Shown here: positions 1 to 64,000 of the stretch, piece by piece | Layout of the letters: every line of letters begins with the position of its first letter | Position numbering within the stretch: position 1 is the stretch's first letter | From: Clostridiales bacterium Firm_04 | GTDB lineage: Bacteria > Bacillota > Clostridia > Oscillospirales > Ruminococcaceae | NCBI GenBank assembly: GCA_001603005.1 | Contig: LVAJ01000040.1 | Coordinates: 1 to 64,000 of the forward strand | Direction of reading: 5' to 3' | Length of the DNA: 64,000 nucleotides | Program-made: the position numbers and the translations under genes | The notes under the pieces: generated by a model | Told to the model about the DNA's origin: nothing | The model's database searches: none | Seen by the model: the letters and a program-made list of their open reading frames with translations, nothing else

Positions 1-4
1 TTCT

Positions 5-33
5 ATCATACCATATTTCTCTCTTTTTGTACA
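5..33 (-). promoter_or_regulatory. Promoter reading out of the left edge
   Basis: On the minus strand TGTACA (28-33) is followed after 17 bp by TATGAT (5-10). It would drive a gene to the left of the window and is divergent from the promoter at 61-89. Seen in sequence; the activity is inferred. Confidence 0.5.
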
Positions 34-60
34 CCTTTATTTTTCGTAAGCGATTGCCGT

Positions 61-89
61 GTGACTTTCCTGTGCCTGTATGGTATAAT
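61..89 (+). promoter_or_regulatory. Promoter of the first membrane-protein gene
   Basis: GTGACT (61-66), 17-bp spacer, perfect TATAAT (84-89) preceded by TGG. It lies about 40 bp upstream of the ATG at 130. Confidence 0.6.
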
Positions 90-129
90 CATGCATAATA
101 TCCGGATACGGACTGCGAGGGGGAAGAAA

Positions 130-759
130 ATGGAATTTCGGATCAGGCATACCTCGAATTTGTTTCGGTTCAGCATTCTGCTGCCATGGGCTGTGCTTTT
201 TGCCGGCGCCGCCTTGTTCGGCATACTGAATCTGTTCCTGAAAGATGATGTGCAGCGCGCAGAGGTTTTTCTGGTACTCCTGCTCCTCTGCATCGGGCTG
301 GATGTGGTCTATCTTGTGCTGTTTTTTCTGGAGAAGATCATCGGCGCAAAGATCATCATTGCACAGGATCATATCGTGATCCGGAAGATGCTGCGCAGAC
401 ACCGGAAGATCTATTTCATGGACATCCGGAACGCAAGATATTCGTATTATGATACGGTCATCAATTCGCATTACCTGACAACGGGCAATGCAGGCGCGCC
501 GTCCGGAATGCTGCGGTCGAGAAGACCGGTCAACCGTCCGCCTGAAGCGGTCGCAAGACTGGAATTTGAGCTGGTATCCGGAACCCGCATCAGTCTGAAC
601 GATCATGCGGAATCCTACAACCGGATGCGGAACCGCGCAAAAGTGGATCCGTCGGTTGATCCGAATGCGGATGTGAAGCTGTATCAGGCATATCAGTGCT
701 GCTGCGCTGCGGTCGATGCGTATGCGCGGCAGAACGGCTTGCAGATCCCGCGGCTGTAA
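130..759 (+). CDS. Membrane protein with two TM segments, unknown function
   Basis: A 209-aa protein that I do not recognise. Two hydrophobic segments at about residues 13-36 and 46-70 form a membrane hairpin, followed by a soluble domain of about 130 residues rich in beta-type sequence. The topology resembles small bacterial PH-domain membrane proteins, but that is only an impression. The ATG at 130 is chosen because GAGGGGG lies just before it; an in-frame start at 61 would overlap the promoter. The gene stands alone, divergent from whatever lies to the left, and ends just before the RNase P RNA promoter. Confidence 0.7.
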   Translation: MEFRIRHTSNLFRFSILLPWAVLFAGAALFGILNLFLKDDVQRAEVFLVLLLLCIGLDVVYLVLFFLEKIIGAKIIIAQDHIVIRKMLRRHRKIYFMDIRNARYSYYDTVINSHYLTTGNAGAPSGMLRSRRPVNRPPEAVARLEFELVSGTRISLNDHAESYNRMRNRAKVDPSVDPNADVKLYQAYQCCCAAVDAYARQNGLQIPRL

Positions 760-796
760 AATGCCGCAATTGACTGCAAAAAACGGCGCTTTTCAC

Positions 797-825
797 TTGA
801 CAAAAATACTATTATATGGTAAAAT
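797..825 (+). promoter_or_regulatory. rnpB promoter
   Basis: Perfect TTGACA (797-802), 17-bp spacer, TAAAAT (820-825). The predicted start is 6-8 bp downstream, which matches the first base of helix P1 of RNase P RNA at about 832. Confidence 0.85.
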
Positions 826-831
826 AGAAAA

Positions 832-1224
832 GTGAGCAGACTGTGCAGCCGCGGCAACGCTTTTAGTTGACGAGGAAAGTCCGGGCATCACAGAGCAGGG
901 TAACTGCTAACGGCAGCCGGGGGCGACCCTAGGGCTAGTGCAACAGAAATGAAACTGCATCGTGTCCTTGCTGACAGCTTGGCGCGGTGTAACGGTGGAA
1001 AGGCGGGGTAAGAGCCCACCAGAGGATGCGAGAGTATCCTGCTGTGTAAACCCTACCCGATGCAACGCTGATTGGTGTGTCAGGTCATAACGTCTGCTCG
1101 GCGGATCTGACGCAAAGGCGGCTTGAGCCTTCCGGCGACGGAAGGCGTAGATAAATGGCTGCACCACGTTTTTCCCCCTTTCGGGTGACAAACGGGACAG
1201 AACCCGGCTTACAGGTCTGGTCAC
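832..1224 (+). ncRNA. rnpB: RNase P RNA component (class A)
   Basis: This is the catalytic RNA that removes 5' leaders from pre-tRNAs. The conserved cores are all visible: GAGGAAAGTCCGGGC (CR I) at about 870, the GTAAGAGCCCACC element near 1010, and ACAGAACCCGGCTTACA (CR V) near 1197. The 5' end GTGAGCAGAC and the 3' end GTCTGGTCAC pair as helix P1 and fix the ends. A consensus promoter stands immediately upstream and an intrinsic terminator at 1235-1262. The A-type architecture is inferred from the overall layout. Confidence 0.96.
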
Positions 1225-1234
1225 ATCCGGAATG

Positions 1235-1262
1235 CCGATGCGCCGCAAACGCATCGGTTTTT
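1235..1262 (+). terminator. Intrinsic terminator of rnpB
   Basis: An 8-bp stem CCGATGCG/CGCATCGG (1235-1242 with 1250-1257) is followed by five T residues. Confidence 0.9.
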
Positions 1263-1291
1263 CAATTCGCTGATACGAAAGGATCTCGCTT

Positions 1292-1951
1292 ATGTCAAAA
1301 AAACTGCTGACAGCGCTGCTGGTGCTGGTCATTGTCGTGCTTGCAATGGCACTGCTGATATTGGTGATCCCGCGGAACAAGCGGACTGCCGGCACGGAAT
1401 CGTCTGCGGAATCGCTCGCGGATACGGAAATGCTCGTCATTCCGGACAGCATGCCGGAAGGCATCAGCTTTTCGATCCCCGAGGGCTTCACCGAAACCTC
1501 ATCCCGCTTCTATCAGAAATATTACGTCAAGGATGATGCGTCCATCATCGTGACGGGCGAGCAGATGGAGTTCGGCGTCCCGAATGTGAATGACTATACG
1601 CAGAAGGTGCTTGCGCAGTATGAGGAGACCGCCGAGGACTTTCAGCTCACTTCCGATGAGGAATTTACGGTTTCCGGCACGCCGGCGCATCTGCTGGAGT
1701 TCACCTATGCGATCTCCGGTGACGAAACGCGGCAGGAGTTCGGCTGCACGACCGCGATCATGATCTATGATGACCGATCCTATCTCATCACCTGCAAGAG
1801 CCGGATCGAGAATTACGCGAATTACCGCGAATATTTCCGCATGATGATGAATACGGTGCAGCTGACCGATGTTCCCGACCGGAATCCCGAAGAAGTGCCG
1901 TCAGAAGCTGCCGCGGAAACGGCTGTCTCCGCAGAAACTGTTCAGCCCTGA
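1292..1951 (+). CDS. Membrane-anchored extracytoplasmic protein, unknown
   Basis: A 219-aa protein with one N-terminal TM helix (about residues 4-26) and no lipobox Cys, so it is probably an uncleaved anchor. The exported part has a Ser/Glu linker, then a compact domain (about 50-195) whose ending resembles DcrB/PsbP-like folds, in which a short peptide is scored as entering and being read as error-prone; that resemblance is weak. The Ala/Glu-rich tail looks disordered. AAAGGA precedes the ATG by 8 bp. No promoter is visible between the rnpB terminator and this gene, so it may depend on read-through from the rnpB promoter. The role is unknown. Confidence 0.7.
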   Translation: MSKKLLTALLVLVIVVLAMALLILVIPRNKRTAGTESSAESLADTEMLVIPDSMPEGISFSIPEGFTETSSRFYQKYYVKDDASIIVTGEQMEFGVPNVNDYTQKVLAQYEETAEDFQLTSDEEFTVSGTPAHLLEFTYAISGDETRQEFGCTTAIMIYDDRSYLITCKSRIENYANYREYFRMMMNTVQLTDVPDRNPEEVPSEAAAETAVSAETVQP

Positions 1952-2056
1952 CAATCCGGCAGATGGATATCCCACAGGGTTATCGGCAAAATGCACAAAT
2001 GGGGAATGTGAAATCGCACGATCCTGACAATTTTTCAATTTTTTCCGAAAATGGAT

Positions 2057-2085
2057 TTGACAAATCGGTGATTTGTGGTTATAAT
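2057..2085 (+). promoter_or_regulatory. Promoter upstream of the minD-like gene
   Basis: Perfect TTGACA (2057-2062), 17-bp spacer and perfect TATAAT (2080-2085), 143 bp before the start codon. That leaves an untranslated leader of about 135 nt in which I see no known riboswitch. Confidence 0.85.
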
Positions 2086-2228
2086 ATAAGAGGTACGCGT
2101 ATGCCTTGCCGCAGATGCGTGCTGACTGATTATGGTATACATATCACAGCGCTGACTGCTTCAGCCGGCGCATCAGCTGCAAAACCGCAGTTGCGGCTTC
2201 CGCAGTTTCAGAAAGGGGACTTCACAAT

Positions 2229-2969
2229 ATGTCTAAAACGATAGCGGTCACGTCCGGAAAGGGCGGCACCGGAAAATCCTCCATCTGTGCCGGAATCGGC
2301 TATACCCTCGCGAAGCAGGGCAGCCGCACGCTGATCATTGAGCTGGACTTCGGTCTTCGCTGTATCGACATCATTTTCGGCATGTCCGGTCAGATCAAGC
2401 ATGACCTCAGCGACGTGCTGACAGGCAAGGTCTCCGCCGTGGATGCGGTCGCACGCGTCCCGATGGCAAGCAATCTGTTCGTGCTCTGCGCACCGAAGAA
2501 CCCGTTCCTGAAGGTGACTGTGCAGCAGATCATTGATATCTGCCAGTCCGTCAGAAAATATTATGACTACATCATTATTGATACCGGCGCCGGCATCAAT
2601 AACCATGTTTTTGATATTGTCGAGCAGGCGAACCTGATCCTCGTTGTTACAACGCCGGATCCGATCTGCGTGCGCGATGCACAGATGATGTCCGATGAGT
2701 TCTATGCCCGCGGCAACCGCCGTCAGCGCCTTATCATCAATAAGGTGAGCAAGAAGGCACTCGGCGCAGAGCTCGTGCGTGACCTCGACGAGATCATTGA
2801 TACGATCGGCGTACAGCTGATCGGCGTCATTCCGGAGGATTATCAGCTCGTCATTGCAACCGGCAAGGGCGAACCGATCCCCTCGACCGCACCGAGCCTT
2901 GCCGCGTTCGATGCGATCTCCAAGCGCCTGCGCGGTGAACCCACGCCGCTGACTGTCAAGATCGGCTGA
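2229..2969 (+). CDS. MinD/ParA-family ATPase
   Basis: A 246-aa P-loop ATPase of the MinD/ParA group. The deviant Walker A motif KGGTGKSS has the signature Lys (K11) and the catalytic Lys (K16); a LIIELDFGLR switch region follows, then IIIDTGAGIN (Walker B) and a VVTTPDP loop typical of MinD. MinD places the division septum by recruiting MinC to the membrane. This protein is shorter than the usual 260-270 residues and ends without an obvious amphipathic membrane-targeting helix, and neither minC nor minE is beside it. A mgsA follows, as in clostridial min/mre clusters. The family is sure, the septum-site role less so. Confidence 0.85.
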   Translation: MSKTIAVTSGKGGTGKSSICAGIGYTLAKQGSRTLIIELDFGLRCIDIIFGMSGQIKHDLSDVLTGKVSAVDAVARVPMASNLFVLCAPKNPFLKVTVQQIIDICQSVRKYYDYIIIDTGAGINNHVFDIVEQANLILVVTTPDPICVRDAQMMSDEFYARGNRRQRLIINKVSKKALGAELVRDLDEIIDTIGVQLIGVIPEDYQLVIATGKGEPIPSTAPSLAAFDAISKRLRGEPTPLTVKIG

Positions 2970-3043
2970 TCTGAAAAGCCTGCCGGTCAGCCTTTGTGCG
3001 CATTTATTACGGCTATTTTCTTCACAGAAAGGATGAAATATAA

Positions 3044-3448
3044 ATGACAATTGCGCTGATTGCTCACGATGCAAAAAAGGAACTGATGATCCAGTTCTGC
3101 ACGGCATATTATGCAGTGCTCAGCCGTCATGTACTCTGTGCGACCGGAACCACCGGAAAGCAGGTTGCCGAGGCGACCGGCTTGCCGATCAAACGGTTTC
3201 TCAGCGGTGCGCAGGGCGGCGGACAGGAGATCTCTGCACGTATCTCGTGCGATGAGATTGATGTGCTCCTGTTCTTCCGGGATCCGATCAATCCGAAAGC
3301 AAGTGAGCCGAATGACATGAATCTGCTCCGCCTGTGCGATGTGCACAATGTTCCGGTTGCAACGAACATCGCGACCGCAGAGGCACTGATCCTCGCGCTG
3401 GAGCGCGGCGATCTGGACTGGCGTGAGATCGGAAACCCTGTCATGTGA
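3044..3448 (+). CDS. mgsA: Methylglyoxal synthase
   Basis: Converts dihydroxyacetone phosphate to methylglyoxal and phosphate, a glycolytic bypass that relieves phosphate limitation. The 134-aa length is typical. Visible family motifs are [10 protein letters not shown] at the N-terminus with the active-site His, ATGTTG for phosphate binding, [10 protein letters not shown], and [15 protein letters not shown] with the catalytic Asp, followed by the conserved HNVPVATN segment. AGAAAGGA lies upstream of the ATG. It follows the MinD-like gene by 74 bp and is probably co-transcribed with it. Confidence 0.97.
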
Positions 3449-3464
3449 TACAAGCTGCTGACTG

Positions 3465-3493
3465 ATTGCCCCTTCCTCACCGAAAGGGGCAAT
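3465..3493 (+). terminator. Hairpin after mgsA, possible weak terminator
   Basis: A perfect 10-bp stem ATTGCCCCTT/AAGGGGCAAT (3465-3474 with 3484-3493) lies 17 bp past the mgsA stop. It has no T tract, so termination is uncertain. Confidence 0.45.
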
Positions 3494-3541
3494 TGCTATG
3501 TGCTGCGGGAGCCCGCGGCACGGTGAACGGGGGGGATCCGG

Positions 3542-3736
3542 ATGAGCCTTGACAAAGCAATTCTGCACGGGAAGGAACACCGCAGAGCATACCGCGGCTG
3601 CAGAGCATGGGATATGACCTGCCGCAATCACGGCGGCTGCATGTACTGCCTGAAAAGCCGCACCTACCGGACACAAAAGGAAATGGAACGGATCCGCTTT
3701 GGTATGAAAGATGCGGATCTCAAAACACAGCCCTGA
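3542..3736 (+). CDS. Small Cys-rich conserved protein
   Basis: A 64-aa basic protein. The N-terminal part, MSLDKAILHGKEHRRAYRG, and a C-R-N-H-G-G-C-x-x-C core match a small uncharacterised family that recurs in clostridial genomes and their prophages; this match is from memory. The CxxC and the extra Cys and His residues could hold a metal, but there are too few ligands to be sure. A G-rich ribosome site precedes the ATG and hisS starts 13 bp after the stop, so it is probably translated with hisS. Function unknown. Confidence 0.65.
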   Translation: MSLDKAILHGKEHRRAYRGCRAWDMTCRNHGGCMYCLKSRTYRTQKEMERIRFGMKDADLKTQP

Positions 3737-3749
3737 AAGGAATCGAACC

Positions 3750-5051
3750 ATGGCAAATTATCTGAAAAGACCGAACGGCACAGAGGACGTCACACCGGAG
3801 CGGATCCACAAATGGTATACCGTTGAACATGTGACCAGAGCCGTTGCGGAAAGCTTCGGCTTCTCGGAGATCCGCATTCCGACCTTCGAGCAGACCGAGC
3901 TGTTCCAGCGCTCTGTCGGCGAGACGACCGACGTTGTGCAGAAGGAAATGTATTCCGTCATCGCAAAGGAAACGAAGTTTACGCTGCGTCCGGAAGGCAC
4001 TGCCGGTACGATCCGTGCAATGCTGCAGAACGGCATGCTCGCAGAAGCAATGCCGCAGAAGGTGTTCTATCAGCTTTCCTGCTTCCGCCACGAGCGCCCG
4101 CAGGCAGGCAGACTCCGCGAGTTCCACCAGTTCGGCGTGGAAATGGCTGGCTCCGCTTCGCCCTATGCAGATGCAGAAGTGATTTTGCTCGGCAAAACGG
4201 TTCTGGAGCGCCTCGGTGTGCAGGATATCGTGCTGAATCTCAACAGCATCGGCTGCCCGACATGCCGCGCAAAGTATCAGGAAGCGCTGAAGGCTTATTT
4301 TGAGCCGCACCGCGCAGAGCTCTGCGAGACCTGTCAGGAGCGCCTTGTGCGCAATCCGATGCGCCTGCTCGACTGCAAATCGCCGGAAGATCAGGAGATC
4401 GCAAAGGATGCGCCGGTCATTCTCGATTATCTTTGCGAGGAGTGCAGCGCGCATTTTGAAGCGGTCAAGCAGCACCTCACGGAAATGGGCGTGGAATATG
4501 TTATCAATCCGAAGATCGTGCGCGGTCTGGATTATTACACCAAAACCGTTTTCGAGTTCATCACGACCAGCATCGGCGCGCAGGGCACGGTCTGTGCCGG
4601 CGGCAGATATGACGGTCTGATTGAGCAGCTCGGCGGTCAGCATATTCCGGCACTCGGCTTCGGCATGGGACTGGAACGCCTGATCCTTACAATGGAGCAG
4701 CAGGAGTGCGCGTTCATGGACGAGAAAAAATGCGACGTCTACCTCGCGCCGATGGATGAGACCGCGCGCCCGCAGGCACTTGTCTTTGCGAATGCGCTGC
4801 GCGAAATGGGCGTCCGTGCAGAGTTCGATCTGCTCGACCGTTCGTTCAAGGCGCAGATGAAATATGCAAACAAGCTCGGCACGAAATATCTGGTCGTGCT
4901 CGGCTCGAATGAGCTCGAACAGGGCAGCGGTCAGATCAAGAATATGACGACCGGCAAGCAGCACCCGATCCGGCTGGATTCCGCTGCACACTTTACAGAG
5001 GACTATTCCGGCATTTCTCTTGCGGAGATGTTCGAGACAGAAACAAACTGA
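3750..5051 (+). CDS. hisS: Histidyl-tRNA synthetase
   Basis: Class II synthetase that charges tRNA-His. At 433 aa it has the normal length. Class II motif 2 is seen as CFRHERPQAGRLREFHQFG, the two HisRS-specific motifs as RGLDYYTKTVFE and GGRYDGL, and motif 3 as LGFGMGLERL. The C-terminal anticodon-binding domain starts near residue 330 (CDVYLAPMD). The start at 3750 is used because the family begins with the MANYLKRPNGTEDV type of sequence; the longer in-frame ORF runs into the preceding small gene. HisZ, its paralogue in histidine synthesis, is also in this window. Confidence 0.97.
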   Translation: MANYLKRPNGTEDVTPERIHKWYTVEHVTRAVAESFGFSEIRIPTFEQTELFQRSVGETTDVVQKEMYSVIAKETKFTLRPEGTAGTIRAMLQNGMLAEAMPQKVFYQLSCFRHERPQAGRLREFHQFGVEMAGSASPYADAEVILLGKTVLERLGVQDIVLNLNSIGCPTCRAKYQEALKAYFEPHRAELCETCQERLVRNPMRLLDCKSPEDQEIAKDAPVILDYLCEECSAHFEAVKQHLTEMGVEYVINPKIVRGLDYYTKTVFEFITTSIGAQGTVCAGGRYDGLIEQLGGQHIPALGFGMGLERLILTMEQQECAFMDEKKCDVYLAPMDETARPQALVFANALREMGVRAEFDLLDRSFKAQMKYANKLGTKYLVVLGSNELEQGSGQIKNMTTGKQHPIRLDSAAHFTEDYSGISLAEMFETETN

Positions 5052-5108
5052 ACGCCCGCATTTCCATTTTCCCTGAGATAACGCGCATCAGGCGCAGGAG
5101 AGAACAAA

Positions 5109-7157
5109 ATGAAAGAGATATTGCGTCAGATCTCTGAATTTCTGCGCAGCGGATTTCTGGTCATGCTTGTGCTGGTATCCGCTGCCCTCGGCATCTACCG
5201 GCTGGTCAAGCTGCAGATTGTCGCTGCCGAGGAAGAAAATCAGCAGCATATTGTCGAGTCTGTCTATACGCAGGTGATCCCCGCAACGCGCGGCGAGATC
5301 GTCGATGCGCTGGGTGAGCCGATCGTTTCAAACAAGATCGGCTATAACCTCATCATCGAAAAGGCGTATTTTCCAACGGACAACAAAGCCGGCAATGCGG
5401 TCATCTACCGGACGGTGCAGCTTCTGAAGGACGCCGGATACGAATGGAATGACACGATGCCGGTATCCAAATCGGAGCCCTATGTCTTTGCGAAGGACCG
5501 CGACCGCGATATTGCGGAAATGAAGCAGAATCTGCGGCTGAACAAGTATGCGGATGCTGCAAACTGCATCGAGAAGATCTGCGATGATTACGAGATCGGC
5601 GATGAATATGCGGAGCGCGACCGCCGGATCATTGCGGGCATCCGCTACGAGATGCTGCTGCGCAGCTTTTCCATGTCGAATGTGTTCTATTTTGCGAATG
5701 ACATCGACCTGAAAACCGTCACGCGCATCAAGGAGCTGCGTGTCACGCTGAGCGGCGTCAACATTGTCGAGGAAGCGATCCGTACCGTCGAAAACGGCAC
5801 GGTCATCCCGCATGAGATCGGCTATGTCGGCCCGATCTACTCGCAGGAGGAGTTCGCTGCGCTCAAGGAGAACGGGCATCCGGACTATGCGCTTTCCGAT
5901 GCGGTCGGCAAGACCGGACTGGAGCTTGCGTGCGAGGCGGATCTGCGCGGTGAAAACGGCAAAAAGGAGATCACCGTCACGAACGGCGATGTGTCCTCGG
6001 TCGTCATCTCGCAGGAGCCGGTCGGCGGAAAGACCATTCAGCTGACCGTCAACAGCAAAATGCAGAAAAGCCTGCAAAGGCGGCTGGATGAACACTGCCA
6101 GATGCTCCGGAATACGGATTATGAATGCCGGAACGCCTACTGCGGCGCTGCGGTCGTCCTGAATACCAAAGACAACGGCATTCTGAGCATGGCGACGCTG
6201 CCGTCTTATGATCTTGCGGATCTGCTGGACGATTACAACAAAGTTGCGGAGCAGGAGAACTCTCCGCTCATCAACCGTGCGACCGACGGTCTGTACCGTC
6301 CGGGCTCCACGTTCAAGACCATTACCGCGACTGCCGGTCTGGATTCCGGCAAAATCAGCGGAAATACGTCGTTTTACTGCGATACCAATTTTAAGTATAT
6401 CGACACATGGTATCACTGCACGGGACATCATGAGAATATTGCGGTGACGCGGGCACTGACCGTTTCGTGCAATATTTTCTTCTATGAGTTGAGCACGCGG
6501 CTCGGACTCGACCTGCTGCTCGATTACGAGCGCATGTACGGGCTCGGCTCGCCGCTCGGACTGGAATCCGGCGACAGCGGCGGCTATCTCGCGTGTCCGG
6601 AAACCTATGAAAAGCTCGGGATTCCGTGGTATGTCGGCTGCCTGCTGCAAGCCGCGATCGGACAGTCCGAGGTGCAGGTCACGCCGCTGCAAATGGCAGT
6701 CGTTGCATCGACCATTGCGAATGAGGGCGTGCGGTACCGTCCGCATCTCATCGACTCCTACTGGAACAATACGATGACCGAGCAGCTTTCTGTCAAGGCG
6801 CCGGAGGTCGCAGCGACCGTTGCGCAGAACAATGCACATGATGTGTATTATTACATTGAGCAGGGCATGATCGGTGCGGCGCAGACGCCGATGCTGCCGG
6901 AATATGACCTGAACAATCTCGGCTTTGACGTCGCACTCAAAACCGGTACGCCGCAGTCTCCGCGCGGAACGGATACCTTCGTCATCGGCTATGCGCCGGC
7001 GGACGATCCGGAGATCGCGTTCTGTGCGATGATCGAGGGCGGAAAATACGCGAAATATCTTGTGAGAGGGATTCTGGATGACTATGCAGTCTGCTATCCG
7101 GAATCGAAGATCGGCCGTGCGCTGCGCGGCAGAACCATCGGACAGGTAGAGGAATGA
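5109..7157 (+). CDS. Class B penicillin-binding protein (PBP2-like transpeptidase)
   Basis: Cross-links peptidoglycan outside the membrane. This 682-aa protein has one N-terminal TM helix (about 15-37), a PBP dimerisation domain starting at the conserved TRGEIVDALG, and a transpeptidase domain with all three active-site motifs: STFK (S400), SCN (453-455) and KTGT (611-614). It has no PASTA domains, unlike the second class B enzyme at 34989. Proximity to the minD-like gene and mgsA fits the clostridial mre-pbp2-min arrangement, so an elongation-type role (MrdA) is inferred, although mreBCD and rodA are not in the window. It overlaps the next gene by 4 bp. Confidence 0.92.
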   Translation: MKEILRQISEFLRSGFLVMLVLVSAALGIYRLVKLQIVAAEEENQQHIVESVYTQVIPATRGEIVDALGEPIVSNKIGYNLIIEKAYFPTDNKAGNAVIYRTVQLLKDAGYEWNDTMPVSKSEPYVFAKDRDRDIAEMKQNLRLNKYADAANCIEKICDDYEIGDEYAERDRRIIAGIRYEMLLRSFSMSNVFYFANDIDLKTVTRIKELRVTLSGVNIVEEAIRTVENGTVIPHEIGYVGPIYSQEEFAALKENGHPDYALSDAVGKTGLELACEADLRGENGKKEITVTNGDVSSVVISQEPVGGKTIQLTVNSKMQKSLQRRLDEHCQMLRNTDYECRNAYCGAAVVLNTKDNGILSMATLPSYDLADLLDDYNKVAEQENSPLINRATDGLYRPGSTFKTITATAGLDSGKISGNTSFYCDTNFKYIDTWYHCTGHHENIAVTRALTVSCNIFFYELSTRLGLDLLLDYERMYGLGSPLGLESGDSGGYLACPETYEKLGIPWYVGCLLQAAIGQSEVQVTPLQMAVVASTIANEGVRYRPHLIDSYWNNTMTEQLSVKAPEVAATVAQNNAHDVYYYIEQGMIGAAQTPMLPEYDLNNLGFDVALKTGTPQSPRGTDTFVIGYAPADDPEIAFCAMIEGGKYAKYLVRGILDDYAVCYPESKIGRALRGRTIGQVEE

Positions 7158-7498
7158 ATATTCAGATTTTCGGCAAGAGCAAATGCTTTGATACCAAAAA
7201 GGCAGAGCGATTTTTCAAGGAGCGCCACATCAAATTTCAGTCGATCGACCTGCCGTCCAAGGGGATGAGCAAACGCGAGCTGGAAAGCGTGATCCGCGGT
7301 GTCGGCGGCCTGGAACAGCTGATTGATCAGAAGCATCCAGATGCCGCGCTGGTTGCATATCTGCTGCCGGATGCGCAGTTTGAAAAGCTGCTGGAGGATC
7401 CGTCTTTGCTGCGGACACCGATCGTCCGCAACGGACAGAAAGCGACCGTCGGAGAAGCATCCGCCGTCTGGAAGCAGTGGATCGCGGACGAAGCATAA
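7154..7498 (+). CDS. ArsC/Spx-family thioredoxin-fold protein
   Basis: A 114-aa protein of the arsenate reductase-like family: an N-terminal IQIFGKSKCFDTKKAERFF motif with a single Cys (C10) where Spx and classical ArsC have C-x-x-C, and a C-terminal LLRTPIVRNG element with the conserved cis-Pro and substrate-type Arg. The second Cys is missing, so Spx-type disulfide switching is unlikely; a glutaredoxin-dependent reductase or a non-catalytic role is possible. ATGA overlap with the PBP gene indicates translational coupling, although no functional link is known to me. Confidence 0.85.
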   Translation: MNIQIFGKSKCFDTKKAERFFKERHIKFQSIDLPSKGMSKRELESVIRGVGGLEQLIDQKHPDAALVAYLLPDAQFEKLLEDPSLLRTPIVRNGQKATVGEASAVWKQWIADEA

Positions 7499-7805
7499 AA
7501 AAGTATCGCTTTGCGATGATTGATTATGGGCTTTCAGCTCAAACCTGACCAAAGGGATTGCATCTCTTTGGAATCCCGACTTTAGAATCATTCATGTTTG
7601 CGTGACTCTATCACATGCATGAAAATGGGATTCCGCGTGGCGAATGATCCTGAAAGGGGAGTTGCGTTTGTCTTCAAATGCAAAGCAAAGCGTGAGATCA
7701 CTTTCGATCCGTCACTTTATCGACAGGCTGAAACGCCGCTGTATCAAGAGATACGGCGGCGTTCTTGCATTCTTTCGGGAACTGTGCTATAATGAAAAAG
7801 AACAA
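7499..7805. other. Gene-free stretch with interlocking inverted repeats
   Basis: No convincing ORF. GGAATCCC (7570-7577) can pair with GGGATTCC (7627-7634), and GAATCATTC (7586-7594) with GAATGATC (7641-7648), in interlocked order. A 14-bp near-perfect stem AACGCCGCTGTATC/GATACGGCGGCGTT occupies 7732-7763. It lacks a T tract on either strand. A structured RNA is possible, but nothing known was recognised. Confidence 0.4.
7765..7793 (+). promoter_or_regulatory. Promoter-like site pointing into the antisense of the 7806 gene
   Basis: TTGCAT (7765-7770), 17 bp, perfect TATAAT (7788-7793). The nearest plus-strand gene starts at 8248, so a transcript from here would first run antisense through the minus-strand gene 7806-8078. 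Confidence 0.5.
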
Positions 7806-8078
7806 TCATTCCTGCACCCGGATGAGCACCTGATTTCCGGTCTGACCTTCGGGAAGCGGCTGCTTTTCGATCGAAAACGAGGAGAACAGCGCATGCAGCG
7901 CATCTCCGATCGTTTTCAGCTGACTGCCCGCTTCCTGCGGAGAGGGCAGCGTGATCTCATAGACCGCAGCGGGTGCCGTTTCCGGCAGAGCTGTCTGCTC
8001 TGCTGCGGGTGCAGGCGCATCGTGTCCTGCCGCATAGCAGGCTGCAAAAATCAGCAGCAAAATCATCAGCTTTTTCAT
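7806..8078 (-). CDS. Small predicted lipoprotein, unknown
   Basis: A 90-aa protein with a short Lys-initiated hydrophobic signal peptide, MKKLMILLLIFAACYAAG; the Cys at residue 14 could be a lipid attachment site (IFAAC). The rest is an Ala/Pro-rich linker and about 45 residues of mixed sequence with no recognised domain. It reads GAGG upstream of the ATG on the minus strand. It is isolated between two plus-strand genes. The coding call rests on the signal peptide and codon use; the function is unknown. Confidence 0.6.
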   Translation of the reverse strand: MKKLMILLLIFAACYAAGHDAPAPAAEQTALPETAPAAVYEITLPSPQEAGSQLKTIGDALHALFSSFSIEKQPLPEGQTGNQVLIRVQE

Positions 8079-8247
8079 GGCGCAATCCTCACTTTCCGTA
8101 TGATGCGGGCTTGTCTTTCGTTGATTCTGTTATACCATATATGGTATGCTGAAAGCGACAAAATATGCGCACAAATCATGCATCGAAGTCTGAAATTTTG
8201 CTGCATGCATGCTGAAAGCTGCTGAAAATCCGTTCCGGAGGTGGAAT

Positions 8248-9345
8248 ATGAAGATCGGGGATGCAAACCGCATCACGCTCAATGCGCTGAAAGAGATCCT
8301 GAATCCGGCGATCAGAAAGCCGGAATTTCTGGCGATGCTGTTCCCGCCTGCGCTGCGGGAGACAGACCGCACGGATCTGCTGGCGTTCATTTATGACACG
8401 AGCACGGTGTTCCGCAACGCGCGCACATCCTTTCTCAATGGCAATATTGTCCGTTATCCGAAAAAGGACACATTCAGCCGCGCACATCAGTCCGAGCTTT
8501 CGCTGATCGCAAATTATCTGCGCAGCGAGGATGCATACCGCTGCTGGACTGCGCATCTTGCGCAGCAGTTTCCATGTCCCGATGCCGCCGCGCTGGATGC
8601 GCTGATCCCGCAGGACAGTCCGCGGTATCCGGCGGCATTTGCGGAATTGCTCGACCGGACAGCACCGGTGCATGAAAAGCTGCTTCTGCTGATCCTCTGG
8701 TCGATCTTCGGCGAGCTGATCGCAAGTGTTTCGGGCATCTTCCGGATACCGGAGCGCAGTCCGCAGGAACAGCATCAGCCGGCATCGCAGCCGCCGGTCG
8801 CCGGCGAGATGATGCGGTCATGGAGCACAATGGAGTATTTCGACAAGGTGTTTCAGGGAACGGATCAGATCACGCAGCTGGACATGGCATTTCACGAGGG
8901 CGAGAACTGGCTCTCCGACGGTGAGCGCATCGCGGCAATGCTGGATCTGATCCGGCAGGGCGCGCGCATCCGGATTTTGCTGGATGATGAAGCGGCATCC
9001 GCGCCGCTGTCCGAGCACATCAACAACAAGGATCGCTTTTCGATCCCGTGCGAGCTGAATTACCGGAACTGGCTGGCGTTTCAGCAGCGTTATCCGGAGG
9101 CGGTCGAAGTGCGGATCGCGCCGGTTCCGGTGCTGCGGAATTATACCTGTTTTTCGTTTGCGGAGCCGGAAAAGGGGAGCATGCGCGTGGTTTTTTATAC
9201 CTACGGCAATTTCTTTTTCGGGCAGTATTATTCGATCTATCCGCCAAGCGATTCTGCACCGTATGAGCTGTTCCGGATCGAATTTGCGCATCTCTGGGAG
9301 CACAGCAAGCCGATCGCGGCGCATCTTGCGGAAATCGACAGCTGA
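8248..9345 (+). CDS. Unrecognised 365-aa protein, possibly PLD-like at the C-terminus
   Basis: A soluble protein without TM helices or signal peptide. The N-terminal half (1-160) is helical with no known motif; a Pro/Gln linker at about 175-195 separates a C-terminal half containing ERIAAMLDLIRQGARIRILL and a closing FRIEFAHLWEHSKPI. These two elements resemble the start and end of the phospholipase D-like repeat in some bacterial regulator or effector proteins, but no HKD motif is present, so the enzyme activity would be absent. The ATG at 8248 follows CCGGAGGTGG. It sits directly before the duplicated 172-bp repeat and the barnase locus. Function unknown. Confidence 0.65.
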   Translation: MKIGDANRITLNALKEILNPAIRKPEFLAMLFPPALRETDRTDLLAFIYDTSTVFRNARTSFLNGNIVRYPKKDTFSRAHQSELSLIANYLRSEDAYRCWTAHLAQQFPCPDAAALDALIPQDSPRYPAAFAELLDRTAPVHEKLLLLILWSIFGELIASVSGIFRIPERSPQEQHQPASQPPVAGEMMRSWSTMEYFDKVFQGTDQITQLDMAFHEGENWLSDGERIAAMLDLIRQGARIRILLDDEAASAPLSEHINNKDRFSIPCELNYRNWLAFQQRYPEAVEVRIAPVPVLRNYTCFSFAEPEKGSMRVVFYTYGNFFFGQYYSIYPPSDSAPYELFRIEFAHLWEHSKPIAAHLAEIDS

Positions 9346-9362
9346 CAGGATAGAATTGTTCT

Positions 9363-9706
9363 GCGGGGAGCCCCCGCCGGCAATTTCCTGCGGGAGCCGC
9401 AGCGCGGACTGTCCCCGCAAAAGCAGCACACGCCGCGGGGCGGCTTCTGATATGTGACTGCGCCCTGCGTTTGAATGTCTCGCAGGAATTTTGTTCATAT
9501 TTCGACAGAAAATCCGTTGCATTTCCGAAAATAAGCGGGGAGCCCCCGCCGGCAATTTCCTGCGGGAGCCGCAGCGCGGACTGTCCCCGCAAAAGCAGTA
9601 CACGCCGCGGGGCGGCTTCTGATATGTGACTGCGCCCTGCGTTTGAATGTCTCGCAGGAATTTTGTCCATATTTCGACAGAAAATCCGTTGCATTTCCGA
9701 AAATAA
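9363..9706. repeat. 172-bp unit in exact tandem duplication
   Basis: Copy 1 is 9363-9534 and copy 2 is 9535-9706, head to tail without a gap and differing at only two bases (GCAGCACACG against GCAGTACACG, and TTGTTCAT against TTGTCCAT). Each unit starts with the hairpin GCGGGGAGCCCCCGC and ends TTTCCGAAAATAA. On the minus strand the unit is open in several frames, which gives spurious ORFs. It resembles dispersed repeats of ruminococcal genomes (from memory). The last copy supplies the -35 box of the barnase promoter. Confidence 0.95.
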
Positions 9707-9717
9707 TATGATATAAT
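9689..9717 (+). promoter_or_regulatory. Barnase-gene promoter straddling the repeat edge
   Basis: TTGCAT (9689-9694) lies inside repeat copy 2; after 17 bp a perfect TATAAT (9712-9717) lies just outside it. In copy 1 the same -35 is followed by the next repeat unit, so the -10 is lost. Confidence 0.8.
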
Positions 9718-9741
9718 GATATTGCAAAGGAGGGATGCTGC

Positions 9742-10467
9742 ATGAACAAGAAAATACCTGCGGCAGCGATTCTCGCTTTGCTGCTGATTCTCTGCATTGT
9801 CCTGATCGCCGGCGGGTGCCGCAGATCAGAACCGGATCAGATCAACGTGCAGCAGAGCGAACCGGAATACAGTCTGGTGATTCAGGATGCCGGAAAGCCC
9901 GCGACCAGAGCCGTCGGGGAGCTGCCGATCCTGACAACAGATGCCGAACCCCTGACAACTGCGCCGGAGACAACTTTGCTGCGCACAGAAACAACCGTAA
10001 CGGAAACAGAATCCGTCACGACAAAGCCGCGCAGGACAAAGCCCGTCACGACCGAGCCGGAATACCTGATCGAGACCGAAACGCTCACGGAAACCGATCC
10101 GCTGGAAGTGGACGTCACGATCGACAAAGACGGGATCTATACCACAAAAGATGACGTCGCGCTTTACATCTACACCTACGGTGAGCTGCCGTTGAATTTC
10201 ATCTCGAAAAAGGAAGCACAGAAGCTCGGCTGGGAGGGCGGTTCGCTCGAACCCTATGCGCCCAACTGCTGCATCGGCGGTTCCCGATTCGGCAATTACG
10301 AGGGCATTCTGCCGGAGAAACCGGGGCGAGAATACACCGAATGCGATATTGACACGCTCGGCAAGAAGTCCCGCGGTGCCAAGCGCATTGTGTTCTCGAA
10401 CGACGGACTGATCTATTACACGGATGACCACTACAAGACCTTTGAACTGCTGTACGGGGAGGAATAA
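9742..10467 (+). CDS. Lipoprotein-anchored barnase-type ribonuclease
   Basis: A 241-aa exported RNase of the barnase/N1 (microbial ribonuclease) family, which cleaves single-stranded RNA after purines. Residues 1-26 form a signal peptide ending in a possible lipobox (IAGGC, C26). A Thr/Glu-rich spacer (about 50-125) follows. The C-terminal catalytic domain aligns with barnase throughout: LPLNFISKKEAQKLGW, then IGGSRF, ILPEKPGREY and IYYTDDHYKTF. The catalytic Glu (E200), both Arg (R211, R215) and the His (H230) are present, so the enzyme should be active. Barstar follows 4 bp after the stop. Lipid anchoring would place the RNase on the cell surface. Strong AAAGGAGGG ribosome site. Confidence 0.93.
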   Translation: MNKKIPAAAILALLLILCIVLIAGGCRRSEPDQINVQQSEPEYSLVIQDAGKPATRAVGELPILTTDAEPLTTAPETTLLRTETTVTETESVTTKPRRTKPVTTEPEYLIETETLTETDPLEVDVTIDKDGIYTTKDDVALYIYTYGELPLNFISKKEAQKLGWEGGSLEPYAPNCCIGGSRFGNYEGILPEKPGREYTECDIDTLGKKSRGAKRIVFSNDGLIYYTDDHYKTFELLYGEE

Positions 10468-10471
10468 TGCT

Positions 10472-10741
10472 ATGACTGTTACCATTGACTGTTCCACGAT
10501 CCGCGAAAACGCTGACTTTCACCGCGTCTTTTCATCGCAGCTGCATCTGCCGGGATTTTACGGCAACAATCTGGATGCGCTGCACGACTGCCTGACCTCG
10601 ATGCCGCAGAAAACAACACTCAATCTGCTGCATACGCAAAGTCTGATCGACAATCTCGGGCCGTACGGCAGGGCAGCGCTTGCCGCAATTGCCCATGCAG
10701 AACGCGAAAATCCTGAGCGTTTGACTGTAAATATGCGGTGA
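10472..10741 (+). CDS. Barstar-family ribonuclease inhibitor
   Basis: An 89-aa cytoplasmic inhibitor that plugs the barnase active site. The helix-2 segment LPGFYGNNLDALHDCL is nearly that of barstar, with the two key acidic residues at the same numbers, D35 and D39. The length equals barstar (89-90 residues). It starts 4 bp after the barnase stop, its ribosome site GGGGAGG lying inside the end of the barnase frame, so toxin and immunity are translationally coupled. Overlap with the next reading frame's upstream region suggests a three-gene unit. Confidence 0.95.
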   Translation: MTVTIDCSTIRENADFHRVFSSQLHLPGFYGNNLDALHDCLTSMPQKTTLNLLHTQSLIDNLGPYGRAALAAIAHAERENPERLTVNMR

Positions 10742-10764
10742 TCTCTAAATCGGGAGGTGATGAC

Positions 10765-11226
10765 ATGGATGAGATTTACGACGGCAGATCTGTTGTGCAG
10801 CAGGATCTTGAGAAAACGATCGTCGAATGGTTAAAACAGGAGTTACATGCTGACGATCTGGAATCAAATGTATCTTTGCCGCTGCCGCAGCATCCGGAAG
10901 TCAGTATCAGACCGGATTTCTATTCCGAGTCTCATAAAATCATCGGGGAGATTCATGCGCATCTCGGACAATTGAAATCTGCGCAGAGACATAAGGTTGC
11001 GGCAGATATCATGAAGCTGCATTTGTTTGATCCGGAGCAGAAATATCAGAAATATTATGTCGTATGCAGCGGTGCGGAATGGGATCTGCTCCACGGAAAA
11101 AGCTATCTTGCTGCGGCTGTCAAACAATTCGGCATCAAGCCTATGAAGTATGATCCTGATGATGCAGAGCGCGCGGCGCTGGAGGATGCGATGCGGAAAC
11201 AGAACATGTTTCGGGAAAAGAAATAG
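10765..11226 (+). CDS. Unknown 153-aa protein, possible PD-(D/E)XK-like fold
   Basis: I do not recognise this family. Residues 45-85 contain IRPDFYSE, then IIGEIHAHLGQLKSAQ and HKVAADIMKL, in an order (PD, then E-x-H, then a helix with K) reminiscent of PD-(D/E)XK nucleases, with His in place of the usual catalytic Lys. That is an inference from motif spacing only. The ATG at 10765 is chosen for the GGGAGGTGA site; the gene follows barstar by 23 bp and a terminator follows it, so it is probably the third gene of the barnase operon and may be an accessory to that system. Confidence 0.7.
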   Translation: MDEIYDGRSVVQQDLEKTIVEWLKQELHADDLESNVSLPLPQHPEVSIRPDFYSESHKIIGEIHAHLGQLKSAQRHKVAADIMKLHLFDPEQKYQKYYVVCSGAEWDLLHGKSYLAAAVKQFGIKPMKYDPDDAERAALEDAMRKQNMFREKK

Positions 11227-11272
11227 AGGTTTGCGGACTGTGTCCCTTACCGATCCGTCACATGATAACACA

Positions 11273-11317
11273 AAAACAGCACTCCCGTTTTGCCGGAAGT
11301 GCTGTTTTGTTTTTTTA
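11273..11317 (+). terminator. Terminator of the barnase-barstar unit
   Basis: AAAACAGCACT/AGTGCTGTTTT (11273-11283 with 11298-11308) is followed by a run of T residues. Confidence 0.88.
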
Positions 11318-11422
11318 TCAGAGTCGAAACATTTTTTGCCCGATTCAAGATGCAGTATCATAATGGGGTTTCAAAGGGATTTCCCAAGCCTCTTTCAGCC
11401 CGAAACAGAACGCGGGGGAATT

Positions 11423-11684
11423 TCGCGATCTGCGGATCGCGACCAGAGGCTCTTGCACGCTTCGCTATGAGTTTGCAAGCAAACTCACTCTGGACTCCGC
11501 GAACTTTTGAAAAAGTTCGATCAAAACTTTAATGCTGTGCGCACCGGGTACGTAATGCGTAACTTATATGCGCGTGCAAAAATGCCCCGAAGCGAAATCG
11601 AATCACTTCGGGGCAAATTCTATATTATAATGGGATTCTTAAGGGACATCTGTCCCTTAAGCGGGGTATGGGGCAGCGCCCCAT
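11423..11684. repeat. Island of consecutive perfect palindromes
   Basis: Short perfect hairpins are packed in series: TCGCGATC/GATCGCGA (11423-11442), GAGTTTG/CAAACTC (11469-11486), GAACTTTT/AAAAGTTC (11501-11518), the metK terminator stem (11583-11615), TTAAGGGACA/TGTCCCTTAA (11639-11660) and ATGGGGC/GCCCCAT (11668-11684). No gene is seen between 11227 and 11708. Segments of this kind recur in ruminococcal genomes (from memory). Confidence 0.8.
11578..11615 (-). terminator. metK terminator
   Basis: On the minus strand the 10-bp stem TGCCCCGAAG/CTTCGGGGCA is followed by five T residues, about 95 bp past the metK stop. Confidence 0.85.
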
Positions 11685-11708
11685 TTCCAATCCGTCGGAG
11701 ACACCTTA

Positions 11709-12878
<1,170 letters not shown>

Positions 12879-13130
12879 AGTAAACCTCCAGTAGCATGAT
12901 GGGTTTCGCCGGAGATTGCGGATTCCGGCATGTTTCGGTTGCTGATAGATCAGCCCGCATTGCTGACCGCGCTGCGCTTGTGCTCCCGATCGGGGACGAT
13001 CCGGCGCAGGATTCAGGACAGCGGGCTCACAGGGCAACATCGCATGGTCAGCGGAATGACCGTGCCGGACACAGGATGTACGTCAAACGGATGCTGTGCT
13101 GCGGTTGACATTCGGGGTTCCAATTTTAGA
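12879..13130 (-). promoter_or_regulatory. metK leader region, unidentified
   Basis: About 250 bp upstream of metK, GC-rich and without a likely gene. It has several short inverted repeats. I looked for the conserved SAM-I core (AGAGAGGTGGAGGGA type) and SAM-II/III features and found none. No strong promoter could be placed. Confidence 0.4.
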
Positions 13131-13135
13131 TCACT

Positions 13136-13171
13136 TCCAAAAAAGAAAGCGGCATACAGAACGTATGCCGC
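13136..13171 (-). terminator. Terminator downstream of the his operon
   Basis: A perfect GCGGCATAC/GTATGCCGC stem (13149-13157 with 13163-13171). On the minus strand it is followed by a T-rich tail (TTTCTTTTTT), about 195 bp past the last his-operon gene. The plus strand also carries CTTTTG after it. Confidence 0.75.
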
Positions 13172-13363
13172 CTTTTGTTGCATTCGTTCCTCATCTTTCG
13201 GCTTGCGCCGCAGGATTTGGCACCGTACATCGTTCCGGATGCGGTTGCCGCGGCTTCACAGGACCTGATTCCTCCGCCGCTCATGATAAGGCTGAATATA
13301 TTATAACGGATAATGACTGTTTTGTCAAGAGCCTGCGCAAATTTTGTCTGATCGGGACGAAAA

Positions 13364-13615
13364 TTATTTTTTGGTCGGATCTTGCTTATCCGATGCCACT
13401 TTACTGCCGACCTTCCAGAATGCGCCGACCTCGCCGTATTCCGTTCCGCAGACATTGCATTTGCATGCGGGTGCATGTTCACTGAAATCGCAGCCGCCGA
13501 GCACGATCTCCCGCCGTGCAAGCCGCTGTTCCAGTTCTGCGGTGAAGCGGGGCATGCCGTAGAAAAAAGCGGCGCGGTCTTTGCTGCCGCAGTTCGGGCA
13601 GATTTCCGGCGTCAT
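13364..13615 (-). CDS. Small zinc-ribbon protein at the end of the his operon
   Basis: An 83-aa protein with two Cys pairs: CPNC near the N-terminus (residues 6-9) and a CKCNVC cluster (about 51-56) that together could bind one zinc; the remainder is helical and basic. Its start overlaps the hisC stop by 4 bp (ATGA), so it is translationally coupled to hisC. No role in histidine synthesis is known for such a protein. It is too short for a separate enzyme; an RNA-binding or regulatory role is only a guess. Confidence 0.7.
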   Translation of the reverse strand: MTPEICPNCGSKDRAAFFYGMPRFTAELEQRLARREIVLGGCDFSEHAPACKCNVCGTEYGEVGAFWKVGSKVASDKQDPTKK

Positions 13616-14667
13616 TTCGGCTGAAGGATCTGCTCCAGCTCGCTGATGAGCAAGGTCTGCTCGCGGCGGGTGCCGGCGCAGATGCGCAGTCCGTTCGGGA
13701 AGCAGCGGACGGCAATGCCTGCCTGTTCCAGCTGCTCGAAGATCTCCTTTGCGTATGCCGTTTTGACAAAAACGAAATTCGTGCGCGGGGCATAGACCGT
13801 TTCCAGCAGGTCGGGATAGCGCTGTGCCAGCTCGACCATTGCGGTATAGAGCCGCTGTGTCTGCACGATGATCTCATCGCGGCAGTGCTGCAGCAGCGAT
13901 TTTTCGCGCAGGACAGTCGCGCAGATCTTCTGCGAGATCGCGTCGCAGTTGTAGGGCGATTTTGCCGCGCGGAGCAGCTGCGTCTTGGCAGGATTCATGA
14001 CCGCAAAGCCCATTCTTGCCGCCGCCAGACCGATCGCCTTGGAGCAGGTGCGGAGCACGACAAGATTCTCATATTTTGTGACGAGATCGAGCACGCTCTC
14101 ATCCCAGAAATCCATGTAGGCTTCATCAACGATCACCATGCAGTCCGGCGCGGATTCGATCAGCCGGATGACTTCGCTGCGCGGAATGCCGAGCGAGGTC
14201 GGGTTGCAGGGATTGGAGAAGACGACTGCATTTGCCGATTTGCATGCTGCAATCAGCGCATCTGTGTCGATTTGCAGATTTTCCTTCTTCTGCACCGTCA
14301 CGACTTCGATCTCTGCGAGCGATGCGTACACACCGTACATCGAGAAATCCGGCGCAACGGTCACGAGCTTCTGCCCGCTCTGCATGAAGCAGTTCAGCAG
14401 CAGCGTGATGATCTCATCGGAGCCGTTGCCGGCGGTCACGCAGTCCGGCGCAATATCGTAATAATCCGCAAACGCTTCCACAACCTCTGTCGCGATCGGA
14501 TCCGGATAGCGGTTGAAGCTGATCTGCTCGATCTGGTCGGCGATTTTCGCCTTCAGCACCTGCGGCAGATCAAAATAGGACTCATTTGCATCGAGCCGCA
14601 CCGCATAGCTGCCGGTAATCGGATCGTAGGGCTTCAGCTTGGTGACTTTATCGGGTAATTTGAACAT
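13612..14667 (-). CDS. hisC: Histidinol-phosphate aminotransferase
   Basis: PLP enzyme that transaminates imidazole acetol phosphate to histidinol phosphate. The 351-aa length is normal. Visible are the N-terminal VRLDANESYFDLP substrate segment, TAGNGSDEIITLL (PLP phosphate binding), VFSNPCNPTSLG, the VIVDEAYMDF aspartate segment, the RTCSKAIGLAAARMGF segment with the Schiff-base Lys, and a C-terminal Arg for substrate phosphate. Gene order hisD-hisC with a 12-bp gap supports this over other class I aminotransferases. Confidence 0.95.
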   Translation of the reverse strand: MFKLPDKVTKLKPYDPITGSYAVRLDANESYFDLPQVLKAKIADQIEQISFNRYPDPIATEVVEAFADYYDIAPDCVTAGNGSDEIITLLLNCFMQSGQKLVTVAPDFSMYGVYASLAEIEVVTVQKKENLQIDTDALIAACKSANAVVFSNPCNPTSLGIPRSEVIRLIESAPDCMVIVDEAYMDFWDESVLDLVTKYENLVVLRTCSKAIGLAAARMGFAVMNPAKTQLLRAAKSPYNCDAISQKICATVLREKSLLQHCRDEIIVQTQRLYTAMVELAQRYPDLLETVYAPRTNFVFVKTAYAKEIFEQLEQAGIAVRCFPNGLRICAGTRREQTLLISELEQILQPK

Positions 14668-14679
14668 AGCCGTATCCTT

Positions 14680-15966
14680 TCAGTCCTCAAAACGGACAGC
14701 AATTGCATTCGCGTGCGCGGTCAGACCTTCCTTGTTCGCGACCAGAATGATGTCATCCTTTGCCGCACGCAGCGCATCCTCGGTGTAGTAGATGTAGCTG
14801 GAGCGCTTGATGAAGCTGTAAACGGAGAGCGGCGAGAAGAATCTTGCGGTGCCGCTGGTCGGGAGAACGTGGTTCGGACCGGCATAGTAGTCGCCGAGCG
14901 GCTCGGATGCGTAGGTGCCGAGGAACACCGAGCCGGCATTGTCCAGCTTGCCGATGTATTCGAGCGGATTCTGCATGAGCACTTCGAGGTGCTCCGGTGC
15001 GACCTCATTTGCCAGTTCGACTGCCTGCTCCGGTGTCTCACAGATCAGGATCGCGCCGAAATTGTCGAGCGAGGACTTGATGATCTCGCGGCGTTCGAGG
15101 TATGCCATCTGCCGCTCAAATTCAGCGAGCGTTTCATTTGCAACGCGCTCGGAAGTTGTGACAAGGATCGCAGATGCGAGCTTATCGTGCTCTGCCTGCG
15201 ACATGAGATCTGCCGCAACATACTTCGGATTTGCAGTATCATCCGCCATGACGAGCACCTCGCTCGGACCGGCGACCATGTCGATATCGACGACGCCGTA
15301 AAGCAGGCGCTTAGCCGTTGCGACAAAGATGTTGCCGGGGCCGACGATCTTATCCACGCGCGGAATGGTGTCCGTGCCGTATGCCAGCGCCGCGACAGCC
15401 TGTGCACCGCCCATGAGGAAGATGCGGTCAACGCCGCAAAGCGACGCAGCAACGAGGATATCCGGATTCGGCTTGCCGTCCTTTGCAGGCGGCGTCACCA
15501 TGATCAGCTCCTTGACGCCGGCGATCTTTGCGGGGATCGCGTTCATCAGCACAGAGCTCGGATAAGCCGCCGTGCCGCCGGGGACATAGAGTCCGACGCG
15601 CTCCAGACCGCGCAGTCTCTGACCGAGAATGACGCCGTCCGCGCGGGTGTTGCAGAAGCCCTGCTCCTTCTGACGGTTGTGGAAATCGGCAATATTTTCA
15701 ATGGAATTGAGCAGCGCCTCGACGAATTTCGGATCGGCTGCTTCGAGTGCTGCGGAGATCGTATCCGCATCGACCTCGAACTGTTCGGGGCACTTGCCGT
15801 CAAATTTTTCGGTATAGGCACGCACGGCTGCATCGCCCTTGGTGCGGACGTCTTCCAGAATGGTCGTTACGGTTTCGACGACCTTCGGATCCGGTGCGGC
15901 GCTTCTTGCGCGAAGCTGTGCAAAGAATGCAGCTTCGTCTTTTCCGTTGCAGCGAATAATTTGCAT
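14680..15966 (-). CDS. hisD: Histidinol dehydrogenase
   Basis: Zinc enzyme that oxidises histidinol to histidine in two NAD-dependent steps. It is 428 aa, of family length. Motifs include the substrate-proximal VPGGTAAYPSSVLMNAIPA, GAQAVAALAYGT, AEHDKLASAI with the catalytic Glu/His pair, and GNAGSVFLG-type and GPNHVLPTSGTARF segments near the C-terminus with the metal-binding residues. The ATG at 15966 is preferred over the one 21 bp upstream because AAGGAG lies 8 bp before it. Confidence 0.96.
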   Translation of the reverse strand: MQIIRCNGKDEAAFFAQLRARSAAPDPKVVETVTTILEDVRTKGDAAVRAYTEKFDGKCPEQFEVDADTISAALEAADPKFVEALLNSIENIADFHNRQKEQGFCNTRADGVILGQRLRGLERVGLYVPGGTAAYPSSVLMNAIPAKIAGVKELIMVTPPAKDGKPNPDILVAASLCGVDRIFLMGGAQAVAALAYGTDTIPRVDKIVGPGNIFVATAKRLLYGVVDIDMVAGPSEVLVMADDTANPKYVAADLMSQAEHDKLASAILVTTSERVANETLAEFERQMAYLERREIIKSSLDNFGAILICETPEQAVELANEVAPEHLEVLMQNPLEYIGKLDNAGSVFLGTYASEPLGDYYAGPNHVLPTSGTARFFSPLSVYSFIKRSSYIYYTEDALRAAKDDIILVANKEGLTAHANAIAVRFED

Positions 15967-16032
15967 AATGGTACTCCTTTTCATCATTGCGGCGCAGTCC
16001 TTGCGGGAATCCGCCGGAAATCGTTCTCCTGC

Positions 16033-16674
16033 TTATTCAGCCTTCCGGAAGAACGATTCGATTTTTTCGATCAGTGCTTCGAGCTCCTGCTGACGCAGCT
16101 TCATGCTGACGGTATTCGCGATCAGTCTTGCGGAGATCGGGCAGACATCCTCAAAGACTTCGAGTCCGTTTTCCTTGAGCGTGGTGCCGGTCTCGACGAT
16201 ATCCACGATGCCGTCGGAGAGTTCCAGCAGCGGTGCCAGTTCCACGGAGCCTTCGATCTTCACGATATCGACATCCATGCCCTTTGCTTCAAAGAAGCGG
16301 CGGGTGACATTCGGGTACTTCGAGGCGATCGTCTTGACGCCGTAGCCCGAATAAAAATCGGTGCCCTTCTTGACTGCGAGCGCGAATTTGCAGCGCCCGA
16401 AGCCGAGGTCGAGCAGCTCATAGAACTTGCCCTGCATTTCAAGGATCGTGTCCTTGCCGACGACGCCCAGATCGCAGACGCCGTGTTCCACATATGTAAT
16501 GACGTCGTTTGCCTTTGCGAGCACGACCTCAATGCTGCCGTCGCCGACCGGAAGGATCAGCTTTCTGCCCTTTTCGCGGACGGCGGTGCAGTCGAGTCCG
16601 AGCTGCTCAAACATGCCGACGGTATCTTTTTCGAGTCTGCCCTTGGTCAGGGCAATGCGAATCGGTCTCTGCAT
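16033..16674 (-). CDS. hisG: ATP phosphoribosyltransferase catalytic subunit (short form)
   Basis: First enzyme of histidine synthesis: joins ATP and PRPP. At 213 aa it is the short form that lacks the C-terminal allosteric domain and needs HisZ, which is encoded directly upstream with a 3-bp gap. Conserved segments are ALTKGRLEKDTVGM at the N-terminus, DLGVVGKDTI and the PRPP loop DIVETGTTLKENGL. The pairing of short HisG with HisZ places feedback control by histidine in the HisZ subunit. Confidence 0.97.
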   Translation of the reverse strand: MQRPIRIALTKGRLEKDTVGMFEQLGLDCTAVREKGRKLILPVGDGSIEVVLAKANDVITYVEHGVCDLGVVGKDTILEMQGKFYELLDLGFGRCKFALAVKKGTDFYSGYGVKTIASKYPNVTRRFFEAKGMDVDIVKIEGSVELAPLLELSDGIVDIVETGTTLKENGLEVFEDVCPISARLIANTVSMKLRQQELEALIEKIESFFRKAE

Positions 16675-16677
16675 GGT

Positions 16678-17898
16678 TCACACACCCTTTCCGCAGTCTG
16701 CCTGCATCTGCTGCCTGGAAATTTCGATCGGCAGCACGCTGTCGATGCCGTGTGCAGCAGCATATTGTTTTGCTTCTTCCAGTGTTTCGGAGAGCGAATG
16801 CTCTACGATCAGTCCCTTGCCGCGCAGGTTCCGCGCTGCTTCGACCGCATCTGCCTCGCAGCCCTTTGCAGCCCAGATCAGCACATTGCTGACCGGCAGC
16901 GTGGCAGGCGCTTCGGTCTGCTGCTGTCTGCTCAGAACCTTCACAACTGCGTCGATATTGACTGCAAATCCGGTCGCGGGGACGTCATAGCCGAACTCTG
17001 CGATCAGGTTATCGTATCTGCCGCCGGAGAGGATCTCCTCGCCGTAGCCGGAGAGATAACCGCGCAGGATCATGCCGGTGTAATAATCGGTGCGGTGCAT
17101 CATGCCGAGATCGACCTTGACGCGGTCTGCACCGGCAAACTGGACGACTGCCTGCCAGAGCGAATGCAGCTCGCCGAGGATCGCGCGGAACGCATCACCG
17201 CTGCAAAGTGCAGCCGCACGGTCAAAGACTTCCTCGCCGCCGAACAGCCGCGGGAGCATCCGCAGCGTCTTGACGGTCTCGGATTCCGGCAGCGCGTCCA
17301 GCAGATCGTTGAGCGCGGGGTAATTCTTCCCTTCGATGCAGTCGCGGATCGTATCCTTGATCTCATCGGATGCCGAAAGCTGCTGCATCAGCGTGCGGAA
17401 AAATGCCGCATTGCCGAGTTCCAGCGTATATTCCTCGCCGCATGCCTGCAATGCATCCACTGCCGCAGCAACGACTTCCAGATCCGCCATGCGGGAATCG
17501 GAGCCGATCAGCTCAATGCCCGCCTGCGAGATCTCGTCATCTCTGCCCTTGAGCGTCGGGGAGATCACATGGATGTTCTGCTGATAGCAGAGCCGGAGCG
17601 GGAGTGCCGCGGTACGCAGTCTGGTCGCACAGACGCGCGCGATCGGCACGGTGTTGTCCGGACGGAGCACCATGAGTCTGCCCTTTGCATCGGTCAGCTT
17701 GTACATATGCTCCTGCGGGAACGGCTGTGTATCGCGGTTGAACACATCGTAAAATTCGAGTGTCGGGGTGATGATCTCGCTGTATCCGCGTGCGGTGAAC
17801 AGTCCGTGCAGACGGTTTTCGATCTGTCTGCGGAGCGTGCATTCCGCGAACAGCGCGTCGCGGGTGCCCTCCGGCGTAATGCGGTCATATTTGTTCAT
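16678..17898 (-). CDS. hisZ: ATP phosphoribosyltransferase regulatory subunit
   Basis: A 406-aa paralogue of histidyl-tRNA synthetase without aminoacylation activity that forms the hetero-octameric HisG/HisZ enzyme and binds histidine for feedback inhibition. The N-terminus ITPEGTRDALF and the motif-2-like PLRLCYQQNIHVI sequence, together with GYLSGYGEEILSGGRYDNL, are typical of HisZ; the true synthetase is at 3750. First gene of hisZ-hisG-hisD-hisC. AAAGGAG lies 6 bp before the ATG. The remaining his genes are not in this window. Confidence 0.95.
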   Translation of the reverse strand: MNKYDRITPEGTRDALFAECTLRRQIENRLHGLFTARGYSEIITPTLEFYDVFNRDTQPFPQEHMYKLTDAKGRLMVLRPDNTVPIARVCATRLRTAALPLRLCYQQNIHVISPTLKGRDDEISQAGIELIGSDSRMADLEVVAAAVDALQACGEEYTLELGNAAFFRTLMQQLSASDEIKDTIRDCIEGKNYPALNDLLDALPESETVKTLRMLPRLFGGEEVFDRAAALCSGDAFRAILGELHSLWQAVVQFAGADRVKVDLGMMHRTDYYTGMILRGYLSGYGEEILSGGRYDNLIAEFGYDVPATGFAVNIDAVVKVLSRQQQTEAPATLPVSNVLIWAAKGCEADAVEAARNLRGKGLIVEHSLSETLEEAKQYAAAHGIDSVLPIEISRQQMQADCGKGV

Positions 17899-17993
17899 AA
17901 AGACTCCTTTGGGTGATATATGCAGTGAAGGATGAACCGTGCGTGAAAGAATCTGTTCCCGAACGGTTATGCGTCCTTCATGTTTTCCTTTGC

Positions 17994-18650
17994 TTATGCG
18001 GGGTTGGAAAAGAGATATTCGGCATGCGGTGCACGCAATTTGATTGTAACGACGATCACATCGAGCACATCCTGCTGCTTATACTTCTGCAGAGGAACCG
18101 GAATCAGGAAGGATTCGCCGAAATCATCCTTAATCAGGAGAAACCGTTTCTCCTGAATGCCGAGCAGCGCCGCCGTCAGCTTCTCCTCTTTTTTACCGAA
18201 GACTGCAACATGCTGATACGGGATATACTCCGCAAAGTTTTTCTGATTGATGATGTATGATTCGGTCAGCACAACGGTCTCGGTTTCCAGCAGGATATTC
18301 CCTGCACCTTTTTGCAGGCTGTGCAGGAGAGCATCCGGAGAGCCGTATTTTTCAAAGAGACTCTGCCGCCTTCCGCCCGGCTTCTTTCGTTCTTTCAGCA
18401 GCTTTGCAATCGAAGCGATCAGACAGACCGGAAAGAGCAGGAACAGCAGAGCAAGCCTGTAATCCCACATTTCGGGCTTGCAGAACCAAATCACAGGCAC
18501 CATGACAATGATACCGGCAGACAGCAAAGCCAGCATCGTCCAGCCGAGGATCTTTCTCATTTTCTGTAAATGCAGCTGCCGCAAAAAGCGCCGCTCATCG
18601 AGTTTGCATATGCGTTTCTGATACCTGCTCTGCACGGCTGATTGTTTCAT
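17994..18650 (-). CDS. Membrane protein with two TM helices, unknown
   Basis: A 218-aa protein with a very basic N-terminal 33 residues, two TM helices (about 35-56 and 64-84), and a cytoplasmic C-terminal domain with alternating hydrophobic residues that could be PH-like, as in the membrane protein at 130. It has its own promoter (18704-18732) and lies 95 bp upstream of hisZ on the same strand with only an imperfect hairpin between them, so read-through into the his operon is possible. AGAAAGGA lies upstream of the ATG. I do not recognise the family. Confidence 0.65.
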   Translation of the reverse strand: MKQSAVQSRYQKRICKLDERRFLRQLHLQKMRKILGWTMLALLSAGIIVMVPVIWFCKPEMWDYRLALLFLLFPVCLIASIAKLLKERKKPGGRRQSLFEKYGSPDALLHSLQKGAGNILLETETVVLTESYIINQKNFAEYIPYQHVAVFGKKEEKLTAALLGIQEKRFLLIKDDFGESFLIPVPLQKYKQQDVLDVIVVTIKLRAPHAEYLFSNPA

Positions 18651-18703
18651 GCTGCATCCTTTCTCCTGAAGTTCGATTCACTTTAGCTTGCTAACATGGT
18701 AAC

Positions 18704-18732
18704 ATGATATCATAATATCAGGAAAAAGTCAA
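18704..18732 (-). promoter_or_regulatory. Promoter of the 17994 membrane-protein gene
   Basis: Minus strand: TTGACT (18727-18732), 17-bp spacer, TATCAT (18704-18709), about 55 bp before the start codon at 18650. Confidence 0.75.
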
Positions 18733-18840
18733 GTCAAACGGGGGAAAGCCAGCCGAATTTCGGAAGATTCCCCAAAGCACCGGATTCTTCCGGAAAATCT
18801 ATTGTCGCATTTGATGCCGGAAGAAAGCACGCCGCATCGT

Positions 18841-21800
18841 TTACCCGAACAGCGAGAGCTGGTTGGATTTCGGCAGATTGCCGAGTGCGCCGAGTGCGTC
18901 CAGCGCGTCGATCGTCGCCTTGGAAGCGCCGGAAAGCTGCTGAAATTCGTCAACCGAGATGAAATCGCCGTTCTGTGCGGTCTCGTAGAGCTTCTCGGCA
19001 GCCTTTTCGCCGATGCCGTCGATCGCGGCAAACGGGATGCGCAGCTTGCCGTCCTCGATCAGATAGTCGCAGGCATGCGAGCGTTTCAGATCGACCGGCA
19101 GGAAGAAGAATCCGCGGGACATCATTTCATTGACGATCAGCAGGATATCGCGCAGGTCGCCTTCCTTTTTGGTGCGCTCCTTGCCCTTGGCATTCAGCTC
19201 CTGAATCTTGCTGCGGACTGCGTCGATGCCCTGCACCGCGAGCGCTGCGTCAAAATCGCCGCCGCGCACGGAGAAATAGGTCGCGTAATATTCCAGCGGC
19301 TTATAGAGCTTGAACCAACCGAGCTTGATTGCCGCGGTAACGTATGCAGCCGCGTGTGCCTTCGGGAACATGTACTTGATTTTCAGGCAGGAGTCGATGT
19401 ACCACTGCGGGACATTGTGGTCGAGCAGCATCTGCACGCGCTCCGGCGTAAAGGTCTTGGGCGCCTTGCCCTTACGGGTATCCTCCATGATCTGGAACGC
19501 CTGCTTCGGCTCGACATCGTGATAGAGCAGATAGGTCATGATCGAGTCACGCGTACCGATGACGTCGGAGATCGTGCATGTGCCGTTTGCGATCAGCTCC
19601 TGCGCATTGCCGAGCCACACGTCTGTACCGTGCGACAGACCGGAGATCTGCAGAAAGTCGGAGAACAGCCGCGGTTTTGCATCCAGCAGCATGCCGATCG
19701 TGAAGTTCGTGCCCATTTCCGGAATGCCGAGCGAGCCGGTCTTGCAGTAGATCTCGTCCTCGGTGACGCCGAGCACAGAGCAGTCTGTGCACATCTGGAA
19801 GACCTTCGGATCGGTCGTCGGGACATCGGCGATCTTCATGCCGGTGAGGTCTTCGAGATGCTTATAGAGCGTCGGCACAACATGTCCGAGCTCGTCGAGC
19901 TTCAGAATGGTGTCATGCAGCTTATGGAAATCGAAATGCGTTGTGATGATCATTTCCGAATCATCGGCTTCGCTCGGTTCACCCGGCTGCTGCACCGGCG
20001 TAAAATCGAAAATATCGAAATCTTCCGGCACGACGACCATGCCGCCCGGATGCTGACCGGTCGTCTTTTTGACGCCGACGCAGCCCGCGACCAGACGGTT
20101 GATCTCGCTGTTGTTGACGGTCAGACCGCAGTCTTCGAGGTAATGCTTGACATAGCCGTATGCGATCTTATCCTGCACACCGGAGATCGTGCCTGCCTTG
20201 AACACGTTTGCTCTGCCGAACAGTTCTTCGGTGTAGCGGTGCGATTCGGACTGATATTCACTGGAGAAATTCTGGTCGATATCCGGCGCCTTGTCGCCGT
20301 CGAAGCCGAGGAATGTCTCGAACGGGATATCGTGTCCGTCGCGCTTCATATCGGTGCCGCATTTCGGGCAGTTCTTCGGCGGCAGGTCAAAGCCGGAGCC
20401 GATCGAACCGTCCGTGATAAATTCGGAGTATTTGCAATTGGGGCAGACATAGTGCGGGACAAGTGGATTGACCTCGGAGATACCCGCCATGGACGCGACA
20501 AAGGATGATCCGACCGAACCTCTGGAACCGACCAGATAGCCGTGCTTTTCGGAGTTTGCGACCAGCTTCTGCGCGATCATATACAGCACGGAGAAGCCGT
20601 GCCGGCAAATGGAATCGAGCTCGCGGTCGAGGCGCTTCTGCACGAGTTCGGGCAGGGGATCGCCGTAGATGCTCTTTGCCTTGTCCGTGGTAATGCGGAT
20701 CAGGTCTTCCTCTGCACCGGGGATCGAGGGCGTGAAGGTGCCCTTCGGGATCGCATGGCAGCGGTCGATCTTGTCCGCGATCATGTTCGTGTTCGTGACC
20801 ACGACCTCATAGGCGCGGTCTGCACCGAGATAGTCAAATTCTTCGAGCATTTCATCGGTCGTGCGCAGATAGAGCGGCGCCTGATTGCCGGTGTCGTCAA
20901 AACCGTTTCCGGATTGCAGGATCTGCCGGTAGATGCCGTCTTTCTCGTCCATGAAATGCACGTCGCAGGTCGCCACGACCGGAATGCCGCAGCGGTCGCC
21001 GATCTCCAGCACCTTGCGGTTGTAATTGCGCAGATCCTCGTCATTCTGCGCCGGATAACGGTCGCTGCGCACCATAAATTCGTTGTTGGCGATCGGCTGG
21101 ATCTCGAGATAATCGTAGAATTTTGCGAGCCGGTCGAGTTCTTCGTCCGGTTTGCCGTCCACGATTGCGGAGAACAGCTCGCCCGCTTCACATGCACTGC
21201 CGTAGAGCAGTCCCTCGTGATGCTTGATGAGCAGCGATTTCGGGATCAGCGGCTTTTTATAGAAATAATCGAGCTGCGAATAGGAGACCAGACGGTAGAG
21301 ATTCTTGATGCCGGTCTGATTCTTCGCGAGGATGATCTGGTGATAGGATTTGAGCTTTTTCGGATCAATGGTCGGCAGCACGCGGTTGAGGTCGCCGAGC
21401 GTTTGCAGATCATGCTCCTTGACGATGCGCTCCATGAGCGTGAGGTAGATTTTCGCGAGCATATAGGCGTCATCGGCGGCGCGGTGATGCTCGAATTTGC
21501 CGAGCTTGAGGTGCTTGGCGATCGTATCGAGCTTATGTCTGCCGAGCTCCGGCAGCACCGAACGCGACATGATGACCGTGTCGATCGTGACAAACGGCCG
21601 CGCATTCTGATGCCGGCTGAACACCGCGCGCAGAAAGGACGTATCGAACGATGCATTGTGCGCGATCAGCACCGGATTGTCGCCGCAGAACGCGAAAAAC
21701 TGCTCGACGGCTTCGCGCTCCTTCGGCGCATCCGCAACCATGTCCTGCGTGATATGCGTGAGCTCCTGAATGTACTGCGGGATCTCCCGCTCCGGATTGA

Positions 21801-23217
21801 CAAAGGTATCGAAGCTGTCGATGATGCGCATGCCGCGGATCTTGACCGCACCGATTTCGGTCAGACGGTCGTTTTTCGGGGAGAGACCGGTCGTTTCAAC
21901 GTCAAAGACAATGACCTCGTCCTGCGGTGTGCGCGGATCGGGCTGGTCGATGACGGAGAGCGCGTCCAGATCATTGACGACATACGCCTCGCAGCCGTAA
22001 ATGACGCGGAAATCCTTCCATTTTGCGGTCGCATTCATCGCTTCGGGGAACGCCTGCACGACGCCGTGATCGGTGATCGCAATGGCGCGGTGTCCCCATT
22101 CATGTGCGCGCGTGACCAGCGCTTCCGCAGAGGTCACGGCGTCCATTGCGGACATATTGGTATGCAGGTGCAGCTCAACGCGCTTGACCGGCGCATCATC
22201 CGTGCGGCGGTCGGGCGTATAGCTGTTGATCGCGGTCGGCTTGATCGTGATATCGTGGTCGTAGTCGCTGTACTCCACGGAGCCGTAGATCAGCAGCGAT
22301 GCGCCTTTTTTGCATTTATCTGCGGAAAAATTCGCAAGCTTCTGCTCATCGAGGAACATCTTGACAAGCAGGCTTCCCGTGTAATCCGTGACCGGAAAAG
22401 TCAGCAGCGTTTTGCCGTTTTTGAGCACGCGGGATTCCGGCTTTGCAAAGACCTCGCAGGTGATCGCGAATTTTGCCGCATTGCCGCCCATGCCGCTGCC
22501 GATCTGCCGGACGACCTGCGCGATCGTGACCGGCTTTTCCTTGACGACTCTGCCGTAGAGGATATCGAGCGAATCCTTGTCGGGGCGCTCCGGCGTGATC
22601 GGTTCTGCATCCGGCGTGAGCTGCGTCAGGGCAGAGAATACCGGCGCATGGGATGCCTGTTCCGGCAGATCCGGCGGGATGAACCGGTCTGCGGGGAGCG
22701 ATGCCAGCACATCGGACTGCATTTGCGCCTGCTCCTCTGCCGTCACATGCAGATGCTCGCCGGCGAACTGCACCGTCAGCGGCACTGAGAACATTGTATG
22801 CACGGCGCGGGCAAGCTCCTCGCGGAAATGCGTCTGTTCGAGGATATCCGCACCGCCGTGTACCAGCGTGATCTCCAGCGTACCGTCATGCAGCGAAAGT
22901 CCCGCATCTTCGAGGAATCCGTTGATCATCGGGATCTCGCGCCGCAGTGTCAGGAACAGCTCCGGCAGCACTTCTTCGGAGAAGCATTCCGCCGGATAGC
23001 GGCAGAGGATCCGGAAGCTTTCGACCTCAAGGCGGCTGGCAAGCTCGGTTTCGGTCTCCGAGAGCTGCGCGAAGGTCATCGGGCGGTCGTATTCAGTTTC
23101 GAGATACAGCTTGCTGCGGGTGCGGTTGGAAAGAACGCGCCGGAGTCTTCCTTCCAGCACGTTCTCAGGCAGCTTCGCGCCGTATTCGCGTAAAAATTCA
23201 CGCAGCGTTTGTGCCAT
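18841..23217 (-). CDS. polC: DNA polymerase III alpha subunit, PolC type
   Basis: Replicative polymerase of low-GC Gram-positives. At 1458 aa it has the full PolC layout: an N-terminal domain, an OB fold, a PHP domain (VELHLHTNMSAMDAV near residue 340) split by an inserted DnaQ-like 3'-5' exonuclease (VFDVETTGLS, HNASFDTSFLR, HHRAADDAYML), then the C-family polymerase core with VGSRGSVGSSFVASMAGI and the zinc-binding CPNC and CPKC pairs, PDIDQNFSSEYQ with the catalytic aspartates, and a C-terminal helix-hairpin-helix. It is the last gene of the pyrH operon, as in other clostridia. Seven bases separate it from the gene before. Confidence 0.98.
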   Translation of the reverse strand: MAQTLREFLREYGAKLPENVLEGRLRRVLSNRTRSKLYLETEYDRPMTFAQLSETETELASRLEVESFRILCRYPAECFSEEVLPELFLTLRREIPMINGFLEDAGLSLHDGTLEITLVHGGADILEQTHFREELARAVHTMFSVPLTVQFAGEHLHVTAEEQAQMQSDVLASLPADRFIPPDLPEQASHAPVFSALTQLTPDAEPITPERPDKDSLDILYGRVVKEKPVTIAQVVRQIGSGMGGNAAKFAITCEVFAKPESRVLKNGKTLLTFPVTDYTGSLLVKMFLDEQKLANFSADKCKKGASLLIYGSVEYSDYDHDITIKPTAINSYTPDRRTDDAPVKRVELHLHTNMSAMDAVTSAEALVTRAHEWGHRAIAITDHGVVQAFPEAMNATAKWKDFRVIYGCEAYVVNDLDALSVIDQPDPRTPQDEVIVFDVETTGLSPKNDRLTEIGAVKIRGMRIIDSFDTFVNPEREIPQYIQELTHITQDMVADAPKEREAVEQFFAFCGDNPVLIAHNASFDTSFLRAVFSRHQNARPFVTIDTVIMSRSVLPELGRHKLDTIAKHLKLGKFEHHRAADDAYMLAKIYLTLMERIVKEHDLQTLGDLNRVLPTIDPKKLKSYHQIILAKNQTGIKNLYRLVSYSQLDYFYKKPLIPKSLLIKHHEGLLYGSACEAGELFSAIVDGKPDEELDRLAKFYDYLEIQPIANNEFMVRSDRYPAQNDEDLRNYNRKVLEIGDRCGIPVVATCDVHFMDEKDGIYRQILQSGNGFDDTGNQAPLYLRTTDEMLEEFDYLGADRAYEVVVTNTNMIADKIDRCHAIPKGTFTPSIPGAEEDLIRITTDKAKSIYGDPLPELVQKRLDRELDSICRHGFSVLYMIAQKLVANSEKHGYLVGSRGSVGSSFVASMAGISEVNPLVPHYVCPNCKYSEFITDGSIGSGFDLPPKNCPKCGTDMKRDGHDIPFETFLGFDGDKAPDIDQNFSSEYQSESHRYTEELFGRANVFKAGTISGVQDKIAYGYVKHYLEDCGLTVNNSEINRLVAGCVGVKKTTGQHPGGMVVVPEDFDIFDFTPVQQPGEPSEADDSEMIITTHFDFHKLHDTILKLDELGHVVPTLYKHLEDLTGMKIADVPTTDPKVFQMCTDCSVLGVTEDEIYCKTGSLGIPEMGTNFTIGMLLDAKPRLFSDFLQISGLSHGTDVWLGNAQELIANGTCTISDVIGTRDSIMTYLLYHDVEPKQAFQIMEDTRKGKAPKTFTPERVQMLLDHNVPQWYIDSCLKIKYMFPKAHAAAYVTAAIKLGWFKLYKPLEYYATYFSVRGGDFDAALAVQGIDAVRSKIQELNAKGKERTKKEGDLRDILLIVNEMMSRGFFFLPVDLKRSHACDYLIEDGKLRIPFAAIDGIGEKAAEKLYETAQNGDFISVDEFQQLSGASKATIDALDALGALGNLPKSNQLSLFG

Positions 23218-23223
23218 GCGTGT

Positions 23224-23832
23224 TCATTCCTTTCTGCATTCGTCAGCGTCTGATTCCGGCATGCCGATCTGCGGATCCCGTTCATGGATCTGCCGGATGA
23301 CCGCCTTGTACTGCGGATCGCCGGTCGCTGCAAGGATCCCCGGCAGATATTCTAGCGATGCCGCATCGAATCGCTGCCAGTTCTCCGTGAGCGGCAGCAG
23401 TTCAAGCTGTTCCGCACAGCTTCGGTGCGCGACCAGCGTATCTACCGCATGAAAGATGTTTTCAAGCACATCCGGATCGGTTTCGGTAAGCGTCTGCCGG
23501 ATGATTTCGTTTGCCGTCTGCACGCATGCTTCCGTGCGCGCATCGCCGTATTCAAACAGGTCTGCAATGTGACCGTAGTATTCATATGCGAGCGCTCTGC
23601 GGACCGCAAGCGCGGTTTCCGAAAAGCGGGCAGGGGATTCCGGTTTGCCGAACGCGTCCTGCATGACCGCTGCGATCACCGCGGCGATTTGCGCCGGCGA
23701 ATCAAAATGCGAAATCTGCTCGCTGATTTTTCGCGATTCTGCGTCATATTCATCCTGCGGTGCGTGGGATGCGAGCAGGTTTTCCGGATCCAGCAGGTCG
23801 ATCTGACGCTTGACCTGACTGAATTTGCTCAC
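23224..23832 (-). CDS. Unknown 202-aa protein between ispG and polC
   Basis: A soluble helical protein. The first 50 residues (KRQIDLLDPENLL, then DEYDAESRKISEQI) resemble the small DUF1871-type family in which an aspartate-rich turn is followed by a D-E-Y-D-x-E-S motif; this match is from memory. The remaining 130 residues look like helical repeats with no recognised motif. Its start overlaps the ispG stop by 4 bp, and polC follows after 6 bp, so it is firmly within the operon. Confidence 0.65.
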   Translation of the reverse strand: MSKFSQVKRQIDLLDPENLLASHAPQDEYDAESRKISEQISHFDSPAQIAAVIAAVMQDAFGKPESPARFSETALAVRRALAYEYYGHIADLFEYGDARTEACVQTANEIIRQTLTETDPDVLENIFHAVDTLVAHRSCAEQLELLPLTENWQRFDAASLEYLPGILAATGDPQYKAVIRQIHERDPQIGMPESDADECRKE

Positions 23833-24866
23833 AGCTTTTCGATCTCCGCGAGCAGGGCAGGGACGATCTCCGATTCCGGCACCTTGCGCAGGATCTGCTC
23901 GCCCTTGAACAGCACGGCACAGCCATCGCCGCCCGCAATGCCGATATCGGCTTCTCTTGCCTCTCCGGGGCCGTTGACGACGCAGCCCATAACGGCGACC
24001 TTGATGTTTTTTGTGCAGCCGCGCAGTGCTTCCTCGACCGCTTTTGCCGTGCCGATCAGGTCGATGCGCGTTCTGCCGCAGGTCGGGCAGGAGACAAGCT
24101 GTACGCCGTCGCGCCTGCCGATCGCTTTCAGGATATCCTGCGCCGCCGCGATCTCCTCGATCGGATCGGCGGTCAGCGAGACACGGATCGTTTCGCCGAT
24201 GCCGTCGCAGAGCAGCGAGCCGATGCCCGCAGCGGATTTGATGAGTCCCATGCGCGCAGTGCCCGCCTCGGTGACGCCGAGATGCAGCGGATAATCACAG
24301 GATTCCGCAGCAAGGCGATAACATGCGATCATATTGCGGACATCCGAGGACTTGATCGAAATGACGATCTCATGGAAATCGAACTGCTCCAGCAGTTTTG
24401 CGTGATTCAGCGCGCTTTCGACCATTGCCTGCGGTGTCGGACCGCCGTATTTTTTCAGCAGATCCTTTTCCAGCGAGCCGGAATTGACACCGATGCGAAT
24501 GGGGATATTCTTTTCGCGGCATTTGTCGGCGACCGCCTTGACGCGATCCATTGCGCCGATATTGCCGGGGTTGATCCGGATTTTATCAATACCCGCATCC
24601 GCCGCGGCGAGTGCGAGCTTATAGTCAAAGTGAATGTCCGCGACCAGCGGGATGCTGACTGCTTCCTTGATCGCGGGGATCAGAGCGACCGCATCCATAT
24701 TCGGGATCGCTGCACGGATGATCTCGCAGCCTGCCGCTTCAAGCGCCTTTGCCTGCGCGACCGAGCCCGCAATATCGTCCGAGCGGGTGTTCAGCATGGA
24801 CTGGATGTAGATATGCCTGCCGTCAAGCAGACAGCTTCCGACCTTGACAGGATGCAGATTTCTCAT
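23829..24866 (-). CDS. ispG: 4-hydroxy-3-methylbut-2-enyl diphosphate synthase
   Basis: Iron-sulfur enzyme of the MEP pathway that converts MEcPP to HMBPP. It is 345 aa, as in Gram-positive IspG without the central insertion. The TIM-barrel part starts VKVGSCLLDG; the 4Fe-4S ligands are in SCPTCGRT and GCVVNGPGEA. The ATG at 24866 is chosen because its ATGA overlaps the preceding stop and the sequence before it is not IspG-like. Dxr of the same pathway is 1.7 kb upstream in this operon. Confidence 0.96.
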   Translation of the reverse strand: MRNLHPVKVGSCLLDGRHIYIQSMLNTRSDDIAGSVAQAKALEAAGCEIIRAAIPNMDAVALIPAIKEAVSIPLVADIHFDYKLALAAADAGIDKIRINPGNIGAMDRVKAVADKCREKNIPIRIGVNSGSLEKDLLKKYGGPTPQAMVESALNHAKLLEQFDFHEIVISIKSSDVRNMIACYRLAAESCDYPLHLGVTEAGTARMGLIKSAAGIGSLLCDGIGETIRVSLTADPIEEIAAAQDILKAIGRRDGVQLVSCPTCGRTRIDLIGTAKAVEEALRGCTKNIKVAVMGCVVNGPGEAREADIGIAGGDGCAVLFKGEQILRKVPESEIVPALLAEIEKL

Positions 24867-25366
24867 GATTGCTTGTCCTTTCCGTTGAGCTTGCAGTAGG
24901 TTTGTCCGTTCGAGCGCAGCACGGTCAGCGTTGCGGGATTCGGATGATTCCGCTCGCAGGGGATGCGGTATTTGCCGTCCGGCAGATAGCAGACCGCATA
25001 TTCCCGCAGCATGCCGTTCTCGGTATGGTGTACCGGAATGTTCATTTTGACTGCATCCTCGCCGATCTGACATCGTACATTGACGATGAACAGTGCGATC
25101 AGCAGCCCGAAAATGGACATGCCGACCGCAATGCAGTAGGCGGCGGAATGCACAACAAAACCGGGGATCATCGCGGCGGCTGCGATCGGCAGCGCCTGAA
25201 GCATTACCTTCCGGTCGGCGAGCACATCTCCGCGGACCGCAGCAATCAGCTCCGGTTCGGCGGGATCCGCTTCCGGAATCAGCGACGCCGCGATCTCGCG
25301 CTCGTCTTCTTCTGTGAGCCCGCGCACGGAGCGCCGGACAAAGGGGGCTTTCAGCAATGCTTTCAT
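24863..25366 (-). CDS. Membrane protein of the rseP-ispG interval, unknown
   Basis: A 167-aa protein with a charged cytoplasmic N-terminus (1-54), a hairpin of two TM helices (about 55-75 and 77-97) and a C-terminal domain of about 70 residues with the segment EYAVCYLPDGKYRIPC. It begins at 25366, where CGGAGG lies 8 bp upstream; the longer in-frame start has no ribosome site. Start and stop overlap the operon neighbours closely. The function is unknown. Confidence 0.7.
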   Translation of the reverse strand: MKALLKAPFVRRSVRGLTEEDEREIAASLIPEADPAEPELIAAVRGDVLADRKVMLQALPIAAAAMIPGFVVHSAAYCIAVGMSIFGLLIALFIVNVRCQIGEDAVKMNIPVHHTENGMLREYAVCYLPDGKYRIPCERNHPNPATLTVLRSNGQTYCKLNGKDKQS

Positions 25367-25438
25367 TGTATGATCCTCCGGTTTGTCATTCATACGGATC
25401 TGCATGCAGCAGATCGTTTTTTCGTGTATCGGGGTGAT

Positions 25439-26488
25439 TCAGCGCTGGAATATCTTGAATACATCCTGAAATGTGACGGCGACCATCAGCACCATGAGTG
25501 CTGCCAGACCGACAAAATGGATCATGCCCTCGACTCTTGCGGGGATCGGCTTGCGGCGGATCGCCTCGATGATGAGGAAGACCAGTCTGCCGCCGTCCAG
25601 TGCCGGGAACGGGATCAGATTGAAGATGCCGACATTGATCGTGATGAACGACATCAGCTCAAACAGCGCCAGCGCCTTTTCGCGCAGGGTTTCCTGCTCG
25701 GCGACGACCTCCGTCGTGCTGTCGATGATGCCGACAACGCCGGAGAGATCATGGAAGCCGTATTTGCCGCGGATGAGATCGCGCAGGGAGATCCAGATGA
25801 GGCGCGCAGTCGAGGCAAACTGCTTGAAGGTGTAGCGGAACGTATTCGGCACAGTCTTTTTCAGTCCGTAGACACGGAAATCGAGCAGACCGTTTGTCTT
25901 CTTGTTCAGGAACTGCACGTTTTCCAGCGTGACTTCCTCGCCCTCGCGCTCGACCACGACGGTAAAGGTATCGCAGTCATCGTTCTGCAGCGCATAGGAG
26001 ATATCCTGCGCCGTGAAGATCTTCAGTCCGTTGATGCGGAGAAAGCGGTCGCCTTCCTGCAGCCACTGGGACGAGGTGGAGACATCGCTGCCGTCTGCGT
26101 CCGTGAAGAAATCCGCGACTGTGGTGGAATAGATCGCCGTATCCAGACCGACGGTTGCGATGATGAGGATGAGTCCGAGGATCAGGTTCATCGTCGCGCC
26201 GGCGACGGTCACGAGCATGCGCTTCCAGACCGGTGCCTTGCGGAATGCTCTGGGATCGTCGCTGTTTTCGTCTTCGCCCTCCATTGCGCAGTAGCCGCCG
26301 ATCGGGAGTGCGCGCAGGGAGTATTTGGTTTCGCCTTTCTGCTTGGAGAAGATCGCCGGGCCCATGCCGATCGAAAATTCCAGCACGCGGATTCCGCTTT
26401 TTTTCGCGACAAAGAAATGTCCCGCTTCGTGGATCATGATGATGATGCCGAAGCAGAGGATCGCGGCGATAACCGTAAGAATAGTCAT
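25439..26488 (-). CDS. rseP: RIP site-2 zinc metalloprotease
   Basis: Intramembrane protease (RseP/RasP/YluC family) that cuts TM segments of anti-sigma factors and signal peptides. Of 349 aa, the first helix carries the zinc motif HEAGH (20-24), the third ligand lies in the NLIPFPALDGGRL motif near the C-terminus, and a PDZ domain (about 120-190, LQEGDRFLRINGLKIFTAQD) sits between. Operon position between dxr and ispG is the usual one. Possible clients here are the anchored proteins of this genome, but none is identified. Confidence 0.95.
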   Translation of the reverse strand: MTILTVIAAILCFGIIIMIHEAGHFFVAKKSGIRVLEFSIGMGPAIFSKQKGETKYSLRALPIGGYCAMEGEDENSDDPRAFRKAPVWKRMLVTVAGATMNLILGLILIIATVGLDTAIYSTTVADFFTDADGSDVSTSSQWLQEGDRFLRINGLKIFTAQDISYALQNDDCDTFTVVVEREGEEVTLENVQFLNKKTNGLLDFRVYGLKKTVPNTFRYTFKQFASTARLIWISLRDLIRGKYGFHDLSGVVGIIDSTTEVVAEQETLREKALALFELMSFITINVGIFNLIPFPALDGGRLVFLIIEAIRRKPIPARVEGMIHFVGLAALMVLMVAVTFQDVFKIFQR

Positions 26489-26591
26489 ATTGAGATCGTC
26501 CTTTCGTTTCAGATGCAGATACTTGTAAGCATATTATAACCGGCGTATGTGGTATAACATGAAACAGAAGATGAAAATTTCAGTAAAATGA

Positions 26592-27752
26592 TCAGGATTC
26601 CGCATCTGTGCCAATTGCCTGCGCGACAAATGCACGCGCACGGCTGTCCGCAGCGACCACATCCTCATAGCAGGTGAGCGGTGCGGACGGGATCTGTTCA
26701 ATTGCCTGTGTGACCAGCTCGCCGATGCGCAGGAACGGGATCTTCCGCGCGAGGAATGCGGAGACGGCTGCTTCATTGGCGCCGTTCGCGATTGCCGGTG
26801 CACTGCCGCCCATTGCGCTTGCACGGATGCAGGCGGTCAGGCAGTCGAAGGTTTCGTAATCGGGCTTTGCAAAGGTCAGCGTGCCGTAATCGGTCAGCGA
26901 GAGCGGTTTGGTCGGGCAGGGGAGCCGCTCCGGATAGAGCAGCGCATACTGGATCGGGATTTTCATATCCGGTACGCCCATTTGTCCGATCATCGAATCG
27001 TCCTGATAGACCACCGCGGAATGCAGAACGCTCTGCCGGTGTACCACGATCTCGATCTGCTCCGGCGTGAGGTCGAACAGCCAGCGCGCTTCGATAAATT
27101 CGAGTCCCTTGTTCATCAGCGTTGCCGAGTCGATCGTGATCTTGCTGCCCATGCTCCAGTTCGGATGCTTCAGCGCCTGCTCGACGGTCGTGTTGACGAG
27201 ATCCGCCTTTGTCTTTCCGAAGAACGGACCGCCGGACGCGGTCAGAATGATCTTTTTGAGCTGCTGACGCTTATTGCCCTGCAGGCACTGGAAGATCGCG
27301 GAATGCTCGCTGTCGATCGGATAGATCGGGAGATTGCGGTCTGCTGCTGCCTGCATGACGAGTGCGCCGCCCGCGACGAGCGTTTCCTTGTTTGCAAGTG
27401 CGATCGGTTTGTTTGCTTCGATCGCGGTCAGTGTCGGCAGCAGACCGACCATGCCGACCACGGAATTGAGCAGCATTTCGGTGCTCTGATGCTGTGCGAT
27501 CTCGCATAAACCGTCCATTCCTGCCAAAAGGCGGCAGCCAAGACCGGCTGCCGCTTCTTTGAGTGCGGGATATCTGGATTCATCTGCGATGCACAACAGC
27601 TCCGGGCGCAGTTCACGCGCCTGCTGCACCAGCGCATCGACCTTTGTGTTCGCAGCGAGCGCAGTGACCTTGATGCCGTGCATCTGCGCGACTTCAATGG
27701 ACTGTGTACCGATGCTGCCGGTCGATCCGAGAATTGCAACGCTGTTTGTCAT
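26592..27752 (-). CDS. dxr: 1-deoxy-D-xylulose 5-phosphate reductoisomerase
   Basis: Second step of the MEP isoprenoid pathway: DXP to MEP with NADPH and Mn/Mg. The 386-aa length is standard. The N-terminal Rossmann fold is VAILGSTGSIGTQSIEV; the metal and substrate site is in IDSEHSAIFQCLQG and in the MNKGLEFIEARWLFD helix. It precedes rseP in the operon, 15 bp behind cdsA. Confidence 0.97.
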   Translation of the reverse strand: MTNSVAILGSTGSIGTQSIEVAQMHGIKVTALAANTKVDALVQQARELRPELLCIADESRYPALKEAAAGLGCRLLAGMDGLCEIAQHQSTEMLLNSVVGMVGLLPTLTAIEANKPIALANKETLVAGGALVMQAAADRNLPIYPIDSEHSAIFQCLQGNKRQQLKKIILTASGGPFFGKTKADLVNTTVEQALKHPNWSMGSKITIDSATLMNKGLEFIEARWLFDLTPEQIEIVVHRQSVLHSAVVYQDDSMIGQMGVPDMKIPIQYALLYPERLPCPTKPLSLTDYGTLTFAKPDYETFDCLTACIRASAMGGSAPAIANGANEAAVSAFLARKIPFLRIGELVTQAIEQIPSAPLTCYEDVVAADSRARAFVAQAIGTDAES

Positions 27753-27767
27753 AGCTGAAGCTCCTTT

Positions 27768-28601
27768 TTACAGTTCAAAGAAATTGGTCGCCTGCACGAA
27801 TGCCGAGAAGAACGGCAGAACGAGCAGAACACTGTCAAAGCGGTCAAGCAGGCCGCCGTGTCCCGGCATGATATTGCCGAAATCCTTGATGCCGAGCTGA
27901 CGCTTGAGCGTGGATGCGGCAAGGTCGCCGAGCGTGCCGAGCACTGCTGTGACCATTGCGAGCATCACGACCGTAAACCAGTTCATGTGCACCGCAACAC
28001 CTTTTTTCGTCATGATGCCGAGGTAAATTGCACAGAACAGGATAAAGAAAACGATATTCGAGACAATGCCGCCGACAAAGCCCGCGATCGTTTTCTTCGG
28101 GCTGATCGCCGGACAGAGCTTCTGTTTGCCGAAGAATGTACCGATGAAATAGGCGCCGCTGTCTGCGATCCATGCGCCGCCGAGCGCGAGGATCAGATAG
28201 GCAAGCCCGTGCTGCTCATGCGCATTGTTGAGCGTGACGGCTGCTGCCATTGCGTTCGGGATGAGGAACATGCCGGCAAGTGCGCAGAACACTGTTTTTT
28301 CCGGCATTTTCTTCTGGTGGCGGACATAATCGAAGAGCACGGCGATCACAGCTGCGACGCTGAGAATGCTGCGGTATCTTGCGATCATGCCGACCTGAAT
28401 CATCGGATGCACCAGCGCGTAGATCATTGCTGCGACGGTCGTCAGATGATAGCGCAGCAGCTTGTTGACGCGCAGATATTCATAGATGAGCATGCCGGAG
28501 ATCAGTCCGGCAGCAATCGGGAGCACAATCATATTGTGCAGAGCCAGTACAAGCACAGCGATCACAACGCCGACCGCTGCAGTCATCAATCTTGTTGCCA
28601 T
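27768..28601 (-). CDS. cdsA: Phosphatidate cytidylyltransferase
   Basis: Integral membrane enzyme that makes CDP-diacylglycerol from phosphatidate and CTP, the branch point of phospholipid synthesis. About 277 aa with seven to eight TM helices. The family signature near the C-terminus is clear in RQLGIKDFGNIMPGHGGLLDRFDS, together with GGAWIADSGAYFIGTFFG and ISPKKTIAGFVGG. The start is uncertain: 28601 gives a normal N-terminus (MATRLMTAAVG), but its ribosome site is poor; an in-frame start at 28634 or 28586 is possible. Confidence 0.93.
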   Translation of the reverse strand: MATRLMTAAVGVVIAVLVLALHNMIVLPIAAGLISGMLIYEYLRVNKLLRYHLTTVAAMIYALVHPMIQVGMIARYRSILSVAAVIAVLFDYVRHQKKMPEKTVFCALAGMFLIPNAMAAAVTLNNAHEQHGLAYLILALGGAWIADSGAYFIGTFFGKQKLCPAISPKKTIAGFVGGIVSNIVFFILFCAIYLGIMTKKGVAVHMNWFTVVMLAMVTAVLGTLGDLAASTLKRQLGIKDFGNIMPGHGGLLDRFDSVLLVLPFFSAFVQATNFFEL

Positions 28602-28634
28602 ACGATATTTGCGGCAGAAAAGCCGCGCCTCCAT

Positions 28635-28825
28635 TCCAATTCAGTACGCAATTCGCAATGCGCAATCGCAAATTCCGTCTCGCGTGGCTCCGCATTGCGG
28701 ATGCGGCAGAATTGCATGATCCGTCACGGATGACGGGCACAGAACCCGCTGCGGGTTCGTATCGGTCTATGCTTATGCATCAGAGCGGCAGAATATGCCT
28801 GCTCCCGTTCTGACCGCATGACTGC
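28635..28825. other. uppS-cdsA spacer with repeat-like sequence
   Basis: A 190-bp spacer unusually long for this operon. It contains AT/GC-alternating sequence (CAATTCGCAATGCGCAATCG near 28645) and a perfect short hairpin GAACCCGC-T-GCGGGTTC (28742-28758). This may be an inserted repeat fragment; no gene is seen. Confidence 0.5.
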
Positions 28826-29554
28826 TCAAAGACCGCCGAAGCGTCTGGTTCTTCTCGCAAATTCGACAATTGCCTTGTCCAGCTCTTTGGAATCGAAATC
28901 CGGCCAGAGCGTATCGCAGAAATAAAATTCGGCATATGCGCACTGCCACAGCAGGAAGTTGGAGAGCCGCTGTTCGCCGCCCGGACGGATCATGAGATCG
29001 ACGTCCGGCATTTCTCTGGTATAGAGATGCTGCGAGATCATGTCCTCGGTGATGTCTTCCGGCTGGATCTCACCGCTCTTGACGAGCTTTGCGATTTCCT
29101 TGACGGCGCTGGTGATCTCGTGACGGGAGCCGTAATTCGCGGCGATGCCGGCAGTCATCTTCTCGAAATCATCGGTATCCTTCTGAATGTCGATGAACTG
29201 CTGCCGCAGATCGGTCTCAAAGCCGTCCTCATCGCCGAGCAGCACGAAGCGTGTGCGCAGATCGAAATGGTCGTAGGCTTCCTTCAGATACTTGCGCATC
29301 AGATCCATGAGCGCATGCACTTCATCGTCCGGACGCTTCCAGTTTTCCGTGGAAAACGCATAGAATGAGATATATTTGATGCCGATATCATTCGCATAGC
29401 GGAGCAGCTTGCGGAAGGCGAGAGCGCCCTGCACATGCCCGTAGGTACGGGGCATGCCGCGCTTTTTTGCCCATCTGCCGTTGCCGTCCATGATGATCGC
29501 GATATGCTGCGGCAGCATTTCCGCCGGAACCGGCGGCTCATGTTTTTTTGCCAT
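28826..29554 (-). CDS. uppS: Isoprenyl (undecaprenyl) diphosphate synthase
   Basis: Cis-prenyltransferase that builds the C55 lipid carrier for peptidoglycan. The 242-aa length is normal. The conserved IIMDGNGRWAKKRG with the catalytic Asp, the GHVQGA segment, YAFSTENWKRP, and the C-terminal MIRPGGEQRLSNFLLWQ are all present. Operon frr-uppS-cdsA is the common Gram-positive order. Confidence 0.97.
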   Translation of the reverse strand: MAKKHEPPVPAEMLPQHIAIIMDGNGRWAKKRGMPRTYGHVQGALAFRKLLRYANDIGIKYISFYAFSTENWKRPDDEVHALMDLMRKYLKEAYDHFDLRTRFVLLGDEDGFETDLRQQFIDIQKDTDDFEKMTAGIAANYGSRHEITSAVKEIAKLVKSGEIQPEDITEDMISQHLYTREMPDVDLMIRPGGEQRLSNFLLWQCAYAEFYFCDTLWPDFDSKELDKAIVEFARRTRRFGGL

Positions 29555-29581
29555 TGGAACAGACTCCTTATCCTTAGAATA

Positions 29582-30148
29582 TCAGAGACTCATGATCTCC
29601 TTTTCCTTTTCCGCGACGATCTTGTCGATCTCCTCGGTATAGCGGTCGGTCAGCTTCTGGGCTTTCTTTTCCGCATCTGCCTGATCGTCCTCGGTCAGCT
29701 CGGAGTCCTTTTTGAGCTTCTTGAACTTATCCAGAAGGTCACGGCGCTCGTTGCGGATCGCGACCTTTGCCTCGTCGCCGTACTTCTTCGCGGTTTTCGC
29801 GAGCTCCTTACGGCGATCCTCGGTCGGCTGCGGGAACACAAGGCGGATCGTCTTGCCGTCATCGGTCGGGGTAATGCCGAGCTCGGATGCAAGAATCGCC
29901 TTGCTGATCGGACGGATCATGGCAGGATCCCACGGGGTAATGAGGAGCATTCTGCCCTCAGAGACCGCGACCGCCGCGACCTGATTGATCGGGGTGGGCG
30001 TGCCGTAGTAATCGACCGGCACCTTGTCCAGCACAGCGGGATTCGCTCTGCCGGCACGGATCGTGCCGTACTCCTTTTGCAGACGCTCGATCACTTTTTT
30101 CATGTTCTTTTCAGCGGAATCAAGCTTTTCTTTAATGATTTCATTCAT
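29582..30148 (-). CDS. frr: Ribosome recycling factor
   Basis: Splits post-termination ribosomes together with EF-G. The 188-aa protein has the family core KVIERLQKEYGTIRAGRANPAVLDK, VDYYGTPTPINQVA and the C-terminal helix. The start at 30148 is preferred because GAGGAG lies 9 bp before it; the ATG six bases further upstream would leave no spacing. The frame upstream is not coding. Confidence 0.97.
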   Translation of the reverse strand: MNEIIKEKLDSAEKNMKKVIERLQKEYGTIRAGRANPAVLDKVPVDYYGTPTPINQVAAVAVSEGRMLLITPWDPAMIRPISKAILASELGITPTDDGKTIRLVFPQPTEDRRKELAKTAKKYGDEAKVAIRNERRDLLDKFKKLKKDSELTEDDQADAEKKAQKLTDRYTEEIDKIVAEKEKEIMSL

Positions 30149-30286
30149 TTGATTCATCTCCTCACAGACAGTTTGAACGCGGTAAAACGCGATGTTCAGA
30201 AGCTTTCGTATACTATTATAATATAAAACGCAGAAACGGGTGTTCTCCGGTGTCCGCGGTGTCCCCAATGTCCACGGTGTCGGCGT

Positions 30287-30997
30287 TTATTCCGGAACGA
30301 CGAGTGTGCCGAGGCTCTTGCCCATGCAGGCGTCGTAGATGTTGTCCGGTCTGCTGAGGTCAAAGACCAGCATGGTCATGCCGTTGTCGCGGCACATTGC
30401 AGCAGCCGTGGAGTCCATGACACCGAGCTGATTGTTGACAACCTCGGTAAAGGTCAGCTTTTCGTATTTCTTGGCATCGTCATACTTGTTCGGATCCTTG
30501 TCGTAGACGCCGTCCACCATTGTCGCCTTCATGAGAATGTCAGCCTCGATCTCCGCAGCACGGAGCGAAGCGGCGGTATCGGTGGAGAAGAACGGGTTGC
30601 CCGTTCCGCAGCCGAAGATCACGATTCTGCCCTTTTCAAAGTGCCGGATCGCACGGTTGCGGATGTACGGCTCTGCGACGCTTGCCATTGTGAGTGCGGT
30701 CTGCACGCGCACCTCGCAGCCGAGATCCTCAAGGGCATCTGCCAGCGCAAGGGCATTCATCGCGGTTGCGAGCATGCCGATGTGGTCAGCTCTGGTGCGG
30801 TCCATTGCGCCGGACGAGCGCCCGCGCCAGAAGTTGCCGCCGCCGACCACGACGCCGACCTGTACGCCTGCATCAGCGCAGCGCTTGATCGCGCGGCAGA
30901 TCGGGGTGATGACATCATAGTCAAGGCCGGTCTTTTTTGCACCGGCGAGCGCCTCGCCGCTGACCTTCAAGAGAACACGCTTGTATTTGAGTTCCAT
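30287..30997 (-). CDS. pyrH: Uridylate kinase
   Basis: Phosphorylates UMP to UDP and is GTP-activated in bacteria. The 236-aa protein shows the amino-acid kinase fold: [11 protein letters not shown] at the N-terminus, [12 protein letters not shown], the [13 protein letters not shown] helix and [17 protein letters not shown]. It starts at 30997 with GGAGG 10 bp upstream; the long upstream open frame is non-coding. First gene of a ten-gene operon ending with polC. Confidence 0.97.
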
Positions 30998-31031
30998 GGG
31001 AAATACCTCCGAAGTCATGATATACGATATT

Positions 31032-31060
31032 ATTATACACGATTTTTTCCATAATGTAAA
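31032..31060 (-). promoter_or_regulatory. Promoter of the pyrH-polC operon
   Basis: Minus strand: TTTACA (31055-31060), 17-bp spacer, perfect TATAAT (31032-31037), 35 bp upstream of the pyrH start. Confidence 0.85.
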
Positions 31061-31748
31061 GAGGTAAGCAGAAAAAAATCGGATTTCGGTTCCGGAAAAC
31101 GGATTTTCGTGCGCATGCCCATCCGTGCCCGCGGACGGGATTCCGGCTGAAAAACGGCGGATTTCGCGGAACGGCGCGGCTGGGCTTCGTTTCCATGCCC
31201 ATCCATGTCCCGACGGGGTATTTCTGCCCGTAATCTGCATTTTTCTGCCGGAGCGGTCATCATTTGTTTGCGGAAATTGCTTATTCCGGCACTGCGGCAG
31301 GCGGCGTTCTGTGCGGCGGGATCCCGCCTGAAACCGTACTTTTTTCGCGACAAGATAAATATTTTTTGGAATGAAAAAATTTTTTTCGATTTTCTTGCAG
31401 CGCAAATCTTGATTTTCAGAACGTGAAATTTGCCCTAAAACACAAGATGTAGTGTGCAGATTCTTGCACATGGGCTATATCTTGATTATTTGCCAATTGT
31501 GCAATCTGCTCAATTCGGATTCCGAAAAGCTGTATCGTTCTCGGCAGAGTGCTGATGCGCAAAAATGTCTGTTTTTGCCGAAAACACGCCGTTTCTGCGA
31601 TCGTTTTGTTTCGTTTCAAGTATGCCGGCACAGCCGCTTTCGCACACGAAAAACTGCGTAAAACCGTTTGATTCCGGATTCTTCAAATCGACAGAACAGG
31701 CGTTCCGGAAATGCAGCAAAACAGCCGAAAATTTCTTTTTGCGGGCGC
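31061..31748. other. Long gene-free region between the divergent pyrH and mraZ promoters
   Basis: About 690 bp without a credible gene; the short ORFs here have no family features or ribosome sites. It holds a T-rich block near 31340-31395 and, at 31440-31487, a pair of NrdR-like boxes (separate entry). Otherwise nothing recognised. Confidence 0.6.
31440..31487. promoter_or_regulatory. Pair of NrdR-box-like sites
   Basis: ACACAAGATGTAGTGT (31440-31455) matches the NrdR consensus acaCwAtATaTwGtgt at 14 of 16 positions. A second site, GGGCTATATCTTGATT (31472-31487), matches the core strongly. They are 32 bp apart, three helical turns, as is typical of NrdR operators. No ribonucleotide reductase gene is adjacent. 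Confidence 0.5.
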
Positions 31749-31777
31749 TTGACAAGCAGGGGATAATCTGGTATAAT
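31749..31777 (+). promoter_or_regulatory. mraZ (dcw cluster) promoter
   Basis: Perfect TTGACA (31749-31754), 17-bp spacer, perfect TATAAT (31772-31777). It lies about 300 bp upstream of mraZ, giving a long leader. Confidence 0.9.
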
Positions 31778-31783
31778 GAAGGG

Positions 31784-32077
31784 GCAGTAAAGGAAGCCTC
31801 AACCACTGGTTGGAATCAAATGGAACCGAAAACGACTCAATTTGCCATTCCGAACCCGTGACAAGGCACCGGAGCTGCGACTGTACAGAATGTGTAGAAG
31901 AGAAGAAATGCGAAGCAGGATGATGGTACCACCCGCGGAACGCATTCGGCATATCAGATAGAAACATATGCCGGAAAACCGGATACAGATGCGAGCGCCC
32001 GATGAGGCGCGGTATTTGTCACCGGAAATCGTTCACGGGCATCTCCCTGCGGAAGCTGAGAAGGGAGGCGCTGCATC
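31784..32077 (+). promoter_or_regulatory. Long structured 5' leader of mraZ
   Basis: About 290 nt of leader RNA with visible hairpins: CGGCATAT/ATATGCCG near 31945-31975 and CCGGATAC...GTCACCGG with an inner GAGCGCC/GGCGC stem near 31978-32027. At about 31920 a GATGGTACCACCCGCGG motif resembles a T-box sequence (TGGTACCAC), but no specifier stem or terminator could be recognised. The role is unknown. Confidence 0.45.
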
Positions 32078-32578
32078 TTGGATGGACAGACTTATATGTC
32101 AGGTAGACAGACTGTCTTAATGGATCAGCGCGGACGAATCAGCTTCCCGGCAGCTTTTCGCAATGCCATCGGCGAAGCACTTTACACCTCTCCCGATGCG
32201 GGCAACCGCGGTTTTCTGGTTGTACGCTCGGAGGCAGGCTATAAGGCGGAGCTGGGGCGCATCAGACAGGAGTTCATCGACTACGGTTACGATGACGAGG
32301 ACGTCAAAGACGAACTGCGCGATTACGGAAAGGATACGGTTCGGATCCCGCCGGATAAAAACGGCAGAATCACGATCCCGGATAATCTGATCCGCTATGC
32401 GGGCTTCTCGGATAAGGTCGTCGTTGTCGGCGTCGGCGAATACGCCGAGCTCTGGTCGGAGGAACGTCTGGTCGCTTACGAGGCAGAGCGCGAGGAGCTG
32501 AAGGCAAAGAGACGCGCAAAGAAGGACAGAGAACGCAAGGCAAGACTTGCAGCGCTTGACGCAGAGAGCGAGGGCTGA
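32078..32578 (+). CDS. mraZ: Transcriptional regulator MraZ
   Basis: DNA-binding AbrB-like regulator of the division and cell-wall cluster. The 166-aa protein holds two SpoVT/AbrB repeats: QRGRISFPAAFRNAIG (residues about 18-33) and KNGRITIPDNLIRYAG (about 96-111). The C-terminal 30 residues are very basic and longer than in most MraZ (about 142 aa). The start is uncertain: ATG at 32078 lies 14 bp after GGGAGG, with an in-frame TTG just before and an ATG at 32096. First gene of the dcw cluster; rsmH follows directly. Confidence 0.93.
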   Translation: MDGQTYMSGRQTVLMDQRGRISFPAAFRNAIGEALYTSPDAGNRGFLVVRSEAGYKAELGRIRQEFIDYGYDDEDVKDELRDYGKDTVRIPPDKNGRITIPDNLIRYAGFSDKVVVVGVGEYAELWSEERLVAYEAEREELKAKRRAKKDRERKARLAALDAESEG

Positions 32579-32579
32579 T

Positions 32580-33506
32580 ATGGCAGAGCAAGTATATCAC
32601 ATACCTGTGATGCGCGATGAGGTGCTCGAAGATCTTGCAGTCAAGCCGGACGGCATCTATCTCGACGGCACTGCGGGCGGCGGGAATCATTCCCGTGCGA
32701 TCGCGGAACGCCTGACGGAGGGCGGAAAGCTGTTTGCACTGGATCAGGATCCGGATGCGGTCGCGGAAGCCGGAAAACGGCTTGCGGGACTGCCTGCCGA
32801 GGTGATTCAGACAAACTTCACGGAGCTCGGAAACGTACTGGCGGAGCACGGCACACAGGCGGACGGCATTTTGCTGGATCTGGGTGTCAGCAGCCACGAA
32901 CTCGATGAAGGCTCCCGCGGCTTTTCGTACCACCAGGATGCCCCACTGGATATGCGGATGTCGCAGAAAGGCAGAAAGGCTGCCGATCTGGTCAATACGC
33001 TGTCCGCTGCGGAGCTGAGCGATATTCTGTTCCGGTACGGTGAGGAGAAATACGCCAGACAGATTGCGGCGCAGATCGTTTCGGCAAGAGAACAGAAACC
33101 GATCGAAACGACGCTGGAGCTCGCAGAGCTGATCAAAAAAGGCGTTCCTGCCAAAGTGCGGCGTGACAAAAATCCATGCAAAAAAAGCTTTCAGGCTTTG
33201 CGCATCGCAGTCAATGACGAATTGAACTGTCTGAGCATCGCGCTGGAGGCAGCATTTTCATCTCTCAAACCCGGCGGACGGCTGGTGATCCTGACCTTCC
33301 ACAGTCTGGAAGACCGGATCGTGAAGCAGGCGTTTGCCAAATGGTGTACAGGCTGTATCTGTCCGCCGGAATTTCCGGTCTGCGTATGCGGACACAAACC
33401 GGAGGGCAGACTGCTCCGACGGAAACCGCTGACAGCTTCCGCAGAGGAACTGGAACGGAATCCGAGAAGTCACAGCGCAAAGCTGCGGAGCATCGAAAAA
33501 CTGTAA
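32580..33506 (+). CDS. rsmH: 16S rRNA (cytosine-1402-N4) methyltransferase
   Basis: SAM-dependent methylation of 16S C1402. The 308-aa protein shows the SAM loop YLDGTAGGGNHSRAIAERL, the second motif GILLDLGVSSHELDEGSRGFSY and DAPLDMRM, then VNTLSAAELSDIL and the C-terminal TFHSLEDRIVKQAF. The ATG at 32580 overlaps the end of mraZ and fits the family N-terminus HIPVMRDEVLE. A Cys-rich stretch (CTGCICPPEFPVCVCG) near residue 265 is also seen in other clostridial RsmH. Confidence 0.97.
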   Translation: MAEQVYHIPVMRDEVLEDLAVKPDGIYLDGTAGGGNHSRAIAERLTEGGKLFALDQDPDAVAEAGKRLAGLPAEVIQTNFTELGNVLAEHGTQADGILLDLGVSSHELDEGSRGFSYHQDAPLDMRMSQKGRKAADLVNTLSAAELSDILFRYGEEKYARQIAAQIVSAREQKPIETTLELAELIKKGVPAKVRRDKNPCKKSFQALRIAVNDELNCLSIALEAAFSSLKPGGRLVILTFHSLEDRIVKQAFAKWCTGCICPPEFPVCVCGHKPEGRLLRRKPLTASAEELERNPRSHSAKLRSIEKL

Positions 33507-33674
33507 CCAGACAAGAGAAAAACAAAACGCTAACCCAAAACAAAAGAAAGAACAATCACCGGTAACTGCACAAAACGAGTGTGGACGTTGCTGCGCATGA
33601 CCGGCTGCGAACATAAAAAGAAACAGCAGCCGGTCGGACGCAGCGGTCCTTGTTTGACAGGGAGGTGACCACGG

Positions 33675-34559
33675 ATGACCGAGGACTACTTTTCCTCTGT
33701 AACCGACTTTGCGTCGTCCCCGGACCGTGAGGGCAGGATGAGCTCGAATGAGCGCAGACTGCGGACACTGCGGAATCTGGCAATGAGCAATGCTTCCAAA
33801 GCGAGAAGAAGAAAACGGAAGCAGGCTGGTGACGCAGCCAGAAGACTGACAGAAGCAGAACGGAAAATGCGCGAGCAGGCGCGGATCCTTGAGGAACGCG
33901 AAATGCGGCGCGAGCTGTCCGAACAAAACCGGCAGCATGCGGCTGCGGAGCAGCGGGCGGCAGATGAAGCCAAAGCTGCAAAGCGCAGACCGATCCTGAC
34001 TGCAACTGACAGCAACGACATCAACATTGATATTCCGACAGGGGATAAGCCTGAAAAAACAAAAAAGACCGCTTCTTCCCCGAATCCCAAAAAGAAAAAG
34101 AAGACAAAGAAACAAAACAGCCAAACAGAATCCAGAACCGCAAAGGGCGGTCGGTATTCCAGCTCCGAGAGCAGTACCGGCACGTATCAGAACCGGATTA
34201 CAGCAGGCGGTGCCGTTACACTTGGCATCCTGACCGGCGTTCTGATCGGTACCGTGATCTACGGACGCGTGCAGACGAACGAGATCTATACAAAGATCGC
34301 GGCGCTGCAAACGGAATATGACGACCTGACTGCGAAAAATATCAGCATGAGATCCGAAATGGAAGGCAAAATGACCGTCAAGAACATTGAGGATTATGCC
34401 AAGGACGAGCTCAAGCTGCAGCCGCTGAACCAGTCGCAGATCACGTACATTCAGCTTCAGACAGAGGATGAAGTTGTGATCACGGAGCCGGAGGACAACC
34501 TGTTCGTCCGGATCAACGACAAGCTGGTCAGCATCTGGGAATATTTGCGCGGCAAATAA
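33675..34559 (+). CDS. ftsL: FtsL-like septum protein with long cytoplasmic tail
   Basis: Bitopic divisome protein by position and topology: a 175-residue, very basic and charged N-terminal part (arginine and lysine runs at 44-50 and 137-146), one TM helix (about 177-197), and a short extracytoplasmic coiled coil (KIAALQTEYDDLTAKNISMRSEMEG) with the FtsL/DivIC-type ending IEDYAKDELKLQPLNQSQITYI. FtsL of model species has about 30-60 cytoplasmic residues, so the tail is greatly expanded. GGGAGGTGA lies before the ATG. Located between rsmH and ftsI, as is FtsL elsewhere. Confidence 0.8.
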   Translation: MTEDYFSSVTDFASSPDREGRMSSNERRLRTLRNLAMSNASKARRRKRKQAGDAARRLTEAERKMREQARILEEREMRRELSEQNRQHAAAEQRAADEAKAAKRRPILTATDSNDINIDIPTGDKPEKTKKTASSPNPKKKKKTKKQNSQTESRTAKGGRYSSSESSTGTYQNRITAGGAVTLGILTGVLIGTVIYGRVQTNEIYTKIAALQTEYDDLTAKNISMRSEMEGKMTVKNIEDYAKDELKLQPLNQSQITYIQLQTEDEVVITEPEDNLFVRINDKLVSIWEYLRGK

Positions 34560-34988
34560 CATAAGCATGTAACCGGAGCAAATACTCCGGTGCAGATAGC
34601 AGACAACAGATATACGGCAGCAGCCGGAAAATGAGATCAATCAGAAATGTGTAGAGCAAAAGAACGGAGCGTCAGGACGCGGGAACAGAAAAACAATCCT
34701 GCGCCGGCGCAGCGGCTTTCGGCGCATCGTCCGGAAACGGGCGATGCGTCGGAACGGCTGTGCGGCTCCGCTCTGCAAAAACCAGAAACAAAAATCAGGT
34801 GAGCAGAAAAACGGTTCGGAACACAAAAGGAACCGGATTGGAGCGGATGCGCAGCGGACAGCTGGTGATCCCGAACAAGCACCATGCTTGCCTGCGCGTG
34901 AAGTCAGGCGGGGGCATCGGGTATGCTTTCCGCCTTTATTTTTGCCTATTCGCGGTGAACGGTATGAGCCTGAGGAAGGGGTGAATCC
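34560..34988 (+). other. 430-bp spacer before ftsI, possible leader
   Basis: No credible gene. ACCGGAG/CTCCGGT (34572-34591) is a short perfect hairpin. Near the end, AGGCGG (34906-34911) can pair with CCGCCT (34930-34935) around the inner stem GCAT/ATGC, followed by TTATTTTT: an attenuator-like terminator about 50 bp before the ftsI start. No riboswitch core was recognised. Confidence 0.4.
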
Positions 34989-37397
34989 ATGCCGAAATCA
35001 ACCGGACAAAATAAAAAGAAAATCAAAGCATCGAAAAATCAGATGTGGAAACGCGGATTCCGTTCCAAGGGACCGTCCACAAGCATGAAGGTGCGCGCGA
35101 ATGCAGTGATCCTGACATTCGTGCTGCTCTGCGCGCTCGGACTGTGCGTGAATCTGTTCCGCATCATGATTCTTCGGCATAACGAATATACCGAAATGGC
35201 AAATTCCCGCCAGTTCGGTACGGTGACCATTCCGGCGGCGCGCGGTTCGATCTATGATGCGAACGGTGCGGTTCTGGCACAGAGCGCGACAGTCTATAAG
35301 ATCTTTCTCGATCCGGGACTGTTCCGCAAGGAAATGGAAATGGTCGAGAACCGCAACGAGGAGCTGCGCGAGGCTGCCAGAAAGAAACAGGAAGCCGGCG
35401 AGATCGCAAAAGCAGATGTAGTCGAGCCGGAGGAGATCAAAACGCAGCTCGTGGAGTTTCTCTCCGAAACGCTGGAGATCGAAAAGAAGCAGATCCGCGA
35501 AGCATTCGATGCCGACAGCAATTATGTTGAGCTGAAGCTGCAGGTCGAGAAAAGCCGCGCAGACCGCATCCTCGAATTTATCAGCAATATCCATGTCGCG
35601 GGAAGCGGCAGAACGATCTCGCTTTCCTCGATCAGCCGGAAGTCCGATACCAAGCGGTATTATCCGCAGAATAAGCTTGCGGCATCCGTTATCGGCTTCA
35701 ATCAGGCAAACGGTCACGGATTCTACGGCGTCGAAAAATCCTATGACGAATATCTCTCCGGCATCGACGGCAGAAATATCACCGCACGCGATGCGAACGG
35801 AAACGATATGCCGTACCGCTATTCCAAGACCTATCCGGCGCAGGACGGCGACGACGTGTACATGACCATTGACATGACGATCCAGACCTATCTGGAAAAT
35901 GCGCTGGACGACATGGTGGACAGCTTCCGCGTGGCAAAGCGCGGCTGCGGCATCATGCTGAATGCGAAGACCGGCGCGGTCATCGCAATGGCTTCCTCAA
36001 AGGGATTTGATGCGAACAAACCGTATGATATCTACGATCCGGCCGTGAAGGCAGAGGTCGAAAGCATCCGGAATGAGAGCGGGAAGACAGAAGCCCGCAA
36101 GGATGCATGGGAAACACAGTGGCGCAACAAATGTGTCTCGGAAACCTATGTGCCGGGCTCGGTCTTCAAGGTCTTTACGGGATCTGCCGGTCTCGAAGAA
36201 CACAAGGTCAGCTATGAAGGCGACAATTTCTATTGCAGCGGCGTTGAGGTCGTTGCGGGCAAAGAGATCCACTGCTCCAACCGCTATCCCGGACACGGCG
36301 CGCAGTCCTTTAAGGAGATCCTGCTGCATTCGTGCAATCCGGGCTTCATCCAGATCGGACAGCGGCTCGGCAAGGAGACCTTCTGCAAATACTTTGAGGC
36401 GTTCGGTCTCGGCGAAAAGACCGGCATCGACCTGCCGGGCGAGACCGCTTCGATCTACACAAAGCTTTCCGAAATGGGACCTGTCCAGCTTGCGGCAAGC
36501 TCCTACGGTCAGAACAATTCGCTGACGCCGATCGAAATGGTCACGGGCTATGCGGCGGTCGTCAACGGCGGCTATCTGCTGAAGCCCTATGTGGTCAGCA
36601 AGGTCGTCGATCAGGCAGGCAATGTCGTGCTTGCCAATGAAAAGACGGTGCGCCGTCAGGTGATCTCCGAGGAGACATCCGCGGAAATGCGCAAAGCGCT
36701 GCAGTTCGTCGTGGACGGCAACGACAAGAGCAATGCCTATATCAAGGGCTATAAGATCGGCGGCAAATCCGGTACATCCGAGAAGCTGCCGACAGATCAG
36801 TTCGTTGCATCCTACTGCTGCTTTGCGCCGGCGGACGATCCGGAGATCGTGCTGCTGATCATGGCGGATGAACCGTACAACGGCGATGAGCGCTACTACG
36901 GTGCGACGGTCTGTGCGCCGTACTGCCGTTCCGTGCTCGAAAAATCGCTGCCCTATCTCGGATTCTATCCGGAATATACCGAGGAGGAAGCAGCACACAA
37001 GGACGTCACCGTGCCGATGCTGATCGACAATGATGTGAACGAGGCGAAGAAGACGCTGGATTCGATCGGTCTGAAATGTGAGATTATCGGTGACGGCAGC
37101 CTTGTCACCATGCAGCAGCCGATCACCGGCAACAGCGTGGCGAAGGGCGGCACGATCCTGTTGTATACCGACAGCAGCACAAAACCCGAAACAGTCATTG
37201 TCCCGCAGATCGCAGGCACCGGCATGACGCTGGAGCAGGCGAATGAACTGCTGACGGAGATGCATCTGAACTATGTGGCAAAGGGCTCGATGCTTGAGAA
37301 AAGTCAGGCGGTCCAGCAGAATATCAAGGCGGGAACCGCTGTTGAGGAATGGACGGTCATTGAACTGGGCTTCGGCACCAACGATGACATCGGATAA
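34989..37397 (+). CDS. ftsI: Class B PBP with PASTA domains (FtsI/SpoVD type)
   Basis: Septal transpeptidase. The 802-aa protein has a basic N-terminus, one TM helix (about 38-60), a dimerisation domain starting RGSIYDANGAVLAQS, and the transpeptidase domain with SVFK (S391), SCN (448-450) and KSGT (593-596). Two PASTA repeats follow (about 675-735 and 740-800, VTVPMLIDNDVNEAKK and VIVPQIAGTGMTLEQA), which bind uncross-linked peptidoglycan and support processive septal synthesis. Whether it serves vegetative division (Pbp2B/FtsI) or cortex (SpoVD) cannot be told from sequence; in this cluster position it is likely the division enzyme. GAGGAAGGGG precedes the ATG. Confidence 0.95.
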   Translation: MPKSTGQNKKKIKASKNQMWKRGFRSKGPSTSMKVRANAVILTFVLLCALGLCVNLFRIMILRHNEYTEMANSRQFGTVTIPAARGSIYDANGAVLAQSATVYKIFLDPGLFRKEMEMVENRNEELREAARKKQEAGEIAKADVVEPEEIKTQLVEFLSETLEIEKKQIREAFDADSNYVELKLQVEKSRADRILEFISNIHVAGSGRTISLSSISRKSDTKRYYPQNKLAASVIGFNQANGHGFYGVEKSYDEYLSGIDGRNITARDANGNDMPYRYSKTYPAQDGDDVYMTIDMTIQTYLENALDDMVDSFRVAKRGCGIMLNAKTGAVIAMASSKGFDANKPYDIYDPAVKAEVESIRNESGKTEARKDAWETQWRNKCVSETYVPGSVFKVFTGSAGLEEHKVSYEGDNFYCSGVEVVAGKEIHCSNRYPGHGAQSFKEILLHSCNPGFIQIGQRLGKETFCKYFEAFGLGEKTGIDLPGETASIYTKLSEMGPVQLAASSYGQNNSLTPIEMVTGYAAVVNGGYLLKPYVVSKVVDQAGNVVLANEKTVRRQVISEETSAEMRKALQFVVDGNDKSNAYIKGYKIGGKSGTSEKLPTDQFVASYCCFAPADDPEIVLLIMADEPYNGDERYYGATVCAPYCRSVLEKSLPYLGFYPEYTEEEAAHKDVTVPMLIDNDVNEAKKTLDSIGLKCEIIGDGSLVTMQQPITGNSVAKGGTILLYTDSSTKPETVIVPQIAGTGMTLEQANELLTEMHLNYVAKGSMLEKSQAVQQNIKAGTAVEEWTVIELGFGTNDDIG

Positions 37398-37522
37398 TGA
37401 AGCTAGCGACGCTCAATCCTTTCTTCCGCCGGACGGCATCGTGACAGAAGCTGTCCGGCGGGGGAAACTGTTCCGGTCTGCCGGAGCATGAGCATGATAT
37501 ACGGAGAAAGACGGAGAAGATC

Positions 37523-38980
37523 ATGAAACTGTATACCTTACTGGAAGGGCTGAAAACTGCGCTGCCGGACCGCGAGATTTCCGGCGTGACAGATGATACC
37601 AGAAAAATCAGACAGGACATGGTATTTGCCTGCATCAAGGGCTCGAAGTATGACGGACATGATGCGGCAAAGGCGATGCTGGAGCAGGGTGCTGCGGCAG
37701 TCATTGCGGAGCACGATCTCGGACTCGGTGACAGACAGATCATCGTGCCGAACACCCGCAAAGCCTACGGCGACCTCTGCGCGGCATGGTACGGGCATCC
37801 GGAAAGAGAAATGCGGTTTGTCGGCGTGACCGGTACCAACGGCAAGACCACAACGGCAACGCTCGTCAAGGAGATGCTGAAGAAGGCGGGCGAAAAGGTC
37901 GGTCTGATCGGCACGGTGCAGTATGAGATCGGCGACGAGATCCTGCCCTCTCCGAATACGACGCCGCTGACGGACGCATATTTCGCACTGCTGCGGAAAA
38001 TGGCGGATGCCGGCGTGCAGACTGTTGTCATGGAAGTATCCTCTTTCGGACTGGAGCAGCACCGCATCGGTCCGACGCATTTTGATACGGCGGTATTTAC
38101 GAATCTCACGCAGGATCATCTCGATGTGCACGGCACAATGGAGAATTATTATCTTGCAAAGCGCATGCTGTTTGATATCTGCGATTACGCGGTCATCAAC
38201 GGCAATGACGATTACGGCAAGCGCCTGTTCGGCGAGACTGCATGCGAAAAGATCACATACGGCATCCGGCAGCAGGCGGCTGACCGCTTCGATGCAATGG
38301 CGGATGACATTGTGCTGCGGACAGAGGGCACAAAGTTTACGCTGCATCTGCACGGCGAAGCACTGCCGATGTCGATGCGCATGACCGGCATGTTCAATGT
38401 CAGCAATGCGGTCGCGGCGATCGCGGTCGGCAGACGGCTTGGCGTTCCGATGAATGTCATGACAGAGCTGCTGCTGGATTATACCGGTGTGCGCGGCAGA
38501 TGCGAGGTCATCCCGACCGCACTGGATTTCACGGTGATCTGCGATTACGCACACACACCGGATGCGCTTGAAAAAACGCTCGCAAGTCTGCGGGAATGCA
38601 CGGTCGGACGGCTGATCGCGGTCTTTGGCTGCGGCGGCAACCGCGATGCGGCAAAGCGCCCGAAAATGGCGCGCGCTGCGGCACAGTATGCGGACTTTGT
38701 CATGGTGACGTCGGATAATCCGCGCGACGAGGATCCGCTTGCGATCATTCAGGATATCCTCGCGGGACTGACCGATTCCGGCGTGCCCTATCAGACGGAG
38801 CCGGACCGCGCAGAGGCGATCTACCTCGCGATGAAATATGCGAAGACCGGCGACGTTGTCGTGCTCGCGGGCAAGGGACATGAGGATTATCAGATCATTG
38901 CCGGCGGCGTGCATCTGCACATGGATGAGCGCGAGCTGGTCGCGGATGCGGCAAAGCGGATTTTTGCGGAGAAGGTGTAA
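37523..38980 (+). CDS. murE: UDP-MurNAc-tripeptide ligase (meso-DAP adding)
   Basis: Cytoplasmic Mur ligase that adds the third residue of the stem peptide. The 485-aa protein has the ATP loop GVTGTNGKTTTATLV (about 111), the Mur ligase central motif EVSSFGLEQHR and, near residue 400, SDNPRDEDP, which contains the DNPR motif that specifies meso-diaminopimelate. The wall is therefore mDAP-type. GAGAAGATC precedes the ATG; a GC-rich hairpin (CCGCCGGAC/GTCCGGCGG, 37426-37461) lies in the ftsI-murE gap. Confidence 0.97.
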   Translation: MKLYTLLEGLKTALPDREISGVTDDTRKIRQDMVFACIKGSKYDGHDAAKAMLEQGAAAVIAEHDLGLGDRQIIVPNTRKAYGDLCAAWYGHPEREMRFVGVTGTNGKTTTATLVKEMLKKAGEKVGLIGTVQYEIGDEILPSPNTTPLTDAYFALLRKMADAGVQTVVMEVSSFGLEQHRIGPTHFDTAVFTNLTQDHLDVHGTMENYYLAKRMLFDICDYAVINGNDDYGKRLFGETACEKITYGIRQQAADRFDAMADDIVLRTEGTKFTLHLHGEALPMSMRMTGMFNVSNAVAAIAVGRRLGVPMNVMTELLLDYTGVRGRCEVIPTALDFTVICDYAHTPDALEKTLASLRECTVGRLIAVFGCGGNRDAAKRPKMARAAAQYADFVMVTSDNPRDEDPLAIIQDILAGLTDSGVPYQTEPDRAEAIYLAMKYAKTGDVVVLAGKGHEDYQIIAGGVHLHMDERELVADAAKRIFAEKV

Positions 38981-38983
38981 AAA

Positions 38984-40009
38984 ATGCCAATTTGGTTGAA
39001 TTTGTGCGCAGCGGTGACGGCGGCAGTCATCGCAGCGCTGCTCGGATTTGTTCTGATTCCGTTCCTGCGCCGCATTCATTTCGGACAGACCATTCTCGAA
39101 GAAGGTCCTGCATGGCACAAGTCCAAGCAGGGTACGCCGATCATGGGCGGCTTTCTGTTCATCGCCGGCAGCATTGCGGCGACTGCGCTCGGCTATGCGG
39201 TCTGGCGCGTGACCGGCGGAACCGATCTGACGGAAGCGGCGACCGGTACGCGCGCGATCCGGCTGCTGACTGTCATGCTGTTTGCGCTGCTCTATTCGGG
39301 CGCATGCGGCTTTACCGATGATTACATCAAGGCGGTCAAAAAGCAGAATCTCGGATTGAATGTCAAGCAGAAAATTTTGTTCCAGATTGTATTTTGTGCG
39401 GCATTTCTGGCAATCATGTATGCACTGGGCGATCACGATACAACGATCGACCTGATGTTCGTCAAGCTGAATTTCGGCATTCTCTATTATCCGGTTATGA
39501 TGCTGTTCATGATCTACATGATCAATGCGGTCAACCTGACCGACGGCATCGACGGGCTCTGCGGCTCGGTGACGGTTGTTTCGATGCTGACGCTGACGAT
39601 TCTCTGCGCGGCATTCTCGCAGCCGGAGCTTTCGCTCTATGCGATCACGGTCGCGGGCGGCTGCATCGGCTTCCTTGTCTGGAATCTGCATCCGGCGAAA
39701 TGCTTCATGGGTGACACCGGTTCGATGTATCTCGGCGGCGCACTCGCGGCGATCGGCGTGGCATGCAGAATGCACCTGCTGCTCGTGCTCGTCGGCATCG
39801 TCTATGTGCTCGATGCGCTGAGTGTGGTGATCCAGACGCTTTACTTCAAATACACAAGAAAAAAATACGGCGAGGGCAGGAGAATCTTCAAAATGTCCCC
39901 GATCCATCATCATTTTGAGCTCTGCAAATGGAGCGAATACAAGATCGTCACGGTCTTTTCTCTGGTCGGACTGGCAGCGGGTGCGCTGGCTGTCCTGCTG
40001 CAAATCTGA
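38984..40009 (+). CDS. mraY: Phospho-MurNAc-pentapeptide translocase
   Basis: Ten-TM membrane enzyme that forms lipid I from UDP-MurNAc-pentapeptide and undecaprenyl phosphate. The 341-aa protein has KQGTPIMGGFLFI, the GFTDDYIK loop with the Mg-binding aspartates, NAVNLTDGIDGL, CFMGDTGSMYLGGAL and the His-rich MSPIHHHFE loop near the C-terminus. It starts 3 bp after murE. Confidence 0.98.
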   Translation: MPIWLNLCAAVTAAVIAALLGFVLIPFLRRIHFGQTILEEGPAWHKSKQGTPIMGGFLFIAGSIAATALGYAVWRVTGGTDLTEAATGTRAIRLLTVMLFALLYSGACGFTDDYIKAVKKQNLGLNVKQKILFQIVFCAAFLAIMYALGDHDTTIDLMFVKLNFGILYYPVMMLFMIYMINAVNLTDGIDGLCGSVTVVSMLTLTILCAAFSQPELSLYAITVAGGCIGFLVWNLHPAKCFMGDTGSMYLGGALAAIGVACRMHLLLVLVGIVYVLDALSVVIQTLYFKYTRKKYGEGRRIFKMSPIHHHFELCKWSEYKIVTVFSLVGLAAGALAVLLQI

Positions 40010-40037
40010 TAACAGACAAAGATAGGAGCGGATACAA

Positions 40038-41243
40038 ATGGCAGTGACATCTGCAAAAGCCTCGCGCGCGGGCAGCAAACCGCGCGTTCGTCCTGCCGGA
40101 AAGGGCAGGCGCCTGATCCACAGCGATCTGGACGGTGTTCTGCTCGGTACGATCATCGCGCTGCTGGTCATCGGCATCCTGATGATGTTTTCCGCATCGT
40201 ATCCGGCGGCGATCCAGGACGGCAGAAGCGGAACCTATTATGCGACGCGGCAGCTGGGATTTGCGGCTGCGGGACTGGTCGTGATGGGCGTCCTTAGCAT
40301 TGTGCCGTATCAGATCTTTTCAAAGCTCTGGATCTCTGGCACGGCATTCGGCATTTCGTTCATTTTGCTGATCCTTGTTCTGATACCGGGCATCGGTTCC
40401 GATCAGGGCACATTTGCCCGCCGGTGGATCGCAGTCGGCGGCATGACCTTCCAGCCTTCTGAGCTGATGAAAATTGCGATCGTGTTGTTTTTTGCGATGC
40501 TGATCATCCGGAACGAGCACCGCATGAAGACCTTCTGGTACGGCATCGTGCCGTATATGCTGATGCTTGCAATGGTCGCGGGACTGATGATGAAGGAGCC
40601 GCATCTGTCCGGTACGCTGATCATCGGCGTGCTTGCGCTGACGCTGATCTTCGTCGGCGGCGCGAGACCGGCACATTTTGCGATTCTCATTGCGATCGGC
40701 GCGGTCGGTCTGACCTGCGTCGTGCTCTACCTTATGCACAGCAAGGGCATCGGCTATTTCCAGAACCGTATCCTGTCATGGCTCGATCCGTTCAATGAGC
40801 AGTACATGCAGGATGAAACATGGCAGACCTGTCAGTCGCTCATCGCGATCGGTTCGGGCGGCGTATTCGGGCTCGGACTCGGCGCATCCCGCCAGAAGTA
40901 CAACTATCTGCCGGAAGCGCAGAATGACTTCGTGTTCGCGATTCTCTGCGAGGAATTTGGATTTGTCGGCGCGGTGACGGTGATTCTGCTGTTCTGCCTG
41001 CTGATCTTCCGCGGCTTCTATATCGCGGCGAAGGCAAAGGACAAATTCGGCATGCTGGTCGCGGTCGGCTTCACCATGCATATCGGCTTGCAGGCGCTGC
41101 TGAATATCGCGGTCGTCAGCAATGCGATCCCGAATACAGGTATTTCGCTGCCGTTCTTCTCCTACGGCGGAACGGCACTCTTGATGCAGCTTGCCGAAAT
41201 GGGCGTACTGCTGAATATTTCCAGACAGGCGAAGCTGGACTGA
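40038..41243 (+). CDS. ftsW: SEDS peptidoglycan glycosyltransferase FtsW
   Basis: Polymerises lipid II at the septum together with the PBP at 34989. The 401-aa protein has a basic cytoplasmic N-terminus and about ten TM helices. Family motifs are RRWIAVGGMTFQPSELMKIA, HLSGTLIIGVLALTLIF, and the C-terminal NTGISLPFFSYGGTALLMQLAEMG. Its place between mraY and murG supports FtsW over RodA or SpoVE. Confidence 0.96.
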   Translation: MAVTSAKASRAGSKPRVRPAGKGRRLIHSDLDGVLLGTIIALLVIGILMMFSASYPAAIQDGRSGTYYATRQLGFAAAGLVVMGVLSIVPYQIFSKLWISGTAFGISFILLILVLIPGIGSDQGTFARRWIAVGGMTFQPSELMKIAIVLFFAMLIIRNEHRMKTFWYGIVPYMLMLAMVAGLMMKEPHLSGTLIIGVLALTLIFVGGARPAHFAILIAIGAVGLTCVVLYLMHSKGIGYFQNRILSWLDPFNEQYMQDETWQTCQSLIAIGSGGVFGLGLGASRQKYNYLPEAQNDFVFAILCEEFGFVGAVTVILLFCLLIFRGFYIAAKAKDKFGMLVAVGFTMHIGLQALLNIAVVSNAIPNTGISLPFFSYGGTALLMQLAEMGVLLNISRQAKLD

Positions 41244-41262
41244 TGTGAAAGGAGCGGGCAGT

Positions 41263-41763
41263 ATGCCGGAGATCCTCGATCTGTACGACAGGAACGGTGT
41301 ACGCACCGGTGAAACAATGATACGCGGAACGAAAGTCCCCGCGGGGCGCCGCGTGCTGATCGTCAGCATCGTGACGCTGAACAGCAGCGGGGAGATCCTG
41401 CTGACCAGACGGGCAGAGGGCAAGACCTACGCGGGCTGCTGGGAGATCACCGGCGGCTGTGTGCAGTCCGGCGAGACGGCGGCGCAGGGGGCTGTCCGCG
41501 AGCTGTTTGAGGAGACCGGCATTCAGGTGACGGAATCCGAACTGGAATTGCGCGGCACTGTATCCGGCGCGGATTATATCCATGCGTTCTATCTGGTGCG
41601 GAAGGATGTGCCGGTCGGGGAAGTGCATCTGCTTGCAGGTGAGACCGACGCGGCAAAATGGGCAAAGCCTTCGGAATATCTCGAAATGGCAGCGGTGCGA
41701 AAAACGATCCCGCTGCATATTTCGCTGCTGACGGAGCGCTATCCCGATCTGTTCAAAGAATGA
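41263..41763 (+). CDS. Nudix hydrolase inside the dcw cluster
   Basis: A 166-aa Nudix protein. The Nudix box GGCVQSGETAAQGAVRELFEETGI fits G-x5-E-x7-R-E-U-x-E-E-x-G-U exactly, so the diphosphate-hydrolase site is intact. The N-terminus PEILDLYDRNGVRTGETMIRG resembles the isopentenyl-diphosphate isomerase-like/YfcD branch, often called IDI-like Nudix. The ATG at 41263 follows AAGGAG by 8 bp. It sits between ftsW and murG, an unusual position; the substrate cannot be told from sequence. Confidence 0.9.
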   Translation: MPEILDLYDRNGVRTGETMIRGTKVPAGRRVLIVSIVTLNSSGEILLTRRAEGKTYAGCWEITGGCVQSGETAAQGAVRELFEETGIQVTESELELRGTVSGADYIHAFYLVRKDVPVGEVHLLAGETDAAKWAKPSEYLEMAAVRKTIPLHISLLTERYPDLFKE

Positions 41764-41786
41764 GAATCCAAGAGGAGACCAAAGTT

Positions 41787-42908
41787 ATGAAGGTTCTGAT
41801 TGCGTGCGGGGGCACGGGCGGACATATCAATCCGGCGCTTGCGATCGCCGGCATCATCCGGGAACATGTGCCGGATGCGGAGTTTCTGTTTGTCGGAACG
41901 CCGGACGGAATGGAAGCGGAGCTGATCCCCGCCGCGGGCTACAAAATGGATTATGTGAAAGCAGCCGGATTCCAGCGCAGCTTCAGTCCGGAGAATCTCA
42001 TCCGGAACTGCAAGGCGCTCGGCTATCTTGCAACATCCGGCGGACATGCCCGCGCGATCGTCAGGCGGTTTCAGCCGGATCTGGCGATCGGTACCGGCGG
42101 CTATGCGTCCGGACCGGTGATCCGCGCGGCACAGCAGCTCGGCGTACCGACTGCCGTACATGAACAGAATGCATTCCCCGGCGTGACGAATAAGCTGCTT
42201 GCGAAAAAAGCAAAGGCAGTCATGATGACATTTGAAGCGGCAAAGCAGTATTTTCCGGAAGGGACAAAAACCGTGATGACCGGACTGCCCGTCCGCGGAA
42301 ATCTGACGCATAAAACAAGAGAACAGGCAAAGCGGATGCTCGGCTTCGACGGCGAGATGACGATTCTCTCGTTCGGCGGCAGTCAGGGTGCGAAATGCCT
42401 GAATGATCTGATGCCCGATCTGCTCCAGTGGCATTTGCAGTCCGATATGAAGATCAATCATATCCATGCATACGGCAAGCACGGCAGGGAATCCTTCCCG
42501 CAGGAGATGCAGAAGCGCGGCATTGCAGACGACAAGCGCATTCGCGTGTCGGAGTATATTCATGACATGGACGTCTGTCTTGCAGCGGCGGATCTTGTGA
42601 TCAGCCGTGCGGGTGCATCGACGCTCAGCGAGCTGGAAGCCGTCGGGAGAGCATCCGTGCTGATCCCGTATCCGGCAGCAGCGGAAAATCACCAGTATTA
42701 TAACGCAATGGTGCTCGGCAAAGCGGGCGCTGCGATCGTCATTGAGCAGAAGGATCTGACACCGGAAAAGCTGCGTGCGCATATCACGGAGCTGTATCAG
42801 AATCCGGAGAAGCGGATCGCAATGGGGCAGCGCGCGGGGGCATTGTTCCCGACCGATACCAATGACCGCATCTGGAATGTGATCGCGGAGATCACCGGTC
42901 AGAACTGA
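41787..42908 (+). CDS. murG: UDP-GlcNAc transferase MurG (lipid II synthesis)
   Basis: Adds GlcNAc to lipid I on the inner membrane face. The 373-aa GT28 enzyme has the N-terminal IACGGTGGHINPALAIA loop, TGGYASGPVIRAAQQLGVPTAVHEQNAFPG, the donor-site SFGGSQGAKCLND and ISRAGASTLSELEAVG. The ATG at 41787 follows AGAGGAG. The upstream open frame is a continuation and not coding. Confidence 0.97.
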   Translation: MKVLIACGGTGGHINPALAIAGIIREHVPDAEFLFVGTPDGMEAELIPAAGYKMDYVKAAGFQRSFSPENLIRNCKALGYLATSGGHARAIVRRFQPDLAIGTGGYASGPVIRAAQQLGVPTAVHEQNAFPGVTNKLLAKKAKAVMMTFEAAKQYFPEGTKTVMTGLPVRGNLTHKTREQAKRMLGFDGEMTILSFGGSQGAKCLNDLMPDLLQWHLQSDMKINHIHAYGKHGRESFPQEMQKRGIADDKRIRVSEYIHDMDVCLAAADLVISRAGASTLSELEAVGRASVLIPYPAAAENHQYYNAMVLGKAGAAIVIEQKDLTPEKLRAHITELYQNPEKRIAMGQRAGALFPTDTNDRIWNVIAEITGQN

Positions 42909-43011
42909 AAACGCAGTCGAACCGCCGCGAACCGGCAGCTATCACAGAAAACCGCGGCGCAGCATACGCTAAAGCAAAACGGCAGAAGCCGGTTGCAAGA
43001 GGTGATGCAAA

Positions 43012-44310
43012 ATGACAGAGGATATCCTGCGGATCACAGGCGGGAGACCGCTGCACGGTGAAATAACGGTGCAGGGTGCGAAAAACAGTGCGCTGCCGCT
43101 CATGGCGGCGGCATTGCTCTGTGACGGCGAAACGGTTCTGCATCGGGTGCCGCAGCTTTTGGATGTCTATGCGGCAAGCCGGATCCTGAACCGGCTCGGG
43201 TGCCGCTGCACGGCAGAGGGGAATACCGTCACGATCCGGCATACCAATGCGGAATCGAGCGAGATCCCTGACGCAGATATGCGCACAATGCGCTCGTCGA
43301 TCATGTTTCTGGGGCCGATCCTCGGCAGGATGCGGTGCTGTACCCTGACGATGCCGGGCGGCTGTGAACTCGGCCCGCGCCCGATCGACCTGCATCTGGA
43401 CGCGATGCGGCAAATGGGCGTGCAGATCCGCGATGACGGCGGGAAAATCGTTTGCAGGGCGGATCTGCTGCACGGCGCGCGGATTCATCTGCCGCTGCCG
43501 TCTGTCGGCGTGACGGAAAACGTCATCATGGCGGCGGTCGGCGCAGCGGGTGAGACCGTCCTGACCAATGCTGCAAGAGAACCGGAAATTACAGATCTTG
43601 CGGCGTTTCTGAATCAGTGCGGCGCAAAGATCGAAGGCGCAGGAGAGAGTACCGTCGTGATCGAAGGCGGCAGAAAGCTGACCGGAACGGAATACAGCGT
43701 GATGCCCGACCGGATCGCTGCGATGACCTATCTATGTGCGGGCGCGGCGGCAGGCGGTTCCGTCTGCGTCAGCGGTGCGGCACCGCAGGATCTGGAAAGC
43801 TGCCTGAATGTGCTGAAAGCGGCAGGCTGCCGGATCGGCACGGGCAGCGGGCGGATCTTTCTCGACCGCACGGGCGGGCTGCGCAATGTCCGCTACATAC
43901 GCACAATGCCGTACCCCGGCTTCCCGACCGATGCGCAGGCATTGATCTCGGCGGTGCTGTGTACGGCGAACGGCACGAGCGTCATCGACGAGACGATCTT
44001 CGACAGCCGGTATAAGCATGTCGGTGCGCTGCTGCGCATGGGCGCGGATATCCGCACCATCGGCAGAACTGCCGTAATTACGGGCGTTTCGCGGCTGCAC
44101 GGCGCATCCGTTGAGGCGACCGATCTGCGCGGCGGCGCTGCAATGGCGATCGCGGCGCTGCAGGCAGAGGGCGAATCGGAGATCCGTCAGCTGCATCATC
44201 TCGACAGGGGTTATGAGCATTTTGCAGAGATTTTCCACAGTCTCGGCGGATCGGTGCAAAGATGCAGATTTTCTGCAAAAGAACGTGAAAAACAGAGCCC
44301 TTGCGCATGA
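43012..44310 (+). CDS. murA: UDP-GlcNAc 1-carboxyvinyltransferase
   Basis: First committed step of peptidoglycan synthesis: transfers enolpyruvate from PEP to UDP-GlcNAc. The 432-aa protein has the N-terminal VQGAKNSALPLMAAALL motif and the active loop PGGCELGPRPIDLHL with the catalytic Cys (C, not D), so it is expected to be sensitive to fosfomycin. The C-terminal HHLDRGYEHFAEIF is the usual ending. It follows murG by 103 bp with AAGAGGTGA before the ATG. Confidence 0.96.
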   Translation: MTEDILRITGGRPLHGEITVQGAKNSALPLMAAALLCDGETVLHRVPQLLDVYAASRILNRLGCRCTAEGNTVTIRHTNAESSEIPDADMRTMRSSIMFLGPILGRMRCCTLTMPGGCELGPRPIDLHLDAMRQMGVQIRDDGGKIVCRADLLHGARIHLPLPSVGVTENVIMAAVGAAGETVLTNAAREPEITDLAAFLNQCGAKIEGAGESTVVIEGGRKLTGTEYSVMPDRIAAMTYLCAGAAAGGSVCVSGAAPQDLESCLNVLKAAGCRIGTGSGRIFLDRTGGLRNVRYIRTMPYPGFPTDAQALISAVLCTANGTSVIDETIFDSRYKHVGALLRMGADIRTIGRTAVITGVSRLHGASVEATDLRGGAAMAIAALQAEGESEIRQLHHLDRGYEHFAEIFHSLGGSVQRCRFSAKEREKQSPCA

Positions 44311-44459
44311 AATGTTGAAAACTCTGTGGAAACGGTGCAAAACTGTTGAATCAGGTTGAGGAAACAGGCGAGTTTTGGCGTAGATACGCGACTTGAATGT
44401 TGAAAACTCTGTGGAAATTGTGGGAAAACAGGGTGCGAAACGGCATCTTGTTTTCCACA
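44231..44459. promoter_or_regulatory. Cluster of DnaA-box-like nonamers
   Basis: TTTTCCACA occurs at 44231-44239 and 44451-44459 (both fit TTWTNCACA fully). TGTGGAAAC (44325-44333) and TGTGGAAAT (44410-44418) are one-mismatch boxes on the opposite strand. Four boxes lie in 230 bp across the murA end and the murA-ftsQ gap. Function is inferred only. Confidence 0.35.
44311..44417 (+). repeat. 22-bp direct repeat between murA and ftsQ
   Basis: AATGTTGAAAACTCTGTGGA plus AA occurs at 44311-44332 and again at 44396-44417, an exact 85-bp shift. It carries the reverse DnaA-like boxes. Confidence 0.9.
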
Positions 44460-44508
44460 ATCCGAATGTGCAATATCAGACAAATGACAACCGGAAGGAG
44501 GGTGCTGC

Positions 44509-45420
44509 ATGCGGGATGTCGAAAAAACAAGTGTCAGCCGGCATCAGAACAGCAAGCGAAAACGGCGGCGTACCCGCCGGCATACAGCGTACATCGCGCT
44601 GGTCGCCGTGCTGGTCATCGGCATCGGAATCGCGCTGTCCATGACACTGTTTTTCAATGTGACGGACATCGTTGTGCTGAATGAAACCGATGTGCCGGAT
44701 GACGAGATCGTGCGGCTCAGCGGCATATCCTATCAGGACAACCTCGTGCGGCTGGATGCGGCGATCGCAGCAGAAAAAGTACGTAGCCGCGTGGCTTATG
44801 CGGAAAAAGTAACCGTGCGGCGGATCTTCCCCTCGACCGTGGAGATCTCGGTCGAGAAGGCGGTGCCGGTCGCGAACATCTCGCAGAGCTACGGCTATCT
44901 GCTGGTCAGCGGATCAAACCGCGTCCTCGAAGAACTGAAGGAAGCGCCGCGCGAGGGACTCATCATCATCACCGGATACAACCCCGCGCAGGGCACGATC
45001 GGCATGGTGCTGAAGTCCGAGGACGAGAAGCGCGACAATGTTCTGAAAACGCTGACGGCTGCGGTCTCAGAGTGCAATAATGAACAAATTAAGTCGATCG
45101 ACATGACCGATCAGAGCGATATTCTGGTGCAGTTCGGCGAGAATGTGGAATTTCACATGGGCAGTGCGGGCGATGCGGTTTATAAGCTGCGGCTCGCGGC
45201 AAAGACGATCGAGTACCTGACACCGGGGCGGAAATACCGGCTGACCATGATCGGCAACAACCAGATCTCCGAGATCCCGGTCGATGCGATCCGCAAAACC
45301 GAGACCGGAAAACGCAGATCTGCCGCTGAAACAACGGCGCCTGCGCGCACAACAATCTCCGGAACTACCACAGAAAACGGGACAACAACGACGCAAACAA
45401 CGGCAAAACCACCAGAATGA
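44509..45420 (+). CDS. ftsQ: FtsQ/DivIB-type cell division protein
   Basis: Bitopic divisome protein that links FtsL/FtsB to the septal synthase. The 303-aa protein has a very basic cytoplasmic tail (residues 13-25, mostly Arg and Lys), one TM helix (about 27-50), a POTRA domain (FNVTDIVVLNETDVPDDEIVRLSGI onwards, about 50-120) and a beta domain, then a Thr-rich tail of about 30 residues. GGAAGGAGGG precedes the ATG. It lies before ftsZ with no ftsA between. Confidence 0.93.
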   Translation: MRDVEKTSVSRHQNSKRKRRRTRRHTAYIALVAVLVIGIGIALSMTLFFNVTDIVVLNETDVPDDEIVRLSGISYQDNLVRLDAAIAAEKVRSRVAYAEKVTVRRIFPSTVEISVEKAVPVANISQSYGYLLVSGSNRVLEELKEAPREGLIIITGYNPAQGTIGMVLKSEDEKRDNVLKTLTAAVSECNNEQIKSIDMTDQSDILVQFGENVEFHMGSAGDAVYKLRLAAKTIEYLTPGRKYRLTMIGNNQISEIPVDAIRKTETGKRRSAAETTAPARTTISGTTTENGTTTTQTTAKPPE

Positions 45421-45472
45421 CCTATCGAATCAGACTGCGATTTGTGTAATAGGACAAAATGCGCAAATGCAC

Positions 45473-45501
45473 TTGAAAAGATTAGAAAAACGTGTTAAAA
45501 T
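45473..45501 (+). promoter_or_regulatory. ftsZ promoter
   Basis: TTGAAA (45473-45478), 17-bp spacer, TAAAAT (45496-45501), about 70 bp upstream of the ftsZ start. It lets ftsZ be expressed apart from the upstream wall genes. Confidence 0.8.
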
Positions 45502-45568
45502 GTAATATATGTTTGTAGGCGGCTCTGTCCACCCGACACAGCTGGGCTGTCGAAATGGAGGAACTTTG

Positions 45569-46720
45569 ATGACTGATTTTGTTTATGAAGATTCATTTGA
45601 TCCGCAGGTGAATATTAAGGTTGTCGGCGTCGGCGGCGGCGGCGGAAATGCGCTGGACTGCATGGTTCAGGCAGATGTGAAAAACATTGAGTATATTGCA
45701 GTCAACACGGATGCAAAGGCACTGCTCAATTCCAAAGCACCGACGAGAATCCAGATCGGCGCAAAGCTGACAAAGGGACGCGGCGCGGGTAACAGACCGG
45801 AGGTCGGCAGACAGTCGGCTGAGGAAAACCGCGATGAGATCAGCAATGCGCTCAAGGGCGCCGATATGATCTTTATTACCGCCGGTATGGGCGGCGGTAC
45901 CGGTACCGGTGCGGCACCGGTCGTTGCACAGATCGCGCAGGAGCTCGGCATCCTGACGGTCGCTGTCGTGACCAAGCCGTTCGCGTTTGAGCGCGAGCAG
46001 AAAATGGCACAGGCAGAGCGCGGTATCGAAACACTCAAAAAATATGTGGATTCGCTGGTCATCATTCCGAACGAGCGCCTGCTGGTCGGTCTGGAAAAGC
46101 CGCTGACGATGCGTCAGAGCTTTGCAATGGCTGACGATATCCTGAAAACCGGTGTCAAGTCGATCTCTGACCTGATCGTCGAGGACGGCTACATTAACCT
46201 TGACTTCGCGGACGTTTCCACGATCATGAAGGGTGCCGGCTATGCACACATGGCAATCGGTCACGGCGCAGGCAAGAGCAAGGCGGACGAGGCTGCAAGC
46301 GCTGTTATCTCCAGCCCGCTGCTCGAAACCTCGATCAACGGTGCAAAGCGCCTGCTCATCAATATTGCAATGAGCGAGGATGTGCTCTCTGCGGAAGTCG
46401 ATGCGGCAACGCAGAAGATCACCGAGACCGCGGCGCCGGGCGTCGAGGTCATCCTCGGTACGGCGTTCAAGGAGGAAATGAACGACGAAATGATCATCAC
46501 CGTCATTGCTGCTGGCTATGACGAGGATGATAAGGACGTCATCGACGATGTTCCGCTGCCGGCAGAGACCGCAGTGAAGGAGCCCGCTCCGGCGAAAAAG
46601 CCGGCTCAGGCTGCACCGGCTGCCGATCCGCGCAGACCGCAGCGTCCGGCTTCCGCGATTCCGCGTCTGGACGATGACGACGATCTTTCCGAGATCTTCA
46701 AGATCCTCGATAAGAAGTAA
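45569..46720 (+). CDS. ftsZ: Cell division GTPase FtsZ
   Basis: Tubulin-like GTPase that forms the division ring. The 383-aa protein has the N-terminal GVGGGGGNALDCM loop, the tubulin signature GMGGGTGTGAAPVVA, and the T7 loop NLDFADVSTIMKGAG with the catalytic aspartate. A disordered linker (Pro/Ala/Glu, about 315-360) is followed by the conserved C-terminal peptide AIPRLDDDDDLSEIFKIL that binds division partners. The ATG at 45569 follows GGAGG. A terminator follows, so ftsZ may end the main transcript. Confidence 0.98.
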   Translation: MTDFVYEDSFDPQVNIKVVGVGGGGGNALDCMVQADVKNIEYIAVNTDAKALLNSKAPTRIQIGAKLTKGRGAGNRPEVGRQSAEENRDEISNALKGADMIFITAGMGGGTGTGAAPVVAQIAQELGILTVAVVTKPFAFEREQKMAQAERGIETLKKYVDSLVIIPNERLLVGLEKPLTMRQSFAMADDILKTGVKSISDLIVEDGYINLDFADVSTIMKGAGYAHMAIGHGAGKSKADEAASAVISSPLLETSINGAKRLLINIAMSEDVLSAEVDAATQKITETAAPGVEVILGTAFKEEMNDEMIITVIAAGYDEDDKDVIDDVPLPAETAVKEPAPAKKPAQAAPAADPRRPQRPASAIPRLDDDDDLSEIFKILDKK

Positions 46721-46741
46721 TTGAAACACGAAATGTACCCG

Positions 46742-46781
46742 AAACAGCAGGTCGCAAAACCGTGCGATCTGCTGTTTTTTT
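46742..46781 (+). terminator. ftsZ terminator
   Basis: AAACAGCAGGTCGCA/TGCGATCTGCTGTTT stem followed by TTTTTTT. Confidence 0.9.
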
Positions 46782-47027
46782 GTCGATTGTTCCGGAAAAT
46801 GGAAAAGATATATAGTGAATTTGCACGAAAATGAGGCTGATAATTCTACATTCCATGCCTTGCAAAATGTTTGAAAATATGGTATTATAATATATGGTAC
46901 ATAAGGGGCGGCGTTATACGGTGAGTGATAAATTCAGCTGCGTCCGCGAACAGCTGTGCACAAGACCAGCCCGCTTTCTGACACCATGCATTATTTCATT
47001 TTTTTGCGGAGGATTGGAGCGTTACTT
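46782..47027 (+). other. divIVA upstream region
   Basis: About 245 bp with an AT-rich block (46870-46900, TATTATAATATATGG) that is probably the promoter, though spacing to a -35 is not clear. Nothing else recognised. Confidence 0.4.
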
Positions 47028-48458
47028 ATGGATCAGCCAAATGTTTTGAGAACGACGAAAATCGGCGGCGGCTTTGTAAAGGAAGACGTTTTAGCGTATG
47101 TCGATGAACTGAATTCACAGATTTATGCTCTGCAGGAGGAGCGCGATGAACTGAAAAAGCGCGCAGAATCCGGCGGCGGTCTGAACGATGCAAAGGAAGC
47201 CGAATATGAATCTGAGCTGACACGCCTCCGCGGTGAACTCGGTACAACAAAGAATCAGCTGCGTGCTGCGCAGGATGAGCTGAAAAACCGTCCGGTGATT
47301 GAGGGCGGCGAGGGCGGCATCCCTGTCGCGGATTTTGAAGCTGCAAGACAGGAAGCCACTGATGCAAAGGCGGATCTCGCTTCTGTTCAGGCAGAGCTGG
47401 AGCTTGCACAGGAAGAACAGCTGGAACTCAATAATAAGATCACAGAGCTTGAGAGCCGTCTGACGACGCTGAACGAGGACAATGAGTCTCTGCGTCAGGA
47501 TCTCGCAAGTGCTGCGGCACAGGCACTCTCCGGCGACGGCGGTGCAGAGGCTGCTGCACAGATCGCGGCATTTCAGGAGCAGGCTGCGGAAGCAGAGCGC
47601 GAGATCGCTTCGCTCCGTTCCGAGCTCGATGCAAAGAATGCGATGATCGAGGAGCAGGCTGGTCTTTCCAGCGAGTCCGATCTCCAGAAGCTTGCAGAGT
47701 ATGAAGCACAGATCAGCGAGCAGACTGCTGCGCTGGCTGACAAGGATCGCGAGATCGAAAACCTGCAGCAGCAGGTCGCAGACCTCAAGGAGAACAGCGC
47801 TGACAGCAGTTTCGATATGAGCGCACTGTTCGTCGAAGCGCAGAATACTGCGAAGAAGGTCACATCCGAGGCAAGACGCGAGGCGGATAAGCGTATCAGC
47901 GAGGCAAAGGCACAGGCTGAAACGATCGTCAGCGAGGCGACTGCAAAGGCGGAAGCTGCTGTTGCAGAGGCAAATCAGCAGGCTGAGCAGACCATTGCAG
48001 ATGCCAACAAGCAGGCGGATGAAACGATCAGCAATGCAAATGCTGAGGCGGAAAAGAAGCTCAATGACGCAGACGCAAAGGCAATTCAGACCGTTGCAGA
48101 TGCGGAAGAATCCGTTCGCGCCTCTCTCGAGGATGCAGAGCGCAGAACCAAGACCACGACCGAAACTGCAAGAACAGTCCGCGCACTGCTCCGCAGCGAG
48201 ATCGACAGCGTTTCCAAGAAGTTCAACGAGATCTCCCTTGTGCTGGAGAACCTCTCCGGTCAGGCAGGAAGCCGTCTGACAGAGGCGAAGAATGTCATCG
48301 CAGATGCACGCAATACCGTCGGTGACGACGATGATGTGCCGAGCTTTGAGAGTTTCGATGAGGTCGCTTCCAAGGCATTTGAGAAGGTCGGCAAGAGCGA
48401 GTTCAATTTCGATGACCTCGCAGAGAGTGCCGGCGATAACGGAAACGGCTGGAACTGA
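47028..48458 (+). CDS. DivIVA-like coiled-coil division protein
   Basis: A 476-aa protein with a DivIVA-type N-terminus (LRTTKIGGGFVKEDVLAYVDELN, residues 6-30) followed by a long coiled coil rich in Glu, Ala and Gln (about 30-430) with a heptad-like Ala/Glu segment (EAKAQAETIVSEATAKAEAA, about 300-390). DivIVA binds curved membrane at poles and septa. A standard DivIVA is 160-300 aa, so the coiled coil is longer here. It follows ftsZ, the usual place for DivIVA in Gram-positives. GGAG precedes the ATG at 47028; the next gene begins within 6 bp. Confidence 0.85.
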   Translation: MDQPNVLRTTKIGGGFVKEDVLAYVDELNSQIYALQEERDELKKRAESGGGLNDAKEAEYESELTRLRGELGTTKNQLRAAQDELKNRPVIEGGEGGIPVADFEAARQEATDAKADLASVQAELELAQEEQLELNNKITELESRLTTLNEDNESLRQDLASAAAQALSGDGGAEAAAQIAAFQEQAAEAEREIASLRSELDAKNAMIEEQAGLSSESDLQKLAEYEAQISEQTAALADKDREIENLQQQVADLKENSADSSFDMSALFVEAQNTAKKVTSEARREADKRISEAKAQAETIVSEATAKAEAAVAEANQQAEQTIADANKQADETISNANAEAEKKLNDADAKAIQTVADAEESVRASLEDAERRTKTTTETARTVRALLRSEIDSVSKKFNEISLVLENLSGQAGSRLTEAKNVIADARNTVGDDDDVPSFESFDEVASKAFEKVGKSEFNFDDLAESAGDNGNGWN

Positions 48459-48463
48459 TCTGA

Positions 48464-49027
48464 ATGGAATATCAATGTAATGTGACCGATCTGCCGGCGC
48501 TTGTCCGCGAACAGCAGAAGCTCCGTGCCGGCGATCGGGTGATTCTCTCCGGTACTGTGTATACGTCCCGCGATGCCGCACATAAGCGGCTGACTGCGGC
48601 CATGAAGGAGCAGGGGGACGATGCACTGCCGTTTCCGCTCAGGGATGCGGTGATCTATTATGCAGGGCCGACAGCGGCTCCGCCCGGACGCCCGATCGGT
48701 GCCTGCGGTCCGACTACGTCCGGCAGAATGGATCCCTATGCACCGCTGTTGCTCGACCACGGGCTGCTCGCGATGATCGGAAAAGGAGAGCGCTCACAGG
48801 CTGTCTGCGATGCGATCGAACGCAATCATGCGGTCTATTTCTGCGCAGTTGGCGGTGCGGGCGCACTTGCCGCGGCGCATATCACAAGCTGCGAGGTCAT
48901 TGCCTATGATGATCTCGGCTGTGAATCGGTCAAACGGCTGGAGCTTTCGGATTTCCCGCTGCTTGTCGCGATTGATTCGCACGGCGGAAATCTGTTCCGT
49001 GACGGCAGAGCTGCGTTCGGCGGCTGA
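48464..49027 (+). CDS. Fumarate hydratase/tartrate dehydratase beta subunit, stand-alone
   Basis: A 187-aa class I (Fe-S) hydrolyase beta subunit: L-G-D-R-V-I-L-S-G, TSRDAAHKR, the PIGACGPTTSGRMDPYAP loop and GAGALAAAHI match the C-terminal domain of fumarases of this class. The alpha subunit that carries the iron-sulfur cluster normally stands directly before it, but the gene before is the DivIVA-like protein, so the alpha subunit must be elsewhere or absent. It starts 5 bp after the divIVA stop with no clear ribosome site, so it may be translationally coupled. Confidence 0.9.
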   Translation: MEYQCNVTDLPALVREQQKLRAGDRVILSGTVYTSRDAAHKRLTAAMKEQGDDALPFPLRDAVIYYAGPTAAPPGRPIGACGPTTSGRMDPYAPLLLDHGLLAMIGKGERSQAVCDAIERNHAVYFCAVGGAGALAAAHITSCEVIAYDDLGCESVKRLELSDFPLLVAIDSHGGNLFRDGRAAFGG

Positions 49028-49114
49028 ACGGAAGCCGAATTTGTTTTATTTGCTGAATTATAGTGTTGAAAGCTGTATAAAACGCTGTTTTCCCTGTGAA
49101 ATGCAGGTTTTTGC

Positions 49115-49143
49115 TTGACAAATATGCAGCTTTGGGGTATGAT
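49115..49143 (+). promoter_or_regulatory. Promoter of the sigma-factor gene
   Basis: TTGACA (49115-49120), 17-bp spacer, TATGAT (49138-49143), about 100 bp before the start codon. Confidence 0.8.
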
Positions 49144-49245
49144 GATTATAGGTCATGTGCCGGTGACGCCGGTTCTGCGGCGGCATGGGCTTTGACGGTA
49201 CGGTGAAATCGGCTTCGGTGCTTTTCCGGAGTGAGGAGGATCAGC

Positions 49246-49851
49246 ATGGACGCGTTCTCTGTTGAAACGCTTCGCAGTATGCCGGATGAAGCACTGGTTT
49301 CTGCATGTGCAGACCAGCCGCAGGCATTTGAGATCTTGCTGGAACGCTATCGCGGGACAGTGGTCGGCATGGCAAACGATGCTGCTGCTTCGGCGGCAGA
49401 TGTCGAGGACTATGCACAGGAAGGGATGCTCGGACTGCTTGCAGCGGTAACTGCATACTCACAGGAGCGGCGTGCCGGATTCCGTACCTTTGCGACTGTC
49501 TGTATCCGGAACCGGATGCGGAATTTCTCGAAAAAAGAACAGACTGACAAGCGAAAGACAGCGATCCTGCCGGATGTCTCTCTGGACGATCCGGACAATT
49601 CTGTTGCAGAGACCTTGGCGGATCTGGCGGATACGCCCGAGCAGATCGTTCTCGAAAAGGAACAGACCTCGGAGCTTTACGCACAGATTGCCGATGTGCT
49701 GAGCAAACAGGAACGGGAGATCTTCTGGCTTTCTGTGAGCGGGCTTTCTTATGACGAGATCGCAGAACGATTGCAGATTTCTGCAAAAAGCGTCGATAAC
49801 GCGATCCAGCGTGCGAGACGCAAGCTCCGTGCCGTTTGGAGCAGACGATAA
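49246..49851 (+). CDS. Sigma-70 family RNA polymerase sigma factor (SigH-like)
   Basis: A 201-aa sigma factor. Region 2 is AFEILLERYRG to RTFATVCIRNRM (about residues 22-88), and region 4 is a helix-turn-helix, LSYDEIAERLQISAKSVDNAIQRARRKL (about 165-195). The acidic linker and length fit the sigma-H/Spo0H or SigI-like group of clostridia rather than ECF. GTGAGGAGG precedes the ATG at 49246, and it has its own promoter (49115-49143), so it is transcribed apart from its neighbours. Which regulon it drives cannot be told here. Confidence 0.88.
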   Translation: MDAFSVETLRSMPDEALVSACADQPQAFEILLERYRGTVVGMANDAAASAADVEDYAQEGMLGLLAAVTAYSQERRAGFRTFATVCIRNRMRNFSKKEQTDKRKTAILPDVSLDDPDNSVAETLADLADTPEQIVLEKEQTSELYAQIADVLSKQEREIFWLSVSGLSYDEIAERLQISAKSVDNAIQRARRKLRAVWSRR

Positions 49852-50100
49852 CGGCAGCGGATTCCGCGGCAGAACCCGTCGGGAACGCCCGCAGCAAGTC
49901 CGGCTGACTGCCCCCGAAACAGAAGGCGGGGTAATTCCCTTCGACCATTCGATGACCCGGCTGCATTTCTTCCAGCGCGTGCAAATTATTTCACCTGCAA
50001 CCCGATTCGCTTCAGGGCTTTGCCCGCAGGCGATACATGTGCAACAGTGATGGCGTAAATTCCGTCGAGGTCCAAATTTCAAGAATCGAGGAAAATTCAA

Positions 50101-50379
50101 ATGTACGAAGACAGAACCTTAGTATGCAATGAGTGCGGACAGGAGTTCGTGTTCACCGCCGGCGAGCAGGAGTTTTATGCTGAAAAGGGCTTTGCCAATG
50201 ATCCGAAGAAGTGCAAGGCATGCCGTGACGCTAGAAAGAATGCCGGTAAGACTGATCGTGAGTACTTCACTGCAACTTGTGCAAACTGCGGTAAGGAAGC
50301 ACAGGTCCCGTTCCGTCCGCGTGAGGATCGCCCGGTTTATTGCAGCGAGTGCTACGCTCAGCTCAAGAGCCAGCAGTAA
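50101..50379 (+). CDS. Zinc-ribbon domain protein
   Basis: A 92-aa protein with four Cys pairs: CNEC (9-12) and CKAC (38-41) make one probable zinc ribbon, and CANC and CSEC make another; the intervening QEFYAEKGFANDPKKCKACR is the typical small zinc-ribbon module found in clostridia (sometimes near cold-shock proteins). GAGGAAA precedes the ATG. Function unknown; RNA- or DNA-binding is plausible. The 250-bp spacer upstream holds no recognisable signal. Confidence 0.85.
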   Translation: MYEDRTLVCNECGQEFVFTAGEQEFYAEKGFANDPKKCKACRDARKNAGKTDREYFTATCANCGKEAQVPFRPREDRPVYCSECYAQLKSQQ

Positions 50380-50445
50380 TTCAAAACCGAGGGGCGCGGC
50401 TTGGTCTGCGCCCTTTCTTTGCCCGATCACGAAAGGATGATTCAG

Positions 50446-50643
50446 ATGGAAATTACAAAGGATACACTGATCGGCGATATTCTGGATATCGCGCCGACAA
50501 CTGCGCCGTTCTTCATGGAAATGGGCATGCACTGCCTCGGCTGTCCCGCATCCCGCGGTGAGACGATCGAGGAAGCTTGCATGGTGCACGGTGTCGATGC
50601 GGACGACCTTGTTCAGAAGCTGAATGCGCACATTGCACAGTGA
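50446..50643 (+). CDS. DUF1858-type Cys protein
   Basis: A 65-aa protein whose GMHCLGCPASRGETIEEACMVHG core is the DUF1858 signature (C-x2-C plus conserved hydrophobics), a fold linked to redox or hybrid-cluster proteins in anaerobes. The start at 50446 is chosen because GAAAGG lies 10 bp before it; the ATG 9 bp further upstream is too close. A terminator follows. Role not established. Confidence 0.9.
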   Translation: MEITKDTLIGDILDIAPTTAPFFMEMGMHCLGCPASRGETIEEACMVHGVDADDLVQKLNAHIAQ

Positions 50644-50647
50644 TTGC

Positions 50648-50684
50648 AGAGTGCCGTCGGGAATGCTCGGCGGCATTCTTTTCT
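50648..50684 (+). terminator. Terminator after the DUF1858 gene
   Basis: GAGTGCCGTCGGGA/TCGGCGGCATTC imperfect stem followed by TTTTCTGTTT. Confidence 0.8.
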
Positions 50685-50733
50685 GTTTGTCATATATTGC
50701 TGAATAGAGAGAACCCCTTCAAAGGAGATAACC

Positions 50734-51903
50734 ATGAACCGTAAGGAACTCAATGAGATCCGGAATCATTTTAATCCGGAAGCAAAATACTTCACAATGG
50801 ATCGCGTGCTGACCGCCTTCATCGACAGCCAGCGGACGGTGCGCGGTGTCTGTTTGCGCAATGCTTCGAGCATTTCGTCGCCGGAAAGCCAGATCCTTTA
50901 CGATACGATGAAGAAAGTGCTGAATGTCAATATCGGCAAACAAAGCTCGGAGCTGCCGTTCCGGAATCATGCATACGGCGAGGACGGTGCACAGGCATTC
51001 CTGACGACGGTGCTCAATTCCGAACTGAAACAGGAGGATGTTGCGCTCCAGTTTCTCGGCAGACTGGCGGAGAAGGTCGATTCCGATGCGCCCTATGCTG
51101 TGCTGATGGCGTACTGTCAGTATAACCCGCCGCGGAAAAACAAAATGGACGAGCTGGAAACCGATTTCACCGATCAGGTGTTCCGGTATCTGGTCACGGC
51201 GCTCTGCCCGATCGCGAAAACCGAGGGCACGCTGGTCTATAATCAGTTCGATGATGAGATCCTGCGGCAGGAAAACCCGAATGCGGTCATCAGCAAGGCG
51301 CCGGCAGACGGCTTTTTCTTCCCGGTTTTTTCCGACCGCGCGACCGATGTGCACCATGTTCTGTACTACACCAAAACACCGAATACCCCCAACGAAAACC
51401 TCATAGATGCGTTCTTAGAGTGCGATGTCGAAACGACTGTCGAGGAGGATCAGGCGGATATGAAGCAGGTGCTCGGCTCTCTGCTCGGCGATGATCTGAC
51501 TTATGAGACCGTCACGACGGTCAATGAGAAGCTCAATGAGATCGTTGCGAAAAATAAAACGGACGATTCGCCGACCGAAGTGACCGGACGGATCCTGCAC
51601 CGGATGCTTGCAGAGGCAGGCGTGCCGGAGGAGAAGCTCGTCAACACGGAGAAAGTGTTCGAGGAGCATGTGGAGACCTCGCTCAAGCCGGAGCGCCTTG
51701 TTGCGCCCAAAACCGTCATCAAGACGCCGGAGATCGTGGTCAACGTCAAGAACAGCGCGAAAAACAAGGTGCGGCTCGATAAGATCAACGGGCGGCACTG
51801 CATGGTCATTGAGCTGGACGAGGCGCTGATCGAGGTCAACGGCTATGACCTGAAAGTGCCCGGCGTGCTCGATCCCGATGCGGAAACGCCGTGGGGCGAA
51901 TGA
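50734..51903 (+). CDS. DUF4317-family protein
   Basis: A 389-aa soluble protein beginning MNRKELNEIRNHFNPEAKYFTMDRVLTAF, which with ICPIAKTEG-type and DGFFFPVFSDRATDVHHVLYYT segments matches the clostridial DUF4317 family (from memory). The family has no assigned function. No TM helix or signal peptide; the C-terminal part (about 240-389) is helical then beta-rich. AAAGGAG precedes the ATG. It is monocistronic with a strong bidirectional terminator after it. Confidence 0.85.
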   Translation: MNRKELNEIRNHFNPEAKYFTMDRVLTAFIDSQRTVRGVCLRNASSISSPESQILYDTMKKVLNVNIGKQSSELPFRNHAYGEDGAQAFLTTVLNSELKQEDVALQFLGRLAEKVDSDAPYAVLMAYCQYNPPRKNKMDELETDFTDQVFRYLVTALCPIAKTEGTLVYNQFDDEILRQENPNAVISKAPADGFFFPVFSDRATDVHHVLYYTKTPNTPNENLIDAFLECDVETTVEEDQADMKQVLGSLLGDDLTYETVTTVNEKLNEIVAKNKTDDSPTEVTGRILHRMLAEAGVPEEKLVNTEKVFEEHVETSLKPERLVAPKTVIKTPEIVVNVKNSAKNKVRLDKINGRHCMVIELDEALIEVNGYDLKVPGVLDPDAETPWGE

Positions 51904-51920
51904 GATCCATTATACAGAAA

Positions 51921-51949
51921 AAGGCGCTGACTGTTGCGGTCAGCGCCTT
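51921..51949. terminator. Bidirectional terminator between convergent genes
   Basis: Perfect AAGGCGCTGAC/GTCAGCGCCTT stem (51921-51931 with 51939-51949), with A residues before and T residues after it. It serves the plus-strand DUF4317 gene and the minus-strand GNAT gene. Confidence 0.88.
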
Positions 51950-51963
51950 TTCGTATGCGTTCG

Positions 51964-52590
51964 TCAGAAGATCTGTCCGGGCAGCTTCAGCTTTTCCTTC
52001 GGCGGGAAATCCCTGTCGAAAGCCTCGACATCCGCATCATCCACATAGTATCCCTGCGGCGTCAGGTACACGCCTGTCACGCCGTCGAGATAGCCCGCGA
52101 TCAGCTCTTTGCAGAGGAAGAAGGACGCGTCTGCGTCTTCCGGCAGATCGTGATACCGGATGCCGAATTTGCTTGCGTAGTCAAACCCGCTGTTGCCGTA
52201 AAAGCCGATATTTCCCTCAAACAGCACCGCGCCGTAGCCGAGTGCCGCCGCTTTTTCCAGCGTGTAATCCAGCAGGATCTTGCCGTAGCCCTTTCGCTGC
52301 AGATCGGGGGCAATGCCGATCGGCCCCATGGTCAGGACGCCGATCGTTCTGCCGTCATCAGCCTGAATGACCGTCTCCATGAACATGTTCTGCCCGATCA
52401 GCCTGCCGTTCTGCTCCATGACAAAGTCGAGTTCCTTCACAAATGCCGGATCATCCCGCAGCACATGCATGACATAGTGCTCGCTGCATCCGGGACGGTA
52501 TACATTCCAGAATGCCTCGCGGATGAGATGCTCAACAGCTCTGTGGTCTTCTTTCGCTTCCAAACGAATGTGATAGTCATTGTGTTTCAT
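51964..52590 (-). CDS. GNAT family N-acetyltransferase
   Basis: A 208-aa acetyltransferase of the GNAT fold. Acetyl-CoA-binding motif A is GPIGIAPDLQRKGYGKILLDYTL (about 98-120), followed by a GFYGNSGF motif B. The N-terminus has the REAFWNVYRPGCSEHYVMHVLR segment found in the large DUF-like 'predicted N-acetyltransferase YhbS' branch. The substrate is unknown. CAGGAGG lies before the ATG on the minus strand. Confidence 0.9.
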   Translation of the reverse strand: MKHNDYHIRLEAKEDHRAVEHLIREAFWNVYRPGCSEHYVMHVLRDDPAFVKELDFVMEQNGRLIGQNMFMETVIQADDGRTIGVLTMGPIGIAPDLQRKGYGKILLDYTLEKAAALGYGAVLFEGNIGFYGNSGFDYASKFGIRYHDLPEDADASFFLCKELIAGYLDGVTGVYLTPQGYYVDDADVEAFDRDFPPKEKLKLPGQIF

Positions 52591-52605
52591 TATTTTACCT
52601 CCTGA

Positions 52606-52770
52606 AAATTGTTGACTGCAATTGCTTTTCAGCGGGAGGTTTGACAGATTGCCGTGACCTCCCGATCAGCGAACAATCTCCAGTGCGTTGTAATGTTTCA
52701 AACAATACGCTCCTTCATTTGAAATGATCTATCTATCAGCCTTCCGGCGTGACAGCTTTGGTATGCTGAC
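52606..52770. other. Spacer with a strong hairpin
   Basis: GCGGGAGGT/ACCTCCCG-type inverted repeat (about 52631-52663) lies between the GNAT gene and the end of purL. It has no T tract. No gene is seen. Confidence 0.45.
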
Positions 52771-55700
52771 TCAGTCAGCGAAATAGCGGACGCCGCTCTC
52801 GAAGATCTTCTGATCCTTTTCGCCCGGAACATTCTTGCAGACTTCGCTGCCGATACGCTCGCTGTGTCCCATTTTGCCGAGCACTCTGCCGTCTGGCGAG
52901 GTGATGCCCTCGATTGCGTCAACAGAGCCGTTCGGGTTGAAGCGGATATCCATAGTCGGTCTGCCGGAGAGATCGACGTACTGTGTTGCGATCTGACCGT
53001 TGTTCGCCATGCTCTGCAGCATGGAACCGGATGCGATGAATCTGCCCTCTCCGTGCGAAATCGGGATCGTGTGCAGGTCGCCGACCGCGCAGTTTGCGAG
53101 CCACGGCGACTTGTTCGACGCGATGCGCGTGGTGACCATCATGCTCTGGTGGCGTGCGATCGTGTTGAAGGTCAGTGTCGGGGAATTGTCACTCATATCG
53201 GTGATCTCGCCGTAGGGGACAAGTCCGAGCTTGACGAGTGCCTGGAAGCCGTTGCAGATACCGAGCATCAGACCGTCGCGGTTTTTCAGCAGATTGTGAA
53301 CGGCTTCCGTGACCTTCGGATTGCGGAAAAATGCGGTGATGAACTTGCCGGAGCCGTCCGGCTCGTCGCCGCCGGAGAAGCCGCCCGGAATCATGATCAT
53401 CTGCGAATTGTCGATCAGCTTGACGGCTGCTTCAACGGATTCCTCGATGTCGCTTGCGGAGAGATTGCGGATGACCAGCACTTCCGGTTCTGCACCGGCG
53501 CGTGCAAATGCCTTTGCGGTGTCATATTCGCAGTTGGTGCCGGGGAATACCGGAATCAGCACGCGCGGCTTTGCGACCTTGATCGCGGGCGCCGGACGGG
53601 TTGCCGCCTTGTGCGAATAGGATTCGATCGTTGCAAACGCGGTCTTGATGCGGCAGGGGAATACGGATTCCAGCTTGCCTTCCCATGCTTTCTGCAGGGT
53701 ATCGAGGCTGATCGTCTGCGTATCGCTGAAGATCTTGTACTGCTCGGTCGTTCTGCCGATGACTTCCTCGCCGGCTTTTGCAGCGCCGTTCAGCTCGATG
53801 ATGAACGAACCTGCGCACGGATCAAAGAGGACGCGCTCCGGCAGCACCTTGGTGAACTCAAAGCCGATATGGTTGCCGAATGCCATCTTTGCGAGACCTT
53901 CCGCAACGCCGCCGTTTTCGACCGACCAGATCGCCTTTGCTCTGCCGTCAGAGATCAGCTGCTCGACCTGATCGAACACCGCGCGGACGCTGTCCCAGTT
54001 CGGCAGTCCGCTGCTGGAATATTCCGGCGCAATGCGGATGACCGTGCTGCCTGCTTCCTTAAATTCGGTGGAGACAACGCGCTTGGTGTCGGCAGTTGAA
54101 ACTGCAAAGGAAACGAGCGTCGGCGGGACGTCGATATTTTCAAAGGTACCGGACATGGAGTCCTTTCCGCCGATCGACGCGCAGGAGAGCTCCAGCTGTG
54201 CGCGGAATGCACCGAGCAGTGCCGAGAACGGCTTGCCCCAGCGCTTCGGATTGTTCTGCGTGCGCTCGAAGTATTCCTGGAAGGTCAGCCAGCACTGATG
54301 CCACGAGCCGCCCGCTGCGATGACCTTTGCGACCGATTCGACGACCGCATAGATCGCGCCGTGATACGGGGAATGCTCGGAGATGACCGGATGGAAGCCC
54401 CAGCCCATGAGCGAGCAGGTGGAAGTTTCGCCGTTCAGCACCGGAATCTTCGCAGCCATTGCCTGTGCAGGCGTCAGCTGATAGACACCGCCGTAGGGCA
54501 TCAGCACCGTGCCGGCACCGATCGTCGAGTCAAACTTTTCGACGAGACCTTTCTGCGAGCAGATATTCAGGCTGCTCATCAGTTCGCGCCAGCCGTCCGG
54601 CGTATCCTCGAAGCGCTCGTCGCGCTCCGGCATTTTGGTCGGTGCAGCAGCCACGATATCGGTATGCTTTTCCGCACCGTTGGAGTTGAGAAATTCGCGG
54701 GAGAGATCGACAATGGTCTTGCCGTTCCAGTTCATGCGCAGGCGGTTCGTATCGGTCGCCTTTGCCACGACGGTCGCGAGCAGATTTTCCTTTGCCGCTG
54801 CCGCCATGAATGCGTCCACATCTTCCGGCGCAACGACAACAGCCATGCGCTCCTGCGATTCGGAGATCGCCAGCTCGGTGCCGTCCAGACCGTCATATTT
54901 CTTCGGAACTGCATTGAGGTCGATGTCCAGACCGTCGGTCAGCTCGCCGATCGCGACGGAGACACCGCCCGCGCCGAAGTCATTGCAGCGCTTGATGAGC
55001 TTTGTCACAGCCGGATCACGGAACAGACGCTGCAGCTTACGTTCTTCCGGCGGATTGCCCTTCTGAACCTCTGCGCCGCAGTGGGTGAGGGATTCGAGCG
55101 TATGGGACTTCGAGGAGCCGGTCGCACCGCCGCAGCCGTCTCTGCCGGTCTTGCCGCCGAGCAGGATGATGATATCGCCGGGTTCCGGACGCTCTCTGCG
55201 GATGTTCTCCGCCGGAGCCGCGCCGACGACCGCACCGATCTCCATGCGCTTTGCGACATAGCCCGGATGATAGACCTCGGAGACATGACCGGTCGCAAGA
55301 CCGATCTGGTTGCCGTAGGAGCTGTAACCGTTTGCAGCGCCGACAGTGATCTTTCTCTGCGGCAGCTTGCCGGGGATCGTGTCAGCGACCGGCACCAGCG
55401 GATTTGCCGCGCCGGTCACGCGCATTGCCTGATAGACATAGCTTCTGCCGGAGAGCGGATCGCGGATCGCGCCGCCGAGACAGGTCGCAGCACCGCCGAA
55501 CGGTTCGATCTCGGTCGGGTGGTTATGCGTTTCGTTCTTGAACATGAGGATCCAGTCCTCCTGTCCGTGGTCGGTATCGACCTTGATCTTGACGGAGCAT
55601 GCATTGATCTCCTCGCTCTCATCGAGTGCGGGGATCTTGCCGTCCGCCTTGAGCTTGCGCATCGCCATGGTCGCCATGTCCATGAGCGTGACAGGCTTCT

Positions 55701-56484
55701 TGTCTCTGCCGAGCGCCTTGCGCGCAGCGAGATATTCGTCATAGGTATCCTGAATATACGGCGTGTCGATCTTCACCTTGTCGATCGTCGTGAGGAACGT
55801 GGTGTGACGGCAGTGATCGCTCCAGTAGGTGTCGATCATGCGGATCTCGGTAATGGTCGGATCGCGGTGCTCGGTGTCGCGGAAATACGCCTGACAGAAT
55901 GCCACGTCGTCCAGATCCATTGCGAGGCCGTACTGCTCCAGAAATGCCTTTCTGCCGGCAGCATCCAGCTGGCAGAAGCCGTCCAGCGTTTCGACGGTCT
56001 CCGGCAGCGCATAATTCGTATCGAGCGAATCAACGGTTTCCAGCGAGGCTTCGCGGCTCTCGACCGGATTGATGAGATATTTTTTGAGCTTGTCAAATTC
56101 CGCATCTGTCAGCAGACCGGAAACAATGTAGATGCGCGCATTGCGGACGCGGCAGCGCTCTTTTCCGTTGAGGATCTGGATACACTGCTCGCAGGAATCG
56201 GCGCGCTGGTCGAACTGTCCGGGGAGATACTCCACGGCAAAGACGCGCTCCTGATTGGAGAGCATCGGCAGCTTTTCATAGACATAATCGACTGCCGGCT
56301 CCGAAAAGACGGTCGGGATCGCACGCTGGAAATCCTCCGCGTCGATATGGTCGGCGTCGTAGCGGTTCAGCACACGGATGCCCTGCACATCCAGACGCAG
56401 CGCCGTGCGCAGGTCGGAGAGCACGGACTGTGCTTCTACGGCATATTGCGGCTTTTTCTCGGTATAAATACGATAAACAGCCAT
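52771..56484 (-). CDS. purL: Phosphoribosylformylglycinamidine synthase (single chain)
   Basis: ATP- and glutamine-dependent purine synthesis step from FGAR to FGAM. The 1237-aa form carries an N-terminal PurS-like region, two AIRS-type ATP-binding halves (GSHSK...GGAGGVSVAIGEL and GGKDSMSGTFENIDVPPTL) and a C-terminal glutaminase with the nucleophile Cys in MLGICNGFQALVKLGL and the PGGFSGGDEPDGSGKF loop. This fused form is common in clostridia, in place of separate PurL, PurQ and PurS. The ATG at 56484 has GGAGG 11 bp upstream; the longer ORF upstream is non-coding. Confidence 0.97.
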   Translation of the reverse strand: MAVYRIYTEKKPQYAVEAQSVLSDLRTALRLDVQGIRVLNRYDADHIDAEDFQRAIPTVFSEPAVDYVYEKLPMLSNQERVFAVEYLPGQFDQRADSCEQCIQILNGKERCRVRNARIYIVSGLLTDAEFDKLKKYLINPVESREASLETVDSLDTNYALPETVETLDGFCQLDAAGRKAFLEQYGLAMDLDDVAFCQAYFRDTEHRDPTITEIRMIDTYWSDHCRHTTFLTTIDKVKIDTPYIQDTYDEYLAARKALGRDKKPVTLMDMATMAMRKLKADGKIPALDESEEINACSVKIKVDTDHGQEDWILMFKNETHNHPTEIEPFGGAATCLGGAIRDPLSGRSYVYQAMRVTGAANPLVPVADTIPGKLPQRKITVGAANGYSSYGNQIGLATGHVSEVYHPGYVAKRMEIGAVVGAAPAENIRRERPEPGDIIILLGGKTGRDGCGGATGSSKSHTLESLTHCGAEVQKGNPPEERKLQRLFRDPAVTKLIKRCNDFGAGGVSVAIGELTDGLDIDLNAVPKKYDGLDGTELAISESQERMAVVVAPEDVDAFMAAAAKENLLATVVAKATDTNRLRMNWNGKTIVDLSREFLNSNGAEKHTDIVAAAPTKMPERDERFEDTPDGWRELMSSLNICSQKGLVEKFDSTIGAGTVLMPYGGVYQLTPAQAMAAKIPVLNGETSTCSLMGWGFHPVISEHSPYHGAIYAVVESVAKVIAAGGSWHQCWLTFQEYFERTQNNPKRWGKPFSALLGAFRAQLELSCASIGGKDSMSGTFENIDVPPTLVSFAVSTADTKRVVSTEFKEAGSTVIRIAPEYSSSGLPNWDSVRAVFDQVEQLISDGRAKAIWSVENGGVAEGLAKMAFGNHIGFEFTKVLPERVLFDPCAGSFIIELNGAAKAGEEVIGRTTEQYKIFSDTQTISLDTLQKAWEGKLESVFPCRIKTAFATIESYSHKAATRPAPAIKVAKPRVLIPVFPGTNCEYDTAKAFARAGAEPEVLVIRNLSASDIEESVEAAVKLIDNSQMIMIPGGFSGGDEPDGSGKFITAFFRNPKVTEAVHNLLKNRDGLMLGICNGFQALVKLGLVPYGEITDMSDNSPTLTFNTIARHQSMMVTTRIASNKSPWLANCAVGDLHTIPISHGEGRFIASGSMLQSMANNGQIATQYVDLSGRPTMDIRFNPNGSVDAIEGITSPDGRVLGKMGHSERIGSEVCKNVPGEKDQKIFESGVRYFAD

Positions 56485-56555
56485 GAACAAATCAGCCTCC
56501 ATTGTCATAGATTGATAGTGAGGAATCGGATGTGCGGGCACGGAAAACCTGGCGG

Positions 56556-57875
56556 TCAGTCCGGTTCCGGAACCGGCTGCGGTCTGCCGACCAGACAATC
56601 ATCCTCATACCCCTCTATTGTAACACAAATCACGGAATTCTGCAAACCCTTTTCTGCATTTTCCGGAAAAATTTTCACAAGTGTACCATCCGGCGTGTGC
56701 CCTTGGTAAAACCGCTGTGCATTTTGCTGTTTCTCACCCTCGACGAGCACCTCGGCAGTCTCCCCGACCATGCGGGAGAGATGCGTGCGGCGGATCTCGT
56801 TTGCAAGTGCCGTCAGGCGGGCAGCGCGGCGGACTTTTTCCGGCTGCGGGATCTGATCGGGAAATTCCGCGGCGCGTGTGCCGGTGCGCGGCGAATAGGG
56901 GAACACATGCACCTTCGCAAAGCCGATCTCCTGCACAAAGCGGAGCGTTTCCTCGAAATCCGCTTCTGTTTCGCCGGGGAATCCGACAATGACGTCGGTG
57001 GTCAGGGCGGCATGCGGGAAGATGCTGTGGATTTTTTCGGCAAGTGCGCGGTATTCCGCAGCGGTATAGCGGCGGTTCATGCGCTTGAGCACGCTGTCGC
57101 AGCCGCTCTGGAGCGACAGATGAAACTGCGGACAGAATTTCTCGCAGGCAGCGAGCGCTTCGAGCGTTTCCGTGTCCATGCGCTCCGGTTCGAGGGAGCC
57201 GAGCCGCACCCGCAGAAAGCCGGGCTGTTTTGCGCAGACAGCGACCGCATCTGCGAGCGGCTGACCGGTATCCATGCCGAAAAATCCGATGTTGATGCCG
57301 GTGAGCACGATCTCGCGGAAGCCTTCCTTTGCGAGCCGCTCCGCCTCTGCTTCCAGCCGTTCCGCCGGCATGGAGCGGCATCTGCCGCGTGCAAAGGGGA
57401 TGATGCAATAGCTGCAAAACTGGTTGCAGCCGTCCTGAATTTTCAGAAAGGCGCGTGTCCGCGTGGTATCCGCGCAGGGGAGCGGCGAGAACGCATCGCC
57501 GGACTGATACGGCGAGATCTGCGCGGTCTGACCGGCAGCCTGTGCCTGCGCATCGGCAAGCCATTGCAGCAGCGCATCGCGGTTCTTCGTTCCGGTGATG
57601 AAATCCGCATCGCCGAAATCGTCATCCGGAAACGCCTGCGGCCAGCATCCGGTCAGGATGAGCTTTGCTGCGTGATTCTTCCGCTTCAGGCTGCGGAGCA
57701 TCTGTTTGGTCTTGCGGACGCTCTCCGCGGTGACGGCGCAGCTGTTTACGATGAGTACATCTGCATCCGCTGTTTCCGCGGCATCCGAAAACCCGCTCTG
57801 ACGCAGCGTTTCCGCGAGTCCGGAGCTCTCTGCCTGATTGACCTTGCAGCCCAGTGTCATAATCTTGAATCTCAT
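56556..57875 (-). CDS. mtaB: tRNA t6A37 methylthiotransferase MtaB
   Basis: Radical SAM enzyme that converts t6A37 to ms2t6A37 in tRNAs. The 439-aa protein has the N-terminal UPF0004 domain with its Fe-S ligands (TLGCKVNQAESSG and VNSCAVT), the radical SAM motif CNQFCSYC (about 150) and a C-terminal TRAM domain. The GCKVNQ signature separates MtaB from MiaB and RimO. The ATG at 57875 has AGGAG 8 bp upstream. It lies 71 bp upstream of purL on the same strand. Confidence 0.94.
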   Translation of the reverse strand: MRFKIMTLGCKVNQAESSGLAETLRQSGFSDAAETADADVLIVNSCAVTAESVRKTKQMLRSLKRKNHAAKLILTGCWPQAFPDDDFGDADFITGTKNRDALLQWLADAQAQAAGQTAQISPYQSGDAFSPLPCADTTRTRAFLKIQDGCNQFCSYCIIPFARGRCRSMPAERLEAEAERLAKEGFREIVLTGINIGFFGMDTGQPLADAVAVCAKQPGFLRVRLGSLEPERMDTETLEALAACEKFCPQFHLSLQSGCDSVLKRMNRRYTAAEYRALAEKIHSIFPHAALTTDVIVGFPGETEADFEETLRFVQEIGFAKVHVFPYSPRTGTRAAEFPDQIPQPEKVRRAARLTALANEIRRTHLSRMVGETAEVLVEGEKQQNAQRFYQGHTPDGTLVKIFPENAEKGLQNSVICVTIEGYEDDCLVGRPQPVPEPD

Positions 57876-58010
57876 GAAAATCTCCTGTTTATAGTGCACA
57901 AATTCAACAATCAGGGATTGTGCAATCCAAACAGTTTATTCGGATTGCAAAAAAGAAATGCGAAACCTGTGCGAAAAATCGGTCAGGTGTACAAAAAAGC
58001 CCGATTTCAC
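57876..58010. other. Divergent region between mtaB and the HPr-like gene
   Basis: About 135 bp with an AT-rich mtaB promoter region; no gene. GGATTGCACAATCC-type short inverted repeats are present near 57915. Confidence 0.4.
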
Positions 58011-58039
58011 TTGACTTTTTCGCGCCCGTAGTGTATATT
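58011..58039 (+). promoter_or_regulatory. Promoter of the HPr-like gene
   Basis: TTGACT (58011-58016), 17-bp spacer, TATATT (58034-58039), leaving a leader of about 170 nt. Confidence 0.8.
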
Positions 58040-58216
58040 TTACGTAGGGTAATTCATGACAACCCTCCAAAACGTTTCTTGGTGCGCGGGAGCAGAGATC
58101 TGGCTCCAGAGTGTCCCCCCTCTCGTCACACTGGCCGACACTGCGCCCCGTCACCGTTGTTTTTCCGAAAATCAATTCTGCCGTATTCGGCCCAGCGAAA
58201 AAGTGAGGTAATTCTG
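58040..58216 (+). promoter_or_regulatory. Leader of the HPr-like gene
   Basis: A leader of about 170 nt with pyrimidine-rich blocks (CCCCCCTCTCG near 58121) and GGAGCAGAGATCTGGCTCC (58088-58106) forming a perfect small hairpin. No known riboswitch or protein-binding motif was recognised. Confidence 0.35.
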
Positions 58217-58465
58217 ATGTACGTGACGACCGTTCATCTCCCCGAGATCGCAGATGTTGCAGAATTTGTCAACATCATGAGCCGCTTCCGTTTTGAGGCA
58301 CAGCTTCATGTCGGCAGCTATTCCGTCGATGCCAAGTCCATTATGGGCATCTTCACGCTTGACCGTGAACAGCCGATCCAGCTCGAAGCATTCGTGACGG
58401 ATGAAGCTGAACAGGCAAAGCTGAACGAGGCACTCGGCAGATTCTTATATCATCCGGTGCACTGA
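58217..58465 (+). CDS. HPr-like protein lacking the active-site His
   Basis: An 82-aa protein with the HPr fold: SYSVDAKSIMGIFTLDREQPIQLEAFV matches the regulatory-Ser region of HPr and Crh, but the N-terminal part (LPEIADVAEFVNIM) has no His where HPr carries the phosphorylated His15. It should therefore not pass phosphate in the PTS. Clostridia have several such proteins; a Crh-like regulatory role is an inference. The ATG at 58217 follows GTGAGG. It is monocistronic with a promoter and a strong terminator. Confidence 0.85.
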   Translation: MYVTTVHLPEIADVAEFVNIMSRFRFEAQLHVGSYSVDAKSIMGIFTLDREQPIQLEAFVTDEAEQAKLNEALGRFLYHPVH

Positions 58466-58585
58466 TCCGGCGCACCGCCTTCAAATTTGACATTTTCCTT
58501 TTGGGAGACAAATGCTGCTCCCGAAATCCCCCTTTTTTCATGTTGCTCCCCGCTTGCCGCTGCAATGGGGAGCAAACAACCCTCT

Positions 58586-58631
58586 GCGTATCGTTCTCTG
58601 CTGCGTGCAGAGAATGATGCGTGTTTTTTTT
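58586..58631 (+). terminator. Terminator of the HPr-like gene
   Basis: Long imperfect stem GCGTATCGTTCTCTGC/GCAGAGAATGATGCGT followed by eight T residues. A second strong hairpin, TTGCTCCCC/GGGGAGCAA (58542-58574), precedes it. Confidence 0.9.
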
Positions 58632-58684
58632 GCCTGAAAGTTGCTCTACTATTATAACACAGAACCGCCGGAAATGCAAGCCGC

Positions 58685-58714
58685 TTGACAGACGCTGCAT
58701 TTCCGTGGTATAAT
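58685..58714 (+). promoter_or_regulatory. Promoter of the GTPase-NYN fusion gene
   Basis: Perfect TTGACA (58685-58690), 18-bp spacer, perfect TATAAT (58709-58714), 45 bp before the ATG. Confidence 0.85.
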
Positions 58715-58759
58715 CATAATAATTACGTTTGAAACGATACAGAAAGGGGACGCGGCAGT

Positions 58760-61327
58760 ATGAAGCAGCTGACAGTCGGTCTGATGGCACATGTCGATGC
58801 CGGAAAAACCACGCTTGCCGAAGCACTTCTGTTCCGCACAGGCGAGATACGGAAGCGCGGACGCGTCGATCACGGCGATTCGTGGCTGGATACCAATGAG
58901 ATCGAGCGCAGCCGCGGCATTACGGTGTTTGCGCATCAGGCATCCGTGACGCTCGGCGATACGGTCGTGACGCTGCTGGACACGCCCGGACATGTGGATT
59001 TTTCGGCGGAGACTGAACGTACCATGCAGGTGCTCGATTACGCCGTGCTTGTCATCAGCGGAACCGACGGCGTGCAGAGCCATACCCGCACGCTCTGGAA
59101 GCTGCTGGCGCGCTACCATGTGCCGGTGATCCTGTTCGTCAACAAAATGGATCTCTCCGACCGCACGGAAACCGCGCTGATACAGGAATTGCAGGGCAGA
59201 CTCTCTGCGGGCTGCGTGCAGTTTGATTCGGATTATGAGACTGTCTGCGAGAACGCGGCAGCCTGTTCGGAAGCGCTTATGAGCGCATATTTTGAGGATG
59301 ACACGCTTTCGCAGGACATGCTGCGGGATGCGATCGCGGCGCGGCAGGTCTTTCCGGTCTGCTTCGGCGCGGCGCGGGATCTGGTCGGCGTGGAATCGCT
59401 GCTGCAAATTCTCGCGCAGTATACACAGGAACCGCCGCGCACGGAATCGTTCGGCGCGCAGGTGTTCAAGATCTCTGCGGACGCAAAGGGCAACCGCCTG
59501 ACCTATCTCAAGATCCGCGGCGGGACGCTCCGGAACCGTGATGAGATCCGCTATACCGGCGCCGATCACGCGGAATATACGGAGAAGGTCACGGGCATCC
59601 GGTTTTATTCCGGCGCGAAGTATACGCCTGCGGATGAGGCGGAAGCGGGCGCTGTCTGCGCCGTGACGGGGCTTTCCGCAGCCTATGCGGGGCAGGGGAT
59701 CGGCTGCTGCGAGGATGCAGAGGAAGCAATCCTGACGCCGGTCATGCGCTATCGGGTGCTTCTGCCGGAGCAGATCGCGCCGCAGGATGCGATGACGCAT
59801 TTTCAGCAGCTCGAAGCAGAGGATCCGCAACTGCATGTGGAATGGGACAGCCGTGCGCATGCGATTTTCGTGCAGCTGATGGGCGCGGTGCAGCTTGAGG
59901 TGCTGACCAAGCAGGTCGTAGACCGTTTCGGCTATGACATCGCCTTTGACAGCGGTGCCGTCACGTACCGCGAAACGATTGCGGAAGCAGTGGAAGGCGT
60001 CGGACATTACGAACCGCTGCGGCATTATGCAGAGGTGCATCTGCTGCTGGAGCCGCTGCCTGCGGGGAGCGGTCTGCAATGCGGGACGCGCTGTCCCGAG
60101 GATGCGCTTGACCGCAACTGGCAGCGCTTGATTCTGACGCATCTTCTTGAAAAAACACATCTCGGCGTACTGACAGGCTCGCCGATCACCGATATGAAGA
60201 TCACACTGGTCAGCGGCAAGGCGCATCTCAAACATACCGAGGGCGGCGACTTCCGGCAGGCGACCTACCGCGCTGTGCGGCAGGGGCTTCGCTCTGCGGA
60301 GAGCATTCTGCTGGAACCGTATTACGATTTTACGCTGGAGATTCCGGCGGGCTGTGTCGGGCGCGCAATGACCGATATTCAGCAGCGTGCAGGACAGTTT
60401 GATCCGCCGGAATTGTTCGGCGAAACGGCAGTCCTGACGGGCAGCGCGCCGGTCGCAACGCTGAATGACTACGCATCCGAGGTGCTGAGCTATACCAAAG
60501 GCAGCGGCATCCTGACGCTTTCGGTTTCGGGTTACCGCCCGTGCCATGATCCGGAAGCGGTCATCGAACAGATCGGCTACGACGCTGACAGCGATCTCGA
60601 AAACAGCGCAGATTCGGTCTTTTGCTCGCACGGCGCCGGATTTGTCGTCGGCTGGCAGGAAGTGCCGCTGTACATGCATCTGCCGGCGGTTCTGCCGCAT
60701 CGCTATGACTTTCCGGAGGAGGAGATCGTGCCGGAGCGCACCGCGCGGGGATCCGCAATGCCGACCGCGGGCGACGAGGAGCTCATGGCGATTTATGAGC
60801 GCACCTACGGCAAGATCAACCGCGATCAGCCCAAGGCAATGCGCCGGAACAAGACCGCCGAGCTGATCGAGGGCAATGTCAAAGTGCCTGCGCCGCCTGA
60901 AAAGGAGTATCTGCTCGTGGACGGCTACAACATCATTTTTGCGTGGGATTCGCTGAAAGCGCTTGCGCAGGACAGTCTGGAGCATGCGCGGGACCGTCTG
61001 CTGCATCTGCTGCAAAATTATCAGGGCTATCGGAAATGCGAGGTCATACTGGTTTTTGATGCATACAAGATCAAGGGGCACGGCAGAGAGATCGAACAGC
61101 ACGGCGGCGTCAGCGTTGTTTATACGAAAGAAGCGGAGACCGCCGATTCCTATATCGAGCGCGTGTCCAAGCAATTGCTGAAAGAAAACCGCGTGCGCGT
61201 GGCGACGTCCGACGGGCTGGAACAGCTGATCATTCTGGGCAACGGCGCAATGCGGATCTCGGCACGGGAATTTGAAGCGGAAATGCGGGCAGCGGAGCAG
61301 GAGATCCGCGCCCTGATCGGAGGGTGA
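58760..61327 (+). CDS. TetM/EF-G-type ribosomal GTPase fused to a Rae1/YacP NYN nuclease
   Basis: An 855-aa two-part protein. Residues 1 to about 640 are a translational GTPase of the ribosomal protection (TetM/TetO) and EF-G group: P-loop AHVDAGKTT (10-18), switch region RSRGITVF, DTPGH (74-78) and NKMD (128-131), then beta-barrel and EF-G-like domains III to V. After a linker, about 716-850 is a NYN (PIN-like) nuclease of the YacP/Rae1 family: LLVDGYNII (Asp721), VFDAYKIKG, ETADSYIE and ATSDGLEQ keep all acidic residues. Rae1 of B. subtilis enters the ribosomal A site and cuts mRNA, and TetM binds the A-site region too, so a fused A-site factor is a reasonable inference. The next gene starts 4 bp after the stop. 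Tetracycline resistance is possible but unproven. Confidence 0.92.
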   Translation: MKQLTVGLMAHVDAGKTTLAEALLFRTGEIRKRGRVDHGDSWLDTNEIERSRGITVFAHQASVTLGDTVVTLLDTPGHVDFSAETERTMQVLDYAVLVISGTDGVQSHTRTLWKLLARYHVPVILFVNKMDLSDRTETALIQELQGRLSAGCVQFDSDYETVCENAAACSEALMSAYFEDDTLSQDMLRDAIAARQVFPVCFGAARDLVGVESLLQILAQYTQEPPRTESFGAQVFKISADAKGNRLTYLKIRGGTLRNRDEIRYTGADHAEYTEKVTGIRFYSGAKYTPADEAEAGAVCAVTGLSAAYAGQGIGCCEDAEEAILTPVMRYRVLLPEQIAPQDAMTHFQQLEAEDPQLHVEWDSRAHAIFVQLMGAVQLEVLTKQVVDRFGYDIAFDSGAVTYRETIAEAVEGVGHYEPLRHYAEVHLLLEPLPAGSGLQCGTRCPEDALDRNWQRLILTHLLEKTHLGVLTGSPITDMKITLVSGKAHLKHTEGGDFRQATYRAVRQGLRSAESILLEPYYDFTLEIPAGCVGRAMTDIQQRAGQFDPPELFGETAVLTGSAPVATLNDYASEVLSYTKGSGILTLSVSGYRPCHDPEAVIEQIGYDADSDLENSADSVFCSHGAGFVVGWQEVPLYMHLPAVLPHRYDFPEEEIVPERTARGSAMPTAGDEELMAIYERTYGKINRDQPKAMRRNKTAELIEGNVKVPAPPEKEYLLVDGYNIIFAWDSLKALAQDSLEHARDRLLHLLQNYQGYRKCEVILVFDAYKIKGHGREIEQHGGVSVVYTKEAETADSYIERVSKQLLKENRVRVATSDGLEQLIILGNGAMRISAREFEAEMRAAEQEIRALIGG

Positions 61328-61331
61328 GCGC

Positions 61332-61823
61332 ATGGCACAGGATTATCAGATGCCGGAGGGCATGAAGCGCGTGTACTATCACACCGAGCACACGGAATGC
61401 ATGACGTATTTCCAGATCACGGGCAATTTTGATCCGGATGCGATTTCTGCGTATCTGCGTCTGATTCCGGAGCGCACGCAGTGCATCGGGGACATGAAGC
61501 TGAACGGCACGACCTATGACTATGCGCTGTGGCGGTTCGGGACGGTCAAGAGCACGCGGCTCGACATCGCCAATCAGATGATGCAGACGATTGATCCGCT
61601 GCTGACGAAAGCCGACCTGCTGCGCAAGATCAAGCTGACCTATGATGCGCAATTGCTGCTACAGGTGGTGCCGCTGGTGCGGTACGATGAGCCGGCACCG
61701 ATGCTTGCGCCGTCCATGGCGGTGATGCGCTTCTGCATGGAGACCGGCACCGAGATCGACATAGATCTCTATGTCGGCTGTCCGGACGACATGACGGGCG
61801 TGCAGGAGCAGGAACAGTTTTGA
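61332..61823 (+). CDS. DUF4279-like protein downstream of the fusion
   Basis: A 163-aa soluble protein. ECMTYFQITGNFDPDAISAYLRLIPERTQCIGD at 22-54 is the start typical of the DUF4279 family, followed by YALWRFGT and a segment with DLLRKIKLTYDAQLLLQVV. The family is unassigned; some members sit near toxin-immunity loci. It starts 4 bp after the fusion stop codon and so is very probably co-translated with it. AGGGTGAGCG overlaps the stop and acts as its ribosome site. Confidence 0.82.
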   Translation: MAQDYQMPEGMKRVYYHTEHTECMTYFQITGNFDPDAISAYLRLIPERTQCIGDMKLNGTTYDYALWRFGTVKSTRLDIANQMMQTIDPLLTKADLLRKIKLTYDAQLLLQVVPLVRYDEPAPMLAPSMAVMRFCMETGTEIDIDLYVGCPDDMTGVQEQEQF

Positions 61824-61833
61824 GGAAACGGAA

Positions 61834-61866
61834 TAACCCCCGCAGGTTGAATCTGCGGGGGTATTA
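61834..61866 (+). terminator. Terminator hairpin at the left border of the AT-rich islet
   Basis: Perfect 10-bp stem ACCCCCGCAG/CTGCGGGGGT (61836-61845 with 61853-61862) with loop GTTGAAT, followed by an AT tail without a long T run. Confidence 0.75.
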
Positions 61867-61883
61867 AATATACTGCAATTATG

Positions 61884-61912
61884 TTGACATGAATGCTGGA
61901 AAATGATATAAT
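61884..61912 (+). promoter_or_regulatory. Promoter of the islet gene
   Basis: Perfect TTGACA (61884-61889), 17-bp spacer, perfect TATAAT (61907-61912). Confidence 0.88.
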
Positions 61913-61947
61913 TACTTTTAGAAAGTAAATTGAAAGGAGAGGGTAAA

Positions 61948-62535
61948 TTGGCTAGAAAATATACGTCGAATAACGACAAAGAGGATTATACCGAATCAGA
62001 TGAATTGAAAAAATTTCAACAAGCCATGTCAGATCTTGATGATTCTTTATTTGATATGGTAAGTAGTGTTCAACAAATCAAGCTTAAAGAACTGGAAATA
62101 CAGTTAAAAGAAGCTTCTATGCTAACAAAAGAACAGATTTTATATGGCATACATCAAGACACTGACGAAGAAGATGATGATACAGAAGACGATGATGAAA
62201 TAGAGGAGAGAGTATCATCTGATGTTAATCAATCTTCAATTGGACGAAGCAGAAGAATAACTCCTGAATATGATATTGAAAAAATGCTGAATCAAAGAGC
62301 ACTCCAAATAGAACGCGAACGAAATGCTTGGCGTATTAAACGACAAATGCGTGAAGAAAGAAAAGAAGCTATAATAAACTGTATAAAAACAATTGGGAAA
62401 GGTGCATGGTTTGTTATTAAGCATTTAGGATCAGGAATTGCTTGGTTCTTAGCCAAAATAGTAGCTGGTATTAAAAATATTATTAAATGGGTATACTTGA
62501 AAATATATTTTCTAAGCTCGAAACGAAAAAGATAA
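61948..62535 (+). CDS. AT-rich islet protein: acidic, basic and membrane-active segments
   Basis: A 195-aa protein with base composition and codon use (AAA, GAA, TTA, ATA) unlike all neighbours, which points to transfer. An N-terminal helical part (15-68) is followed by an acidic run (71-88, almost all Asp/Glu), a long basic helix with coiled-coil character (113-140), and a C-terminal glycine-rich hydrophobic stretch (about 150-180, ending with a basic SKRKR tail) that could insert in the membrane. No family recognised. The TTG at 61948 is preferred because AAAGGAGAGGG lies just before it; an in-frame TTG at 61930 lacks a ribosome site. Confidence 0.72.
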   Translation: MARKYTSNNDKEDYTESDELKKFQQAMSDLDDSLFDMVSSVQQIKLKELEIQLKEASMLTKEQILYGIHQDTDEEDDDTEDDDEIEERVSSDVNQSSIGRSRRITPEYDIEKMLNQRALQIERERNAWRIKRQMREERKEAIINCIKTIGKGAWFVIKHLGSGIAWFLAKIVAGIKNIIKWVYLKIYFLSSKRKR

Positions 62536-62585
62536 TTTATACCATAGCGCAGTATCTTCCATATAAAAGGACGTACAATTTTGTT

Positions 62586-62619
62586 AGAACCCCCGCGGGT
62601 TCAAATCTGCGGGGCTTCT
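62586..62619 (+). terminator. Hairpin at the right border of the AT-rich islet
   Basis: AGAACCCCCGCGG/CTGCGGGGCTTCT, one mismatch, loop GTTCAAAT, resembling the left-border hairpin (CCCCGC plus GTT-AAT loop). The T content after it is weak (CTTCTATTAT). Confidence 0.6.
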
Positions 62620-62636
62620 ATTATAAATAGTACCGC

Positions 62637-62676
62637 ATAAAAAACACCCTCACAGATCGCTCTGCGAGGGTGTTTT
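62637..62676 (-). terminator. ppdK terminator
   Basis: On the minus strand AAAACACCCT/AGGGTGTTTT forms the outer stem with an inner CACAGA/TCTGCG part, followed by TTTTTT. Confidence 0.88.
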
Positions 62677-62711
62677 GTGATTCAGTTACCTGAACGGATT
62701 GGATTCGCGCA

Positions 62712-64000
62712 TTAGCGCAGTGCAGCCTGTGCCGCAGCCAGTCTTGCGATCGGCACACGGAACGGCGAGCAGGAAACGTAATCCAGACCGATCTCGTGGC
62801 AGAACTCAACAGAAGTCGGATCGCCGCCGTGCTCACCGCAGATACCGCAGTGGAGCTTCGGGTTGACCGGCTTGCCCAGTTCGATTGCCATCTTCATCAG
62901 CTTGCCGACGCCGACCTGGTCAAGCTTTGCGAACGGATCGCTCTCAAAGATCTTCTGATCGTAGTAAGCGCCGAGGAACTTGCCTGCGTCGTCACGGGAG
63001 AAGCCGAATGTCATCTGGGTGAGGTCATTGGTACCGAAGCAGAAGAAATCAGCTTCCTTCGCAATGTCATCAGCCGTCAGAGCTGCACGCGGGATCTCGA
63101 TCATGGTACCGACCTGATACTTCAGATCTGCGCCTGCTGCTGCGATGACTTCGTCAGCGGTCTTGACAACAACGTCCTTGACGAACTTGAGCTCCTTGAC
63201 CTCGCCGACGAGCGGGATCATGATTTCCGGCTCAACAGTCCAGTCCGGATGTGCCTTCTTGACATTGATCGCAGCCTTGATGACAGCCTTGGTCTGCATT
63301 GCTGCGATTTCCGGATAGGTGACAGCCAGACGGCAGCCGCGGTGGCCCATCATCGGGTTGAACTCATGCAGGGAAGCGATGATCGCCTTGATGTCCTCAA
63401 CGGACTTGCCCTGTGCATCAGCCAGTGCCTTGATGTCAGCTTCTTCGGTCGGAACGAACTCGTGGAGCGGCGGATCCAGGAAACGAATGGTAACAGGATT
63501 GCCTTCCAGAGCCTCGTACAGAGCCTCGAAGTCAGCCTGCTGCATCGGCTCGATCTTTGCCAGAGCTGCCTCGCGCTGCTCAACAGTATCTGCGCAGATC
63601 ATCTCACGGAATGCAGCGATTCTGGACGGCTCGAAGAACATGTGCTCGGTACGGCAGAGACCGATACCCTCAGCGCCAAGCTCTCTTGCCTTCTTCGCAT
63701 CAGCCGGCGTATCCGCATTGGTGCGAACCTTCAGCTTGCGATACTTGTCTGCCCAGCCCATAACTCTGCCGAACTCGCCGGCGATCTGAGCGTCAACAGT
63801 CGGGATAATGCCCTTATAGATGTTACCGGTGGTACCGTCAATGGAAATTGCATCGCCTTCCTTGAAGGTCTCGCCGTTGAGCGTGAACACCTTGTTTGCT
63901 TCGTCCATGTTGATGTCGGAGCAGCCGGAAACGCAGCAGGTACCCATACCACGTGCAACAACAGCTGCGTGAGAGGTCATACCGCCGCGGACAGTCAGGA
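62712..64000 (-). CDS. ppdK: Pyruvate phosphate dikinase, C-terminal part (cut by window edge)
   Basis: Interconverts pyruvate, ATP and phosphate with PEP, AMP and pyrophosphate; in anaerobes it replaces pyruvate kinase. The window shows only the C-terminal 430 or so residues, starting LTVRGGMTSHAAVVARGMGTCCVSG with the phosphorylatable His, followed by the linker and the PEP/pyruvate barrel: GIGLCRTEHMFFEP, RFLDPPLHEFVPT, MGHRGCRLAVTYPEI, KLHCGICGEHGGDP (catalytic Cys). The N-terminal ATP-grasp part lies beyond base 64000. The stop at 62712 and the terminator after it mark the end of the transcript. Confidence 0.97.
   Translation of the reverse strand, partial: LTVRGGMTSHAAVVARGMGTCCVSGCSDINMDEANKVFTLNGETFKEGDAISIDGTTGNIYKGIIPTVDAQIAGEFGRVMGWADKYRKLKVRTNADTPADAKKARELGAEGIGLCRTEHMFFEPSRIAAFREMICADTVEQREAALAKIEPMQQADFEALYEALEGNPVTIRFLDPPLHEFVPTEEADIKALADAQGKSVEDIKAIIASLHEFNPMMGHRGCRLAVTYPEIAAMQTKAVIKAAINVKKAHPDWTVEPEIMIPLVGEVKELKFVKDVVVKTADEVIAAAGADLKYQVGTMIEIPRAALTADDIAKEADFFCFGTNDLTQMTFGFSRDDAGKFLGAYYDQKIFESDPFAKLDQVGVGKLMKMAIELGKPVNPKLHCGICGEHGGDPTSVEFCHEIGLDYVSCSPFRVPIARLAAAQAALR

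Follow-up and report, generated by a model that had tools for sequence, protein, structure and literature searches.

Why would a translational GTPase and a YacP/Rae1-type NYN nuclease share one polypeptide, and what would such a chain do on the ribosome? The question is raised by a gene in the window analyzed here, the whole 64,000-nucleotide stretch of contig LVAJ01000040.1 from Clostridiales bacterium Firm_04. The architecture itself has been known since Atkinson 2015 (BMC Genomics 16:78, PMC4342817); the available text of that paper reports an EF-G-like GTPase-YacP fusion in ten clostridial species and proposes an RNase role in tetracycline resistance for the Tet-YacP fusion. The preliminary description of the locus, which mentioned clostridial fusions under tetracycline-resistance names, was right on this point. 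A search of one open-access library returned no experimental study of the fusion. As far as our searches reach, the inferences that appear to be new are (i) the replacement of standalone Rae1 by the fusion, (ii) the assignment of its GTPase to a distinct subfamily, and (iii) the absence of a putative docking tail from its nuclease.

Domain organization and integrity of the fusion gene

The fusion gene occupies positions 58760..61327 of the plus strand, as do all features described below (ATG start; the end coordinate counts the stop codon), and encodes an 855-aa protein composed of an EF-G/TetM-superfamily GTPase with all five EF-G domains at residues 1-600, a flexible linker, and the YacP/Rae1 NYN nuclease at residues 716-850. 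Both modules are recognized by Pfam, confirming that GTPase and nuclease are joined in one polypeptide: GTP_EFTU at residues 4-223 (8e-49), EF-G_D2 at 231-308, EFG_IV at 400-513, EFG_C at 517-597, and NYN_YacP at 718-850 (4.2e-50; 170 bits against a cut-off of 24.6). The EFG_III match at 342-395 scores 23.5 bits, below its cut-off of 27. In a structure comparison that covered the GTPase part only, the predicted structure of this part superposes over all EF-G domains, domain III included; no TetM or TetO chains were found among the 50 rows shown.

An assembly join of two genes is ruled out by the single open frame seen across the genus and in a species-wide scan. Of the 30 genomes searched in the genus, 25, the window's own among them, carry the gene as a single open frame that starts at residue 1-2 and continues to residue 845 or beyond. 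Among the remaining genomes, one carries the fusion gene in two pieces, one carries a single piece of it, and in three the best matches are of the EF-G kind (E 7e-23 to 3e-25). The scan of one genome per species confirmed at least 599 stretches. Of the best 80, 79 span residue 1 or 2 to at least residue 849, and the match at locus L081 begins at residue 29. The domain order thus recurs across clostridia, the fusion being recovered nearly full length in at least 80 loci; the hosts of the best 80 stretches are given in the record titles as Clostridia, Oscillospiraceae, Lachnospiraceae, their genera, or just Bacillota.

The fusion gene is under purifying selection. Among 11 sequences from the genus and its closest relative (55 pairs, unsaturated pairs only), the median dN/dS is 0.064 in the NYN segment, the lowest of six segments, 0.111 in the G domain, and 0.166 in the linker.

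The GTPase module and its relation to TetM and TetO

By its sequence and predicted structure, the GTPase module classifies as an EF-G-superfamily translational GTPase, having a G domain, domains II-V, and the histidine of DTPGH. This is the catalytic histidine of ribosome-activated GTPases, a role known from EF-G. The P-loop, DTPGH, and NKMD motifs, reported as intact in the preliminary description, proved to be near-invariant across the fused proteins. In the P-loop AHVDAGKTT (residues 10-18; 58787..58813), A10, V12, D13, G15, K16, and T18 do not vary among the 107 fused rows in which these positions are covered. The residues D74, T75, G77, and H78 of the G3 motif DTPGH (residues 74-78; 58979..58993) and N128, K129, and D131 of the G4 motif NKMD (residues 128-131; 59141..59152) are each found in 108 of 108 covering rows.

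In TetM, loop III of domain IV displaces tetracycline; according to the available text of two papers (PMC8161019, PMC7456112), the tip of this loop is Ser508-Pro509-Val510, and Pro509 meets the drug site and C1054. The corresponding loop of the window protein, residues 486-500 (GKAHLKHTEGGDFRQ; 60215..60259), lies at the position of TetM loop III (YYSPVSTPADFR), and the residues aligned opposite SPVSTP of TetM are LKHTEG. The loop III consensus in 123 fused proteins is HxKHTEGGDFR, with T493 kept in 123, H489 in 122, H492 and D497 in 121 each, and E494 in 108; GGDFR is absent from three of the 123 rows. The stricter pattern KHT[ED]GGDF is matched by 107 of 122 fused proteins, and the pattern SPVS[TS]P by none of the 122. 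In the conservation analysis (89 proteins, with L081 dropped as partial), domain IV is the best-conserved domain of the fused proteins, and the KHTEGGDFR tip is accordingly under constraint.

The window protein scores 404 bits against the NCBIfam tet_protect model NF012153, whose curated cut-off is 775. Four unfused relatives score 374-442 bits, and a TetM-type control from a related genome (L135) scores 852.6. By such sequence criteria, the fusion is not a TETRACYCLINE-protection protein. The link drawn earlier between a TetM-type protein and drug-stalled ribosomes is not supported, given that low score and the replacement of the drug-displacing tip by an unrelated conserved motif.

In an 88-row GTPase tree, rooted at the midpoint only, a branch with support 100/98 sets a clade of KHTxGGDF proteins apart from both the SPVSTP proteins and another group of EF-G-like sequences. 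The fused proteins, represented by a sample of 66 rows with four second copies among them, form one group (98/93) that also takes in an unfused plasmid protein of Ligilactobacillus salivarius. Ten unfused proteins form a second group (97/93), the unfused protein L134 is unplaced, and L139 has a very long branch; L131, the second piece of the gene at L125, was omitted.

The GTPase module ends in a conserved C-terminal tail with a DSVFCSHGAG motif (residues 601-641; 60560..60682), and a similar FCxxG tail is found in the unfused relatives. The linker (residues 650-711; 60707..60892) has pLDDT below 50 at residues 650-671 and 689-711, which flank a short conserved helix at 672-683; L675 and G684 are invariant in an 80-row alignment. 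The structure prediction for the whole chain has a pTM of 0.63 and places the GTPase and NYN modules relative to each other with low confidence.

The nuclease domain and the missing Rae1 tail

The NYN domain (residues 716-850; 60905..61309) is defined by the Pfam match and by alignment to B. subtilis Rae1 (PDB 5MQ8), which extends over Rae1 residues 3-136. The NYN core is therefore complete and the last 34 residues of Rae1 are lacking, so the domain earlier described as complete is so in its core and not at its C-terminal end. D7 and D81 of Rae1, which we take to be the catalytic pair, correspond to D721 (60920..60922) and D796 (in ETAD; 61145..61147). These two residues and D767 (in VFDAY; 61058..61060) are aspartates in all 123 fused and all 40 standalone proteins, and D818 departs from aspartate in one of the 123 fused proteins and in none of the 40 standalone ones, so the acidic residues stated to be intact in the window protein are also kept in its homologs. 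A degenerate nuclease is ruled out by these aspartates together with the lowest dN/dS of the NYN segment.

The C-terminus of B. subtilis Rae1 reads FEKWRRGDLD. Of 40 standalone proteins, 32 have a tail pattern that covers the W164/R166 region of Rae1, [LF]E[KRED]x[RK][RK]; of 123 fused ones, none has it. This count omits L001, L143, L171, L174, L191, and L192 (second copies of loci) and the duplicate L182, and its p-values ignore relatedness. The first count by this approach, with second copies kept, gave 27 of 38 and 0 of 125, respectively. Past the NYN core, the standalone proteins have tails of 34 aa (median) with a net charge of +3, whereas the fused proteins have tails of 11 aa (median) with a net charge of 0, fewer than 10 aa in 57 of 123; the window protein ends five residues past its last Rae1-aligned one. 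That the tail matters in B. subtilis is indicated by R166P, listed among loss-of-function rae1 suppressors in the available text of PMC6613710, and by the second deposited Rae1 structure, 5MQ9, which differs from 5MQ8 at W164. Since the basic tail is absent, the window chain holds a Rae1-type nuclease domain and yet is not strictly a Rae1 protein. Most simply, the GTPase module would have taken over ribosome docking from the lost tail.

Replacement of the standalone Rae1 gene

For comparison of genomes, we used samples of the window's family, class, and phylum, for which completeness of at least 90% was requested, the window's own genome excepted. This genome (88.6% complete) contains no second YacP, which extends the earlier remark that no separate yacP gene lies in the window; the same is true of the fused genomes of the class and phylum samples. 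In the family sample, YacP was found above the cut-off in 64 of 138 genomes, and 74 have no YacP. In 61 of these 64 it is part of a frame of 842-1340 aa; the exceptions are G035 (202 aa), cut by a contig end, its GTPase part lying at the edge of a second contig, G038 (262 aa), in which the gene is split, and G111 (348 aa), with a stop. Of 147 genomes in the class sample, 100 have YacP, which is fused in 54 and standalone (168-216 aa) in 46, where "fused", as in the family sample, refers to frame length, the GTPase part having been checked in some genomes only. Short frames counted as fused are those of G209 (351 aa, frame change), G227 (734 aa), and G236 (789 aa, contig end). No genome of the 147 has fused and standalone YacP together, the second match in G285 being below the cut-off. 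In the phylum sample of 299 genomes, YacP was found above the cut-off in 161 and the GTPase at E<=1e-95 in 21, among which, in the matches listed, 18 have the fusion with no second YacP and three have an unfused GTPase and a standalone YacP.

Both states occur, in different genomes, within three families of the class sample (f22, f23, and f27) and one of the phylum sample (f105), and one state can therefore replace the other. In the NYN tree (43 fused and 41 standalone sequences), the two states are divided by a single branch with support 100/99, present in all 200 bootstrap trees of a bootstrap that had not quite settled. This single branch indicates one fusion event with no later escape in the 84-row sample. 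Standalone yacP adjoins rlmB in 37 of 41 loci, and the remaining four (L094, L099, L100, and L102) all come from family f23. Among 129 fused loci, which represent 123 distinct genes, not one has rlmB in the flank examined, whose length varies between zero at contig ends and 6 kb. The window's own genome retains rlmB, followed by an 892-aa ORF, with no yacP neighbor. Judged from gene content, the fusion is the lineage's only Rae1 and has replaced the separate gene. Much of the mutual exclusion, like the tail loss, may be traceable to the one fusion event, and the phylogenetic sample size is small for this reason.

Unfused GTPases of the subfamily were found in 4 of 46 genomes with standalone YacP and in 3 of 40 without YacP, the latter comprising 20 of the 74 from the family sample and 20 of 47 from the class sample. 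The expected link between unfused GTPase and standalone YacP is thus not seen as an excess in these genomes; in the phylum sample, three of three genomes with an unfused GTPase had a standalone YacP. Because unfused GTPases occur in genomes that lack any YacP, the GTPase evidently has a function apart from the nuclease, and the two may be only loosely coupled; this is the chief evidence against a tight coupling.

Genomic context

A promoter-like site, by consensus match only, lies 45 nt upstream of the ATG (58685..58714), with perfect -35 and -10 elements, an 18-nt spacer, and a TG before the -10. At nine other loci of the genus, the promoter scores are 9-11 of 12 in three and only 6-7 in six; in the three of these six that were examined (L006, L008, and L010), the fusion gene is preceded by a coding frame that ends 28-32 nt upstream. 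The product of this upstream frame looks, by eye, like an HD-type hydrolase. Four nucleotides downstream of the fusion gene begins a DUF4279 gene (61332..61823), which is probably co-transcribed with it; a DUF4279-like gene follows 6 of 85 fused loci. An operon logic was rejected, no neighbor family being common to more than 9 of the 85 loci. The most frequent family (9 of 85) consists of proteins that resemble ABC-transporter ATPases on inspection.

In G038, about 11 kb of DNA interrupts the gene near residue 597 and contains genes for a serine recombinase, a relaxase, and a RepA-type protein, together with a Tet-type gene. The fusion gene appears not to be essential, since 74 of 138 family genomes have no YacP and three relatives have the gene split, stopped, or frame-changed. 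A phage origin was rejected after a scan of IMG/VR with 49 loci, in which none of the listed matches extends past residue 641. The fusion was also seen on two unannotated scaffolds named "Bacteriophage sp."

Proposed mechanism and alternatives

EF-G-type GTPases put domain IV into the A site. The same space is the site of action of Rae1, described in the available text of two papers as an endonuclease that attacks A-site mRNA (PMC12320835, PMC6613710). With a probability of about one half, we favor the reading that the fusion is a chromosomal housekeeping factor in which an EF-G-like GTPase of its own subfamily delivers the lineage's only Rae1 nuclease to ribosomes. On a ribosome with a vacant A site, such as a slow or stalled one, the GTPase would occupy the factor site and reach into the A site with the tip of domain IV, thereby carrying the NYN nuclease on its flexible linker to the decoding center. 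Once GTP had been hydrolyzed and domain IV withdrawn, NYN would enter and cleave the mRNA exposed in the A site, in the manner of B. subtilis Rae1, and the ribosome would be released to exonucleases and tmRNA. Sequential action is proposed because domain IV and NYN should not both fit one A site. Ribosome binding, GTP coupling, the order of events, the substrate, and the role of the GTPase as a docking substitute for the tail are what we infer here. The earlier interpretation is thus partly supported, a GTP-driven nuclease acting on stalled ribosomes being a plausible inference from sequence.

A more specific form of this mechanism is tentative: a one-chain no-go-decay machine whose GTPase recognizes the vacant A site and whose GTP hydrolysis swaps domain IV for the tethered Rae1, so that cleavage is tied to the GTPase cycle. 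The missing tail would then be a relic of this take-over, and the KHTEGGDFR tip would serve to sense that the decoding center is vacant.

The separate existence of unfused GTPases, also in 3 of 40 YacP-less genomes, suits a looser arrangement in which NYN is an ordinary Rae1, the GTPase works independently against stalling or in back-translocation, and being fused only secures co-expression and local concentration. Such a chain would have the long linker predicted to be flexible, and a separate Rae1 evidently manages alone, since 42 of 46 genomes with standalone YacP lack such a GTPase at E<=1e-45. However, the basic tail motif is missing from all 123 fused NYN domains, as expected if the partner supplies docking, and no NYN of the fused kind returns to the standalone state in the 84-row tree; we regard two independent jobs on one chain as doubtful. 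If instead the nuclease acted on rRNA or tRNA, helping to mature or survey ribosomal particles that the GTPase would sense, the rRNA methylase gene rlmB beside 37 of 41 standalone yacP genes would find a place, and so would the proposal, cited in the available text of Atkinson 2015 (PMC4342817), that NYN domains serve rRNA/tRNA maturation. This target is nevertheless unlikely, as Rae1 is described in the two papers on it as an A-site mRNA endonuclease (PMC12320835, PMC6613710, in their available text) and the most widely shared neighbor family reaches only 9 of 85 fused loci.

A role in tetracycline resistance, in which the protein would both protect the ribosome and act as an RNase, was suggested in print (PMC4342817, available text) and is half of the reading given in the preliminary description. 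TetO and TetM are the closest solved relatives by sequence, and the unfused relatives on the listed plasmids, mostly of Ligilactobacillus salivarius, are annotated under a TetM/TetW/TetO/TetS name. Nonetheless, we consider this role very unlikely: loop III departs from SPVSTP at the very residues that meet the drug, with SPVS[TS]P in 0 of 122 proteins; the clade is separate from the SPVSTP proteins (100/98); the gene is present throughout the genus in surroundings that are not conserved; and the subfamily scores 374-442 bits against the cut-off of 775 and the control of 853, although a protein this distant could still protect.

Delivery of Rae1 by the GTPase, if it takes place, would be testable in this natural fusion, which keeps the active site and lacks the docking tail, so that the partner should suffice. 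It would also argue for moving a widespread gene family of gut bacteria out of the tetracycline-resistance annotation.

Comparison with known systems

The nuclease resembles B. subtilis Rae1 over residues 3-136, with D7 and D81 kept in the fusion. B. subtilis Rae1, in contrast, is a separate 170-aa protein with a basic tail that the fusions lack, and standalone genes usually adjoin rlmB. With the Tet-YacP fusions of Atkinson 2015 the window protein shares the architecture and the kind of host and belongs among them, a likeness drawn from the published description of the fusion in ten species, in its available part. That text places the fusion in the Tet subfamily and connects it with resistance, whereas the protein described here has another domain-IV tip, appears to replace the standalone Rae1, and is without the Rae1 tail.

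TetM and TetO are likewise EF-G-like five-domain GTPases and the best-scoring solved relatives by sequence, but their SPVSTP loop III is LKHTEG in the fusion, which adds the conserved C-terminal tail and NYN. The unfused KHTxGGDF GTPases, found in several genomes of the class and phylum and on the L. salivarius plasmid pMP118, have the same or a similar loop III and the FC-motif tail; they are about 38-47% identical to the fusion and end after the tail, without NYN. Among GTPase-delivered A-site factors, Hbs1-Dom34 belongs to the EF-Tu branch. In that system and others of the kind, a GTPase likewise brings an effector to an empty A site; the proposed system would differ in that the effector is a nuclease carried in the same chain and the GTPase is of the EF-G branch.

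Sequence context and conserved features of the fusion gene

Upstream of the fusion gene, a short forward-strand ORF encodes an HPr-like domain (window 58232-58465; PTS-HPr, 26.9 bits) and is followed by a terminator-like hairpin (window 58585-58623). On the reverse strand, an 893-aa frame (window 58652-61333) spans the entire fusion gene; since other long frames of the window also overlap on opposite strands, we regard this antisense frame as an effect of coding composition.

Two conserved features were observed ahead of the NYN nuclease domain: (i) the GTPase tail (residues 595-641, window 60542-60682) contains conserved cysteine and histidine residues, of which C622 is invariant and C595 and H640 are retained in at least 90% of sequences, and (ii) the otherwise disordered linker contains an isolated conserved helix (residues 672-688, window 60773-60823) with the consensus ELMxIFERTYG. 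The C595/C622/H640 region is possibly a metal site; an additional cysteine is found at the end of many unfused members. The linker helix may be a docking element, with either the ribosome or the GTPase as its partner.

Variation of the fusion among relatives

Some copies of the fusion gene are interrupted or appear damaged. In one genome, that of a relative from the same family as the window (L203, G038:C33:10900-25000), the gene is interrupted near residue 597 by approximately 11 kb encoding a serine recombinase, a relaxase, RepA-type and IstB-like proteins, a methyltransferase, and a Tet-type ribosomal protection protein. Two other copies carry an in-frame stop (L199, genome G111) and a frame change (L200, genome G209), respectively, which may reflect either true decay or sequencing errors.

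The fusion is also encoded by two scaffolds of human faecal origin, MT835563.1 and MT835514.1 (54% and 48% identity, respectively), which are labelled 'Bacteriophage sp.' and carry no annotation. These scaffolds may represent prophage flanks or bacterial DNA under a wrong label.

An unfused member placed among the fused proteins is encoded on megaplasmid pMP118 of Ligilactobacillus salivarius UCC118 (L141:4001-5917), where it adjoins the ribosomal protein S14 gene rpsN. It may have originated by transfer and subsequent loss of the NYN domain, or by transfer of the GTPase part only. The unfused proteins L125/L131, L206, and L207 contain approximately 80 additional residues within the GTPase part.

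An additional EF-G-like group (L126, L128, L137, and L138) is characterized by a domain-IV loop III, e.g. HHTIHTHPMDF, that matches neither the TetM nor the KHT type; with the model for tetracycline ribosomal protection proteins (NF012153, cut-off 775 bits), L137 reaches 580 bits.
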